Positions 1 through 64,000 of a DNA stretch of 64,000 bases are shown one piece after another. A program made the translations under genes and the position numbers. The notes under the pieces were generated by a model. The model saw nothing but the letters and a program-made list of their open reading frames with translations, had not been told where the DNA came from and made no database searches. This DNA comes from Pomacea canaliculata (lineage: Eukaryota; Mollusca; Gastropoda; Architaenioglossa; Ampullariidae). The stretch spans positions 682,001 through 746,000 of the forward strand of contig NC_037602.1 of assembly GCF_003073045.1 (NCBI RefSeq), written 5' to 3'. Positions within the stretch are counted from its first letter, which is position 1, and every line of letters starts with the position of its first letter.

Positions 1-2157
1 CATTAATTTCAGCTATTGCAGGACTCCATATAAAAAATAATGTAACTAAAAACTTCAAAATATTCAGGCTTTAAATACACATAAATCAAGTGTGCGCGTG
101 TTTAATTTCAATCCAAGGGAAGCAACTTTTTAAAAGCCTCCAACACCATATCAGACCACACTGAAAATAAGGACTTCTAAGGACCTAAGGCTCTGGAAAC
201 TATTTTAAAGACCATTTGATGTTTTCATAACGTGCGAACAAAACTAAATATAAGTCATCTGTCACTAATTTTATTTTTTCACAGATTTATAGATTAAAGA
301 AAGAGGATGTAACACAATTTGGGGCACAATTTAATTAGCAATTTTCTTATCAGGGCTGAAAATGTTTCAGCTCTAAGGTGTTTTTTATTCTTCCCATATT
401 TTTCTGCTTTTAAATTAGCTTCAGTCATGGAAGCAATATTCAAAGATATATTGCAAATTTCTCACTGTGCTTTTGTCTTTTTTCCCTACAATATACAGTT
501 TTTGTAATTGTTTTCCTTTAACTATGCTGGAAACTGCACATTACAACTTTCCAGGGATGATGTTTTTGTTTGCTGCCCTGCTGTTTGCATAAAAAAATGT
601 ATCCAGAATGAAGCCTATCACACAAATAAAAATTATTCCTTATGCATGAGTGGGAGTTAAAATGTTTCTTGGGACTCAAGTAAGTCAATCCAAACATCAC
701 ACATTTTTTATGTCTGAAGTTCACAAAATCTGAAGAATTGTTAGTGATCAAAATAGCCTGACAATAAATGATTTAAAACATATGTATGTGGATAGATACC
801 CCATTGTCTTTTATATAGCTGTCTCTTATGACCGCCCAGAATTTTTTTTTGTCACTTTCCTATTCCCCTTCACCTTTCAACCCACTGAGCCCTCCAGTGT
901 TGAATGTGAGCTTGTGATGAAGAACTTCAAAGCCTTTTATAGCTCCCAACCTCATGACATTTCTATTCTGAATAGTGACAGTTAAAAGTCGCAAATCTAT
1001 TTAAAACTTGCACAATGAAAAACTAGGATTGTTGGAACTGTCTTCCTATAGTTCTCCTTATTCTTACCAAGTTCAGATCTCATCCTTTTTGACTGCTTGC
1101 CCCCTTCCAGTCATTTAAAATTTTATTTTTTGCCCCAGGTTGTTTTTTTTTTACAGGATGGAGATGTCACACCCTTACTTATGGCAGGAAAGAATGGTTT
1201 GACTCAGGGCAGGGAGGTGAAAAGCACAGACGATGCTGGTTACATCAGCAGTTATTATTACAATAGTAGGTATGCTTGGATAATTGCTTCAATCTAGCCT
1301 ATCAAGTATCCTCTTCTTCTTGTTCCTAATCATCCCCATTGGAGCATAGAGCCGTAACTAACCATGCCATCGGACCCAGTTCTGGGCGTCCCTTTCCAGT
1401 TGGGACCATGTCATGCCAGCTGCCCCCGGCCTTGTTGTAGACTGATCTCTTCCATGTCTGTCTGGGTCTCTCAAACCTGCGCCTCCCCTGTGAGTTCCAG
1501 CTCAGCTTTTTGAAAGGTCAGCCAGCTTTTTGAAAGGTGTGACTGATCCAGCTCCACTTCCGCTTCTTGATGTTTAGGCTGGCAGGTTTTAGGTTGTTTC
1601 TTTCCCATAGGTCTGTATTAGAGATCTTCTTGGGCCATCTGATGTTGAGGATGTGGCGAAAACGTCTGCTGACAAATGTCTGAATCTTGTTGGTGATGGT
1701 GTTTGTCACATGCCATGTCTCAGATCCACATAGAAGGACTGACTTTACATTTGCGTTGAAGATGCGGATCTTGGTGTGTAGAGATAATGCTTTGGAGTTC
1801 CAGTTTGAAAGCAATAAGTATGTCTTGTAGATTTTGACAGGACTATGACAAGATTTGGAATAGTGGAGTGGAAGAAGAATAACAAATACACTTTACAGAA
1901 AATAAGGACCAACAAGCACCTTACTGCAATTTATAAGGATCAATTCACTAAAATTAAGCACTTTAATGTCTTATTTTGCCCACCCCAAATCTACAAGCAC
2001 CTATAAGCACCAAGGCACCTATAAGAACAGTACGCATCTTGAAGGATCTTTACTGTTTTATATGGTGCCTGGACTATTTGTCAATAAAATCATGATTATA
2101 AATAATCATATTTGATTTCAATAACAGAGAAAATTTGCTAAAATATACAGGTCTCAC
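1..2157. other. ALDH intron (continues off left edge)
   Basis: AT-rich sequence follows the donor at 2157/2156 on the minus strand. No ALDH exon matching the expected continuation (G-P-G-V-V-N-I) was found in any frame, so the next exon should lie left of position 1. The only recognisable content is a LINE fragment at about 1312-1815. Confidence 0.6.
1312..1815 (-). mobile_element. LINE fragment (family A, 3' end of the reverse transcriptase ORF)
   Basis: The minus strand encodes the C-terminal tail of an endonuclease-reverse transcriptase: W-N-S-K-A-L-S-L-H-T-K-I-R-I-F, V-L-L-C-G-S-E-T-W, I-L-N-I-R-W-P and W-S-W-I-S-H-T. It is clearly the same family as the longer copy at 56515-57785, including a shared 3' end beginning TCTTCTTCTT on the plus strand. 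It is 5'-truncated, decayed, and sits in an ALDH intron. The hexamer AAGTAT lies close to both ends but is too short to call a target duplication. Confidence 0.8.
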
Positions 2158-5100
2158 CTCCTTGACCAATGATGCAATGAAAAGGGCGGACAGTGGTGTT
2201 TGTTCTGCAGGTTTAATGATGACCACATTGCCAGCAGCCAGGGCAGGTGCCAGCTTCCAGGTAAACATAGGTGTAGGGTAGTTCCACTGCAGACAAAACA
2301 TGGTGCTTGTGCATTGAGGGAAACAAAGTTTATATACTGATGTAGACACACAATTTATATATTGATATAAAAGTGCACTTACACCTACTGTTCATACATG
2401 GTAGAGGTAAGAAGATGTCTAAAAAGCTCTGACAACTGCACATAAGCTAAGAGCTCAATTTTATAGATTAGGTAGTAGATACTGACTAAACTAATTACAT
2501 TGTTTGCACAAAGTTAAGATGATTTTGTAGATTACTTTCATTATCAAAAACCAAAAGATGGCTCATTTGTATCAGATCGATCATCTTCCACCCTTTGTAT
2601 GTAAAACTATCTGAGAACTATCTGATCACCTACAGTCAAAGCTGACCATATATGGTCAAAAGGTGCAGAAGACACAACATTAAACTCACAGGAATGATCT
2701 GGCCACACACTCCAACTGGCTCATGGCGAGTGTAGCAGAAAAAGTCACCATCTGAGAATAGCAAGTTTGGATTTTACTGAGAGAGAAACTGAGACAAAAG
2801 GGGAGAACGACATATACAGAATAAACCTCTCTCATAACATTGGTTTTCCTCAAGAAATCACCTGGAAATAATTTAACTCAACCATGCATCATCTCAGAAT
2901 ATGAAATAAAACATCTTGGCAAGATATTCAAATATCATGATGTCATCAAAAAATATTGTGATCCAATCATAAGTTATGACAATACTCACTGATAGGTATG
3001 GTCTTGCCGTGAATCTTGTCAGCCCACCCAGCATAGTACCGCAAGACTTGTAAGGAGAAGTGCACATCCCCAAGAGCAGACAGGTATGGTTTGCCATTGT
3101 CAAGAGTGTCAATGCTCTATCAAATATTACATACACTTAAATACAAGCACTGTTTATTCGTGAACAATGAATCAAATGAAAAAAAAATAAGTTAGGAGAG
3201 TAATTCGGTGGAATAACAGTATATCTGTAAATCTCACAGAAAAAGGAGGACCCAATAACAGATCTGTAAAGACAATCTGTGAGCAAAGAAAAGCAAGCAG
3301 GGTTGCAGAAATATATCATCAGGGCAACACACAGATCGTTAATTAGCTGACGTGCTTCTACTGCGACTGTTTCATTTAAGGTATTTTGGCTGCAGCCCAG
3401 AGGAAGTTAAAGAATGGGAATTTTTTTATGGGCCCCTAAAAAGGAGTACTGTATAATAAGCACAAATATGTTTTAATCTTCAAGGTTCACACATACACAT
3501 ACTCGCATGGAAGTAAAAGGGAGGAATGTGTTTGAAAAACATGACAAAGGCATAAAGAGGATCTTACAGCAATCATTGCAATGTTTTTCTCTATTAGGTC
3601 TGCAAGCCGAAACAGAAGCTGTCCACGAACGCTGGCATCCATACGTCTCCATGGTGATCCCAGCTTGAAAGCTTCTCTGGCTGCATCAACTGCCTTGTCA
3701 ACATCAGCCTGCACATGGAGATATCACCTTCAACTCTGAGATCACTGAGTACACTAGCCGCTGAAACCAGCAAAATTATGCCTTACAGACTGTTCACACT
3801 ATTACAGCTGAGCTTAGGAGTGATCTTGCTTTGCAGTTTTTTTCCCCCCATCAAGAAAAAAAATGAGGGAATGAAATGCATAGGATGTATATGCAAAATT
3901 TGTACAAAATATTCTATTCCTTAATAAGCCAAAAAAGGACCTCTTTCAGTGTACTGCGCAGTCATCGACATGAACCAGACTCGATCTTTGCTCCCAATCT
4001 GATCAGAATTAAGCATTTCTGCCAACATGTTTCCAAATAATAATAACAAAAAACAACAACTGATGCAAGTGCTGGTCTACAGCATGGAAGTTATTAGCAT
4101 TTTGATTGCCTCCCTGCCCCTGTCCACCCACGTGGCTTAGACCCAAGCTCCCAATCAATACTTCTCTCATCATCTCCTGCTTTCTTACATGCAGGAGTCA
4201 CTATAGCTCTATCCTATTCTGTATCTTTTTGTGCACACACTGCTGTAATGTTTCTGTAATTCTAGTTGCTATCACTCTGTTTTATCTTCTTTTACACATA
4301 CTGCTCATAACAGCGATTTGCTGTTTCTAGTTCTATCATCTTACACAATATTACTGTTTTCAGTTACCTGAAAGTGCACGGTTTTCATAATTCATGTGTT
4401 CCTACAAGCAAAGTACCCAAGCTCTTGTGCCAAGTTGATCAGTGATTGTATCTGCTCTACAGCTAATGGTTTCTTAAATTTTTCTCTAAGATGAAATGGC
4501 TGCCTGCTTATCTCTGGCATAACAATACAGATAAAGCAGGACCATTTCACTTTCCTCACCTTGTCAGCTTCCTGTACATCAATAATTTTCTCCCCTGTAG
4601 ATGGGTTTATGGCTGGAAATGTCTTGCCACTATCAGAGTTGACAAACTCGTTATTGATAAATAACTGAAACAGAACAGTAAGTAAACATCCAGACTAATC
4701 ACACTCAGATTCTCTGTAGAAATGTATCAGCATCATGAAACCTAATAATTTGTGTCTGCAGCATAATATTCATGATGATTTGAGCTAACATTTAAAGTTT
4801 TTATTATACCAAAATTGACCATAGAAATTTTACTTAGCAACATTGTAAAATCTTCCTTCTTCAAATGAGTGTTTTCTGGCGAGTAATAGATTCTACTGGG
4901 TCCAAAATGTCAAACACCGGGGATGCGGAGGTGGAGATTCGAGCCCGACTGGCGAAAGCCAGCCAGGCCTTCGCCTCACTCAGGAGCACATGGAAGGCAA
5001 AAAACATCAGTCAGAAGATCAAGCTGAGAATCTTCAAGTCAACTGTGATCAGCACCCTCCTTTACGGATCAGAATCTTGGAAGATGACTAAAACCATCAG

Positions 5101-8100
5101 TAACAAGCTTGACGTCTTCCAAAACAGATGCCTCAGGCGCATACTTAACATCTTTTGGCCAAACACCATCACCAACGAAGAACTCCACCGAAGAACTGAA
5201 ACCGAGTCCATCACCACGCAGGTTCAACGAAGGCGTTGGCGATGGATTGGACATGTGCTCCGCCAGCAGACAGCAGACCTCTCCAGAGTTGCCCTACGAT
5301 GGACTCCAGACGGCCGAAGAAAATGAGGCCGCCCAAAGGAAACTTGGAGAAGAACAGAGGAAAGGGAGATGAAGGGAAAGGGCTGGACATGGGGTCACCT
5401 AGAGCGGGTTTCAGCCGATCGACATCGGTGGCAGACTCTGGTTGAGGCCTTATGTGCAACCTGATGCACGAAGAGGAATAGATAGATAGATAGAATAGAT
5501 TCTACATAACTAGTACAAGACAGATTTATTATATGTATACACATTTATTTTGAACCTTATGTACAAAATGTTTTGTGGCCAAACTTTAAATGACAAGCCA
5601 CACCTAAGCTGTTGTGCCTGTTGCACAAAGCCCTCTCACTTAATTACACAGCAAATGAAATGACATTGACACAAATTTATAATCTACTTCAAAATTTCAA
5701 ACCATAAGATGAATTTTTAAAAATTTGTAAATTTAAAACTAGATTATAACATTACAAGAGCACATAACACTATTTCAATACACTCACCAACACATATTAC
5801 TTCCACCATATAGTCTAGCATTGCCTCACACCGCCAGCATCTACACACTTGAATAATGCTATCTCCCTTTCACTCATTTTTGTGATTCACTTGCATAAAG
5901 GGATTTTTAATTTGTTGTCAACAGTGAAGATAAGTGTTTTAGTGCCCTGTTAACACTTCATTGATATTGTAACAAATCCACAGGACAATGTATAACTTTC
6001 AGCACATTCTGCTGTTAACTTAGTGCGTTGCAGTAGTTCCAAAATAATCTGTGCTGAGATTACAATGCATATTTTACAATGCTCTTTCACCTGTACTTAT
6101 AGCTATGTATCTGTACAACTACTTTCTATGCAGCAGCTAACAACTACACTACAACAGTTTTTGTGCAACAACTTGTCGGCAGATGTGATAAAGATTATCT
6201 GACTCAAGTTCAAGCTTGTTTTCTTCCTCTTATCTATGTACTACATACAGTTTGGGCACAGGCAGTGTCCTTCAACAAGCCTGACAACAAGTACAGGCAC
6301 ACCTCCAGCCCTGACACACTTTCAGGATCATTAATAATACATTGAGAATTTAATGAAATCAAGCCAAAACATGCACATTAAAAGCATGGGCTACGTCTGC
6401 TTTTTGATTCATTCTCTCCAGTCAAACTTTATTCATCAGACCTACTAAATCACAATGTTGCTTCCCCATCCTACCTCTGTACTTTGCCGGAATATAAGAA
6501 GCTTTAGCTGTACACATCAGTTGAAGGGCAAGTTTTTAAGTAAAAAACTAAAATCCCTTTTATAAAATCATCTGCAAAAACTTAGCTAGTAACCTGGATG
6601 AATTTGCTTCATTTGTGCAGGCACCAAAATCCTTGGCTATACTTGTATAATCTAACACATTTCAAAAGATGTAATTCTATGTGGTTATTTAAACAGGATT
6701 TGAATGAGCCTAAAGCAATACATATAAGTTCTCTATACACTTAACCAGTTAAGCTGGTTCATGATAAGACTCACTGAAATGCTGCATCATGCCCCTGAAT
6801 GACCTAGGAAAAGTACCATTAAATAAAGATAAACAGAAAGCAGCAAGTGCTGACTCAAATCAGAAGCAGTCAAAATCAGGTGAGGTGAGGGATCATACTT
6901 CACAGAGGGTACTTTTAACTATCTCTGTGTCAGCCTTGAACACCTGGCATATCCCGGCAAAAGCATGCCAGCAAAGTTATTAAAACTCTGAAATGCCACT
7001 GGCATTTTGGCATGATACAGGTGACTTAACTGCGAGCTAGGAACTTTAAATATTGTGGACAGAAGATGCATGTAGACTGTATAATCTGCAATTACAACTT
7101 AAAACAGTAAGATAGTAAAGGTTAATTCCATCTTTGGATTACTCACTAACAACCATATTAAAAAAAGCTTTGACAATGCAATGCATACATGTGAACTGGT
7201 TCAAAACTTATCTTTTGTATACTTTGAACCTTTTGTTGGTCTATCTGTGTGTGAGAGAATATAAATGTATAGTTTAAAAATCAAGTGGCTGATTTCCAAA
7301 GTTTGGATGACGGATGACTTGCAATTTACACGAGGAATGTGCTCAAGAAGGAGTGGATGTAATTTAAAAATGTCCTGCAAGTGAAAACAATTTTTTTTCT
7401 TATTAGAGATGATGGTAATATTTTCTTACCTATTATAATGAATTTGATTTTTTTAGCCCTATATACATTTTTTTTCTTCATGCAAGATTCAGTTCTCAAG
7501 CAATCACTTCTGAGGGTGTAGCCTCTGATCCTGTTTCAAGTCAGTTGAAAGGCTTGTATATGTAGCTGAACACTTGTACATGTTGCTGAACACTTGTACA
7601 TGTTGCTGACACAGCATGCCCAATAGAAGTATATTTGTTTTTTGTTTTTTTCAATAAAATTGACAAAATGTTTTTCTGTTTCCAACTTTCCTATAGGGTA
7701 TAGAGGGTGGGATAGGCAGCCTGGCAGAAATGAAATACCTGCAGCAGTAAAGACTGGGCTGCTATAATGAAAACAAAACTCACAGTGCCAACTGATAATG
7801 GAGTAAAGATGATCATTACGAACCAGAAAATGTTTTCGTTTTATTTCAATGAATCGGCGTTTGACATGATTAAAAGTTTGTGGTAAATGCTTGATATTTT
7901 TTTTGCCACGTCAAGATATTGTTTGAAGTCTTCACCTAACATGGATGGATGGCTCAAGGACTAATTATTGTACAAAATTTCGCGGTCACAGCAGAAATGT
8001 GCAGACCGCCAAAGTGTCGTCTGCCTTCAGCGCCAACCGTCAGTTGATACAAAAGTAGTTCACACTCATCTGCATTCAAAAGTGAAACAAGTATCTGATA

Positions 8101-8153
8101 CCAACCTGTGTGTATTTGATTTCGGGGTTACGAATCGGCTCTGGGTGGCCCAT
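2158..8153 (-). CDS. Aldehyde dehydrogenase, ALDH1/ALDH2 type, N-terminal half (gene runs off left edge)
   Basis: NAD(P)-dependent oxidation of aldehydes to acids is the family role. Six coding exons with GT-AG borders and matching phases read on the minus strand: 8106-8153, 4560-4664, 3568-3708, 2990-3116, 2690-2751 and 2158-2286 (204 residues). Exon 1 starts [16 protein letters not shown], typical of the cytosolic ALDH1A N-terminus and without a mitochondrial presequence. Later landmarks are FINNEF and NPSTGE (exon 2), [10 protein letters not shown] (exon 3), DTLDNGKPY and YYAGWADKI (exon 4), [12 protein letters not shown] (exon 5), then WN-P and IIKPAEQTP (exon 6), which form the coenzyme-binding region. 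The catalytic Glu and Cys lie in later exons outside the window. The start is chosen because the short exon joins exon 2 in phase 0 and matches the family. Intron 1 is 3.4 kb and contains a LINE. Retinal dehydrogenase or a general ALDH cannot be separated on this half. Confidence 0.93.
4897..5493 (+). mobile_element. 5'-truncated LINE (family B) with 12-bp target-site duplication
   Basis: The plus strand encodes the tail of a LINE reverse transcriptase [59 protein letters not shown] and [11 protein letters not shown], then a frame change into the usual basic C-terminus. The copy ends in a short ATAG tandem tail. It is flanked by identical 12-mers AATAGATTCTAC at 4885-4896 and 5494-5505, so both ends are defined to the base. 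It lies antisense to the ALDH gene in intron 1. A second member of this family is at 60506-61938. The clade looks RTE-like but is not certain. Confidence 0.92.
5506..8105. other. ALDH intron 1, no further feature seen
   Basis: AT-rich non-coding sequence lies between ALDH exons 1 and 2. Short open frames occur but none shows a domain, splice context or family resemblance. A small direct repeat around 7560-7610 (TGAACACTTGTACATGT twice) is the only local structure noted. Confidence 0.5.
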
Positions 8154-8300
8154 GTTTTCTTTACAATCTCCGCCGTGAAGTGAAGAAGCCAAACGACGCG
8201 CAGCCAGACGACGAGATGCTGTGGCCTTGAGTGCGCGCCGTTGTCACGTGGCTTGTGACGTCAGCTTCTTGGGTACACACGCCGGGTAGTCGCTGGCGTA
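8154..8300 (-). promoter_or_regulatory. Candidate promoter of the aldehyde dehydrogenase gene
   Basis: The stretch directly upstream of the ALDH start codon is richer in GC and CpG than its surroundings. It holds a perfect CRE palindrome TGACGTCA (8256-8263) and an E-box CACGTG (8245-8250), both about 100 bp from the ATG. No TATA box is evident. This is an inference from motif and position; the transcription start is not visible. Confidence 0.4.
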
Positions 8301-8745
8301 CGTGTGTGTGTGTAGAGACTCTGACATACCGTCACATACGTGTGTTTGTTTGTGTAGAGACACTGACATACGTGTGTGTTTTATTTGTGTAGAGACACTG
8401 TGTAGAGTTGTGTAGATCGAGTCACTGACACGTGTGTGTGTGTGTGTGTTTTATTTGTTTAAATACACTGTGTATAGACACTGTGTAGAGTCACTGACAC
8501 ACGTGTTTTATTTGTGTATAGACAGTGTTGTGCTGTGCAGAGTCACTAACACGTGTGTGTGTGTGTGTGTGTTTTATTTGTTTAAATACACTGTGTATAG
8601 ACACTGTGTAGAGTCACTGACACACGTGTTTTATTTGTGTATAGACAGGGTTGTGCTGTGCAGAGTCACTAACACGTGTGTGTGTGTGTGTGTGTGTTTT
8701 ATTTCAATACACTGTGTATAGACACTGAGTAGAGCTGTGTAGAGT
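8300..8745. repeat. TG-rich tandem repeats with a roughly 122-bp unit
   Basis: A larger unit (an ACACGTGTG run, TTTTATTTGTTTAAATACAC, GTGTATAGACACTG, GAGTCACT) recurs with CACGTG anchors near 8428, 8549 and 8672, giving a period of about 121-123 bp and about 2.5 copies. Simpler versions precede it from 8300. The open frames here are repeat artefacts. Confidence 0.8.
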
Positions 8746-9221
8746 CACTGTGTGTGTGTCGCGGGGTGGGAGATGCCCGTATGGTACCTATATTTTTTGT
8801 CAAGTCGTTGGCATGGATGGTCACATTCCCACATTTGTCACACTGCATGTAGACTTGACAATATTTTAAATGAAAGTAGGGGCTGGCACACCGGAGATAA
8901 ACACCTTCTAATATATATATACGTAGATATGTTTATGTAGGGCCGGTGCAAAGAGTTATCAGTGCCTTTAAATTTAGTTACGTATATGCCAAAAGGCGTA
9001 CTCAATACATATAATGGGGACAGCCAAATAAGTCTGTCTTGCAACGTTGTTGATCTCATATATTTTTTAATTAAGGAAATAAAATTAAGGTAAAGACATA
9101 CAAATCGTGTTAATAAAATGCACACAGCTATATGACAGCGCATAAAAGTATGCAAACTTATCTGTTCAAACTCTCATCACGTGGCTGTAGGACAGTCTGC
9201 ACTGTGCGGCGAAGTGCAGTC

Positions 9222-9577
9222 CACAGATACATTGTTACACAACAGTTCAGTTCACAGATACATTGTTACACAACAGTTCAGTTCACAGATACATTGTTAC
9301 ACAACAGTTCAGTTCACAGATACATTCTTATACAACAGTTCAGTTCACAGATACATTCTTATACAACAGTTCAGTTCACAGATACATTGTTACACAACAG
9401 TTCAGTTCACAGATACATTGTTACACAACAGTTCAGTTCACAGATACATTCTTACACAACAGTTCAGTTCACAGATACATTGTTACACAACAGTTCAGTT
9501 CACAGATATATTCTTATACAACAGTTCAGTTCACAGATACATTGTTACACAACAGTTCAGTTCACAAATACATTCTT
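9222..9577. repeat. 31-bp minisatellite, 12 copies
   Basis: The unit CACAGATACATT + 7-mer + AACAGTTCAGTT repeats exactly every 31 bp from 9222 to 9563. The central 7-mer alternates between GTTACAC, CTTATAC and CTTACAC, giving variant units in an irregular order. Because 31 is not a multiple of 3, three overlapping open frames of 141-177 codons result; they are not genes. Confidence 0.97.
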
Positions 9578-10292
9578 CTCGACCGGCCCCTTCCCCATCC
9601 ACCAACGCCGACCCTCCTCCGACCCCTTCTTCCCCGCTGGTCACTGCAAACATGTCCTCGAATAATGGGCTTTTCCTGTAATGCATGAGCTGAGAAACTA
9701 GAGTGGTGAAGTCAACCCACTAGGCAGAAGAAAGATTTCCTGCAAATGTCATTAATAAATTTTATGAACATATTTTCCCCTCACATTATTTATCTGAAAA
9801 AACCAACAGCAGGCCTAGTTTGCCTAATGGTAGAACCGACCCTGGGTTGATGATAAGTGATAACAGAATTAAACTCCATCGGCGCCATGCTGTCACGATT
9901 GGACGTCGCCATTTTGCTGAGACAACTCCGATAAACTGAGTTTAGGACGACAGTAAAAGTTACTTCCCTTGGAGTAATGTTTGATCAATTTTGCAGACGA
10001 CGCGCGCGCGCTCTCTGGATGACTAGCCACTTGACTGACCTAAGCTTGCATGACGACCTTTTGAAGCCTCATATATATATATACACACACACACGATCGC
10101 AAAACGAGAAACACTTACTGATGAATTAAATGAATTTATCTTACATTTTCGCCACAAAAGTAGCCCCTGCGTCTCGGCCGTGACATCGAATACAACATGA
10201 TTATCCGTGGATGTAAACAGGTGTGTAAAAGGAAGAAGTGGGAGGATATTGGGATGTAGGTGCTTTACCCCTAGCAGCAACTAAGGCAATAT

Positions 10293-10420
10293 CATGGCAA
10301 GGCTGCCAGCCATGTAAATAGACGCAAAACGCAGAGAAAGAACACCGTGTCCAAGACGAGATCTGAACCCAGGGCTGCCAACCCTCACTGAATTGGTGAC
10401 AGATGCTAACCGCTGTGCCC
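10293..10420 (-). mobile_element. tRNA-derived SINE, copy 1
   Basis: On the minus strand a tRNA-like head reads GGGCACAGCGGTTAGCATC (A-box-like), then GGGTTCAGATCTCG (B-box-like). A shared body follows with CTTTCTCTGC and a short TTTACATGGCTGGC tail. The same structure occurs at 34001-34133. It is not a functional tRNA: no cloverleaf or anticodon stem can be drawn with confidence. Confidence 0.72.
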
Positions 10421-11334
10421 GTAAAAAGACGAAGGAAGAAGATTACAAGAAGAAGGCATCACATCAATATCAAATTCTAAATTCTGCAAAAAAGAAATTT
10501 AAGAGGATTTTTAACTTCTAAACTAAAAATCAAGCAAGATATCCAATAAGCTCGGTAAACAAGCCTGTGTTTTAGTTAAAATTACATTGTGTGTTCGGGT
10601 AGACCAACAGTTTAACACAACTTCTCAGCGTTCCACCGATGTCACGTGTTTGTCAGGTTTGTGTTTCTGCCTCATCTGATTGCCATTGTGTTCATTGACT
10701 TAATTATCGACTGCTTCGTGATTTTGGTCTTCTGGTCCATTGCCGAGAAGGGAGGACTGAAGTCGTCTGATGAAAGTGTGTTTTTCGGGAACTCTTGCCA
10801 CATTTTGTAATGAAAACGGATTTTCCCTAAACATTTTTTTAAAGTTATGGATCATATCATTGCTATGTCGCCTAACATTGGTGTTAAGACGATGGTGAGA
10901 GAATGAACTGAGGCTGTTTCTCGAAAAGCAGTGAGATGAAAACATATAGAATATTGCTAGTTTGATACATGTGAACATATGTGAAGCAAATTATTCTTCA
11001 AAAATACGTCTTTCAGCAATCTTTCAGACCTTTGAACATGCCGTTGCCACCTCAAATACTACGAAGGCTGACTTCAATCATGTTATTGCTTACAAACATC
11101 AGGATGATTACTAACTGGCAATACTGTGGTGAAGGTGTTGCTTTATGGGGACTTTATCTTTTTCTCACAAGCAGTCGCCAACAATCGACCATAGTTCTAG
11201 TCCAAGTGCTCCAGGGGCACTACACACTTCAAATTTTAAACACTTTTAGGCTTCACACCTATTTAATTAGTTTCATAGAAACACAGTACACAATACAATT
11301 AACTTTAAAAACAAAAAACAAAACAACAACAACA

Positions 11335-11379
<45 letters not shown>

Positions 11380-11530
11380 CTAAAACTGCAGACTCGTTCC
11401 TGTCAGCACGCGTTTCGTGCGCAGTAGGATGAAGCTCGCTCAAGACATCTACATGGCATAGTCACGATTTTAGAAAATTTTTCTAAATTTGTTTCTTTAG
11501 AACAGTTTTAATTTTTAGAAACATGTTGTG
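10421..11530. other. Intergenic stretch, (CAA)n microsatellite only
   Basis: AT-rich intergenic DNA. The only structured element is a CAA/ACA microsatellite at about 11325-11380. Its translation gives a poly-Gln open frame that I regard as an artefact. Confidence 0.5.
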
Positions 11531-11703
11531 TCCCACACCTTGATGGGGCCTGTGTAGCGGTGGGTGACGTGTAGGTAGCCGAGACGGGTGTCCACCCCAC
11601 TAGTCCCACACCTTGGAGCTGGGTGACGTGTAGGTGGCCGAGACGGGTGTCCACCCCACTAGTCCCACACCCTGACGGGGCCTGTGTAGCGGTGGGTGAC
11701 GAG
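11531..11703. repeat. Tandem partial duplications of the GCNT-like gene's 3' end
   Basis: TCCCACACC[T/C]T blocks begin at 11531, 11604 and 11663, each followed by GGGTGACG and, in the first two, GTAGGT[A/G]GCCGAGACGG. The third block is the authentic coding end and stop of the glycosyltransferase; the first two are downstream copies spaced 73 and 59 bp apart. The middle copy lacks about 14 bp. They sit in the presumptive 3' UTR. Confidence 0.85.
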
Positions 11704-14700
11704 GTTGGAGGTCGCGTACACGGAGAGGTTCAATGGCAGCGCGCGACCCGAGTTCTCCAGGTGGACTCTGTGCCAGTACCACTCCTCCAGGCAGTCATAG
11801 GCGGCCGGCATGTAGTCGTAGGAGAACTTGTTGGCAAAGAGCTTGGAGGACGCGATCATCCGCGGCAGGTCGCCGGGTGCGAAGTGGCAGATATGGCGGA
11901 CCCAGCGACCGTCACATGGCTGCACGTGCGGGAACCGCGGAGTGTTCCACAGCTTGTAACGCACGAACGTGGCCTTGAAAGGCTCTTCAATGCTCCCTGA
12001 AACACAGAATACTTCCTTAGCAAGACTCTTCAATCTTCATAAAAAATAAAACCAGATGAAAAACTGACTCCCTCCACGACTCACAAGAGCAGGGGTGGGC
12101 GTGGGTCCACTCACCAGTCAGGCAGCACGTGCGGAGGAGACAAGGCAACGTTCGCCAAAATGTCAGATATTCAGTTCTCTGGGCCTTGTACTTTGACCAC
12201 CTGGCAAATTGGGCATTTCTGTCAGCGAATGCCTGCAAAAACGTTTCCTTTTCTTTCCAGCCACGGGCTGTTTTGTCAGATGATTCAAGGATGCTGTGTG
12301 TGAAGTACATTGGTTGTTGAGTGAGATATGTATATGTGTTTGTATTTAAGTAGGTATGACCTGCAGACAAGGATGTACTAGTCTTTGTCAAGAGCGAAAG
12401 AGCATGCGAATGTCAGTCTGGGTGCGTGATTGAAGTGAGAGCACGAGACACCATGAAACAACAGAAAGGCCATTGCAAAATGTCTGAAAAACGAAACCCA
12501 GGTCAGAAAAGCTTTTCTACACCCACTCCCTCCCTCCCTCCCCGAAACAAACTACCCACAGACGAGAGAGTTGCTTTCTATGTACTTGTATGTTGTGTAT
12601 AACATGAAATGATATGTACACACACAACTTGTACGTTGAAATGACATGCAAGCTTTAGGTACCCACCCCAGTACCCAAATAGAAAGAACGATGGACAGAG
12701 AGAAAGAGGGCAGAAGGGCGTAAACAAGGCTGTGGTGGCAGGACAGGAATGACAAGGGGCTGCATGCCTCCCACACCGCGCGGTGTCCATTTCCATGCAC
12801 CGAGTACCCCGTTGTGATGGTTGGGTCGGTATTTACTCTCTCCTTCACAAGCAGTCTGACGATATATAGACACTTATCCCCACGCCACATTTTATGAGGC
12901 CCTGGGCCTGTTTCCCACACGACCGTTCCTGACCTCTCACCTTACATTCGACAAGTGACGTCAGTAGCAGGCTAGCACGCGCCTCACAGGCTGAGACTAG
13001 ACTAGGCCAGAACCCGATACAAGGCTATGCTACTCTTACCCCGGCCTAGCCGCTTCCCGACTGTTGAGGTGAACCTTGACCTCACGCGAGGAAGACATGC
13101 GGTGAATACATTATTACTAACCCTGGCGGAAGAGGGAGGCAACGCTGTTGCTGTAAACCAAGAAGTTTGGAAACAACATTTGTAGTGTAGAACAACATTA
13201 AATTTCATTTACCCAGATAAGATCCTGGTACCCCGAGATGTGGATTGTGGTTGAGGGTACTGAAGAAGATCTCGTCAGGAATGTAGATCGGCGTCACCCA
13301 CTTGAGTAGTTCCCGTGATACGAGGCTATGGATGACGTAGTCCACAAAACCACGTGACGCAACGATGTGCACCGACCCCTTGCTGACAGTCAGGTTGTAG
13401 GGAGCCGGCAGATGTTTCTTCCAGCGGTAGTGGAAGTCGCTGAGGGGGATGAGGAACAAACATCAAGTAGCATGAGGCAGCAGGAGGACGAGGCCACAGG
13501 TAGCTAGAGGTCTCGCGGTGACACGTGACTACTACAACACTGTAGTTGTTATTAATTCAACATACTGTACTAACTGCGCGAGGTAACAAGAGACAGTTTA
13601 TTGAAGACATGACAGAGTGCTAACTACTGTGACACAGTAACAGTGGACACTATGTCTTACGGGTTGTGTGTACCCCGGATGTCATTAGCGCCTCGGAAAG
13701 TCTTGAGAATATGGACAAGCTCCTTGTTGGTCTTCAGGGGGAACTCTTGACCTGTCAGGTTGATGAAATATCGCCACTTGACGCGCTGTTTCCACAGCAA
13801 CCGCATGCATTCCAGTTCCTGCCGATAATAAAGGACTTCATTGAAAAATTTCCCGATTGAAATAACTCAGCTTCATGGCTATCAAATATAATCACAATAA
13901 ATACGGAAATATTTTCTTTATCTTTCAATGAATATATCACTTTAATGACAGTCAAGATGAAAATTGAAACTTCACTACAATTATTTAGTGATGCAGGTCT
14001 CCTGAGGTAAGTATAAATGTATGCATTCTAAATATTTGGATTTATTTGTTTGTTGACAACTAAATGGTAATTCTAATGAAGTCTGAAGAGATGGAGAACC
14101 CAGGAGGTACACAAGTTGTAGTGTCAGCCATGCTGCGTCCAAACAAACGAATTTCCTAAAATTGTGAGCCCCTGGTAATTAAGTGCTTCTGCCTATAAAC
14201 ATCTTCTACATATTTCCACCCGGATTTGGCAGGGTTGATTCGACTGATATGGATTTGTATTTGTTGTGTTCCTGTTTAGCAGACTTGGCGAGAGGCATTC
14301 ATTGGCGAGTGTCATTGACCTGTACACTTGGGCAGGATAGCTCATATGCTGGGTGAGGAAGGGAGGAATAAAAGAAAAAGCAAGTTCTCATTCAAAAGTA
14401 TCAATTATTCGCTTAAATGGACCTGACCTTTCTAAAGATTTCTTGCTTCAGTACCACATAATGTTACATTTGTGCTGACTTCTTTTTATCTGGGGACAGC
14501 TTATAGGGGGGATCACCTAGAGAGCCATACAGGTGTCAAACAAATCCCGCACCCGAAATATTTGGATACCCGAGCATAAAACACTTTAATATTGGAGCAC
14601 AGACCGACACACCCAGTGGGCAATAAGGGTATTTGTACTCAGTCTGTCTCTGTAAGCTGGTCAGTGTACTTGTCAACATTTAGTATCATGTTGATTGAAT

Positions 14701-16679
14701 ATAGTTTATGTCGAGGTTGGTGTGTTCAACTTTATTGTCTTAGCTTTAGAGAATTTGAAGCCAGTCCTTGTCAGTCACGCTGGTCTGTCATTTAGGTTTC
14801 CCATGGATGTTACTGATTCCTAAATCTTCGGCTCTAGAGGGTTACTGGTGTTAACCCTTTCATGCTGAGCTAGGACTGGCAGGAAATATCTCTCAATTGT
14901 TGGAAGACATTTGATACATTTAAGAGGATTTCACTCTTCATGTTGTGTGGGATAAACACTCCTTGCGGATATTTCTTTTAGGATTAGCTGTTTCATCGTC
15001 GACAATCCCCATTACCGATATTTATCTGTGGGAAAACAGATTTTATTAAATCATAATTATCTTGATTTGAATGTCTGCTTTGTAGATATTTTTATCATGC
15101 CAGTGTTCTAAACTGTACCCTACACATTGTCTTCGTCCATAAATACTCCACAAAAATACACTCGTTTCTATGTGGATATTTGAATTATTTGTTACTGTAA
15201 GGTATTGTATGATACAACTGGCTTTTATTTTTCCTTCCATATACTTTGTTGTAAGAACGAAATGGAAGAGACTGTTAGCTTGACAAAAATGTTTAATCTG
15301 CTTTAACAGTTGTTGCTAATGTTTGGGTAAGAGGAATGGAAGGCTCATTGGTCTACAGGTGGCAGGTTGTAATTTTTCCTGGCCAAGAAATCAAGAGGCC
15401 ACCTTCCATCTACCCTGAAGATGCTGTGAATTCAAAAGACGTTAAGGGGGTAGGTTCTAGTCTTGGGGTGGTCCATGATTTTAAATGTTAATATTTAGTT
15501 GAAATCCTCAGCAGTTAGTTTCTAAACTGACCTGGGTTGTTGGGTGTCAGGATGTTTACCTCTGTCGTGTCTCTCATTACTTTAAAGTCTGGGTCAAGAC
15601 TGAACTCTGAACCATCCTCGTACCGGCTCGAGTGTGGTGACGGAGCCCCACGTGACGTTGATCGCTCGTGGCACCAGCAGCACGTTGGGAAGACAGGCGA
15701 TGACCATGCGCAGACTGGCCTGCAGCGCCTCGTTGGACTTCCGGTCTACGTGCACGCAGTACAGGTTGTGAGGCCGATAGATGGCGCGCAACAGCCTCAC
15801 CACCTGGTGGTATTCACCGAAAGTGAGAGAAAAAAAAAAAAGGAAATGAACTTCACACCATCATGAAGTAGGCTAGGAAGATTCGCGAAGGACCATCCTG
15901 AAAACACTTTGGAGGAGTAAATACTGTAGTGTACAAAGATTTCCAAATGAAGCCGTAACCCAGCATGAATCTTAATGAAATTTATAGATATTAATGATAT
16001 GTCTACAAAATATGTTAGTCGCTTATGGCTATAATAAAGTATGGAGATATTATCATCATTCATGAAGCACAACAACCACCCACACTCACAGTCCCTGACT
16101 AATCCTGTGCCGACAAAAGAGAAACAGGAGGAGCCCGCATCCAGTGCACTAAGATGGATAATACAATGTACAAGCACGTACCTGATCGACATCTCTGTAC
16201 ACAAGGAGGCTGAATGCCAGAGGAAAACCAGTTTCCTCCTGGGACACAGCTGCCAAACGAAAGCCAGATTTACGAAGGTAAGCTGGTGCAGTCCAGTGTT
16301 TCTTCTAAATAGTCTTTCATCTTTTTTCCCGATGGCCTCCTGCATCTTTCCTGGAGTTATTTATTGCTAGTATATCCCCCTCCCACAGGCTGGGACATTG
16401 CAGGTGCTGGGCTGTAGGGAGCAAGGCCTCGTTCTGACTCTGAAGAAAGTCCAGAATCTTCTGTGACTGAATTTCAAAAGCGTTTTCAAGTTCTCCCATT
16501 GAAATTCCAGATTGTTCCCCTGTATGTACATTTTCATCCTGGGTGTCGTGTATGCCACAGCGAACATCAAAAGAAAGGAGAGAAGACCAATTAAGGAGAA
16601 ACAAAGTCAGTCCAACAATTATGAGCAGCACTGAGGCTTTATATTTCTTACATTTCCATATCACACTAAAGTAATGCAT
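11659..16679 (-). CDS. Beta-1,6-N-acetylglucosaminyltransferase, GT14 family (GCNT-like)
   Basis: A type II Golgi enzyme of the kind that adds branching GlcNAc to O-glycans. Coding exons on the minus strand, all GT-AG with consistent phases: 16182-16679, 15624-15803, 13661-13818, 13213-13439 and 11659-11996. The start at 16679 gives a short cytosolic tail (MHYFSVIWKCKKYK) and a signal anchor at about residues 15-31 (SVLLIIVGLTLFLLNW). GT14 marks follow: VVRLLRAIYRPHNLYCVHVD (exon 2), YFINLTGQEFPLKTN (exon 3), DYVIHSLV and IPDEIFFSTLNHNP with the conserved PDE glutamate (exon 4), and LFANKFSYDY near the end (exon 5). In exon 1, about 16260-16345, the family sequence slips through all three frames and returns to the first, leaving TGA and TAG in frame. 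This could be assembly error, polymorphism or a dying gene. Exons 2-5 are clean. Confidence 0.9.
13819..15623. other. GCNT-like gene intron, no further feature seen
   Basis: AT-rich intron between coding exons 2 and 3 of the glycosyltransferase. No exon, repeat array or transposon was recognised. Confidence 0.6.
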
Positions 16680-19600
16680 GTTCAGGTCGGAAATAAAAGG
16701 AAAAACTAGAGAAGACTTCTTGGTTGAGGTTGCTAGTCTTTCCTCCGCATACACAGTACATGGCCCTGAAAAACATTGGTTTAAAATATTTTCACCTCCT
16801 CGTGAATATCTTGGAATGCAATCTCTTTCAACTGATTTCAATAAACTATGAAAATTTTACAGAATGAAAATATCAAAGTGAAGTGATCCCAGATCAGCAG
16901 ACACTTTCGAAATGCCTGGATACATCACAGAAAAAATGCGAGCAGCTCTGTGTTCTTGAGTTTAGGGAAGTGGGTGTTGGGAGGGATGTTAAACAATTGC
17001 AAGACAAATGTTAACACACATTATTTACTAGAGAAGACACAGCTGATTCTGATCAACTCACGAAAGATGAACTTGCAGACTGCCTTAACACAGCTTTCAT
17101 GCGAAGAACACTCATCCTACATGTTGTTCACACAGTCAAGAAAGTTTTAGGTCCGTGGAGTGACCACAACTGAAGGCAGACCCACAAGTCAGTGTGTAGT
17201 GAAAATACTTTTGATGGGACTTGACAAGTGAGGCGATTATTCATGTTCCCGGCACCATTGTGTACAGTTTGCTGTCTGTCTGTCTGTCCTGAAGAGACTC
17301 TAGAGGCCTTTCAATGGAACCCAAACCTGATCTTTCAGGTGTGTTCCTCCCCACAGTTCCTCCTCTCACTTTTATTTCCCCCTTTTTATTATTGGGGCTG
17401 CAAGATGTGTGTATGAGTGTGGAGGCGTGCGTGCGTGCGTGTGTGCGTGCGTGCGTGTGTGTGTGTGTGTGTGTGAAGGCTTGTGTACATGCGCACACGT
17501 GTTGTGAAGTCTGTCACTAAGCCCACACCATTAATGTAATTAAGTTAATTATATTTGAGCTGTTAACACGAGAAACTTTCGAAGTTGACGAAGTGGATGA
17601 AGTCGCCAGTGAGAGTGACAGAGAGAAGGAGAGTTATTGCTGAAGACCGAACAACTTGAATACCAGGTCATTAGTCCACACACAGTCAACTAACAACACA
17701 AACCACATCAGAGAACAGCAACTCGCCAAACATCACTTGCATGATAAGTAAAATGAGTAAAGATACCAGTGTAGTGATATAGTCGCTGCAATTATAGTGA
17801 TAATTATAGTTACTGGCATCATAGTGATATAGCCACTGGCATTTTGTGACAAAACTGACCAAGCTTGTTTATAGATGCCTTGCTAATCTCTCAATAAAAA
17901 TTCATCATCTCGGTGACAAATCTTTCGGTTCTTTCTCTAACAACAGAGCCCCAGTCGCTCACCAGCTGTAACAGTTTTTCCAGCTGTAACAGTTTGCTGA
18001 GCAGTCCTGTTCGTGTTTGTGAATGACAGACTGAAAGGACAGATGTTAACTTGTCTATGATGTTAACTTCTCATTATCTATTATCACTGATTACTGTTAA
18101 CCATTCATTCCCGTGTATAGCAGTGAGTCATTATTTGAGGCCACAGCCTTAACACCAGGGTTCCATTTTCATTTCACTACAAACATGTTTTCCATTTCTC
18201 TCACTTCTGTGCGTTGAGTAGCTTGTCTTTTGTTCAGTCTGTGAAATCCTGATGTGGTGGTCTGAGGATGTCGGGTGGTCAGCGCTCTGAACATGTTTTT
18301 CGTAGCTTAACTAAGATTATAAAAATTTTAAAAACCTACCTGTCAATACATCTGCGTGTTCCTACACGAGAAAATACTAATTAGCTCCTGGATGTCAGTT
18401 TAAATGTCCTCTAGACGCCCATGGACCATCCAGCCTGTGACTGTCCTCTCACACCACAGGTGACGGGTGGGAGAACCACAGCTACCCGCCCACCCCTCAC
18501 ACACTCAGTACAGAAACTAAGCACTTCCTCCACTCAACACAGCTGTTGTCAGAGAACACCAAGTGTTTGTGTGAGAGAGGGAGCGAAACAGTTCTGATTT
18601 GAATGAATGTGTAAGACATTTTGGACACCTTTGTACTCATAATGTGTTTTGTAAAAAATAGCATTGAGCCTGTTGTTGTTGGCGGGGAAAGTACTGTGAT
18701 GCATTGTTATTCACATATCAGATGTGATTTAGGTGGTGTCACCACTCTGTGTACCCGCTACACAGTCACTCATAGATGGTATGTACCCGCTACACTGTTA
18801 CACAAGCATTCTGAGGCTAGTACACAGCCAGGCAAGAGCTACACACAGGTGGGGTCAAGGAACTGGGTGAGAAATACTTGTATAGTCACTGGCAATGACA
18901 CTTGCCTGACGGTTCCAATCCCCGACACTGCTGATGGTCCTGAGAAGGTATAAAGGATGGTTTGAAGAATTTACGAAAACAGAAGCAAAAGTGCGGTCTT
19001 TGAACTTTCTTGAATCACAATTAATTCGTCTATTGGTCTTGCAGCTTTTAATCACTGAAGGGGAGTGGTTGTTGATGTCAATTGTCGTTGAAAAATCTTG
19101 TACAAAATTCCTATTAACAAGTTTACATGTTTACAACGTGCATCTCAAGTTAAACCCTTTTCTTTCTCGATCATGTTTATTGAAAACCCATGATTTTGCT
19201 CTGGACCTTGAGGTAGAGGACTGGGTCTCAGATAAAGGTTACACACCAGCCTGGAATTTTCATGCCGCTAGGTCGAGTGGCTCCACGAAGATAAAGATAC
19301 AGCATGCACTCGAGCCTGTCAGTCTGACACCAGGGGTCAGCAGCAGCAGGGGGAGTGGCTTGTGGGGCCATCACGTGACTCGACTAGTGTGCAGACGGTA
19401 CTCTAGCAGGTCTGTCAACTCCTGTTTTCCCCGTGTCTCCCACCCACAGTTCTCTGACACCCGTACCCGGCATGTCGACTGTCAGAACACGCTCACTGAC
19501 ACATACAAATGACACATGCCATTGGCACTGACAACACTGCCACCGACTTGCCCTCCAGAACCCTCCGTACATCACTCACCTGTCAATGTGGGCACAAAGT

Positions 19601-22600
19601 TAAAAGGAAATAGAACTCCACAAAGCAAAGTAATAAGTCAAAAACAAAGTGTTCACACATGTTCACAGACGGACACAGCACACGCAGGTACAGCAGTCGG
19701 CGACAACATTCCTGAGGACGGTGCATAGGGCTCTCTGAACATTGAATTCACGTGAAGATAATGCGATACACAAGGCGATAACAGGTGTAACAAGTGTTTG
19801 ATGGAAATGTGTAAACTTGTGAAATTCTTGCGATGGAAAAGTGGGATACAAGCTGGAATAGTCGTATATTAGCATTGGGAGAGCGGCGTGTGATAAACTG
19901 ATGGCCGCCATGATAAACATTGCTGTCAACAGACTGGTAAACATGTGTGACCGACATTAATAATCCTGCATGGTAATGTGTGATACAATTGTTGTAATAA
20001 CACGTGTGGTAAACTCCAGACTCCTCATCTCAGCAAGGAAACAAATGACACACGATGATGCCATACAAAGTGACCGGCATGCACTGGGGCTGAGGGGCTG
20101 GAGTTCAGGTCTCGGACAGGTCAACTGACAGACTTGCAGTGAGTGGCAGGGAGGAGGGGCTCATTAAAACCCTGATACAATGAGAGGCGAGAGAGACTGC
20201 GGACACCAACATGAATGTGTGTTTATTTAAGACGAAAGGGTCGTTTGAATGAGGATGAAGGAGAGAGAAAGGAAGAGGAAGGTAAAGAATTAAAGAACGA
20301 AAAATTGGCACGAGATGCAAATTATCCTTCGTGATTTATTTTATTTTTATAATGAGAAGAAAACTTTGTTTTTTCACGAACTCGTGGTGTCGATGAAGTA
20401 AATAAGCGGCCTTCACTACCTGCCAACACTCCTAATTGAGCTCCTAAAACATTTCAATAATACGACGAGAGGATTGAAGATGAATTGTTTGTGCAGAAGG
20501 TGTGGTTGGTGCCTTCAGTGCTAGCAGACAATTACCTGCGTTAGAGAAGTTTGTTTTACTCTAATTTTTCCTTCTAAGCCTCAGCAAATTTTTGAAATAT
20601 TGAGGAAACAGGTTGCCATTGGCAAACCGCACAGAAATCTTTACTGTGTTCGTCATAACTAAAGCAAACTGTTCAAGAAAGATTAAAATGTCATTAAAAG
20701 TCTTCTTGAGGCTGCCCGTGTGCTTTATAAATCCTTTCTTATCATCACACCTGAAATATTCCTGCCACGGACAACGCGGATAGGTAATACATACTAGAGG
20801 ATGCAAACAGACATCTAGGAGTGGAAGAAGACAGACAGGCAGACAGACAGGCAAACAGACAGACAGACAGGCAGACAGATGCCAGTATAGCCGAGCTTAT
20901 TATCAGCAGAAGGCTTTTAGAAAGTCCATAATCATTTTAGTTAAAGTGTAACTCAACTAAAATCACACAAGTTGTGTTCACGTGATACTCGTGTGAATTC
21001 ATGACTGTGATCGTGGAAGACCAGGTGCGGAGATCGTGACTGTGAAAGTGTTTTCGCTCACCTAAGTGGAAGCTGATGCCACTAACGATGGTACAGGTGC
21101 CGAGGGTCTCACGATGAAGCTGCGAGGGCGAGCAAGCAGACGACATGTGCTCTCTCACCTTGACACCAACGCACTCGTGTAGGTTGCACCTGCCCCCACT
21201 ACCCCACCTCCACTCCCAGGTACCCCGATATCGGGGTGTCGTCATCGGTCACCAGACTACGGCGACTGACGTGGTCATAAGAGCTGCCCTCTGCAGCTGA
21301 CCGACAGGAGACGTAGACAGGTTAGGTCCGCGACAGGTAGGTAAGACAGGGAGAGGTATGTGTGACGTCACCCTTTACAGGTACACAGTGCAGTCAAGTG
21401 CGACCATGGATGTGTACAGGTGACTGCTGTCTGTCTGCTGAGACCAAGATTAGCCTCTTGGAGAAGTTCTCCGCAAACCTAAACAATAAATATGACTAAA
21501 CCGGAAGCTTTGTAGTCTCGTGCCTCGTTTTAGTAGTTAACTAGAAAAAAAAAATCGTCTGCTCGCAGTCCAGTATTGCAAGTTCGTGATGCGACGACAA
21601 CTCGTCAGCACCGAAAGTGATTTGCTGTAGAAATGTGTCAGGTGGGATGAGTTTGGTACAGAGGCGACATCAACCGCTTGATGTACTTTAGAGGATAATG
21701 ATAATGAGGCAGATAATGAGCACTTCAACATCATCTTGTAGCCGCCATATTGCACACTTAGTTAACACAAGATTTTCCTAATTCATGAAAAATGCAGACA
21801 TAATCATGCAGAGGCTTCATTATCTACAAGATTATACAAGCTATATTAAACTATGTAAATTAAAGCTTTTATTTCTATTTATAGTTTGTGTGCAAGTACA
21901 AAGAATACCAAAAGTAAACAATACACGACTAAACATTTATATACAATTAAATAACTAGATAAAAACATAAGTATTTAAATATAACATACTGTTAAGTAGT
22001 AGATAATTAAAAAATAAAATATGCAATAAAAATATAAAAGTATAAAATACTCATACAAGCCTTTAAGTTTTGCTTGGTTATACTCAAAAAATAAGAAAAA
22101 AAAACGGTTGGATTAAATAAAAAGATTAACAAGCAGAATAAGTAAAACAATAAGCAAATAAATAGCAAACAATAATATAAATTGCTGCAGACACCAGCCT
22201 CTAAGTGGAGTTGAATGTCACCTGTTAAAAATATTATTTTACGCTTGAAGGAAATACTGTTAACAGTCTGGTCTTCTAAGAAAATATATAATTATTGTTT
22301 CACTCTCTGTAATGTCAGGAAAAAAACTCTCCTACAAGTCGGGGCTACGACAGGTAGCAATGTTACCTGTGACGGCGTGAGGCGCTCCACCTGACCTTTG
22401 CTCTGCCAGTGACGTACAACACACGTTTCCATGACTACCGTTGCCCGTGGCGCCGGTGCTGACTCCCGGAGTCTGTGATAAGTTGAACTGAGCTGTGGCC
22501 ACAGTTTAGTTACCGAGGGACACATTGTGGAACCTTTGGCAAGTTGTAGGCAGGTGTAGGTGTGTGGAGAAGACTACAGGCACCAGTGGACGATGTGCCG

Positions 22601-22606
22601 AGCCTG
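16680..22606. other. Intergenic region, no recognisable gene
   Basis: This contains a GT/GCGT microsatellite (about 17423-17475), a short GACAGACAG array (about 20830-20880), a strongly AT-rich stretch (about 21770-22160) and one arm of an inverted repeat pair (21431-21590). Open frames at 18621-18953 and 18934-19512 (192 codons) lack any domain, membrane segment or family resemblance. Upstream untranslated exons of either neighbouring gene could lie here but cannot be seen. Confidence 0.5.
21431..21590 (+). repeat. Inverted repeat pair, arm 1
   Basis: The plus strand shares blocks with the reverse complement of 44611-44767: CTGTCTGC[T/C]GAGACCAAG, TGACTAAACCGGAAGCTTTG, CGTTTTAGTAGTTAACT, a run of A, TCGTCTGC and CAAGTTC. 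The arms are 23 kb apart and imperfect. They could be copies of an unrecognised dispersed element or remains of a larger duplication. Confidence 0.75.
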
Positions 22607-25208
22607 ATGGAGGACTTATCCACCGCCAGCTCCAGTCATCTGCACAAGATGGAGCAGACCTCGGTCTGTAAAGACTGCAGTGTGCCTATGACAACTGCTT
22701 CATTGGCAGGTGGCACGTCTGATCTGATATCCTGGCAGGTAGAAGACAAAATGCATGTTTACTGAAGTTTAATTTCCTCTTCAGCAACGTCCAGAACAAT
22801 GATTGGTTTGACGTCGACAAACAAGACGTGATATTTATAGACATATTTCTATAAATATATATACACAACTTGTTTCTTTAACACCGACAAACAATAACAT
22901 GGGGCAATATTGCAGCGAAACATTGACACTACAAATGCAACAAGTTTCTGTCATCAGTTCACTTGCGACATGTGACGAATGAAATATCACAGGAAACGAG
23001 CGAAAGTTTGTGACAAAATTAAGTGTACTCTTCCTTTCTTTAGATTGTTGTCATTATTTATTTGTTTGTTTGTTTTACTAAGCTACAGTTGCTTTCATAG
23101 ACAAGAAAAATTCCTCGTATTAGCTGTCTCTTGTTTTATGTCTGAAGACAATGTATTTTGTTTCCATGTGATGCATGTAAGGCTTTCACAACGACCTTTA
23201 TTTGTCATCTGGATACTTCATACATCTCTGTCACTGGACAGTTGCTTTCTGTGATATGACATACATCTGTCGTTAGGCCGTTGTTTCCATGCGATAGTAA
23301 ACATGTGTCTGGTCAGATTGTTGATTCCATGTTGCCAGGTTCTGACATCTGTGTCATCAGTGATTCCATGGTTCCAGTGACTTCTGGTTGTTTCCGTGTG
23401 CTTTATGCTGCTGTTCGCATGTGATGAGGATGTTGTTTCCATGCAATCAAACTATTGTTCCACTCAAACTAACTGATGTTTCCATGTTGCCAGGATGTCC
23501 GCTTGATAAGACTGGTCATCGCCTTTCTTATCACGGTTCTGCAGCTGGTGCTGGGTATCCCTGGCAACGTGCTCAGCGCCCTGGTGTTCTACAGACAGGG
23601 TCTGAGAGAGAGGATCAACCTGTGTCTCTTTGCCCTGGCACTCACTGACCTCGTGGTCAGCCTGTACTACGCCCTCCTCACCATGGAGGAGCAGCTGCGC
23701 GAACTGTTCCTCCTCGACGCTTGGTTGGTGAAAATCCATTTTGTAGGTGAGTGGACAGCAAGGGTGAGGGTCAGCTTTGTAGACAAGTGCACGACAGGAG
23801 GGTTAACTCAGTGAGTCGGGAGGGGTGAAGGTCACTTTTGTGGGTGAGTGCAGAACAAAAGTAAAAACAGCTTCTAACTGAAAATTATGTGAACAAACTA
23901 CTAACATAAATTTTATAGTCTGCACGAGAACCTGATTCCAATCTAGTCAAAAGAGAACTTTTCATGTTAAACTACTACATCTGTGGATGAACAGCTTGAT
24001 GAAGGTGGTGGAGGTATTGCATAGTAAACATGATCATATAGTTATAATCACCAGGACTAGTCACCACAGGTATACGAAATCCTTAAAGATGCAGTTTGGT
24101 TTTTACGTATTTATTTAATCAGAGCTAAAGTCAACAGTAAGTTGACAGCAGGTCAGAACAACAAACGTCCAGACAGACAGATAAGAAAAACAAATCTTGA
24201 TTAAAACATGTTCCTCTATAATAAACAATAATATTTAATGCCTTTCGTAGCGTGCGTGGGCTTCCTGTGGGCCTCTCAGTTCCTGTCGGCGGTGATCGCC
24301 AGTGAGCGTTGTTTCTGTGTCGTCAGTCCCTTCCACGCCAAGAGGCTGCTCAAGACGTCCACCATGGCCGCCATCATCGTCGTCTGCTCCTCTCTCATCC
24401 TCTGTGGATTCTGTGCGGCTGTGCCTGGCAGGTTCTCGGCCACCAGCATTGTGGACCCTGTCACCAACACATCAAAGACAAAGTTCTCTGTCACCAGGTA
24501 TGGCTGTTAAAGACGGGAAAGCACCGAAAGCCATAGGAGCGTGTGTCACAGTTAGTACAGACAGCCTCGACACCACAATGTTAGAAGTACGAATACGATT
24601 AATTTCTGCGCACATCCTTCCAGCATCTTATTACGAAAAGTCGTTTTCTGTTCTCTCCCAGGTATTATTTAGATAACCAGAAAGTGATGGATATCCTCGA
24701 CGTCTTCGTCTACGCCACTGCATTGCCGTCCATCTTTTTCATCATCATCGTCGTCACGACAGCCGTCGTCGCCGTCAAACTTCAGTCCGCTCTGGCGTGG
24801 AGGAACTCTGTAGCCACATCGGAGACAACGCAGGTCTCAAAAGACGTGTCCACATCCAAAGCGAGGCTGTCGAGTAAAGAAGTGGCGGTGACCCGGATGT
24901 TGATAGGCACGTCACTCGTCTTTATCGTCTGCGCCATTCCTAACCTGTGCGGTCAGCTGGCCAGCTTCATAGTGCCAGACCTCAGCTACACGGGCAAGTT
25001 TTACAATCTTTATTCTCTCATGTGGGCGGTCATAGGGCTATTTCGGTCCATCAACTCGTCTCTTAACTTCGTCGTCTATTACGTCATGAGTTCAAAGTTC
25101 AGGGTGACCCTGTACACGCTCCTGGGCTGCTGGTGCAAAGGTCACAAGTCTCGTCCAGACGTTAGTTGTAATGTCGTGTCCTCAGACATGACCAAATCTC
25201 TCGCTTAA
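22607..25208 (+). CDS. Rhodopsin-like GPCR 1 (gastropod chemosensory-type receptor)
   Basis: Seven-transmembrane receptor, 392 residues, presumed to sit in the plasma membrane; ligand unknown. Coding exons 22607-22738, 23494-23746, 24251-24497 and 24662-25208, with intron phases 0, 1 and 2. Exon 1 (44 residues) is the extracellular N-terminus ending SDLISWQ. Exon 2 holds TM1 (LGIPGNVL), the YRQGLRERIN loop and TM2 (LALTDL). Exon 3 holds TM3 with ERC at about 147-149 in place of DRY, then TM4 and loop 2 with an N-glycosylation site (NTS). Exon 4 holds TM5, a long basic loop 3, TM6 (CAIP in place of CWxP), TM7 (NSSLNFVVYY in place of NPxxY) and helix 8 (SSKFRVTL). The ATG is the first in frame; the frame stays open upstream of it. 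It is the closest paralogue of GPCR 2. Confidence 0.9.
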
Positions 25209-28200
25209 GGAATACTCTGCTACCCCGGGTGGACCGACAATAGTAACTACACTAATAATAAAAACCAAATATTATTTCTAATAGTTGCCATGACCTCAGA
25301 GCTGTCTTCCTTACGTGTGTCCTGGTGAAGGTGTGTGTCTCACATACTTTCCGTGTGACCCATGTGTCCTCGGCATCTTGTGCTGCTAGGGTTGGTGTGG
25401 TGTGGGGAGGGCCGTGTCCAGGTCTCACTTCTACAAGCGACAGCCACTTGGTCTTTGTCCTACCTTTGCTTCTGCCACATGAGGACAAAAATACTGTACA
25501 GAAATATTTATTTGAAGATCTTTACTCCACAGTTCAACGTTCAATGCATTTTCCCGCCAATAAACAGATGATCGAACACTAGTTTATAATACGAAAATTT
25601 AAAAATATATTTCTGTGTATATTTAACTCTACAAGTCTGTAATATTTCAAGGTTTCATCATCGCGCGTCTTGAGTCACGGAATGATTCACGACTGCTCTT
25701 GAGGCTGCTCCTGTTTTTTTTTTCCCACGGATTATGCAATACAATAAATACAATACAATGAATACAATAAATACATTACAAATGCAGCTTTATTAATCAT
25801 CATTATAAAATCATTGGATCTGCCGACTATAACATTAGAACGCGACATACAAAGGTCGACACAGGCTAAAAAAAACATGCAAATGTCTACCTTCAATGCT
25901 TGTTCTCTTTTCTGTAATTATTTGTACTAGAAATTTTATAAAATACGAAAAGGTCAAAATCAGAGAAATAAATAAATTTATGAAGTCCATTCCGCTTTGG
26001 AGAGGAGTGTGGGTGGCGTGGATCACCATCCTAAGTGAGAAATGTTTTGGTCCCAATCTTGTGATGACAATTGACTAGTATTTCGGGGTTTCGTGACCCC
26101 GTGACCGCGAATAAATAAAAGTAAAGTAATAAAGTGAGAATTTATACACAGAAACGAATTTAAGATGAATAAGATACTATTGAAACCAAACAGCATTTTT
26201 TGGTGTTTACACGGTATGACACGTCAGCAATTGAGGTGACAAGCAAATGATAATGTCCTTTGAGCGAGAAGACAATCAATGTCTAATGTTCTTAGAAACA
26301 AAATTTCCTTCTTCATTTAAAGCTAAGACAAGCCAATCTAACCAACCAGGCCCCACAGGGAGCCAGAGTTTGGGCTATTTACAGGTGACGTCACTTCCGT
26401 CCCTTAAACTTTCGTGCGATCGCCCGTTATTGTGCCTACTGTCACCGATGTGTCCGTGGCTACATGCCTGGCATAGTGATGTTAACATTTAGTCACTGCA
26501 TCACGATAAATTTGTATAAATGTAGGGATTAGTACACGTCAGCAGACAGAGATTTCGACTACAGAGGAGCACAAGTGGATGTGATGAAAGCAATAATAAT
26601 GATGATGGCAACGATATCTCTACATATATTATCACCAACGACATCTGCACTCATGTTTTTCCAACACATTTTATCACCAACAACATTTCTACACGTGTTA
26701 TCACCACCAACATCTCTGTCACCAACGACATTTCTACACATGTTACCCCAACACATGTTATCATCAGCACGCGTTATCACCAACACAAATCTCAAACAGA
26801 CCAACAAACGGATAATGTGTATGCTACCATAAAGTACCCGGCTGACAGACCGACATTAAACAGACTCCAGTCTGTCAGAACCGACTGCAACTTTCCAGTC
26901 CTAGTCTCCTATTGTGATAATTTCTTGCTAGTCATCGCGGTGACCTCACACAGCTACACATTCAAGGTGGCAACTAATTTTCAGTCCTCGGAAGGTTTTC
27001 AACATCATTGTCTATCAGACCTTGACACTTTTCATGACTTCTTGCCTTCTGGAGCCCGATGATGAAGTTTAACTGTTCTGAAGAGATGAAGTCTGGGTTG
27101 TTTGTTATTATTTGATGTGTTTGTGATGCCTGTAGCTATGTTTAACTTTCTGTGATGTTCGCGGCTATTGTTTGTCGCACTGACTTTTCGTTTGAAATGA
27201 TACACTAAAGCATAGTGTGGTTGGATGGGTAAGGGTTCTCCTCCATTGTGCCTTTATACGGATTTCTTGACGACAGCTGACGTGTTGTTCAATAAAGTGT
27301 TATCAGTGAGCTCTGAGTTGTCGACATTGCCAGTGAAAGACTTGTGTCCGCAGCCATCAACATCCTCAATAATAAAATTAATAAAATGAATCCTAGGAAA
27401 TCATAATGAAAAATTAAAAGATCAAGAAGTAATACGTGGAGGCATGAGCTTTCAACTTATGACAAACGGGTTACCAAGACTTTTGCTTTATATAAAAACT
27501 TTACCTGACAAACTTTCACGAGAATGGAAGCAGTAGAACTCACCTTTACTCTTTCTTAAACACAGAAACAGAGAAACACAAAAACACAGAGAAAATGAAC
27601 CGAGGAACAAGAAACAAACAAATGACAGATATCTAATTAATTATTTTTATTTCGGGTAATTCAGTCTCTCTATGCTTACTGCTTCTAAACACACCAGCAA
27701 AGTTACAAAATAAAATTCGACCAAACAGGCCATCAAATACAGGTTTCTACTCATTTCTGATCATGAAAGCAAACAAGAACGCTCATCAACAATTTGCTAG
27801 TCAGAATGAAAAAAGGTCAATAAACTTGAATTAAAAGCGTCTGTTCTTTGAAGTAATCTCCATGATTTCAAGAATATGAGATTTTGTGGATAAACAAGAA
27901 GAGCAAAGCAAATTATTGGTCGCCGAGGAGATGGGACCATCTGTAAACAAAGGACCTCATCAAGTTGGACCCTCGTGAGCAGAATGGCTGTGCAAATATC
28001 ACAGGATGTCGGCCACCTACCCTCTGCTGCAGCGCCCCCTGGCACAATAGCGAGCTCTGTCAAGAACTGTTTACCATCACTCTCCTCACCCTCCTCACTC
28101 TCAATGACGTCACAAAACAATGGCTGCCGTGAGGACAACAAGGAGAAATAAAGTTAAATTTGGAAAACAATTAAATTGATAAAAACACCTGAACAAAAAC

Positions 28201-29743
28201 TACACAGACTGCTGGGATGTTACTAGCAGAAAAAAGAAGACAATTCTGATAATATTGATGTTGATGAGGTGGAGGAGGAAAAGCAAGATCAGACTACTCA
28301 GTTTTACGCACAGCTTCTGTAATATATTGAATAATCTCCCTTCCTTTTACTTCATGCTTCCATCGCTGTATCTTCCTATCATTCCACCTTCACAGGACTA
28401 CCCTGTCCTATCACTACAACTGGGTTGTCTATCACTTCAGCCTCCTACATCCACACTCCCCTCCTACAGTGCGGTCCGTTCACTACATGCATCACCCAAA
28501 TAAAACTTCTCTGCGCATTGCAGGCGTTCATTTCCTCCACTTTTCTGAGGGGACAACACATGATCAAAGCACTAAACTGTGGTGACAGCAACCGTTAGAA
28601 TCAGTGAGGTGTGTTCCCTCCCCCCTCCACAAATTAAAGTAATCTCCAATGCAAGAAAAAAAAAAAAAAACCAACAAAAAAAAACACAACAAAAAAACAA
28701 AAAAAAAAACTGCTGGTCGTTGGGCTGTTGCTGGACTTCTGTTGTCGTTCCTGTTTGTGTTGCTGCTGTAAGGACAGGGAAGCTCGGGGTGAAGAGATGG
28801 TGACACAGACCTTACGATGCTGACCTTCACCCTCAGGATGGACCAGCACAGGTGAAAGAGATTTAAAAGCTTATCAAACAGAGGCAGGAGGGGGGATGGC
28901 AGTGCTCAAAGCCAAACAATATTTTCACTAAATCAAATCAACATTTAAACAGAGAGCAAACAGCAGGAATGGAAATTAGCAAAAAACTTTATATTTGAAA
29001 AATACGAAAGTATATTTGTCAAGGGGTGTGCCGCCTAGGTTCTAATGTAGACATTGTTTATTCGGCTGTTAATTCAAAGTATGCTTTTCTCTATTGTATT
29101 CTGAAAATCTCAAAAGCAGGAAAATAAAAAGAGAAGTGGTGATGATGCCTTTGGCTAAATTGACGAAAGTATTTGGAAAGACCATTATGGGGATGAGACA
29201 AGACAACCTCTTCAGTTCTGCTGTGGTTGTTGTAGGTGTCTATATAACAGGTCCTCAGCCACAAGCTTCATCATTTCTAAGACAGACTTTCTAGGACACT
29301 TCTACGACCTCAGTCAGGCCGTTTTTTGTGTACAAAGTAAGTGTTGTGTGCATGCGCAAGACAAAAGAAAACAATATTTTGTTCCATTTTATTTCTATCT
29401 TGCGAAACAAACGAGAGGAGAGTAAAATGCCTGAAGCGTATTTTTTCGACTGTCTGAGAACAATCGTGTTTCACATCTGATAATCTGGTCTTCAAAAATT
29501 CCAAGCTACATATTTTTCTAAAGCTGTTACAGAATGTAACTTCACATTCCGCAGATATAGTCTTTAATACAGAATTATTCTCCAATAAGATAGCCTTAAA
29601 CTGCTGAGGATGTAACTTGTCGAACACTTTGTCTGTACAGCCGTGTGGACAGACTTCAGATCACATGATCAGACTAATTAGTGAGATCACAATTTGTATG
29701 TCACCACGTCGGGACCTTCAGGACACACAGGGCTTCCGGTGTA
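25209..29743. other. Intergenic between GPCR 1 and GPCR 2
   Basis: Mostly AT-rich, with degenerate TTATCACCAACGACAT-type repeats (about 26620-26790) and poly-A/CA-rich tracts (about 28650-28710). One exon-like minus-strand segment (about 28026-28131) is listed separately. No other gene was seen. Confidence 0.45.
28026..28131 (-). other. Exon-like open segment, unidentified
   Basis: On the minus strand an acceptor (CACGGCAG) leads into an open, acidic stretch (CDVIESEEGEESDGKQ then ELAIVPGGAAAE) that ends at a good donor (AGAG followed by GTAGGTGG). Length, composition and borders resemble a coding exon, but no partner exons or family could be recognised. The same bases hold a TGACGTCA and a GCCAT motif, so it could instead be regulatory DNA. 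Confidence 0.25.
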
Positions 29744-32417
29744 ATGGCAGGCCTGATGACCACCCATCTCACCCAAGTGGAGCTGATCAGTGGCAAAAAA
29801 GGAGAATTTGTCGTTATGACAACGACTTCGGTACCCTCTGACCTCATATCGTGGGAGGTAAGAGAATACACATGTGCACGCACGCACGAACGCACACACA
29901 CGTGCGTACAGTGAAATGAGCACAATTTCTAAGCGGGCATTCAAATGTAAAGAAATGTCGAGCAAGAAACAAGCACATGGGGTGAAAACAGCTCATAAAA
30001 AGTGAAACTCATGACAGCGGCTCTAGTACTGTTCCTCTCACAAAAACACACCAAAAAACCAAAATCGAAAAGATATCTGACATTGCCTGCTTTGTCCCGT
30101 GACACGTGAGGCCTCATCTTACTTGCATCGCTTTAGTTTGTAGGGTGTGCACAGGTCGTGAGCATGTCGAGGTGTAGACCCAGCTTCACACGCAGTTCAC
30201 GGGAGACAACCAGTACCTGTAGCATGGCGTTAGCGTCTGCAAGAGTTCTGTCCCCTTATACTGTTCACGCTTGACTTTTCACTTTGTCATGTCGGTTCAT
30301 CCACAGCCATTAAAGACAGATTTCAAGCTAACCCAGTTTTTGCTATTTCTAGGGAGTCTCAGCCATTTTTCTCTATAGCATACAAAGAGTGTTTGCGAGA
30401 AAGTGTAATTGAATTGCTGGTGACAGAGACTGGTTGTCCCTCGATAAGTGAATATATCGTGACCAGCTCGTCCAGGGGCGCCCAACCTACGGCCCGAGGG
30501 CCTCATCCGGCCCGCTCATTTTAACAAGGCACAACATAATTTCATGTTTGGTCTCATGGTCCTGGCAAAGCCGCCATGTTCTGGCCCGCAAGACTTTATA
30601 TCATGTCCAGTGCGGCCTTCGGGTGGACAAAAAGTTGGGCACCGCTGTCATTTGTGTCCTCTCCTTACTCTATGCAAATATGACTTTTTCATGGGTGACC
30701 AAGCTATTGTTTCCATGTGCCCAGGAGGTCCGCTTGATAAGACTGGTCATCGCCTTTCTTATCACGGTTCTGCAGCTGCTGCTGGGTATCCCTGGCAACG
30801 TGCTCAGCGCCCTGGTGTTCTACAGACAGGGTCTGAGAGAGAGGATCAACCTGTGTCTCTTTGCCCTGGCACTCACTGACCTCGTGGTCAGCCTGTACTA
30901 CGCCCTCCTCACCATGGAGGAGCAGCTGCGCGAACTGTTCCTCCTCGACGCTTGGTTGGTGAAAATCCATTTTGTAGGTGAGTGGACAGCAAGGGTGAGG
31001 GTCAGCTTTGTAGACGAGTGCACTACAGGAGGGTTAACTCAGTGAGTAGGGAGGAGGTGAAGATCACTTTGTAGGAGTGCAGGGCAAGGGGATGAAATGT
31101 AGGCTAGTGCAGAACAAAGGTCAGTTCTGTGGATTATATTCAATGAACGTAAAAGTTTAGGACAAAGGTAGTCGACTTGATAAGTTTTTTTTTTAAATAT
31201 ATATATATACTTGCAGACCTTTTACAGTGAAGTAAAAGTATAATGTCAAATGTCCTAGCTTTCGTCGGGTTCCTGTGGGCCTCGCAGTTCCTGTCGGCTG
31301 TGATCGCCAGTGAGCGGTGTTTCTGTGTCGTCAGTCCCTTCCACGCCAAGAGGCTGCTCAAGACGTCCACCATGGCCGCCATCATCGTCGTCTGCTGTGG
31401 TTTCCTTATTGGCGGATTCTGCTCCATTGTGATAGGCAGGTTCTCGGCCGCCAGCGTCCTGGACCCTGTCACCAACACCACCAAGACAAAGTTCTACGTC
31501 ACGAGGTATGACTGTTGATGAAGACGAAATGTTGAATGCGAACCTCGTAAGTACCATCGAATTTGCAAAATATGTTACAAAAACTGGCATATTTAGTGAC
31601 ATCACATAGTTTGATTTGACGGATGATGATGATGATGATGTTGTAACACTAACTGATCCCCCATTTTCAGGCTTTTATTATTAATCTCTGTATTAATAGT
31701 TACCTGTAGGTCACATGAGAACATCACACATTTCAATCCACAGCAGGTACACAAACAACAAATAAGCAAACATCTTTCAGATGCATCAGAGTGTAGACAA
31801 AGTGGCAAGAGGCCATCGATCACAAGAAAACATAAATGGTGAATAAGAGATATCGTTCTTACTTCCCTAGGTATTATCTGGATAACCAGAAAGTGATTGA
31901 AGCTGTCGACGTCTTCGTCTACGCCACTGCATTGCCGTCCATCTTTTTCGTCATCATCGTCGTCACGACAGTCGTCGTCGCCGTCAAACTTCAGTCCGCT
32001 CTGGCGTGGAGGAACTCTGTAGCCACATCGGAGACAACGCAGGTCTCAAAGGACGTGTCCACATCCAAAGCGAGGCTGTCGAGTAAAGAAGTGGCGGTGA
32101 CCCGGATGTTGATAGGCACGTCACTCGTCTTTATCGCGTGCGCCATTCCTAACCTGGGCGGTCAGCTGGCCACTTTCATAGTGCCAGACCTCAGCTACAC
32201 AGGACGGTATTATAACCTACATTCTCTCATGTGGGCGGTCATAGGGCTATTTCGGTCGATAAACTCGTCTCTAAACTTCGTCGTCTATTACGTCATGAGT
32301 TCAAAGTTCAGAGAGACGCTGTACACGTCACTGGGCTGCTGGTGCAAAGGTCACAAGTCTCGTGCAGACGTTAGCTGTGATAGTAAGTCCTCACACAATG
32401 TCAAGTCCCTTGCATAG
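29744..32417 (+). CDS. Rhodopsin-like GPCR 2 (tandem paralogue)
   Basis: 386 residues in four coding exons with phases 0, 1 and 2: 29744-29857, 30725-30977, 31259-31505 and 31871-32417. The 38-residue N-terminal exon (begins MAGLMTTHLT, ends SDLISWE) is unrelated to that of GPCR 1 except for the last residues. Exon 2 differs from GPCR 1 at only two bases by eye (GAT/GAG and GTG/CTG), and the similarity runs on into the following intron. Exon 3 carries ERC, an SPFHAKRLLKTSTM second loop and NTT in extracellular loop 2. Exon 4 has KEVAVTRML before TM6 and LNFVVYY in TM7, and ends KSLA. Intron 1 contains a MITE-like element (30473-30647). Part of exon 3 is identical to GPCR 3, pointing to gene conversion. 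Confidence 0.9.
30473..30647. mobile_element. Short hAT-type non-autonomous element (MITE)
   Basis: It begins CAGGGGCGCCCAACC and ends GTTGGGCACCGCTG, imperfect terminal inverted repeats of the CAG-GG-GCCCAAC kind seen in hAT/Charlie-like elements. GC-rich sub-terminal stretches (GGCCCGAGGGCC, GCGGCCTTCGGG) lie inside each end. It is about 175 bp long with no coding sequence, in intron 1 of GPCR 2. No matching 8-bp target duplication was found, so the exact ends carry some doubt. Confidence 0.65.
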
Positions 32418-34000
32418 GGCGTTGTCATACAAGCTGGCGCTCGCAGCCTTATTAACCCTCGTGTTTCGTTATGGAAATATTTCGGAGATAAAGCAAAGGT
32501 TAATTAATAATTGTCTAGCGGTGTGACGTCTGCAAGTGAAATGTATTAATTCTCTGTTCATTCAGTCTCTGCAATAATTTATTTAGTCGTAACATGCGAG
32601 TGACAAGCCAGTCCTCTAATCATCACAACAACTGTGATATAACCTTTATGGTTTGACTCATTGGTAAAGTTTTTGGCGGATTAGCAAGGGATGAGTAACC
32701 TTGCCCCAAACATTAATATTCGATGATTGGGAACCTTATTCCAGTCACAAATATTTCACCTGTCAACTAAATTACGAAAGTTGTCTACAGTCCACTGAAA
32801 GTCAGTTCACCGAACCATTATCTCTTATTTGATAGAAAATATAGTCTGACAATAATTTCTGTGTGATGGGCCAGTCTTTTGTTGAAACAGGAAAGAAAAC
32901 GAAAAAAAAAAGACATTGTCTCTCAAGGTGTCCTTCTGTTTCTACACAATGGCAACACTGTCATATACAATGTATGAAATGCAGCACAAAAACTGTCCAT
33001 GGACCTCCGTCTCTTGTCCACAAACCGTCAGCAGCTATTGACCTTTGCCCTGTATAGGTGGGAGCCTTACGTGGTTTAAAGTTGTGTCCTCCGCTTGTGG
33101 GGAGCCTATACAGCTATCAACGTTGTTAAAACTTTTATGTTTTTATTTTTTGATGCCTGTTTGTCAAGCCCACCTTTACACAACAAAAGGCTTTGGAAGT
33201 CTTCTACAGAATGACAGTGACAGCCAGTACCCCTTGTCCCGGACTGCGACTGGTGAGGTCAGTTCATTCCCTTGTCACCAGAATGTGGTGAACACTGGTT
33301 ACTAATCACGTGACTACCTGACAGTGAGGTGCGTGGACACGAGACATGTTGCGAGAGGTCTGTCTGAAGACCTCAGAATGATTACAAGAATCGGACAGTA
33401 GACTTGAGTTGGCTTTGACTCTTGTGCTGGTTACTGATGAGGCCAGGACAAGTGTCATTACAACATTCACGACTTTTCCAGTTACTCGATATTCCAACAA
33501 ATTACAAGCTGTGTCCCAGATATTTTGTTCTAAAACTAATTAGCTTCGCCATGTAGAGTGGTCAGTCCTACTGGCTACTGGCGGCACAGTCAGCATTACT
33601 TTCTAAGGAACTCTTGTCCCACAAGTAAACATTAATAAACATTCCAGCAAAAGACGACTGTTGGCACAAATAGCTTTACGGTGTAAGGTACAAACTAATT
33701 TTTATTTGAAGGCGATAATCGCACTAATCATGCATTGTGTAAACAACAAGTAATGCTAAATAAACCAAAACTCAGGAGAGCATGAGGTAGACGGACTAAT
33801 TATTGTCATTTCTTTAAATACATTAAGGAACGCGTTCTTCTTGTGTAGATGTGTAGTTTGCTGTTGTAAGGTCTACATACAGAGTAGTAATGTAACACAA
33901 AATGTGTAAAGCAAGATGTTACCATGGACCGGTGTGTACGATCAGTGACTTTAGTTAATAATATGTGTGTGTGTGTGTTGGGGGAGGGGGAGGATTGGTG

Positions 34001-34133
34001 CATAGCACGGCAAAGCAGTCAGCCCTGTAAACAGATGTCACGTGCAGAGAAAGAACAGCGTGCTCGAGACGAGAAATGAACTCAGGGCAGCCAACCTTCA
34101 TTGTATTGGTGACAGGCGTTAACCATGTCGCCC
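34001..34133 (-). mobile_element. tRNA-derived SINE, copy 2
   Basis: Same element as 10293-10420. The minus strand shows GGTTAACGCCTGTCACC (A-box region), GAGTTCATTTCTCG (decayed B box), GTTCTTTCTCTGC in the body and a TTTACAGGGCTGAC tail. It is flanked on the left by a GT microsatellite. The two copies differ at many positions, so neither is recent. Confidence 0.7.
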
Positions 34134-36554
34134 TAGACTGTGAGATGTTAGATGTTGTGACATAGTGTGACATAGTGTGACATGCTGTGAGGTGTATTGC
34201 AGTCTTATCCCAATGTGACGCTCCTAGGGTTGAGCTTGTGACTGTTGAGTGATCACTATGTATGCACATCAATAAAGTGTCTTGGAGAACTTTTTCTTGT
34301 AGTCGTGTATTTGTTCATAACATTGCGCTAATTCAAACGGCAGAAGATATTAAGTATACAGCAGACGACTATAATCAATTCCTTAATAGGGATCACTCAC
34401 CTTCATTAGTTTCATCGAATAGGACATTGCTCAGCCGCTGTAAATGGCAAGAAGTTGAGACAGCCATAAATGGATCTCTATGCCTTGATGTTCAGTGCAA
34501 CTAGGGAATGCGTTTCAGCGCGTGCTGTGCCGTATCTCGGTCACCATGGCGATAGGGAAAATAGGTCACGAGGTCATCATTAGAACCGGAAACGTTGTGA
34601 GCGCCTGTCAACTAATAACGACTCTAATACTTACAGCCACACGCTACAACACCACTGATACAACACCACTGATACAACACTACTGATACAACACCACCGC
34701 TAGGTTGGTTGGTTGGTTTATTTAGTAGGAAAGTGCTTCCACCTAGCGGCGATTTCGCACTATGGGGGGAGAGGGCTACAACACCACCACTACAACACCA
34801 CCACTACAACACCAAGGCTACAACACCACCTCTACACGGCTATTGCCCACTTTGTTGTGGCAGACGGATTCTAGAGCACCAGCTTGATGTCATACGTCTT
34901 GCGACAGCAAATAAATAAATAGATAAATAAATACATAAATAAATCTGAAGGCTGCAATTCAACAAGCTCTCAATAGAAAGTGTTTGCAGCTGCTGGAGTT
35001 ACACCTCTTAGACTGGCTGAGTGTCACAAGAGTGTTAGCGGACCGACAATCATACAATGAACGGCGATAACAGAATTTAAGTAGGCTCTCCGACGAAAAA
35101 AAGGGGTAGAGGGAGGAAGAGAGAGTGAAGGGAGAGAGAGAAAGAGATAAACAGATCACAAATTAATTTTTCATAATAAAGTGAAGTAATAGGGATTCGT
35201 TTTCGTACGAGGTCGCGCTTCCTACACATTCGCGTGCACATTCTAAGCAGAAGAAGACAGGTAAAGCCATCAAGGGGAGAGTACATCCATATATTAGCGT
35301 TGATGTCCGCTTGACAAAGGCACCTACAGCATTTTGTCGACAAACAAAGCCACCACTGTGTCCACCACAGCCCAGACGACCCCCGATGTCCACATCTCGT
35401 GTCCCACAACGACACTGCACGTCGTCTGCTCCATACTCTGCTCCCCGAGCTGGTGAAACACTGTCACAAACAAACAGACGACAACTGGCAGGTATCTACA
35501 ATGAGATTCAAAAGTTTATTTACTCAGTTTTTCACAGGACTTGCAGCCAACGAGCACAGAGCTCAGCAAGTAACTACCAGCACACAAGTAACAGCACTTG
35601 GCACTTGGGTGGTGCACGGGATCCCCGCTGCCCCTGTGGCTACCCTGTACAAACAAACCTCAAGAGGAGCACGTGGAGGACAAATGTTCAAATGACACCG
35701 TGTAGTGCCAATCAATCTTTGCACTCACTGCTTCAACGATCCAGATTCAAGAAACCGTTTAAATACAGGGTGGAGGGGCTGTCAGTTTGTATTACATGTG
35801 TGGGTGCGGGGAATTTGTATTTTTAAATTATTCTGCCCTTTGAAAGTGTAGTATTTAAATTGCTGCGCTACATTTTAAGTTTTCTATGGGGAGAGGGATT
35901 TTTGTCTAAGAAACTATCTACATAAAGGTTTCATAAATTTTATTTAATTTTTATTTGATGAACTGTCGAGAAACGTAGTGTGTCATTACCTGATAAAATT
36001 GGAAATACAAGTATACTTCAGTTTTCTCGGAGTAAATAAATCCCAAATTTTAAGTACATGATTGTTTTAATTGATTTGCAGCCCACTGAATAAAGGTGGC
36101 TGCTTCTCCCATCAGACATCAGTGTGTGAAAAATATTCCTTGCAGCCTTGCTATAGTGTCACAAATAGAGCAAACATGTTGGGGTCCACTCTGAGTCCAC
36201 TTTGACCTCACTCAGTCGGTGAGTGGCTCGGTGGGTCAGTCGACCGCTCGTTCGATTGTTCAGTAAGCATCTCAGAAGGTAAGTTAGCAATTGGCATTAA
36301 CAGCAGTTCAACAGGAGTAGACTGAATCCAACAGACGGAGATAATCAGTAAGAGGAGGAAGAGTAAGAGAATAAATTGACAAAGAAATATCAGCATCGTC
36401 ACCAGTAACCATTGGAGGACTAGTGATGTCACTACACCCACACCTTGCAGTGGTAGTAGTTGTAGAAGTAGTCCACTCGGTGATGACAGACAGGTAGGGC
36501 TACACACTGCAGTAAAATGATCAACTTGTAGTGGAGCTACTCTACTAGCAACAA

Positions 36555-36760
36555 TACATCATAGACAGGAGCATACCAACACTTTGTTGTCTGTCACGTG
36601 ACATAGACAGGAGACATACCAAGACTTTGTTGTCTGTCACAAGATGTAGCCAGAAGAATACAAGACAGTTTATTGTCTGTCACACTTAGATAGACAGGTG
36701 GCCACAAGACAGTTTATTGTCTGTCACAATATGTAGACAAGACAGTTTATTGTCTGCCAG
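36555..36760. repeat. Roughly 46-bp tandem repeats, about 4 copies
   Basis: Units of the form ACATAGACAGGAG, ACCAA[G/C]ACTTTGTTGTCTGTCAC recur and become shorter and more divergent to the right (ACAAGACAGTTTATTGTCTG). They lie just upstream of the GPCR 3 first exon. Confidence 0.75.
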
Positions 36761-36935
36761 AGAACATAGCATGAAGTTTAAGGACGCCCACAGCACCAGT
36801 TCCTTCATTGTACCCTTAGTCACTGGAGTGTGGCCTGCAGCGTCACCTAGCAACGTCGACATTCTACTTTCGTGTCAGTAGTTCAACTATCCTCAGTTTC
36901 CTCCCCTAAAATGTAATTTCCGGTGTTATCAGCAG

Positions 36936-39394
36936 ATGACCATGGTCAGCACGCAGTCAATGGTGACGGAAGCAAGTCTGACTGGGGACCAGAGGTGGAC
37001 TGGCCCCACCACACCCTGCAGGGGCTGCTCCGTGGTCGCGGTTCCATGGACAGGCGATGACGTCATTTCCTTGGAGGTGAAAATCACGTGTGTCACGTGG
37101 TCTGTCGCTTGTCACCCTCAGGGTCACACCAAGTGTCGGCTGCTCACACTAGGTCACTTCGGTCATCTAGGTCAGAGTTGTCTTCATGAAGTGATCTTGT
37201 CTCCCCCTGTCAGTGTGTGGCCTTAAGATTTGTCACATTGAGTGTCCACTGGTCTCACGACCTGTCCAGTGCCAGTGTCCTGTGGTCTTTCAGCGTGACA
37301 TGCTGCTATCCAGTGTCCCATGTTTATCTCTACCTATTTACTTTTGTACCTTATGTAGCATATTCGTATGCATACTCTGCGATTCCACCTGACCCCACGT
37401 GTACTCACTGACTCACAACTGGGTCATGTCATATTGAATACACCATGCTAAAACACTTTACTCATCAGCTATAATCACTCACTAACTTGCTACTCACGAG
37501 CTATAATCACTCACTAACTTGTTACTCATCAGCTGCGAGCGCTCACTAATATGTATCTTGTACATACTCAGACTGTGGGGTGGATTCGGCTGGGGATCGA
37601 CTTCCTGTTGACCGTACTCCTGCTTGTCCTCGGTATCCCTGGCAACGTGCTCAGCGCCATTGTCTTCTACCGACAGGGCCTAAGGGAGAGAATCAACCTC
37701 TGTCTCTTCTCTCTCGCCCTGGCGGACCTGGTGGTGGCCCTGTATTATTTTCTCTTGACAACTGAGGAGGAGATCAGGCAACTGGTCCTTCCTGATTCCT
37801 GGTTCGTCTTGACCAACTTCGTCAGTAAGTACCGCGCCTGTCCTGTGTACTTGCATGACTTCACATTGCATTCACCTTCACAACTCATACACACCTTCAC
37901 ATTCACAGAAGATAACAGATACTCACCTTTATATATGTCCTGTCCATGTCCACGAGACAGCATATTTTTTTAGAAACCACAAACCCGTGATAATTCTTGC
38001 CTCATCATAAAGTTCTGAACGATGATAAACCTCTGCGCTATAACAGTCTCATAGATTGTTAAGACCTATGCCATGTGAACCTCATAATTTCAGCTATCTG
38101 TCCAACTCTCCAGTTTTAATCGGGTTCCTGTGGGCCTCGCAGTTCCTGTCGGCTGTGATCGCCAGTGAGCGGTGTTTCTGTGTCGTCAGTCCCTTCCACG
38201 CCAAGAGGCTGCTCAAGACGTCCACCATGGCCGCCATCATAGTCGTCTGCTCCTTTTTACTCATCGGAGGGTTTTGTGCCGTTGTGGGTGGAAGATTCAC
38301 CACTGCCACATCTTATGACACCATCACCAACACAACGAAAACATTTTTCTACGTCACACAGTATGAACTTGATGCTTCTTGAGTCCCACGGTCTTACAAT
38401 ACTGGATATACAGACATACAGGACATACAGGACATACGGGACATGCTCGACATACAGACATACAGGACATAGTCGACCTACAGGGCATACAGGGCAGCGT
38501 TTATGAAGCTGAGATATGCATGTCAGAATGGCAGTCTCTGGACAGCACGATAATTATTCAAAGAAAAAAATGCTGGATGCAACAACTGCCCTGTCACAAT
38601 CAGCGACTCTGTTCCAAATGCCTTCTCTAATAATTTTTTTATCACTAGTATTATTTTACTGTCAGAAGTGTCACTTTGTTGTAATTAACATTATTTTGAT
38701 GTCATTAAAGTAGAGTTGTTGTTCCTAGTCACCTTCATTGTCAGTATTATCAATTTGTAGTCACTGATAATGTTTCGCTTTCACTATCGTTGTTCGGTTT
38801 TCATCAAGACCTACAAGGACACCGGCCACCATCTGTGTTACCCACTTTCTGTTGCAGGTATTATCTGGACAATCGAACAGTGATCGACATCTTTGACATC
38901 TTTGTGTACGCCACCTTCCTGCCGACAACCTTTCTCGTTATTATTGTCGTCACAACAATCATCACCGACATGAAACTTCGCTCAGCCTTAGCTTGGCGAC
39001 GCTCCTTGACGACGGTAGAAGGTGGGAGGCAGGACGCCGCCACCTCCAAGGCCCGGATGGTGTCCAAGGAGGCGGCGCTGACCCGGATGTTGATCGCGTC
39101 ATCGCTTCTCTTCATCGTGTGCGCCATCCCGTGCTGCGCCGGACAGGTCGCCTACTTTGCTGTGCCGGACCTCAGCCTCACCGGCAAGTACTACACCTTC
39201 TACCAGCTCACCTGGGCTTTGATTGGCATGTTTAGGACCATCAACTCCTCATTCAACTTCCTCATCTACTGCATCATGAGTTCAAAGTTCAGAGAGAGCT
39301 TGGCTAGTTTAATGTGGTGTTGGTATACCCCAAAAGATATGAACTTTAACAAAACTTTAACAAAAACTCGGAATAAAAATGCAGTTTGCACGCT

Positions 39395-39401
<7 letters not shown>
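36936..39401 (+). CDS. Rhodopsin-like GPCR 3 (divergent tandem paralogue)
   Basis: 394 residues in four coding exons with the same phases: 36936-37076, 37572-37824, 38114-38360 and 38858-39401. The N-terminal exon (47 residues, MTMVSTQSMV to DDVISLE) contains Cys, Trp and Pro absent from the paralogues. Exon 2 gives TM1 (LGIPGNVLSAIVFY), the YRQGLRERIN loop and TM2 (LALADLVVALYY). Exon 3 gives TM3 with ERC and a segment identical to GPCR 2 over 121 bp (38120-38240), then a distinct TM4 and loop 2 (NTT glycosylation site). Exon 4 gives TM5, TM6 (CAIP), TM7 (NSSFNFLIY) and a C-tail unlike the other two (WYTPKDMNFNKT). Overall it is clearly more diverged than genes 1 and 2 are from each other. 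Confidence 0.9.
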
Positions 39402-39449
<48 letters not shown>

Positions 39450-41235
39450 TAATAATAATAATAATAATAACAACAACAACAACAACAACCATCAAATAGA
39501 TGACCGCTAGAGGCCAATTCATTAATAAGAGATTGACTTGTAATGGTTCATTCAGTGTAATGCTTACAAAACAGCAATAACAGAATTCAGTAATAATAAA
39601 AATACACGATTTCGTAAAAAATAAAAATATCGAGTATAATAACACACACATGATAAAACTGTCTAATATCTTCTTGATGACGCGCACTCAAAATAGTAAA
39701 ATATTGTTCTGTTACCTGTACTTGCCAGGTTTTTGTTCAGATTTTTTATCTATTTTTTAAAATTTCTGTTGTTACCATCCAGTTTCATAGTCTTGTTTAC
39801 TTATCTTGAGACATCAGGTATTATTACATGCGCGGCGACCAGTCTGTCCGAGTTGGGTTGTGATTATGGTTGCTGTCATCATGCTGGATGCTGGCCACAC
39901 CCAAACATGTCGGTGAACACAAGAACTTATCAGTAGGAGCTTTAACTGCTGGTAAGTCATCTGAACGTGATTTTCTTTGTAAGTCTTTTCGTTGTTAGTC
40001 GATGACTGCTTGAAGTGAGGTCTGAGTCCCCATTCATTCGGACTCCAATCTTCAGTCAGAACACGAACTAAGCAGTCCTCTGTTCTTATGTGAACTGTTC
40101 AGTTGAAGTTTCGAGCCTCATCGGTTGGGGGTCGTTTGCTTTGACACTTAAACCCGAGATATTCCAACACGATGTACTCACTCGTACAAGCAATAATTTA
40201 GAGTCGGAACATAAAAATAATAGTCTCCCCCACCCTACCCCCCAAAAACAACCAACCTTACATTCCTGTGATTAAAAATATTGAACTATTAGTGAACATA
40301 TGTTGGTGTCTTCAGTCGTCACTAAGAGACAGGTGGGCGGTATCATTACAGCCGACAAAGAAGTGAAGAGCATCTTTCTCAGGGTTATTTTTGTTATCAT
40401 CGCTGATATCGACCTCGTGAAGAGTGAAAAGGGAGGTAAGCATGACGTCAGCGCTCGCTGGCCACGTGAGGGTTGTCCCGCTGTTGTCCATAGTAATACG
40501 CGTTCATTCTGATTTTTTATTATTATTATTGCGTAGCGACTGCAAGCTCTACAGGAAGCCAAAGACAATCACGTGACATTAGGTTTATAAGTACTTGCAG
40601 CATGTGTGAGGGGGCGGGGGAGTGCGCGCGCACGCAAGGAAGAACAGGAGTGAGAGAGTGTATGAATGGTTAAGTGTGCAATAGGCATGTGGGTAGAGCC
40701 GGGTATGTTAGCTAGGACTAGGACAGCGATGGCACACAGAAGAGAGCCTGCGTGGAGATGACAGTTTAGGAATGAACACACGAGTCTACTGAGCCACTAG
40801 CAGGTGTCACTAGGCAGACTGCGTGTCCGTGCCATCTGTCTTCAGTTTCTGTCCATTTTGTGTTTTTGCTGAGGCAGAAAGCAAATAATTTGTGGACATA
40901 ACGCGCAGCATCACGGCCCAGGTGGGTCGCACTCTGTAGTGACCAGAAATGATGACAGGAAGATAATGGAAGGTGGGATACAACTAGTGGCACTGACACA
41001 CGCGGTGGGAAGTCCTGCCATTACACGGAATCTTCGATAAGTCTTCGAATCTTCGATCAAGTTCTGCCTCGGAAAATATCTGACAGTTACTATGACATTT
41101 GTGTGGAGGCTCATCTCGCAGCCTTCGGTACATTGGCTCAACTCTGCAGATAGAAATATCCTTCCACCAACACAAGTCTTGTGACAGCAACACACTAACG
41201 GTCATTGTAAACTGAACTTATGAGGTCAGACTTTC

Positions 41236-41411
41236 CTGATGTCAGTCATGTCAGACTGGCCTGGTGTCGGTCATATCAGACTTACCTGATGTCTGTCATG
41301 TCAGACTTACATGATGTCAGTCATGTCAGACTGGCCTGGTGTCAGTCATGTCAGACTTACATGATGTCAGTCACGTCAGACTTACCTGATGTCATCATGT
41401 CAGACTTACCT
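41236..41411. repeat. 25-bp tandem repeat, about 7 copies
   Basis: The unit GATGTCAGTCATGTCAGACTT with AC/GG variants repeats every 25 bp, the last copy slightly shortened. Confidence 0.88.
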
Positions 41412-43115
41412 GTATTGCTGTGACAGCTCTACATCAAAACTTTCTGAAGCAGCTGTATGAAGGAAATCATAGTTTAAAGTCGCCACTGCACATGCGCAGA
41501 CCTAATGAAAGTGATGACAAGATGGCGGAGATGTGACAGTAGAGATGAAATGGCACAAAAAGATGAAAAGTGCTGCAGGACAGAGAAATCCATCCAAGAA
41601 AGTAGCAAAAACGGTAACAGATGAATCGATGAACATTAGAGACAACACGTCACGAAAATCAACGGACGAATATGAACAGTGGAGGAGAGCAGTGACCCTC
41701 AGGCCAGTTCGGCCAATGGACATTCTCTCTCTCTCTCTGTAAGTATTTGTGTCACCTTTGTAAACTGTCGACCCTTTCCTGTAGGCCAGTATTTATTTTG
41801 ACTAAGTGTACTTCAGGACCGTCCAAAAAGCAATCGTCTTTATGGATGCTGTATGGACCAAAACTCAGATGTCACATTGCATCTTGGTTCAGTTTAGTAA
41901 ACAAACAGACCGTATTGTTTGATATCTATATATTATTGTTTTATATCTATTTATATATACAGAGAGAGAGTGTGTTTATAAGTCCAAGGTTTCGCTTATG
42001 GATAGTTTGTTTTTTTTAATTTAAAAATGAAGACAGACAGCAATAATATAAATAATAATACATTAATAGTTTGTATTAATGACTTTATTGTCTGAAATAA
42101 TGTCAATGCGGGGTGCTCCACTCTTTGTTGACAGTCATTGTCATCAGTAACAGAAGTTTTCATGATCCGTCCTGCGCTTCCCCAAACACTGTAGCAATGT
42201 TTGCTGTGATATTTTCCTAGTAATTCCTGGCATGTTCAGGGTGTCTCTGACATCTGGCCGACAATTGCTAGCTCTACATTTTGTTAATTGGTGTGGCTAG
42301 GTGGTGCTAACTTCCATTTGTAAGAACCTCAGGTTTCTCATTCTCTGTGCTTAATCACGATGTCATTTGACATTTGTTCTTCCTTAATTAAAAAAGAAAG
42401 GTAAGATTAATGCGAATATGTAAAATATATTTTAAAGGCTACCACAAAAATATTTATATGAGACGCTACTTGTGATTTTCAAAAATTTGAGTAGAGGAAC
42501 GTTTGTAATGATGTTCAGAACAACAGAAGTTTACAATCTTCCTTCTAACATTCATTTTGTACTAACTGAGATCAGACCTTGCTGTTCAGTTGCTATGACA
42601 GACAAAACTATTTTCCAATTTTAACGTATGGCAGTTAAAAGTATAAATAGAAGCAGCAGAAGCAACAGGACTTTCTATGTCAATAATGCCACATACTTCA
42701 CATACTGTACTACTGCTCCTTGTACTGTGTTCCACGAGGCCACAGTCCCAGTATTCGATGTCCAATCTGATCAGTGGTGAGTAGACACTGACCAAAGGTC
42801 ACACAGCTTTGATAGTTCATACCCAGAGCTTGCTTGCTTCAGATATACTGTCTTGTACTCCCATGAGAGTTTGCAGGAGTTTGGAGGAAACAAGTACAGC
42901 TGACAGACATTCTCTTCCTTACTCTAGGTACATCGTGAAGCGGCATTTATTTCTTCTACAAATACTAGTCATCGTGTCAAGGGTCCTTTATTGGTTTGAC
43001 AACAAAGTGTGTATTGCTACTGCTGTTTGTAATATGGACGTTTCTTGGCACTTAATGTTTTGTCCATAAAGTACATTTCATTTCACTTCTTTACTTGCCA
43101 AAACAGTCCAGCCTC

Positions 43116-43270
43116 TTTGTATGAGGTCACTGTACTAATGGTCCCTTACATCTGTATGAGGTCAATGTGCTAATGGTCCCTTACATCTGTGTTAGGTCAA
43201 TGTACTAATAGTTCCTGACATCTGTATGAGGTCACTGTACTAATGGTCCCTCACATCTGTATGAGGTCAG
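43116..43270. repeat. 35-bp tandem repeat, about 4 copies
   Basis: The unit TGTATGAGGTCA[C/A]TGT, [A/G]CTAATGGTCCCTTACATC repeats about every 35 bp with point differences. Confidence 0.85.
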
Positions 43271-43450
43271 CAGAAAATAAAACTTACTTTCTTAACGTAT
43301 TCCTCTCAGCATTACATGGCGAGATGTAGGGCTTGTGTGAGCCCAAAACAATGTTATTTGCGTGAACAAATTACAAAATCATATCAAGGCATTACTTTAC
43401 ATCTATATATATACCAGCAAGGGTAGCAAGTGTTGTCCGAGTGATTTCCC

Positions 43451-43496
<46 letters not shown>

Positions 43497-43689
43497 AAGA
43501 TGATGATGCACGTTTTACAGAAATAGAATCAACAGCATGTAGACCCTCTGATGAGACTAACCACTGCACTGACCAGTAGCCCGACCGTGGCCAGGGACAC
43601 CTCCAACACTGTCGTGCTTTCTGTCCCCCATTTACAATGACATGTACCTGCTGACAGTGTCAGGTGACCTCCCGACAAGTTGTGTAGTC

Positions 43690-43870
43690 TGCTCACGTGA
43701 TCTTTGTGATGTGTAGAGCAACCTAATCACGTGATCTTTGTGATGTGTAGAGCAACCTGCTCACGTGATCTTTGTGATGTGTAGTGCAACCTGCTCACGT
43801 GTTCACTGTGGTATGTAGTGCAACCTGCTCACGTGATCTTTGTGATGTGTAGTGCAACCTGCTCACGTGT
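43690..43870. repeat. 34-bp tandem array carrying an E-box in each unit
   Basis: TCACGTG occurs at 43693, 43727, 43761, 43795, 43829 and 43863, exactly 34 bp apart, each followed (except two) by ATCTTTGTGATGTGTAG. Six evenly phased CACGTG sites could bind bHLH factors, but the array may simply be a minisatellite. Confidence 0.92.
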
Positions 43871-44294
43871 CCAGTGACAGCCGTTGTGCCCCGTTCATCC
43901 TGTGAATCACTTTTCCAAAGAAGTAACACATGCAGGATCATAGAACACAGGAAACAATTAACTGCCACTCAAGACGGACAGGAGTAAATAAGACACTTCA
44001 TTCACACACCTTCACGATCGTAGCAAGTAATATACTTTATTTGCTGTCACTTTCTCTGAAAACAATATATAAAATGACCAATGCAGATAAAATGCTTACA
44101 GGAAATATCTATATATTATTTGCAATATCAAACACATTCTCTGATTTTAAAATGTGAGTATATCAGATTTTATTGTGCCCAATGAGGTATATTTTAGTTA
44201 GATTAGCCGACTATTTCTTATCTCGTTTTAACAAACGATGTGAACATTAGTGCTAAGAAAGAAAAGAGGAATTCTTGTGGCTGCTTTATATCCT

Positions 44295-44600
44295 TCACCT
44301 GGATGGGGGAACTTGACAGTTTTCATCGGTTGTGTGTTGTGGCGACTTATCAAAATTATATTTAGCTACGACTGCAGCGCGCGAGAGCAATACAGAAGAA
44401 ATAAATGATTCTTTTCTGATTGTATTACCACTTAATAGCACTACGTCGGTTACCGATGTGAATAAAAATCGAAGAATTCCGGTAAAATCGTCCGTTGTGT
44501 CCATCCGCCAAGTTACCGCGATATCCTCCCGGGACGGTTTGCACACGAACTTGTGTATGACGTAGTCCAGGGACAGGAAGTGGTTGGTCACTGCCAACAT
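44295..44600 (-). other. Unidentified 101-codon open frame, possibly a decayed exon
   Basis: It starts MLAVTNHFLSLDYVIHKFV. The DYVIH segment resembles DYVIHSLV of the GCNT-like enzyme in this window, but the rest does not follow that family and no splice partners were found. It lies directly downstream, on the minus strand, of the inverted repeat arm 44611-44767. It may be chance. Confidence 0.2.
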
Positions 44601-44610
44601 TTCAACACAA

Positions 44611-44767
44611 CATGAACTTGTATGACTGCACTGCTGGCAGACGACTTTTTCAAGTTAACTACTAAAACGTGTCAGGTGTGTACAAAGCTTCCGGTTTAGT
44701 CACATTCATTGTTTTACTCGCCGAGACTAGCAGCGCAGAACCAACCTTGGTCTCGGCAGACAGGCAA
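44611..44767 (-). repeat. Inverted repeat pair, arm 2
   Basis: Its reverse complement matches 21431-21590 in several long blocks, including TGACTAAACCGGAAGCTTTG and CGTTTTAGTAGTTAACT. Orientation is opposite to arm 1. Confidence 0.75.
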
Positions 44768-45529
44768 CAGTCCACCTTTGAACGTCGGTGATGTCAATAA
44801 ATAAGATATCTATAAACTACATCCAGCCTTATCAATTCGTACCTTACTCACCAGTTGACATTGGGACATCGAAATCTTTGGAACCCAAAAAGCAGTCGAA
44901 AGACAAAGATAGGACGACAACATGTATTTAACGGACACTAACATTTTCCCATAATTTCATAATTCTTTTCACCTCCATGGATTACAATAAACGCCCAAGA
45001 AGTGAACACTTTGAGATGCATGTGTTTCTGTATTTATCAATAGTTAATAATGAGACAATAGACACACTGCCTCATTACTCAAACATGACACTAATACACA
45101 GGGGAAAGCAGGTACTTGAAGAACAATACACCTTAGTACCAGTCTATTTACCTGTCTTCTTTAAGTGTTGAGTTTTTCCAATCTTTTTCCTGTGGGTGTC
45201 ATCTGACTTTCTGAAAAAAAGTTGGTTTTACATGTGGTACAGACTGTTGACAATATTAAGTAGCAGCAGTAGCACTGTGTCACTGACCTGTTAATGCTGC
45301 AATCGTTAGATTAGATATCGTCTGTCATATCAGAGGCATCCTTTCCTTTTTAGAAAACTTCATGATGCCGAAAAAGTGTAAGAACTGTATTCCAGAGAGA
45401 CTGAGACATAAAACACAAGCCGCAGTTCGCTCGTACAGAAGTACGAACAGTTTACTTGGAGCACAAGGTGTCCCAGTCTCTCGGCTCCCAAAGCTTTGTA
45501 GTCGAGTAGCTGAGTCTTCACATTCTTAC

Positions 45530-46365
45530 TTTTATTTACAGTGAAGAAGCAGCAGAAAAGGGTGAGGAACAACAAGAAATACGCCAGTGTCTACATTCCG
45601 GAAACTGGCAAACCGTTGACAAGCGATATGCTGCCATACACCCTGAGATACGTGCTGTAGGCAAGTAGATGCTGAGAGGTTTCGACTGTCATCACGAGGA
45701 AGCTGAGACATCGTGTGGGACACTAGCACACAAAGGACATTAAGGTGTGGTGGGGACAAAACAGAATCTACGTATAAAGTATGATAGCCGCACATGGAGA
45801 AAGAGGCAGAGAAATACTGCAAACATGCCAAGGTTGTTAAAGAGTGAGCCCAGCAAACCGTCCATAGCCCGTGTACAATACACAGCTACCCCAAGGAGCG
45901 TGGGAGGATATTTTCTGGGTCCCCTTCCTTCAGGACAATCAGTACTTGTTGTCATTGACTACTACAGAAGGTACCACGAAACAGGTGATGAGGACAACTA
46001 CAGCTGAAGAGACCATCAAAGTGCTTCAAGTGATTTCCGCAAGACACGAATACCTCAAAGAACACACACCTACAACGGTCCTCAGTTCATTTCAGAGACA
46101 TTTGCTGAGTGTGTGACAAATGTAGGAGCCAAGCAGATAATAACAACTGCAAGATGGCACCAAGAAAACGGAAAAGTGAAGAGACAAAATCAATCGTTCC
46201 TGAAAGGAATGAGAATAGCTCAAGCTTAAGGCAAAGACTGGCAAGATGAAGCTTTAACATTGTAGCATATTGGGCCAACAGACATCTGTGTACAGGACGT
46301 AGTCCAGCAGAACTTTGTTTAGTGGGAAAATTTATACAAAAATATAACAATAAATATAATTAACT
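45530..46365 (+). mobile_element. Fossil Ty3/gypsy retroelement fragment (pol, integrase region), unit 1
   Basis: Remnant of an LTR retrotransposon pol gene: the stretch before and into the integrase core, recognised by GPLPSG, VVIDYY and T-T-A-E-E-T-I-K-V-L. It is old and broken in several places, with no LTR visible on this copy. It abuts the same flanking sequence as the related fragment in unit 2, so the insertion is older than the segmental duplication. Confidence 0.8.
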
Positions 46366-47643
46366 TCAACTTTTTGAATATGAACAGACATCAACGTTGA
46401 TGACATTCAAAATGATCACACTCTTTATGAGATTCTAACTAGTTTTATTTTCCTTCACTATAGCTTTAACAGACAACAATCCACAGACTTTGTATACGTG
46501 TTTTGGTTCGAAACTTATTTTATTGCATTTTATAAAACGGTGTTTAAACTACTTCTATTTCAATAAACTGATTATTTCTTAGGTAAATACGTTTTGGCAA
46601 ATAGAACGACCATAGACAACGCCCTTTATCGTACAAAAAGTCTTTGCTTTTGCACTCATTCTATGTTTTAACTGTTATATAGTCGATCAAGATAAAAAAT
46701 AAGGTGTATGTCTAAATATTACCGGGAAGAGGGAGAGAGAGACGAACACGCATGGGTCAATCAGTCAATCAGTCAATCAGTACCACTCGGTGGCCTATGA
46801 GCGCCATGACGGATGTAAAAAATAGTTACCCTGTCTTATTCACACATTTGTCAATATAGTCCACAAAGACACTTTTACTTTCTTTTTCTTCCTGAATTCC
46901 TGAATCCATTCCTAAAGGAAAAGCAGTTTTCGGGAAAGTACTTTTAGTTCGCCGAAAGACTGAACGGCCAATATAATGGCACATTATTCTTCGTGTGATT
47001 CAAAATAAAATTTTTAGAATAGCTTGACAATCTATAAAAGACAACAGACCTAAAGATATGAACAGAGTTGTAACCCAGATGTATGTTTCTCAGTTTACAA
47101 ACTGACTGGAAGGCCATGCTGATTGATTAGTTTGTTCGCCTGTAAACAATCCTTTTCTGTACATCCGTCCTTTAAGTTTAATTCATAAGAAACAAAAGCT
47201 TTCCATAAATAAGGTGACAACACTAGATTGTTCTCAAGCGGGTAGAGGATAGCAAACGACAGACACCATCGAGATTGTTACACCAGGAAGCACTAACGGC
47301 ATTCACGGTTGGACAAATCGAGTAATACGACGAGTGGAATAATAAACCTATGAGGTAAATGACTTTGTTTCCTGTAAACATAAATAAAGGACCAGCTTAG
47401 AAGTAAACATTTTCTTGTCTCCTTCGAAGATGTAAATGACATCCGCATCTCTATCGCCGTCTTCCAGTTACACTTGGTGACAACGCTGAAAAACACTCAT
47501 CACAAAATCAGAGGTGTGTGTATGCACGCGCGTGCGCGTGAGAGTGAGTGCATGTGGCCATAACATACATATCAACGAGGTGAACAAATGATAGACCACA
47601 GCTAACCCTTTGTCTACAGTTCACCGCCATCTGTACACGTGTC

Positions 47644-48725
47644 CTAACACAACACAAGACTTCGCAGCGTTTGCTTGAACTTTGATCCCAGGCTAATGTA
47701 CACAAAGAAATTGATGACAGAGTTGATGGCCACAAGTGCGTTCACAAAGGTTTCCATGACAACCACTAAATTACACAGACGTGTCCAGGGGCGATAATCC
47801 GGTACTAGGAGTCGGGTCAAGGACGTCAAGACACGTGGACTGACGCACGCGATGTAGATACCGGAAATGACGACAAGCATTCTAGTCAGACCGATCTCTT
47901 CCCTACTCAGCTTAGAAGAGCTCGAACATCTATTTCTCCATTTCATGGCATGGTTTAATTTAACTACTGTGATCGTGGTGGTTACGGCCGTTACAGCAAG
48001 GGAAAGAATAGGAACAACAGAATTCATTACCACGGTGTCCAGGATGTCAAGAAAGGCCTTGTTGTCCAGGTAGAACGTGGAGGGGATGACGAGCCACGTG
48101 GGCTCTACCTGAGAGTCGGAATAATAGGCACAGGCTGTGTCGTAGCTGAAGACAATGATCTGACCGCTGCAGGCCAGAGCGAGACTCGCGACCCCAAATA
48201 TGACCCAAAACCCTCGCCTGGACACCAGACTCTGCACCTGTAGAGGGAGGGCGATGTGCACACATCTGTCTACTGAGATGAGCGTGGACACAAGGTTGGC
48301 GATGATGGCGATGATATCGGGATGGACACAAGGCGAAGGCGAATAAGCACAATGTTTACGCGTACTCTAACTCCTTTTCCAAACAGTTGTCCCAGTGTGT
48401 AATTAAAGTATCGGGCATAAAGCGCTATTATAAACAGAAGGTCGAGCAGAGACAACATAAACAGCAGTGTGTTGACTCGACCCTGTAAACCTTGTCTATA
48501 AAAGACAGCGCAGTTGAGGACATTGGTGATAATACCAACAACAAACAACAGTGGAAGAACTACCACGTATATTATACTTGCAACTGTCTCTCTCGATGAT
48601 TGAGTAATTAAGTCCTCGGGACTAGCGCACGGAAAGGACTCAGGCAGGGGCAACCTTAAACAGTTGTCGGACCTGGAGAATACAAGCGAAGTATTGCTGG
48701 GCAGGTAATGTGTGGTCGCTGTCAT
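47644..48725 (-). pseudogene. Rhodopsin-like GPCR 4, intronless coding region, frameshifted
   Basis: The minus strand reads a receptor almost identical to GPCR 5 from MTATTHYLPSNTS (start 48725) through TM1 and TM2. It shifts frame near 48318, where CCGATATC stands against CCGGATATC in GPCR 5, a one-base loss. The first frame stops at about 48270. The rest (TM3 with VDRC, TM4-TM7, INFFVYISLGSKFKQ, ending LVLC) continues in another frame to 47644. All other features are intact, so the lesion looks recent. An assembly error in the window is the alternative. The coding region has no introns, unlike genes 1-3. Confidence 0.85.
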
Positions 48726-48849
48726 GGTAACTGCAATGAAAGAGTTAGAAGGTTACAGTTACTGCTTCTATTGAAATGAAGTATATTATTGGAGTAGATT
48801 ATTTTTTACAACATACATTTGAAAAAAGATAACAAAACGCTTTAAAAAA

Positions 48850-50115
48850 AATAAAAAGTCACGTATGATCAACAGGAAAGTTTGCCTATAGCATGCAATG
48901 TTTGCAGGGGGTTGTTTATCTATTGACTAACAATACTTACAATAGGAAACAGCTTTTCACTGCACTACGCGTCTATATGTAAGGATACCTAAGGATAACT
49001 TAAAATATATTTGTGTTTTTGCTGATGAACTAAATCGCTATTTTCCTGTATTTTGTAAGTACTTGATTCCTTAATCTCTAATTCTAATCTCTTGGGCGAT
49101 TATTATTAAAATTCAAGAGTCGCCTGTGTTACATACTAGCCCGTGTGACGAGGTATTTCAAAAGGTTGTTTTATGGAATTACTTGACCTCCTTCTCTAAA
49201 CTGCATTTACATATCTATTTAATGTTTAATTTAACTCGGTCAAACACTGACAGTTTGAAACTAGAGTCGACAAGCGGTGTCATCCTCATTGAATCTCCTT
49301 GACAACAGCTGTGAAAATGCAGAGATACTTCTCCTTTTGCGCAAATTTGTTGGTCATGAAACATCTGACAGAAATATAGAACCAAGTTATCCCTTATTTC
49401 ATGAATGCTTAGGAATAGATCGTCGATAAAAAGAAAATAGCTTCTCGCTAGTGTGCAAGAGAGAAAAAGAAAGAATTTATGCTTAGGTAAAAAACTATAT
49501 AAGCTAATAGAAATTTCACGTGTGGTATGTACCTGCATTAATTACCATTGATTTAATTAATCGAGTCCTTCCTGCAAATAATAAAGTTGGATTTATTTAA
49601 GAGAAAGAGAATTAACATCAGACAAACGCGAAAAAAATCCATCGTCTTAACAATGTGTATAAGAATTTTAATTTCTTTTTATTCAGCAGACCTCACATGT
49701 CTTTAGAAGGTAGGTAGTAGGTTTGTCAATAATTGAAGTCTTGACAACAAAAAGTACTTTTCGTTAATATATGAAGACAAGAATATTTTACTTTTATTTT
49801 TAAATCTGCTTAAAATCAAGCTTTTTGTATCAGTTCTATTTTCTTCTTTACTCTCCTCTTTTTTTTTTACTGTTGATCCACTGAGTGGTGCAAGGAGATA
49901 AGAAATCAAAATTTCGCTATTAAACTTTTTTTTCCATCAACTGGAACCTTTTTATTTTATTACTTATAGCTTTTACTTTCAGTAATTATATTTTCTACTT
50001 TTTTTACTTTTCAATTTCATGAGACTTTATTTTTTATCGTAAATTTTGTTAACAAAGGGACCAAGTTTTACTCAGACATTTTGTCTCGTGTTCTAAAGTT
50101 CGCATCTTGATCAGT
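48850..50115. other. Unit 1-specific non-coding stretch
   Basis: AT-rich sequence upstream of GPCR 4 with no counterpart in unit 2, where a LINE occupies the corresponding place. No gene or repeat family was recognised. Confidence 0.5.
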
Positions 50116-51066
50116 CACTATCCTTGACAACAGATGTGAAATTTCAAACTTACCTTACTTTCGCCGAACAGGTTGTTGGCCTTGTGACATCAGCACTAAG
50201 TCATGTCTCTTCTCGCCTGCTGGGTTTTTTTTTTTTTTTTCTTACAAGATCGCCGAGAAAATGAAAATCGCTTTCTTCCAGGGTAAAAGAAAGTAAAGAA
50301 GAAACGACTTTATGCTGGAGAAATGAAATCTATTGACCCTAATGGAAGTTTAAGTCCTTATATACCTGCATCCTATCATTAATTATTCCAATCTTTCCTG
50401 AAAAAAGTAATATTAGACTTTTCTTTAAAACTAGGGAAATCAAATCAGAGAACTTAAAAATGTTCGTCGGTGTAACAAAAGTTAATAAAGGAATTTTAAA
50501 TTCCTTCAATGCACCGTATCGGAATTATTTTTATTTTTGTCTCTACTTGTATTGTAAACTTGAACTCGTTAGTACTTGTGCACACTTGTCAGAATTACTC
50601 CTGTGTAAGTCATCGCCATTATCGGAAAACGTCCGCGACCTTTATCAAAGAAGAACATAGATGTGGCTTAGTATCTATAGCGAAATTGATATTTAATTGT
50701 GTTTTATCGCAGCTATACAAGCCGACACATGTCTTTAGAACCTCTGCAGTAGGTTTGTCAATAATGGAAGTCCTGGCGAAAAAAGAATTTTTGGTAAATG
50801 CGCATAAAGAAAAAGAAAATAATAACTTTGAGGGGAATCTTATTTTTAAAGCTTCTTCGGTATTTTTTTAGCTCTATTCTTTAACAGTGGACAAGCTAGT
50901 GTGACAGTTTAAGTAATTAAAATCTCGTGATTTAACGTTTTGCTCCATCAACCGGAAACAAATTATGTTATTTCAGCTCCATTCTAGATTTTAATCCTCA
51001 TTTTTCTAAAGGAAGGTATTTGACAAGATAACATTTTCCTCAGACATCGTATCGTGTGACAGAAGC

Positions 51067-51215
51067 TCACATCTCACTGATGTCACTCGTTTCCATCATC
51101 TGTGTAAGGTGTCCACCAGGCTCCCTGTCGCTGTCAGATGACGACTGACAACAAGAACGACGACGTCGTCTGTGTCTCAGATGTTGAGGAATGGCAGTTG
51201 GGGAAGGCAGGGAGC
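51067..51215 (-). other. Possible receptor C-tail remnant, unit 1
   Basis: The minus strand reads a hydrophilic end R-H-R-R-R-R-R-S-C-C-Q-S-S-S-D-S-D-R-E-P-G-G then MMETSDISEM and stop. The unit 2 copy differs by a whole codon (one Arg fewer) and a synonymous Pro change. It looks like an intracellular tail, but identity as coding DNA is unproven. Confidence 0.3.
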
Positions 51216-51509
51216 AGACGGTAAGTTCCCGACCTCTCACTGACACACAGTGACACACAGTGACACACAGTGACAGTCTCGTCCTCGTGTGACGGTCAGA
51301 GTGTAAAGTTCACAGTCTGCTACACTCACAAGACTTCTTGCTTGAAAGGCTTCAAACTCGCTGTTGCTGTTGTTGTCGTTGTTGCTAATGTTGTTGTTGT
51401 TGTTGTTGTTGTTGTTGACGCTATTGTTGAAGCAGCAGTACGGTAACGTGAGATAACAACACCAAAGCCACAAGATGGCGCCGTGTAGACTCTGCGTACG
51501 TCACTTGTC

Positions 51510-51645
51510 GTCTGTCTCGTAGATTCAGTAATTACGTCCCCTGGACTGACGCGGGGAATGAACTCGGGCAGTGGCCGCCTCACGCAGTTGTCGGACCTGA
51601 AGTTCTCTGTCGTTGTTGGTCAGGGTAACTGTCTAAAGCTGCAAC
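51510..51645 (-). pseudogene. GPCR N-terminal relic without membrane core, unit 1
   Basis: The minus strand gives SDNCVRRPLPEFIPRVSPGD then VITESTRQTT, matching SDNCLRLPLPESFPCASPED and LITQSTRETV of GPCR 5 up to the TM1 border. After that the similarity ends and no transmembrane segment follows. The equivalent start codon is CTG (ACAGTTACCCTGAC against ACAGTTACCATGAC). Compared with unit 2 it lacks the segment with WRLCNASLV. Confidence 0.75.
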
Positions 51646-52214
51646 ATAATAATAAGCAAAATTTGTAAAGCGCATCCTTATCTCCAAGGAGCATGCTCTA
51701 AGCGCCTGAGAACAAAAAAAAACAAAACAAAAAACAAAAACAAAACAAAAACATGGACAGCATACAAAGGAAGGGAAAACAAATAACATACGAGCTACAA
51801 AAGAATAAAATCAATTACAAAATCGCAAAAATAAACCAAGTAACTAAAAACAAAAACTGGTGTTTAAGTGTTTTGTTTATTATTCCAAAACCCTAGCAAA
51901 ACTTAATGTATTCACGTTTCCCTATTTATTATTTCATTAACTAAGTGAAGTTTAATAATAATTTTTTTATTGTGTCCTATTTATTATATCAATTAACAAA
52001 CGATTGCGATTTATATTCATGCCGTAAATGAAAACTATAAACTAAATTGGCATCACACGTTATTTTTAAGTAAGTGTTTAATGTGCTAGTTAAGTTTCCG
52101 TCTTACATATCGAACTTTTATATAATCACGTGACCCACTACTATAAACTGTACCCGACAGAAAACACTTCTTTCAATAATGACTTACATCTTCAGTTCAG
52201 AAATACGTTCAGAT

Positions 52215-52575
52215 TAAATCTTTTTCTCGTCGAATCTCATTGATAAAAGATGTGTGTACAAGCTCCAAGCACACCTACAGTATAGTCTTAGTGTCGTGTG
52301 GGTCACATAGCCTGACCTGACCTTTGTGACCTGTGACTGTATATAGTCCCTGTAGGAGTGACGTAGCGTTCTTTGTTCTCTCATGCCTTTATTCGTTTCC
52401 CACGTCTCGCATTCGTGCAGCACGATGAGAACTAAGCCGGACTCGTACAGCTTGTAAACCTGTAAACATGTAAACTTGTAAACAAATGCTGACGGTGCTG
52501 CTCCGCCAGACCTTGTCCAGCCTGGCAGTCACCGTTGTCGCAGTGACGATCTGGGTGCGGATATCTGTGCCTGCT
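52215..52575 (-). mobile_element. Decayed LINE fragment (family C, CR1/L2/jockey-like tail)
   Basis: Minus-strand pieces DIRTQIVTATTVTARLDKVW and VLHECETWET then SYRDYIQSQV match, in order, the pattern DI.TRI..A.....RL.K.W, LLYGCETWT and SYREH..NE.V of LINE tails, with frame changes between them. It lies at the boundary between the two duplication units. It is a different family from the other LINEs in the window. Confidence 0.55.
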
Positions 52576-52889
52576 TATATATGTGTTTTGGTATCTATGG
52601 TGACTGAAATGTGTTAATAGTGTATAGTGTGTAGTGTGTAGTGTATGTGAAAGAAAGCGAGTGAGATGGAGAGAGAGCAAGCAAGAAATAGAAATAGTGT
52701 GTGGGTGTGGGTGTTGGGGTGGGTGTGGGAGTGAAGAAAGAAATAATTTGGGGTGTATAAATATTAAAGCGAATGGAGTTTGCGAGTGTGGACGTGAGTG
52801 TGGTTGGTATTTGTGTAGCAGTGGCAGCCATCAAGTCAAGTTGTGTTTCTTCTTACAAAGCTCAGTGATTGAAGGATTGTGGTCTGTCA

Positions 52890-55072
52890 TAACAGAAGGT
52901 ACCACGAAATGATGAGGACAACTACAGCTGAAGAGACTCTCAAAGGGGTTTTCGCTAGACATGGAATACCTCAAAGGATATACACGGAACAATTCATTTC
53001 AGAGACATTAGCTGACTGTATGACAAATGTAGGAGGAAGCATAGAAAAACAACTGCAAGATGGCCGGGAGCCAACGGAGAAGTGGAGAGATAAAATCAAT
53101 CGTTACTAAAAAGAAAGACAGAATAGTTCCATCTGAAGGTAAGAAATGGCAATACATGAAATTCTGACATACGTTGCAGTTTTTCTTGTCAACATACATC
53201 CGTGTACAGGACGTAGTCCAGCCGAGCTATTGTTTGGTAGGAACATTTGTACAAACATTCCACAGTTGACTTCACAAGTATTTGATCAGGAAGCTCATGA
53301 TGGAGTTGCAGAAAAGAAGTGACTATTAAAACTGTATGCAGACTAGAAAAGACAAGGCAGATATTCTGACAATTCCAGGAGATCAAGTGTTACTAAACAG
53401 AGACAGAGTAAGAATCTTGATGCTCTCGACTTTCCAGAACCGTACTCACTTATTGCAAAGACTGGAAGTAAAGTGACTGAAATCGCCACAAGGTGCAGCG
53501 TACACAAGAAACTCTTCGCTTATAAAGAAATTTCATCCCACAGACGAAAGAGGAGAAGAGAAGAATACAGAGTGCAGTGTAGAACAAGAAACGCCAGTTA
53601 CGGCACCAGGCTAGACAAAGGACTTGACAAACATATCCGGTGAGAGAACTAGGTGATCAACCACAACAAAAACAATTCCTAAAAGACTGGATGACTATGT
53701 GTTAAGTAATCAGAAAATTGTGGTGAATTATGTTGTGAAGGGTGTATACCAGCGGTTCTCAACCTGTGGGGCGCGACCCCCTGGGGGGTCGCGACGTGCC
53801 TACAAGGGGGTCGCGAAGGTGGTCCTCTTTTAAAGTTTCTTATACGGTATTAGTGAAATTAGTTTACATTGTGTAACGAGTGGTGAGGGCGATCAAACAC
53901 CAAATCTCTTCTCCTATTCAAGTACACTGTCTGCAATGCAGTGACTTCTCACTTCAAAACTCAAAACAACCCTCTCAACATTAAGCTTCAATCTCCCTCT
54001 TCTCGCCTTTTGCCCTTCTCTCCCAATCTCTCATCGCGGACTCCCTCTCCCTTCCAGCAATGAAGTTCTTCTGCCATTTTCAACTTCGTATATGTGTGAG
54101 CAAGGATTTTCGCATTGGCAGCACTGAAGTCGAAATACAGAAATCGTGTGGACGCAGAGGCTGAGCTGCGAATAGCAGTGGGTACGAACATCGCACACAG
54201 GTTCGCTTCTCTATGCAACAGCAAGCAGGCTCAACCTTCTCATTAATCAAAGTGAGTGTCTAATAAACTAATAAAATAATATTTATTAGCACCACAGAAT
54301 TTGCTTTAGTAAAATTAACAGTTAACTTCTTGCAGATACGAACTTTGTTTCTTCCGTTGTTGATTTCCTCACGCGGCGTTCGAGGTTAGCTAAGGCTCCC
54401 CCGCTCTTCCACCGACCTAGCTGGCTAAGGGGGGTCGCGGACGTACCGGTGTTCGTCAGGGGGGGCGTCACAAGTAAAAGGTTGAGAACCGCTGGTGTAT
54501 ACATATATGTGTGTGTGTGTGAGTAATTCACAAGGAGAAGGGTGACTAAATATTTTCCTTTATGTAGGTACAAGGTCTTAATTTATTACACTAATAGGTT
54601 GCACTTAGATTTATGAGTAAGAAGTGGGAAGAAGACCAGTGAAGTTTAATCTTTTAAGTGCTAGAGATATTCATATATTGTTTGCCTAATTCTTGTTTGA
54701 TAGTAGGCTAGATTGTTCTAGAATCAGCAGATGGAAACAATTTCAGGCAGATAATATAAGTACAAATTGGTGTCACTATTAAGTTTGTTAGTAACTCAAA
54801 TTTGTAAAGAAAAGGAGGGATGTCTTATCTCAGAGAAATTACTATTTATAGAGAGTGTAGACCTTGACCCTGTCTGAGTGGGGATGTATTAAGGGAGGCG
54901 GGAAAGCCCGGGATACAGGGACTAGGACCTGGAGGGGACCATTGAGAGAACAAGCACAAGTGTGGAGCTGAGAGTGAAACTTGTATGTGTAAATACATAT
55001 ATGTATTCATGTTCAGCCAGAGTAGAGTGTTGTATTGAGAGAGAAAATGTAATGAGATAATAAGCTTCAACA
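52890..55072 (+). mobile_element. Fossil Ty3/gypsy retroelement (pol 3' part and 3' LTR), unit 2
   Basis: Integrase-region and pol C-terminal remnants (for example PKRLDDYVLS near the end of the coding part) are followed by a purine-rich tract (AAAAGGAGGGA) and a candidate 3' LTR at 54821-55072 of 252 bp, beginning TGTCTTATCTC and ending AACA. A hAT transposon (53750-54494) is inserted into it. The fossil is old with several breaks and was present before the segmental duplication, since unit 1 keeps a related fragment next to the same flank. Confidence 0.72.
53750..54494 (+). mobile_element. hAT transposon, internally deleted, with 8-bp target duplication
   Basis: A 745-bp element with perfect 14-bp terminal inverted repeats CAGCGGTTCTCAAC / GTTGAGAACCGCTG and identical 8-bp flanks GTGTATAC at 53742-53749 and 54495-54502. 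Both ends are GC-rich (GGGGCGCGACCCCC and GGGGGGGCGTC). Inside, about 54080-54245 on the plus strand, lies the C-terminal dimerisation region of a ZBED-like hAT transposase: TSYMCEQGF, then after a one-base slip ALAALKSKYRNRVDAEAELR and IAVGTNIA, then stop. The rest of the transposase is gone, so this is a non-autonomous copy. It is nested inside the gypsy fossil and absent from unit 1. Confidence 0.95.
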
Positions 55073-55310
55073 ATTTGCATGAAGCTTCATGAACAGACAC
55101 AAAAATAGATGACATTCAAAAAGATCATACTCTTTATAAGACTATAAACATTTTATTTTGCCTTTACTACACCTTTAACACACACTAATCAACACAGCAT
55201 TACATTTTGTGACATTGTGTACATTTTGGGTTATGCGCCTTATTTTTATATTGCATTTCTTAAATGTTATAAACTACTTCTAGTTCAATGAAACTCCAAT
55301 ATGATTACTG

Positions 55311-55484
55311 CAGGGCTTCTGCTTACGCAAAAATTGCGTACAGTACGCATTAAAAGTTCGGAGGACCCCTTCAATTTTCGTCGATGGGGTCCCATTCAAA
55401 GCTGGACGAAGAACAGGGACCCCTTAAAAATCTGAAGAAGGGGTCCCTGGGACCCCAAAGAATTTAGCCTTAGCAGAAGCCCTG
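55311..55484. mobile_element. MITE with CAGGGCTTCTGC terminal inverted repeats
   Basis: A 174-bp element starting CAGGGCTTCTGCTTACG and ending TAGCAGAAGCCCTG, flanked by ATTACTG at 55304-55310 and 55485-55491 (7 bp, or 8 bp GATTACTG if the shared G is counted). The interior is full of inverted GGGGTCCC/GGGACCCC stretches, so the single strand should fold extensively. It is absent from unit 1. Probably hAT-type, non-coding. Confidence 0.85.
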
Positions 55485-56259
55485 ATTACTGTAGTTTTTA
55501 CACAATAGAATAACTTGCAACAATAGTTAATATTTCTTAAGTAAATAAGTTTTGGCAAATATGTCGAGCAAAGACAACGCCTTTTATTGTACAAAACCTA
55601 TTTGCTTTTGCACTCATTCTATGTTTTAACTGTTATATAGTCCATCAAAATAAAAAAAATAAGGTGTGTTTCTAAATATTACCTGAGAGAGAGATAAACA
55701 TGCAATCAGTCAATCAGTCAACCAGTACCACTCGGTGGCCTATGAGTGCCATGACAGATGCGGTAATGCAAAAATAATTCTCCTGTCTTGTTCACAAATT
55801 AGTCAATATAGTCCACAAAGACACTTTTACTTTCTTTTTCTTTCTGAATCCCTTACTAACAGAAAAGCAGTTTTTAAAAAAAAGTTAATCTTGTATTTAT
55901 TTAATAGTTAATTAGAAAATTGTACTGGTATTTTTTACCCTTTTATTTTAACATAAACATATATTTATAAGACACGTAAGCGTGTAAACATTATTTCGGG
56001 AAAGTACTTTTATTTCTCCGAAAGACTGAACGGCCGATATAATGGCGCATTAATCTTCGTGTGATTCAAAATACAATTTTCAGAATAGCTTGACACTCTA
56101 TGGAAGACAGTAGACCTAACGACATCAACAGAGTTATCACTAATATCCAAATGGATGTCTTTAAGCTTACAAACTGACTGGCATGTCATGCCGATTAATT
56201 AGTTGTTCGCCTGTTAACGCGCCTTTTCTGCACATCCGCTCTTTACATTTAATTCATAA

Positions 56260-56481
56260 TTAACGGGTTTCCATTAATATTGTGACGCGAGCACTTGCAG
56301 TAAATGAAAGTTCTTGATTGTCCGCGTGCATATCCTCGAAAATGTTTCTAAACTTTTTCACCGGACGTAGAATTGAAAATGTATACAACAGTAACGACAT
56401 AGCGTAGCCAATGTTTAGTAAAACCTGAGAAAAAATGTAACAGCCTCGATAAAAACACAAGGTCGACCTAGTACAATACAC
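56260..56481 (-). pseudogene. Relic of a GPCR TM7, helix 8 and tail
   Basis: The minus-strand frame contains LLNIGYAMSLLLYTFSI followed by RPVKKFRNIFED and a tail ending ARVTILMETR. A hydrophobic segment with N-x-x-x-SLLLY next to a basic K-K-F-R helix is the usual end of a rhodopsin-like receptor, though it is not closely similar to the five receptors here. Unit 1 lacks this segment. No upstream receptor exons were seen on the minus strand before the adjoining LINE. Confidence 0.4.
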
Positions 56482-56514
56482 GCTTCAGTCCGACTCTCAC
56501 TAGCAAGTAACTTG

Positions 56515-57785
56515 CGCATCTGCCTTCTTCTTCGTTCCTATTCGCCCCCAGTGGAGCATAGGGCCGCAACCCCACCCCGCCATCGGACCCGGTCCTGGGC
56601 ATCCCTTTCTAGTTGGGACCATGTCATGCCAGCTGTCGCTTCCTCTCTGTAGACTGACCTCCTCCACGTCTGTCTGGGTCTCCCAACCTTGCGCTTCCCC
56701 TGTGGGTTCCAGACCAGAGCTTGTCTTGTTAAATTATCGGCTGGCTTTCGTAGAGTGTGGCCAATCCAGACCCACTTCTGCTTCTTGATGTCTTGGTTTG
56801 CAGGTTTTTGGTTGGCTCTCTCCCACGGGTCTGGATTGGACATCTTCTCGGGCCATCTGATGTTGAGGATGCGGCGCAGACCTCTGTTGACGAATGTCTG
56901 AATCTTGTTGGTGATGGTGTTTGTCAAACGCCATGTCTCAGATGCATATAGGAGGACTGACTTTACATTGGTATTAAAGATGCGGATCTTGGTGTGTAAA
57001 GATAAAGCCTTGGAGTTCCATATAGGTCTTAGGGTGTGGAATGCAAGCCTGGCTTTGTTTATTCGGCTTCTGACATCTTCAAATGTACCTCCGTCTTTGC
57101 TGCTGACTAAGCTGCCAAGGTAGGTGAAGCGGTCAGACTCTGTAATACATTCTCCATGTAGTTGGAGTGGGGCTTCTTGCTTGTTGTTGACCCGCATTAC
57201 CTCCGTCTTCTTGATGTTGATGGTCAGGCCAGTCATTGCTGCTTCTTCTGCGAGCCGAGTGAGCTTTGTCTGTGCATCTTGCTGCTTGTGGGACAACAGG
57301 CTGATGTCATCCGCAAAGTTGACATCCTCAAGTTGCCTGGCGAAGGTCCATGGAACGCCTGTACTGCTCTTAGAGGTTGTTCTTCTCATGATCCAGTCTA
57401 TGACAATCAGGAAGATTGTCGGTGAGAGCATACAACCTTACCTCACTCCAGTCCTCACTGCGAAGGGGTCAGTCAGCTTTCCGTTGTGTATCACCTGACA
57501 TGTCAAGTCCTCATACAGCTGCTGGATGATGGCAATGAACTTCGGTGGAAATCCGTAGTGCTGTATCAGTTTCAAGATGGTTTCCCTGTCAAAAGCCTTC
57601 TCAAAATCCACAAAAGTTATGTATAGTGGCGACTGCCATTCGATGGACTGTTCGATAATATTTCGTAGAGTACCGATTTGGTCTGTGCATGATTTGCCCT
57701 GCCGAACGGCTGCCTGTTCTTGCCTCAGTCTCTTGTTTAGGCATGTACTTTAGCTGGTGACATTTCTTATCAACGGTGTTGCACA
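56515..57785 (-). mobile_element. LINE (family A), 5'-truncated, reverse transcriptase domain partly present
   Basis: On the minus strand: RLRQEQAAVRQGKSCTDQI, ITFVDFEKAFD, LTCQVIHNGKL and GVR-stop-GCMLSPTIFL (a TAA stands where GVRQGC is expected). A 297-codon open frame then carries the catalytic FADD (NFADDISLL), the RFTYLGSLV thumb region, LLYASETW, RRILNIRWP, WVWIGHTLRK and GRPRQTWRR. Similar family-B elements share the layout but not the sequence. It is inserted in unit 2 only. The precise 5' end near 57785 is uncertain. Confidence 0.88.
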
Positions 57786-57972
57786 TCAAGACGACACTAG
57801 ATTGTTCTCAAGTGGGTAGAGGATAGCAAAACGATGGACACTATCGAGATTGTTACACCAGGAAGCACAAACGGAATTCACGCTTAAACAAGTCGCGTAA
57901 TACGACGAGGGGAATAATAAACCTGTGAGGTAAATAAACTTTGTTTCCTGTAAACATAAAGGACTACCTTAG

Positions 57973-58922
57973 TGTCACGTGATAACTAGTATAGGGCTAT
58001 AGTGTTGGTGTCGCACACTTGCTTTCCCGCAAGTCGAGCAGACACGCAGGTGGATGGACATGCGGAGGGTAGGTCAGAGAGCTGGCGGCCCATCTTTAGG
58101 TCCATCGGAAGACAAGGACGGCTGGTGTCGGACTGCTCATGGAAGGACAGCGGCGATGGGCTGTAGGCCGAGTCAGCCCGGGTCATAAAACATTGCCGAA
58201 TAGGACAGGTCAGTCGGGTCACCCGCCTCAGGTACCCAGGTAGAGATGGTGGAAATAGGAGAGTGATTGATGCCAGATAATCGAGGAGCAGTAACCGGCT
58301 CAATGCGCATGTATCAGTAGAAGTTAAATGGGTGACAAGTTAACGACGTGACCAATCTTCAGAAATGGTGGGCACCACAAGTAAGTGAATCTAGGGTAAA
58401 GAAGGTCTTTTAGAACTTGGGTGGTCATAGTTGTCTTTCTAGCATTTATGCGCGATTGGTTGTAGTTTACAGACTGGGTGTGTAGGAAGTCAGTGACCAC
58501 CTGTCTGTCACGTACTGGCTAGGGTGTGATGGGCCGTAGCTAGTCACGGAATGACAGAGAGTGTGTGTATGTTGTGTCAGTCAATCGCGAGAGTTGAAGA
58601 TCGCCAGAGACGCGAATTTAACATGGCGTCCGTGGAGTAATCGTTGTCTTCGCACTGGGTTCTCGAGGAGCAAAGTTGTAACAGAGTCTGTTCAAGGCTG
58701 TTCAGACTCTCCGCTGGGAGCTGTCTTGGAATCGTGACTGCTCCAGCACAACTTACTCAGGAAGTGTGTAAGACCCACTCTACCACAGAGTGCTCAACAG
58801 TGTACGCGTACAGTAAATGTCGGCGTGAGTTGGAAGAGGTGTCGAGACCGTGATCAGGTCGAGGCAGTGGCAATCGCAACCTCTGACCATCTTCGCGTGC
58901 TCATTCCCCGGAGTTCACGACA
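57973..58922. mobile_element. Unit 2-specific insertion with LTR-like ends (candidate solo LTR fossil)
   Basis: About 950 bp interrupting sequence that is continuous in unit 1 at about 47398. It begins TGTCACGTGA and ends TTCACGACA, short imperfect inverted ends of the TG..CA type, with no coding sequence. No clean target duplication was seen, so a solo LTR is the favoured but unproven reading. Confidence 0.45.
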
Positions 58923-59261
58923 CATGAAAGTAAACATTTGCTTGTCTTCTTCGAAGATGAAAGAGACGTCTTTGGAAGAGAACATTTAACGGCATCCACA
59001 TCTCTATAGGGTCTTCAAGGTACACTTGGTGACAACGCTGAAGAAAACTCAGCAAAATAGCAAAGTTCTGTGTGTGTGTGCTTGCCGCGCGCGTGTGTTC
59101 GAGAGTGATTGAGAACATGTGACCAAAACACACACATAAATGAGGAAAACAAATGAAGAATAAAGTTAATATGGAAACAGATGGTGTTTCATGTTCTCCT
59201 TACAACTGATAGACCACAGCTAACCCTTTGTCTACAGTTCACCGCCATCTGTACACGTGTC

Positions 59262-60344
59262 CTAACACAACACAAGACTTCGCAGCGTTTGCTTGAACTT
59301 TGATCCCAGGCTAATGTACACGAAGAAATTGATGACAGAGTTGATGGCCACAAGAACGTTCATTAAGGTTTCCATGACAACCACTAAATTACACAGACGT
59401 GTCCAGGGGCGATAATCCGGTACTAGGAGTCGGGTCAAGGACGTCAAGACACGTGGACTGACGCACGCGATGTAGATACCGGAAATGACGACAAGCATTC
59501 TAGTCAGACCGATCTCTTCTCCACTCAGCTTAGAAGAGCTCGAACATCTATTTCTCCATTTCATGGAGTAATTTAACTTAACTACTGTGACCGTGGTGGT
59601 TACGGCCGTTACAGCAAGGGAAAGAAAAGGAACAACAGAAAACATTACCACGGAATCCAGGATGTCAAGAAAGGCCTTGTTCTCCAGGTAGAAGGTGGAG
59701 GGGATGACGAGCCACGTGGGCTCTACCTGAGAGTCGGAATAATAGGCACAGGCTGTGTCGTAGCTGAAGACAATGATCTGACCGCTGCAGGCCAGAGCGA
59801 GACTCGCGACCCCAAATATGACCCAAAAGCCTCGCCTGGACACCAGACTCTGCACCTGTAGAGGGAGGGCGATGTGCACACATCTGTCTACTGAGATGAG
59901 CGTGGAGACAAGGTTGGAGATGACATTTAAGATATCCGGAATGCACACAAGGCGGAGGCGAATAAGCACAATGTTTACGCGCACTCTAGCTTCTTTCCCA
60001 AACAGTTGTCCCAGTGTGTAATTAAAGTATCGGGCATAAAGCGCTATTATAAACAGAAGATCGAGCAGAGACAACATAAACAGCAGCGTGTTGACTCGAC
60101 CCTGTAAACCTTGTCTATAAAAGACAGCGCAGTTGAGGACATTGGTGATAATACCAATAACAAACAACAGTGGAAGAACTACCACGTATATTATACTTGC
60201 AACTGTCTCTCTCGTTGACTGAGTAATTAAGTCCTCGGGACTAGCGCACGGAAAGGACTCAGGCAGGGGCAGCCTTAGACAGTTGTCGGACCTGGAGAAT
60301 ACAAACGAAGTATTGCTGGGCAGGTAATGTGTGGTCGCTGTCAT
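59262..60344 (-). CDS. Rhodopsin-like GPCR 5, intronless coding region, intact
   Basis: 360 residues from ATG at 60344. Predicted order: glycosylated N-terminus (NTS at 11-13) with Cys 22 and 33; EDLIT just before TM1 (about 51-76, IITNVLNC); the YRQGLQGRVN loop; TM2 (about 86-108, SLLDLL); TM3 (about 133-155) ending VDRC in place of DRY; TM4 (about 172-194); loop 2 with Cys 199; TM5 (about 230-256); a basic loop 3 (KWRNRCSSSSKLS); TM6 (about 282-303, IACVSPR in place of CWxP); TM7 (about 318-345, INFFVY in place of NPxxY); helix 8 GSKFKQTL and a very short tail. An acceptor (CATTGCAG) sits 9 bases before the ATG, suggesting a 5' UTR intron. It aligns with genes 1-3 throughout but has no coding introns. 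Confidence 0.92.
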   Translation of the reverse strand: MTATTHYLPSNTSFVFSRSDNCLRLPLPESFPCASPEDLITQSTRETVASIIYVVVLPLLFVIGIITNVLNCAVFYRQGLQGRVNTLLFMLSLLDLLFIIALYARYFNYTLGQLFGKEARVRVNIVLIRLRLVCIPDILNVISNLVSTLISVDRCVHIALPLQVQSLVSRRGFWVIFGVASLALACSGQIIVFSYDTACAYYSDSQVEPTWLVIPSTFYLENKAFLDILDSVVMFSVVPFLSLAVTAVTTTVTVVKLNYSMKWRNRCSSSSKLSGEEIGLTRMLVVISGIYIACVSPRVLTSLTRLLVPDYRPWTRLCNLVVVMETLMNVLVAINSVINFFVYISLGSKFKQTLRSLVLC

Positions 60345-60505
60345 GGTAACTGTCTGCAATGAAATAGAAGGTTACAGTTACTGCTACTCTTGAAATGGAG
60401 TATACTTAGAGTAAGTATTATGTACAATCTACATGTGAAACCACGCGTAGATTATTTTTGACAAAGTACATTTAAAAAAGATAGCAAAAAGCTTTGAAGA
60501 AGTCA

Positions 60506-61938
60506 ATTATCTATCTATTCCTCTTCGTGCATCAGGTTGCACACAACGCCTCAACCACAGTCCGCCACCGATGTCGATCTGCTGAAACCCGCTCTAGGTG
60601 ACCCCATGTCTCTAGGTGACCCCATGTCCAGCCCTTTCCTTTCATCTCCCTTTCCACTGTCCTTCTCCAAGTTTCCTTTGGGCGGCCTCGTTTTCTTCGG
60701 CCGTCTGGAGTCCATCGTAGGGCGACTGTGGAGAGGTCTGCTGTCTGCTGGCGGAGCACATGTCCAATACATCGCCAGCGCCTTCGTTGAACCTGCGTGG
60801 TGATGGACTCGGTGTCAGTTCTTCGTTGGAGTTCTTCGTTGGTGATGGTGTTTGGCCAAAAGATGTTAAGTATGCGCCTGAGGAAGACGTCAAGCTTGTT
60901 TCTGATGGTTTTGGTCATCTTCCATCATTCTGATCCGTAAAGGATGGTGCTGATCACATTTGACTGGAAGATTCTCAGCTTGATCTTCTGGCTGATGTTT
61001 GTTGCCTTCCATGTGCTCCTGAGTGAGGCGAAGGCCTGGTTGGCTTTCGCCAGTCGGGCTCGAATCTCCACCTCCGCATCCCCGGTGTTTGACATTTTGG
61101 ACCCAAGATAGGTGAACCTGTCAACTGCCTCAATCTCTTCTCCATTTAGTTTGATGCTGTCTTGGACTCTGGCGTTCACTCTCATTCTTGGGTAACTTGA
61201 AGATGAGCCCTGTCTTCCACGCATCAGGGAGCTATGCTGATTCCTATTCTTGCCTGAAGAACATGGGAGCTGTCACATTCATATCTGCTTTCAGCATCTC
61301 TGCTGTTATTCCATCTGCCCCTGGTGCTTTGCCGCTCTTCATTGTCTTGACTGCTGCTGTCACTTCTTCCAGGCTTGGCGGGTCTGTGCAGATGTCAAGG
61401 TCTGTAGCTGCTGGCTGGATGTCTGCAAGCTGAGGGGGATCTGGTCTGTTCAGAACTGACTCAAAATGCTCCCTCCAGCGCTGTAGTTTTCCTGCCTCTC
61501 CCTCGATGACATTACCATTCACGTCTTTCACTGGCACATCACTGTTCTTAAACCCGTTGTTTAGCTGTTTGTTTATCTTGTACAGTGTCTTCAGGTTATT
61601 TTTTCTTGCTGCTATTTCAGCTTCATCTGCCAGTTTCTCTATGTAGTCTATTTTGTCGGGTTTTGTCATCCTCTTTACCTCTTTGTTCAGTTTTGCATAT
61701 CTTTGTCTGAGTTGTTCCTTCAGGCGTTCAGATCTGGTGCTGTTGATTTTTTGTTTGCCTGACTTTCTCTCTTCTATCTTCTTCCATGTCTCTTCTCTGA
61801 ACCATTGTTCTTTCTTCTTCCGTTGGAAGCCCAGTATTTTCTCTCCTGTTTCCTGTAAGACTCGATTGAAGTCGTCTAAGGTCATCTCTTGTTGGTCTCC
61901 TGGTGCCTGGAACCTGTTCTTTACTTCCATAGCAAAGG
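60506..61938 (-). mobile_element. LINE (family B) with the reverse transcriptase core deleted
   Basis: The minus strand runs from the linker between endonuclease and RT (MEVKNRFQAPGDQQEMTLDD, ETWKKIEERKSGKQ, ADEAEIAARKNNLKTLYKI, SGKAPGADGITAEMLKAD) to GLIFKLPK. It then jumps straight to the post-RT region ([47 protein letters not shown], ending VEALCAT). The roughly 250-residue catalytic core including the YxDD box is missing. The 3' end has the same ATAG tail as 4897-5493. It lies in unit 2 at the place where unit 1 has 1.27 kb of other sequence. Confidence 0.9.
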
Positions 61939-62889
61939 CTATGACAACAGATGTGAAATTTCAAACATACCTCTCTTTGGTCGGACAGGTTGTTGGCCTT
62001 GTAACATCAGCACTAAGTCATGTCTCTTCTCGCCTGCAGAGGTTTTTTTTTTTTTGTTGTTGTTTGTTTTTTCACAAGATCGCCGAGAAAATGAAAATCG
62101 CTTTCTTCCAGGGTAAAAGAAAGAAAAGAGGAAAAAACTTTATGCTGGAGAAATAAAATTTATTGACCCTAATGGAAGTTTAAGTCCTTTATATACCTAC
62201 ATCCTATCATTAATTATTCCAATCTTTCCTGAAAAAAGTAATATTAGACTTTTCTTTAAAACTAGGGAAATCAAATCAAAGAAACTTAAAAATATCCGTC
62301 GTTGTAACAAAAGTTAGTAAAAGAATTTTAAATTCTTTCAATGCGCCGTACCGGAATTTTTTTTTTTCTACTTGTATTGTAAACTTGAACTCGTTACTAC
62401 TTGTGCACACTTGTCAGAATTACTCTTGTGTAAGTCATCGTCATTATCGGAAAAAGTCCGCGACCTTTGTGAAAGATGTACATGGATGTGGCTTTAGTAT
62501 CTAAAATTTCATTTTTGTGTTTTCTTTGCATTTGTGCAAGGCGACATCAGATATCGTTAGAACCTTTGTAGTAGGCTTGTCTGTAATGAAAGTCCTGATG
62601 AATAATGATTTTTCGTATATGCTAAACGAAGAAGAAATAAATTTTGAGAGGAATCTTACTTTTAAAACTCACTCGGTATTTTTTTTTTTTTTTAAGCTCT
62701 ATTTTTTTTTTTTACAGTGGACAAGTTAGTGTAACAGTTTAAGTAATTAAAATCTCGTGATTAAGCTTTTCGCTCATTCAACGGCAACCAATTAATTATG
62801 TTATTTCAGCTCCATTCTAGATTTTTCATCGTCATTTTTCTAAAGGAAGGTATTTTACAAGATAACATTTTCCTCAGACATCGTATCAT

Positions 62890-63030
62890 GTGACAGAAGC
62901 TCACATCTCACTGATGTCACTCGTTTCCATCATCTGTGTAAGGTGTCCACCGGGCTCCCTGTCGCTGTCAGATGACGACTGACAACAAGAACGACGACGT
63001 CTGTGTCTCAGATGTTGAGGGAATGGCAGT
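62890..63030 (-). other. Possible receptor C-tail remnant, unit 2
   Basis: Counterpart of 51067-51215: the minus strand reads R-H-R-R-R-R-S-C-C-Q-S-S-S-D-S-D-R-E-P-G-G, MMETSDISEM and stop. Upstream of this stretch a one-base difference from unit 1 breaks the shared frame, so any coding part must begin near the Arg run. Confidence 0.3.
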
Positions 63031-63289
63031 TGGAGAAGGCAGGAAGCAGACGGTAAGTTCCCGACCTCTCACTGACACACAGTGACACACAGTGACACAC
63101 AGTGACACACAGTGACAATCTCGTCCTCGTGTGACGGTCAGAGTGTAAAGTTCAGTCTGCTACACTCACAGGACTTCTTGCTTGAAAGGCTTCAAACTCG
63201 CTGTTGTTGTTGTTGCTGTTGTTGTTGTTGCTAATGTTGTTGATGTTATTGTTGAAACAGAAACACCATTATAGTTGAAACAACACCAA

Positions 63290-63485
63290 AGCCACAAGAT
63301 GGCGCCGTGTAGACTCACTTGTCGTCTGTCTCGTAGATTCAGTAATTACGTCCCCTGGACTGACGCGGGGAATGAACTCGGGCAGTGGCCGCCTCACGCA
63401 GTTGTCGGACCTGACGGTAACGAGTGAAGCATTGCATAGACGCCATAGCGCGTTCTCTGTCGTTGTTGTCAGGGTAACTGTCTGA
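63290..63485 (-). pseudogene. GPCR N-terminal relic without membrane core, unit 2
   Basis: The minus strand reads ENALWRLCNASLVTVRSDNC, VRRPLPEFIPRVSPGD, VITESTRQTT and then leaves the receptor pattern. An acceptor-like GCTTCAG precedes ACAGTTACC, the same junction as in GPCR 5, but the next codon is CTG rather than ATG. A donor-like GTGAGT follows TRQTT, so an orphan first exon is an alternative to a simple deletion. An N-glycosylation site (NAS) and Cys match the receptor N-terminus style. Confidence 0.75.
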
Positions 63486-64000
63486 AGCTGCAACATAATA
63501 ATAATAATTATGAAAATTTGTAAAGCGCATCCCAAGGAGTATGCTCTTAGCTCCTAGGAACAAGAACGAAGCATGGACGACATATAAGAGACAGGAAAAC
63601 AAACAAATAACATATGAGCTGTAAAAGACTAAAACCAAATACAGAAATCGCAAAGAAGAAATCAAATATCAACAACTGGTGGGGTATTTAATTATATGTT
63701 CAAGTGCTTTGTTTATTATTCCAAATAGCTAGCAAAACTTATAAAACTTATGCTTTCCTACGTATTATATCTATTATAAGTAAGTGAAGTTTAATAATAA
63801 TTTATATTGTGTTCTATTTATTATACCAATTAACAAACGATACGATTTATATTCATGCCGTAAATCAAAACTATAAACTAAATTTGAATCACACGTTATT
63901 TCTAAATAAGTGTTTAAAGCACGTGTTTCTTTAATCGATTATTTACAATTAGACGAATTTTATTTAAGTATAATTAGGACTCTTAATCTCTGCCTGGGCT

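Follow-up and report, generated by a model that had tools for sequence, protein, structure and literature searches.

Probable recurrent short-tract gene conversion of the (E/D)R motif and intracellular loop 2 in two tandem GPCR gene clusters of Pomacea canaliculata

A 121-bp tract shared by two of three receptor genes

Three related receptor genes, GPCR 1 to GPCR 3, lie on the plus strand of the window analysed here, a stretch of 64,000 nucleotides of the Pomacea canaliculata genome (C13:682001-746000), and two of them carry an identical run of 121 bp inside an exon that has otherwise diverged. An earlier note on this DNA had read the run as the trace of gene conversion between GPCR 2 and GPCR 3, and the locus raises the question of whether these two genes exchanged sequence or whether the identity belongs to a larger pattern. 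Each gene comprises three exons or more. Exon 1 of GPCR 2 extends from an in-frame ATG to a donor site (30680-30977), exon 2 (31259-31505) encodes lower TM3, the (E/D)R motif, intracellular loop 2, TM4 and extracellular loop 2, and exon 3 (31871-32417) encodes TM5-TM7, the C-tail and the stop; the three exons splice into one open frame, and an additional exon may lie upstream of exon 1. The exon borders of GPCR 1 (23476-23746, 24251-24497 and 24662-25208) and GPCR 3 (37551-37824, 38114-38360 and 38858-39401) were placed by alignment with GPCR 2. All three are class A (rhodopsin-like) GPCRs: spliced GPCR 2 matched PF00001 (7tm_1) with 43.8 bits (curated cut-off 30.5) and PF10324 (Srw) with 37.5 bits (cut-off 22.2), and its ERC motif aligned, at the end of TM3 that faces the cytoplasm, with the ERY of neuromedin-U receptor 1, a class A GPCR of solved structure. 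The (E/D)R/loop-2 face of a class A receptor is its G-protein contact. The pointers to a putative chemosensory (smell-receptor-like) role are the Srw profile, the tandem layout and the size of the family.

The borders of the identity were recovered exactly as first described, at 31265-31385 in GPCR 2 and 38120-38240 in GPCR 3. GPCR 1 differs from each of the two at 5 of the 121 sites, including the TCT/TCG and CGT/CGG differences noticed before, and all five fall within 53 bp of the left end; over the remaining 68 bp the three genes are the same. Outside the tract GPCR 3 is indeed the more distant gene, as over the remaining 126 sites of exon 2 it has 46 differences from GPCR 2 and 47 from GPCR 1, against 31 between GPCR 1 and GPCR 2. 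A Sawyer-type permutation for the GPCR 2-3 run was borderline with these three genes only (503/10,000), because most of the core is common to GPCR 1 too, and clear with a background of 32 C13 genes (0/200); with that background, 88 of 496 gene pairs were equally clear. Identity over the whole 121 bp was found in 2 of the 496 C13 pairs, GPCR 2-3 and one other, and the leftmost 11 bp (31265-31275) are common to GPCR 2 and GPCR 3 only among the 32 genes. GPCR 1 itself, over its 120-bp core, is one mismatch away from each of three distant C13 genes. Conversion was upheld as the best explanation of the tract, but not as an event specific to GPCR 2 and GPCR 3, since the whole C13 cluster is homogenised there; their identity for the most part reflects a norm of the family, and the odd alleles are those of GPCR 1. 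The 11-bp left extension points to something on top of this norm, either a direct exchange between GPCR 2 and GPCR 3 in addition to the family core, which is possible, or an ancestral state that may have been kept in both while GPCR 1 changed instead.

A further identity links GPCR 1 and GPCR 2, in which 236 bp spanning the exon 1/intron 1 border are the same (23549-23784 and 30780-31015), while exons 2 and 3 of this pair are 86 and 92% identical; a second, more local exchange at the exon 1/intron 1 border is likely. The introns of the three window genes show little similarity by blastn apart from about 100 bp of intron 1 between GPCR 1 and GPCR 2, to which the intron similarity of that pair is restricted.

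A silent-site island in the C13 and C3 clusters

The genome searched comprised 440,159,624 bases in 24 contigs. In the search with exon 2, the best 40 of 87 candidate places were scored; 35 of them match over 118-158 bases of the 269-base query, and the other five over 238-269. According to the combined genome searches, at least 32 GPCR genes arrayed in tandem on C13 (0.61-1.21 Mb) carry the segment, and a cluster of 25 GPCR genes on C3 (12.63-12.80 Mb) carries another version of it; among the matches listed for a protein search with the core, the next best place was on C8, at 79% protein identity. Forty genes were examined whole (37 plus the 3 in the window), and matches to exon 1 and exon 3 flanked the core in all of them except 12732660 on C3, which had no convincing exon 1; several of the 40 carry stops or frame breaks. 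One of 41 exon-2 matches, a partial one at C3 12657391, was excluded, and for 17 of the 25 C3 genes exon 2 alone was taken.

The earlier note had proposed comparing silent divergence in the tract with that in the rest of the gene, and the two clearly do not match. In the 32 C13 genes, divergence at fourfold sites was 0.031 in codons 16-46 of the exon-2 frame (31300-31392 in GPCR 2, the inner 93-bp core) and 0.517 in codons 1-7 and 47-80; in the 25 C3 genes the corresponding values were 0.008 and 0.256. This island fades gradually at its edges, over codons 8-16 to the left and 46-50 to the right, and both edges lie within the exon, away from splice sites, so that a wider homogenised core with graded edges can be drawn at codons 8-47 (31276-31395 in GPCR 2, 24268-24387 in GPCR 1 and 38131-38250 in GPCR 3). 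On both sides of the core the exon-2 flanks of C13 genes have diverged at 39-47% of bases. A scan of 14 C13 blocks outside exon-2 codons 8-46 gave fourfold divergence of 0.43-0.66 in 13 of them and 0.23 in the remaining one, in exon 1; the exon 1 and exon 3 blocks stood at 46-66% with the exception of that exon-1 block at 23%, and as some exon-1 rows of the scan were out of register, statements on exon 1 rest instead on an exon-1 profile of 27 C13 genes (5 of 32 excluded). Over the 93 bp, 16 of 32 C13 genes and 22 of 25 C3 genes match their cluster majority exactly, and the other 16 C13 copies are one or two bases off. The same holds between genes that are only distantly alike: among the 351 pairs of the 27 profiled genes, 190 share less than 50% amino-acid identity in exon 1, and these deep pairs differ in the 93-bp core by a mean of 1.04 bases and a maximum of 3, with 40 pairs identical.

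One explanation invokes nothing more than purifying selection at the protein level, with the need to couple to one and the same G protein holding the (E/D)R motif and loop 2 constant. The segment is in fact also the most conserved part of the protein (1.2% amino-acid difference within C13), and in alignment it falls on the ER(Y)/loop-2 region of one solved class A GPCR; however, its silent sites are nearly identical too. In columns where at least 80% of genes share the amino acid, the mean synonymous-codon difference was 0.023 for 30 core columns vs 0.395 for 81 columns outside (Mann-Whitney p 1.6e-12), a difference of zero occurring also in 7 of the 81 outside columns, all in exon 1. The cluster on C4 shows what protein conservation looks like on its own: in 20 sampled genes with the same motif, the segment is conserved in protein (amino-acid difference 27% vs 48%), yet it is saturated at silent sites, with fourfold divergence of 0.619 in the core vs 0.599 in the flank (ratio 1.03). 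Likewise, the sampled genes of C8b and C6c have no silent island (core/flank ratios 1.35 and 0.86). These silent-site data refute protein constraint as the sole cause, barring selection on the silent sites themselves, and we regard it as barely plausible.

Partial islands were found in C8a, C6a and C6b, with core/flank silent ratios of 0.38, 0.42 and 0.40; a subset of 7 C8a genes, chosen after viewing the sequences, gave 0.15. The silent island as a trait of the whole superfamily was considered and rejected, as C4, C8b and C6c are without it. The genes of these other clusters were drawn from a search with the 40-residue core, which gave at least 836 candidate places genome-wide, the best 150 of them scored (C8, 11 + 14 genes; C6, 9 + 7 + 9; C4, 20). 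The additional GPCR clusters lie at 25.3-25.9 Mb on C4, at 10.5, 11.5 and 21.9-22.1 Mb on C6 and at 10.0-10.1 and 16.8 Mb on C8. Matches on C4 sit in open frames of 219-441 residues, and the C4 genes are probably intronless.

A weaker island was seen around intracellular loop 1, at about codons 26-50 of exon 1 in C13 genes (about 30800-30880 in GPCR 2), where nucleotide difference is low (0.11-0.24). Fourfold divergence there is still 0.23-0.60, which argues for protein constraint for the most part and perhaps for some conversion.

Core and flank histories and the mechanism of homogenisation

The core has a history different from that of its flanks. In 29 of the 32 C13 genes (4 of the 40 whole genes, with stops in exon 1, were excluded from the distance correlations), core distances were uncorrelated with those of exon 1, the exon-2 tail and exon 3 (r 0.06, -0.03 and -0.05), whereas the latter three were correlated with one another (r 0.58-0.68, 0/2000 permutations). 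Addition of the C3 rows raised the core-flank correlation to r 0.36-0.43, because two core versions exist. A point against conversion is that distance in the wider core is unrelated to physical distance between genes (r -0.02) and that in the inner core only weakly related to it (r 0.19, 71/2000), the correlation being stronger in the exon-2 tail (r 0.44, 0/2000). On a tree built from the flanks of 38 genes (2 of 40 excluded), which was also the basis for counting allele changes, codon 15 needed 11 changes, codon 10 needed 10 and codon 11 needed 6, and the codon 43 alleles needed 6 changes for 6 carriers; codons 12, 21, 44, 46 and 47 needed 2, 2, 2, 1 and 2, codon 46 (GTG) following the flank tree as the mark of a subclade. 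Since codons 10-15 sit at the left edge, this homoplasy weighs on the edge more than on the inner core. When the flank tree was rooted on one long-branched, related minus-strand GPCR of the window, C3 grouped with 13 of 31 C13 rows (95/87), but monophyly of C13 was not rejected by an AU test (p 0.455); the C13 gene splits need not predate the C13-C3 split, which tempers the conversion reading. Trees of such receptor families can mislead if they rest on the conserved TM3-loop-2 segment.

Module shuffling, with the core as a crossover point between exon 1 and exon 3, was also considered and is unsupported in general, as the distances of exon 1, the exon-2 tail and exon 3 agree. However, exon 1 and exon 3 have the same gene as their nearest C13 neighbour in only 18 of 29 cases, and single shuffling events may have occurred.

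The same data bear on the idea that all genes were duplicated recently and that their flanks then diverged extremely fast, driven by strong diversifying selection or by hypermutation. Young duplicates would have silent divergence like the 1-3% of the core, but the fourfold divergence of the flanks, 0.43-0.66 in all but one of the 14 C13 blocks, exceeds what diversifying selection on protein can produce, and the concordance among the distances of exon 1, the exon-2 tail and exon 3 also speaks against it, which makes recent duplication very improbable. An artefact of assembly or short-read polishing, by which a consensus was written over a repeated 120 bp, has in its favour that the repeat is about as long as a short read. 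Against it, the copies are embedded in different flanks, the 32 C13 genes hold 24 distinct 118-bp versions with codon 46 GTG tracking a subclade, and C13 and C3 keep different bases in the core; such an artefact is hardly credible.

The two cluster versions differ, between their majority cores, at 10 of 93 bases and in 9 codons, 5 of them synonymously, and at those 9 positions the 32 C13 and 25 C3 genes show zero codon overlap. The core is thus able to change silently, though it is nearly invariant inside each cluster, and the presence of a version of its own in C3 indicates that exchange is effectively confined within clusters. The GC content of third codon positions (GC3) is higher in the core than beside it, 0.86 vs 0.57 in C13 and 0.80 vs 0.61 in C3. 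Across 8 clusters the GC3 excess correlated with the silent-divergence ratio in a post hoc comparison (Spearman -0.74, p 0.037), C8b being a clear exception with raised GC3 and no silent island.

These observations also allow selection at the nucleotide level to be weighed, in which the core would double as a DNA or RNA element of each cluster (a regulatory element, a splicing enhancer or a small-RNA target). Near-zero silent change across 31 codons would be expected of such an element, cluster-specific versions could fit cluster-specific factors, and the little dependence on physical distance is compatible with it. However, the two versions differ silently at 5 of their 9 differing codons, the alleles of codons 10, 15 and 43 turn up in separate parts of the flank tree, and the raised GC3 fits biased conversion, which together make a nucleotide-level function less likely. 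In addition, Rfam at gathering threshold found no family in 30600-32500, and folding of the GPCR 2 core compared with shuffles gave no signal (z -0.49 and +0.49 for the two strands), which counts against an RNA element in particular. We consider the nucleotide-level explanation improbable.

The reading that we favour, with a probability of roughly 80%, is that each of the two clusters undergoes concerted evolution through recurrent short-tract gene conversion confined to the (E/D)R-motif/intracellular-loop-2 segment. We infer from the sequence comparisons that exchange, rather than mutation and selection, accounts for the identity, and the identity would persist since selection on the G-protein-contacting loop keeps the segment alike enough for pairing. 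At duplication the genes were most likely alike over their full length. The ligand-binding parts and introns would then have diverged, with exon 1, exon 3 and the remainder of exon 2 following broadly one gene history, until pairing during repair was left possible only where protein function preserves likeness, that is, at the (E/D)R motif and loop 2. Conversion of 93-120 bp, from the cytoplasmic end of TM3 through (E/D)R(C) and intracellular loop 2 to the start of TM4, would wipe out silent differences there, and the regained identity may in turn keep the segment pairable, a hypothetical feedback between identity and pairing. As a result the coupling loop would be renewed in common, and the binding parts would not.

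The length of the segment stands against conversion: at about 120 bp, its homology falls short of the approximately 200 bp quoted as efficient. In the accessible portion of one review of the subject, the minimal efficient processing segment is given as about 200 bp in yeast and rodents, with shorter homology left possible and a mean conversion tract length on the order of 10-100 bp (PMC3924818). A bolder form of the conversion reading makes the core an active, self-spreading conversion hotspot within coding sequence, which would start breaks, be copied through the cluster and so join a common coupling module to independent ligand-binding modules. This is unlikely, and if it were true, 120 bp of homology would sustain cluster-wide concerted evolution in the long term at less than the usual minimal homology length.

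Damaged copies of the genes, considered as a possible test of selection, were also seen: in several, the stops or frame breaks fall outside a core that is itself intact. The C3 copy 12785187 is apparently damaged on both sides of a core that equals the cluster majority, and the C13 copies 612442 and 1139558 have no core differences; little weight is given to these copies because the breaks may be recent and the ungapped reading is crude.

Known systems and other features of the window

Regional homogenisation of this general kind is well known, reportedly also from the zebrafish and human protocadherins in the work of Noonan et al. in 2004, as cited in work on fugu protocadherins. The available excerpts on the clustered protocadherins of fugu describe regional gene conversion in a teleost with several features that recur here: tandem paralogs that are nearly identical in nucleotides in one region and diverged in the remainder, a separate version for each subcluster with some clusters lacking a homogenised region, and raised GC3 in the homogenised region, which was used there as a sign of conversion (PMC1852091). 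According to the same excerpts, the homogenised stretch of the protocadherins occupies the 3' portion of a large exon, with about 250-450 residues (PMC1852091), whereas the snail core is 93-120 bp in the middle of an exon, has diverged sequence on both sides and encodes the G-protein-facing loop. What is new here is the small size and the mid-exon, G-protein-facing position. The V1R pheromone receptors of rodents are likewise GPCR chemoreceptor clusters in which exchange between paralogs has been suspected; in the portion of that work available, conversion was inferred from unexpected dS for particular pairs or subregions, and a short cluster-wide core is not reported (PMC2644715). Molluscan expansions of GPCR genes in tandem arrays are described for cephalopods as well, in a text whose accessible part mentions gene conversion once, as a possible route of rearrangement, and has no homogenised core (PMC6408891). 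Literature searches on gene conversion in mollusc or gastropod chemoreceptors and GPCRs returned no such core among the matches listed, which left subscription papers mostly uncovered, and those on olfactory-receptor intracellular loops and on apple-snail receptors returned none among the listed titles and first lines of abstracts. The P. canaliculata genome paper (PMC6129957) uses none of the terms chemorecept, GPCR and G protein-coupled in its main text.

The clusters serve as a compact natural experiment in the way one protein is divided between gene conversion and selection, in which the G-protein loop is common to a whole cluster and the ligand-binding parts have diverged until their silent sites are nearly saturated. 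Replication comes from having two homogenised clusters, C4, C8b and C6c, without an island, are built-in controls, and the segment lies below the homology length usually quoted as efficient for conversion.

The window contains several other repeated features. Two GPCR genes of the same superfamily lie on the minus strand (47584-48725 and 59202-60344) and are 93-98% alike, the former in two frames and the latter in one open frame, and related short stretches occur near 51.5 and 63.4 kb. An inverted pair of about 600 bp (4897-5488 and 60508-61105) is 95-96% alike; its two members, together with 56538-57431 and 61244-61930, we take to be pieces with reverse-transcriptase-like reading frames. At 9151-9670 lies a tandem array of a 31-bp unit, with one frame open.
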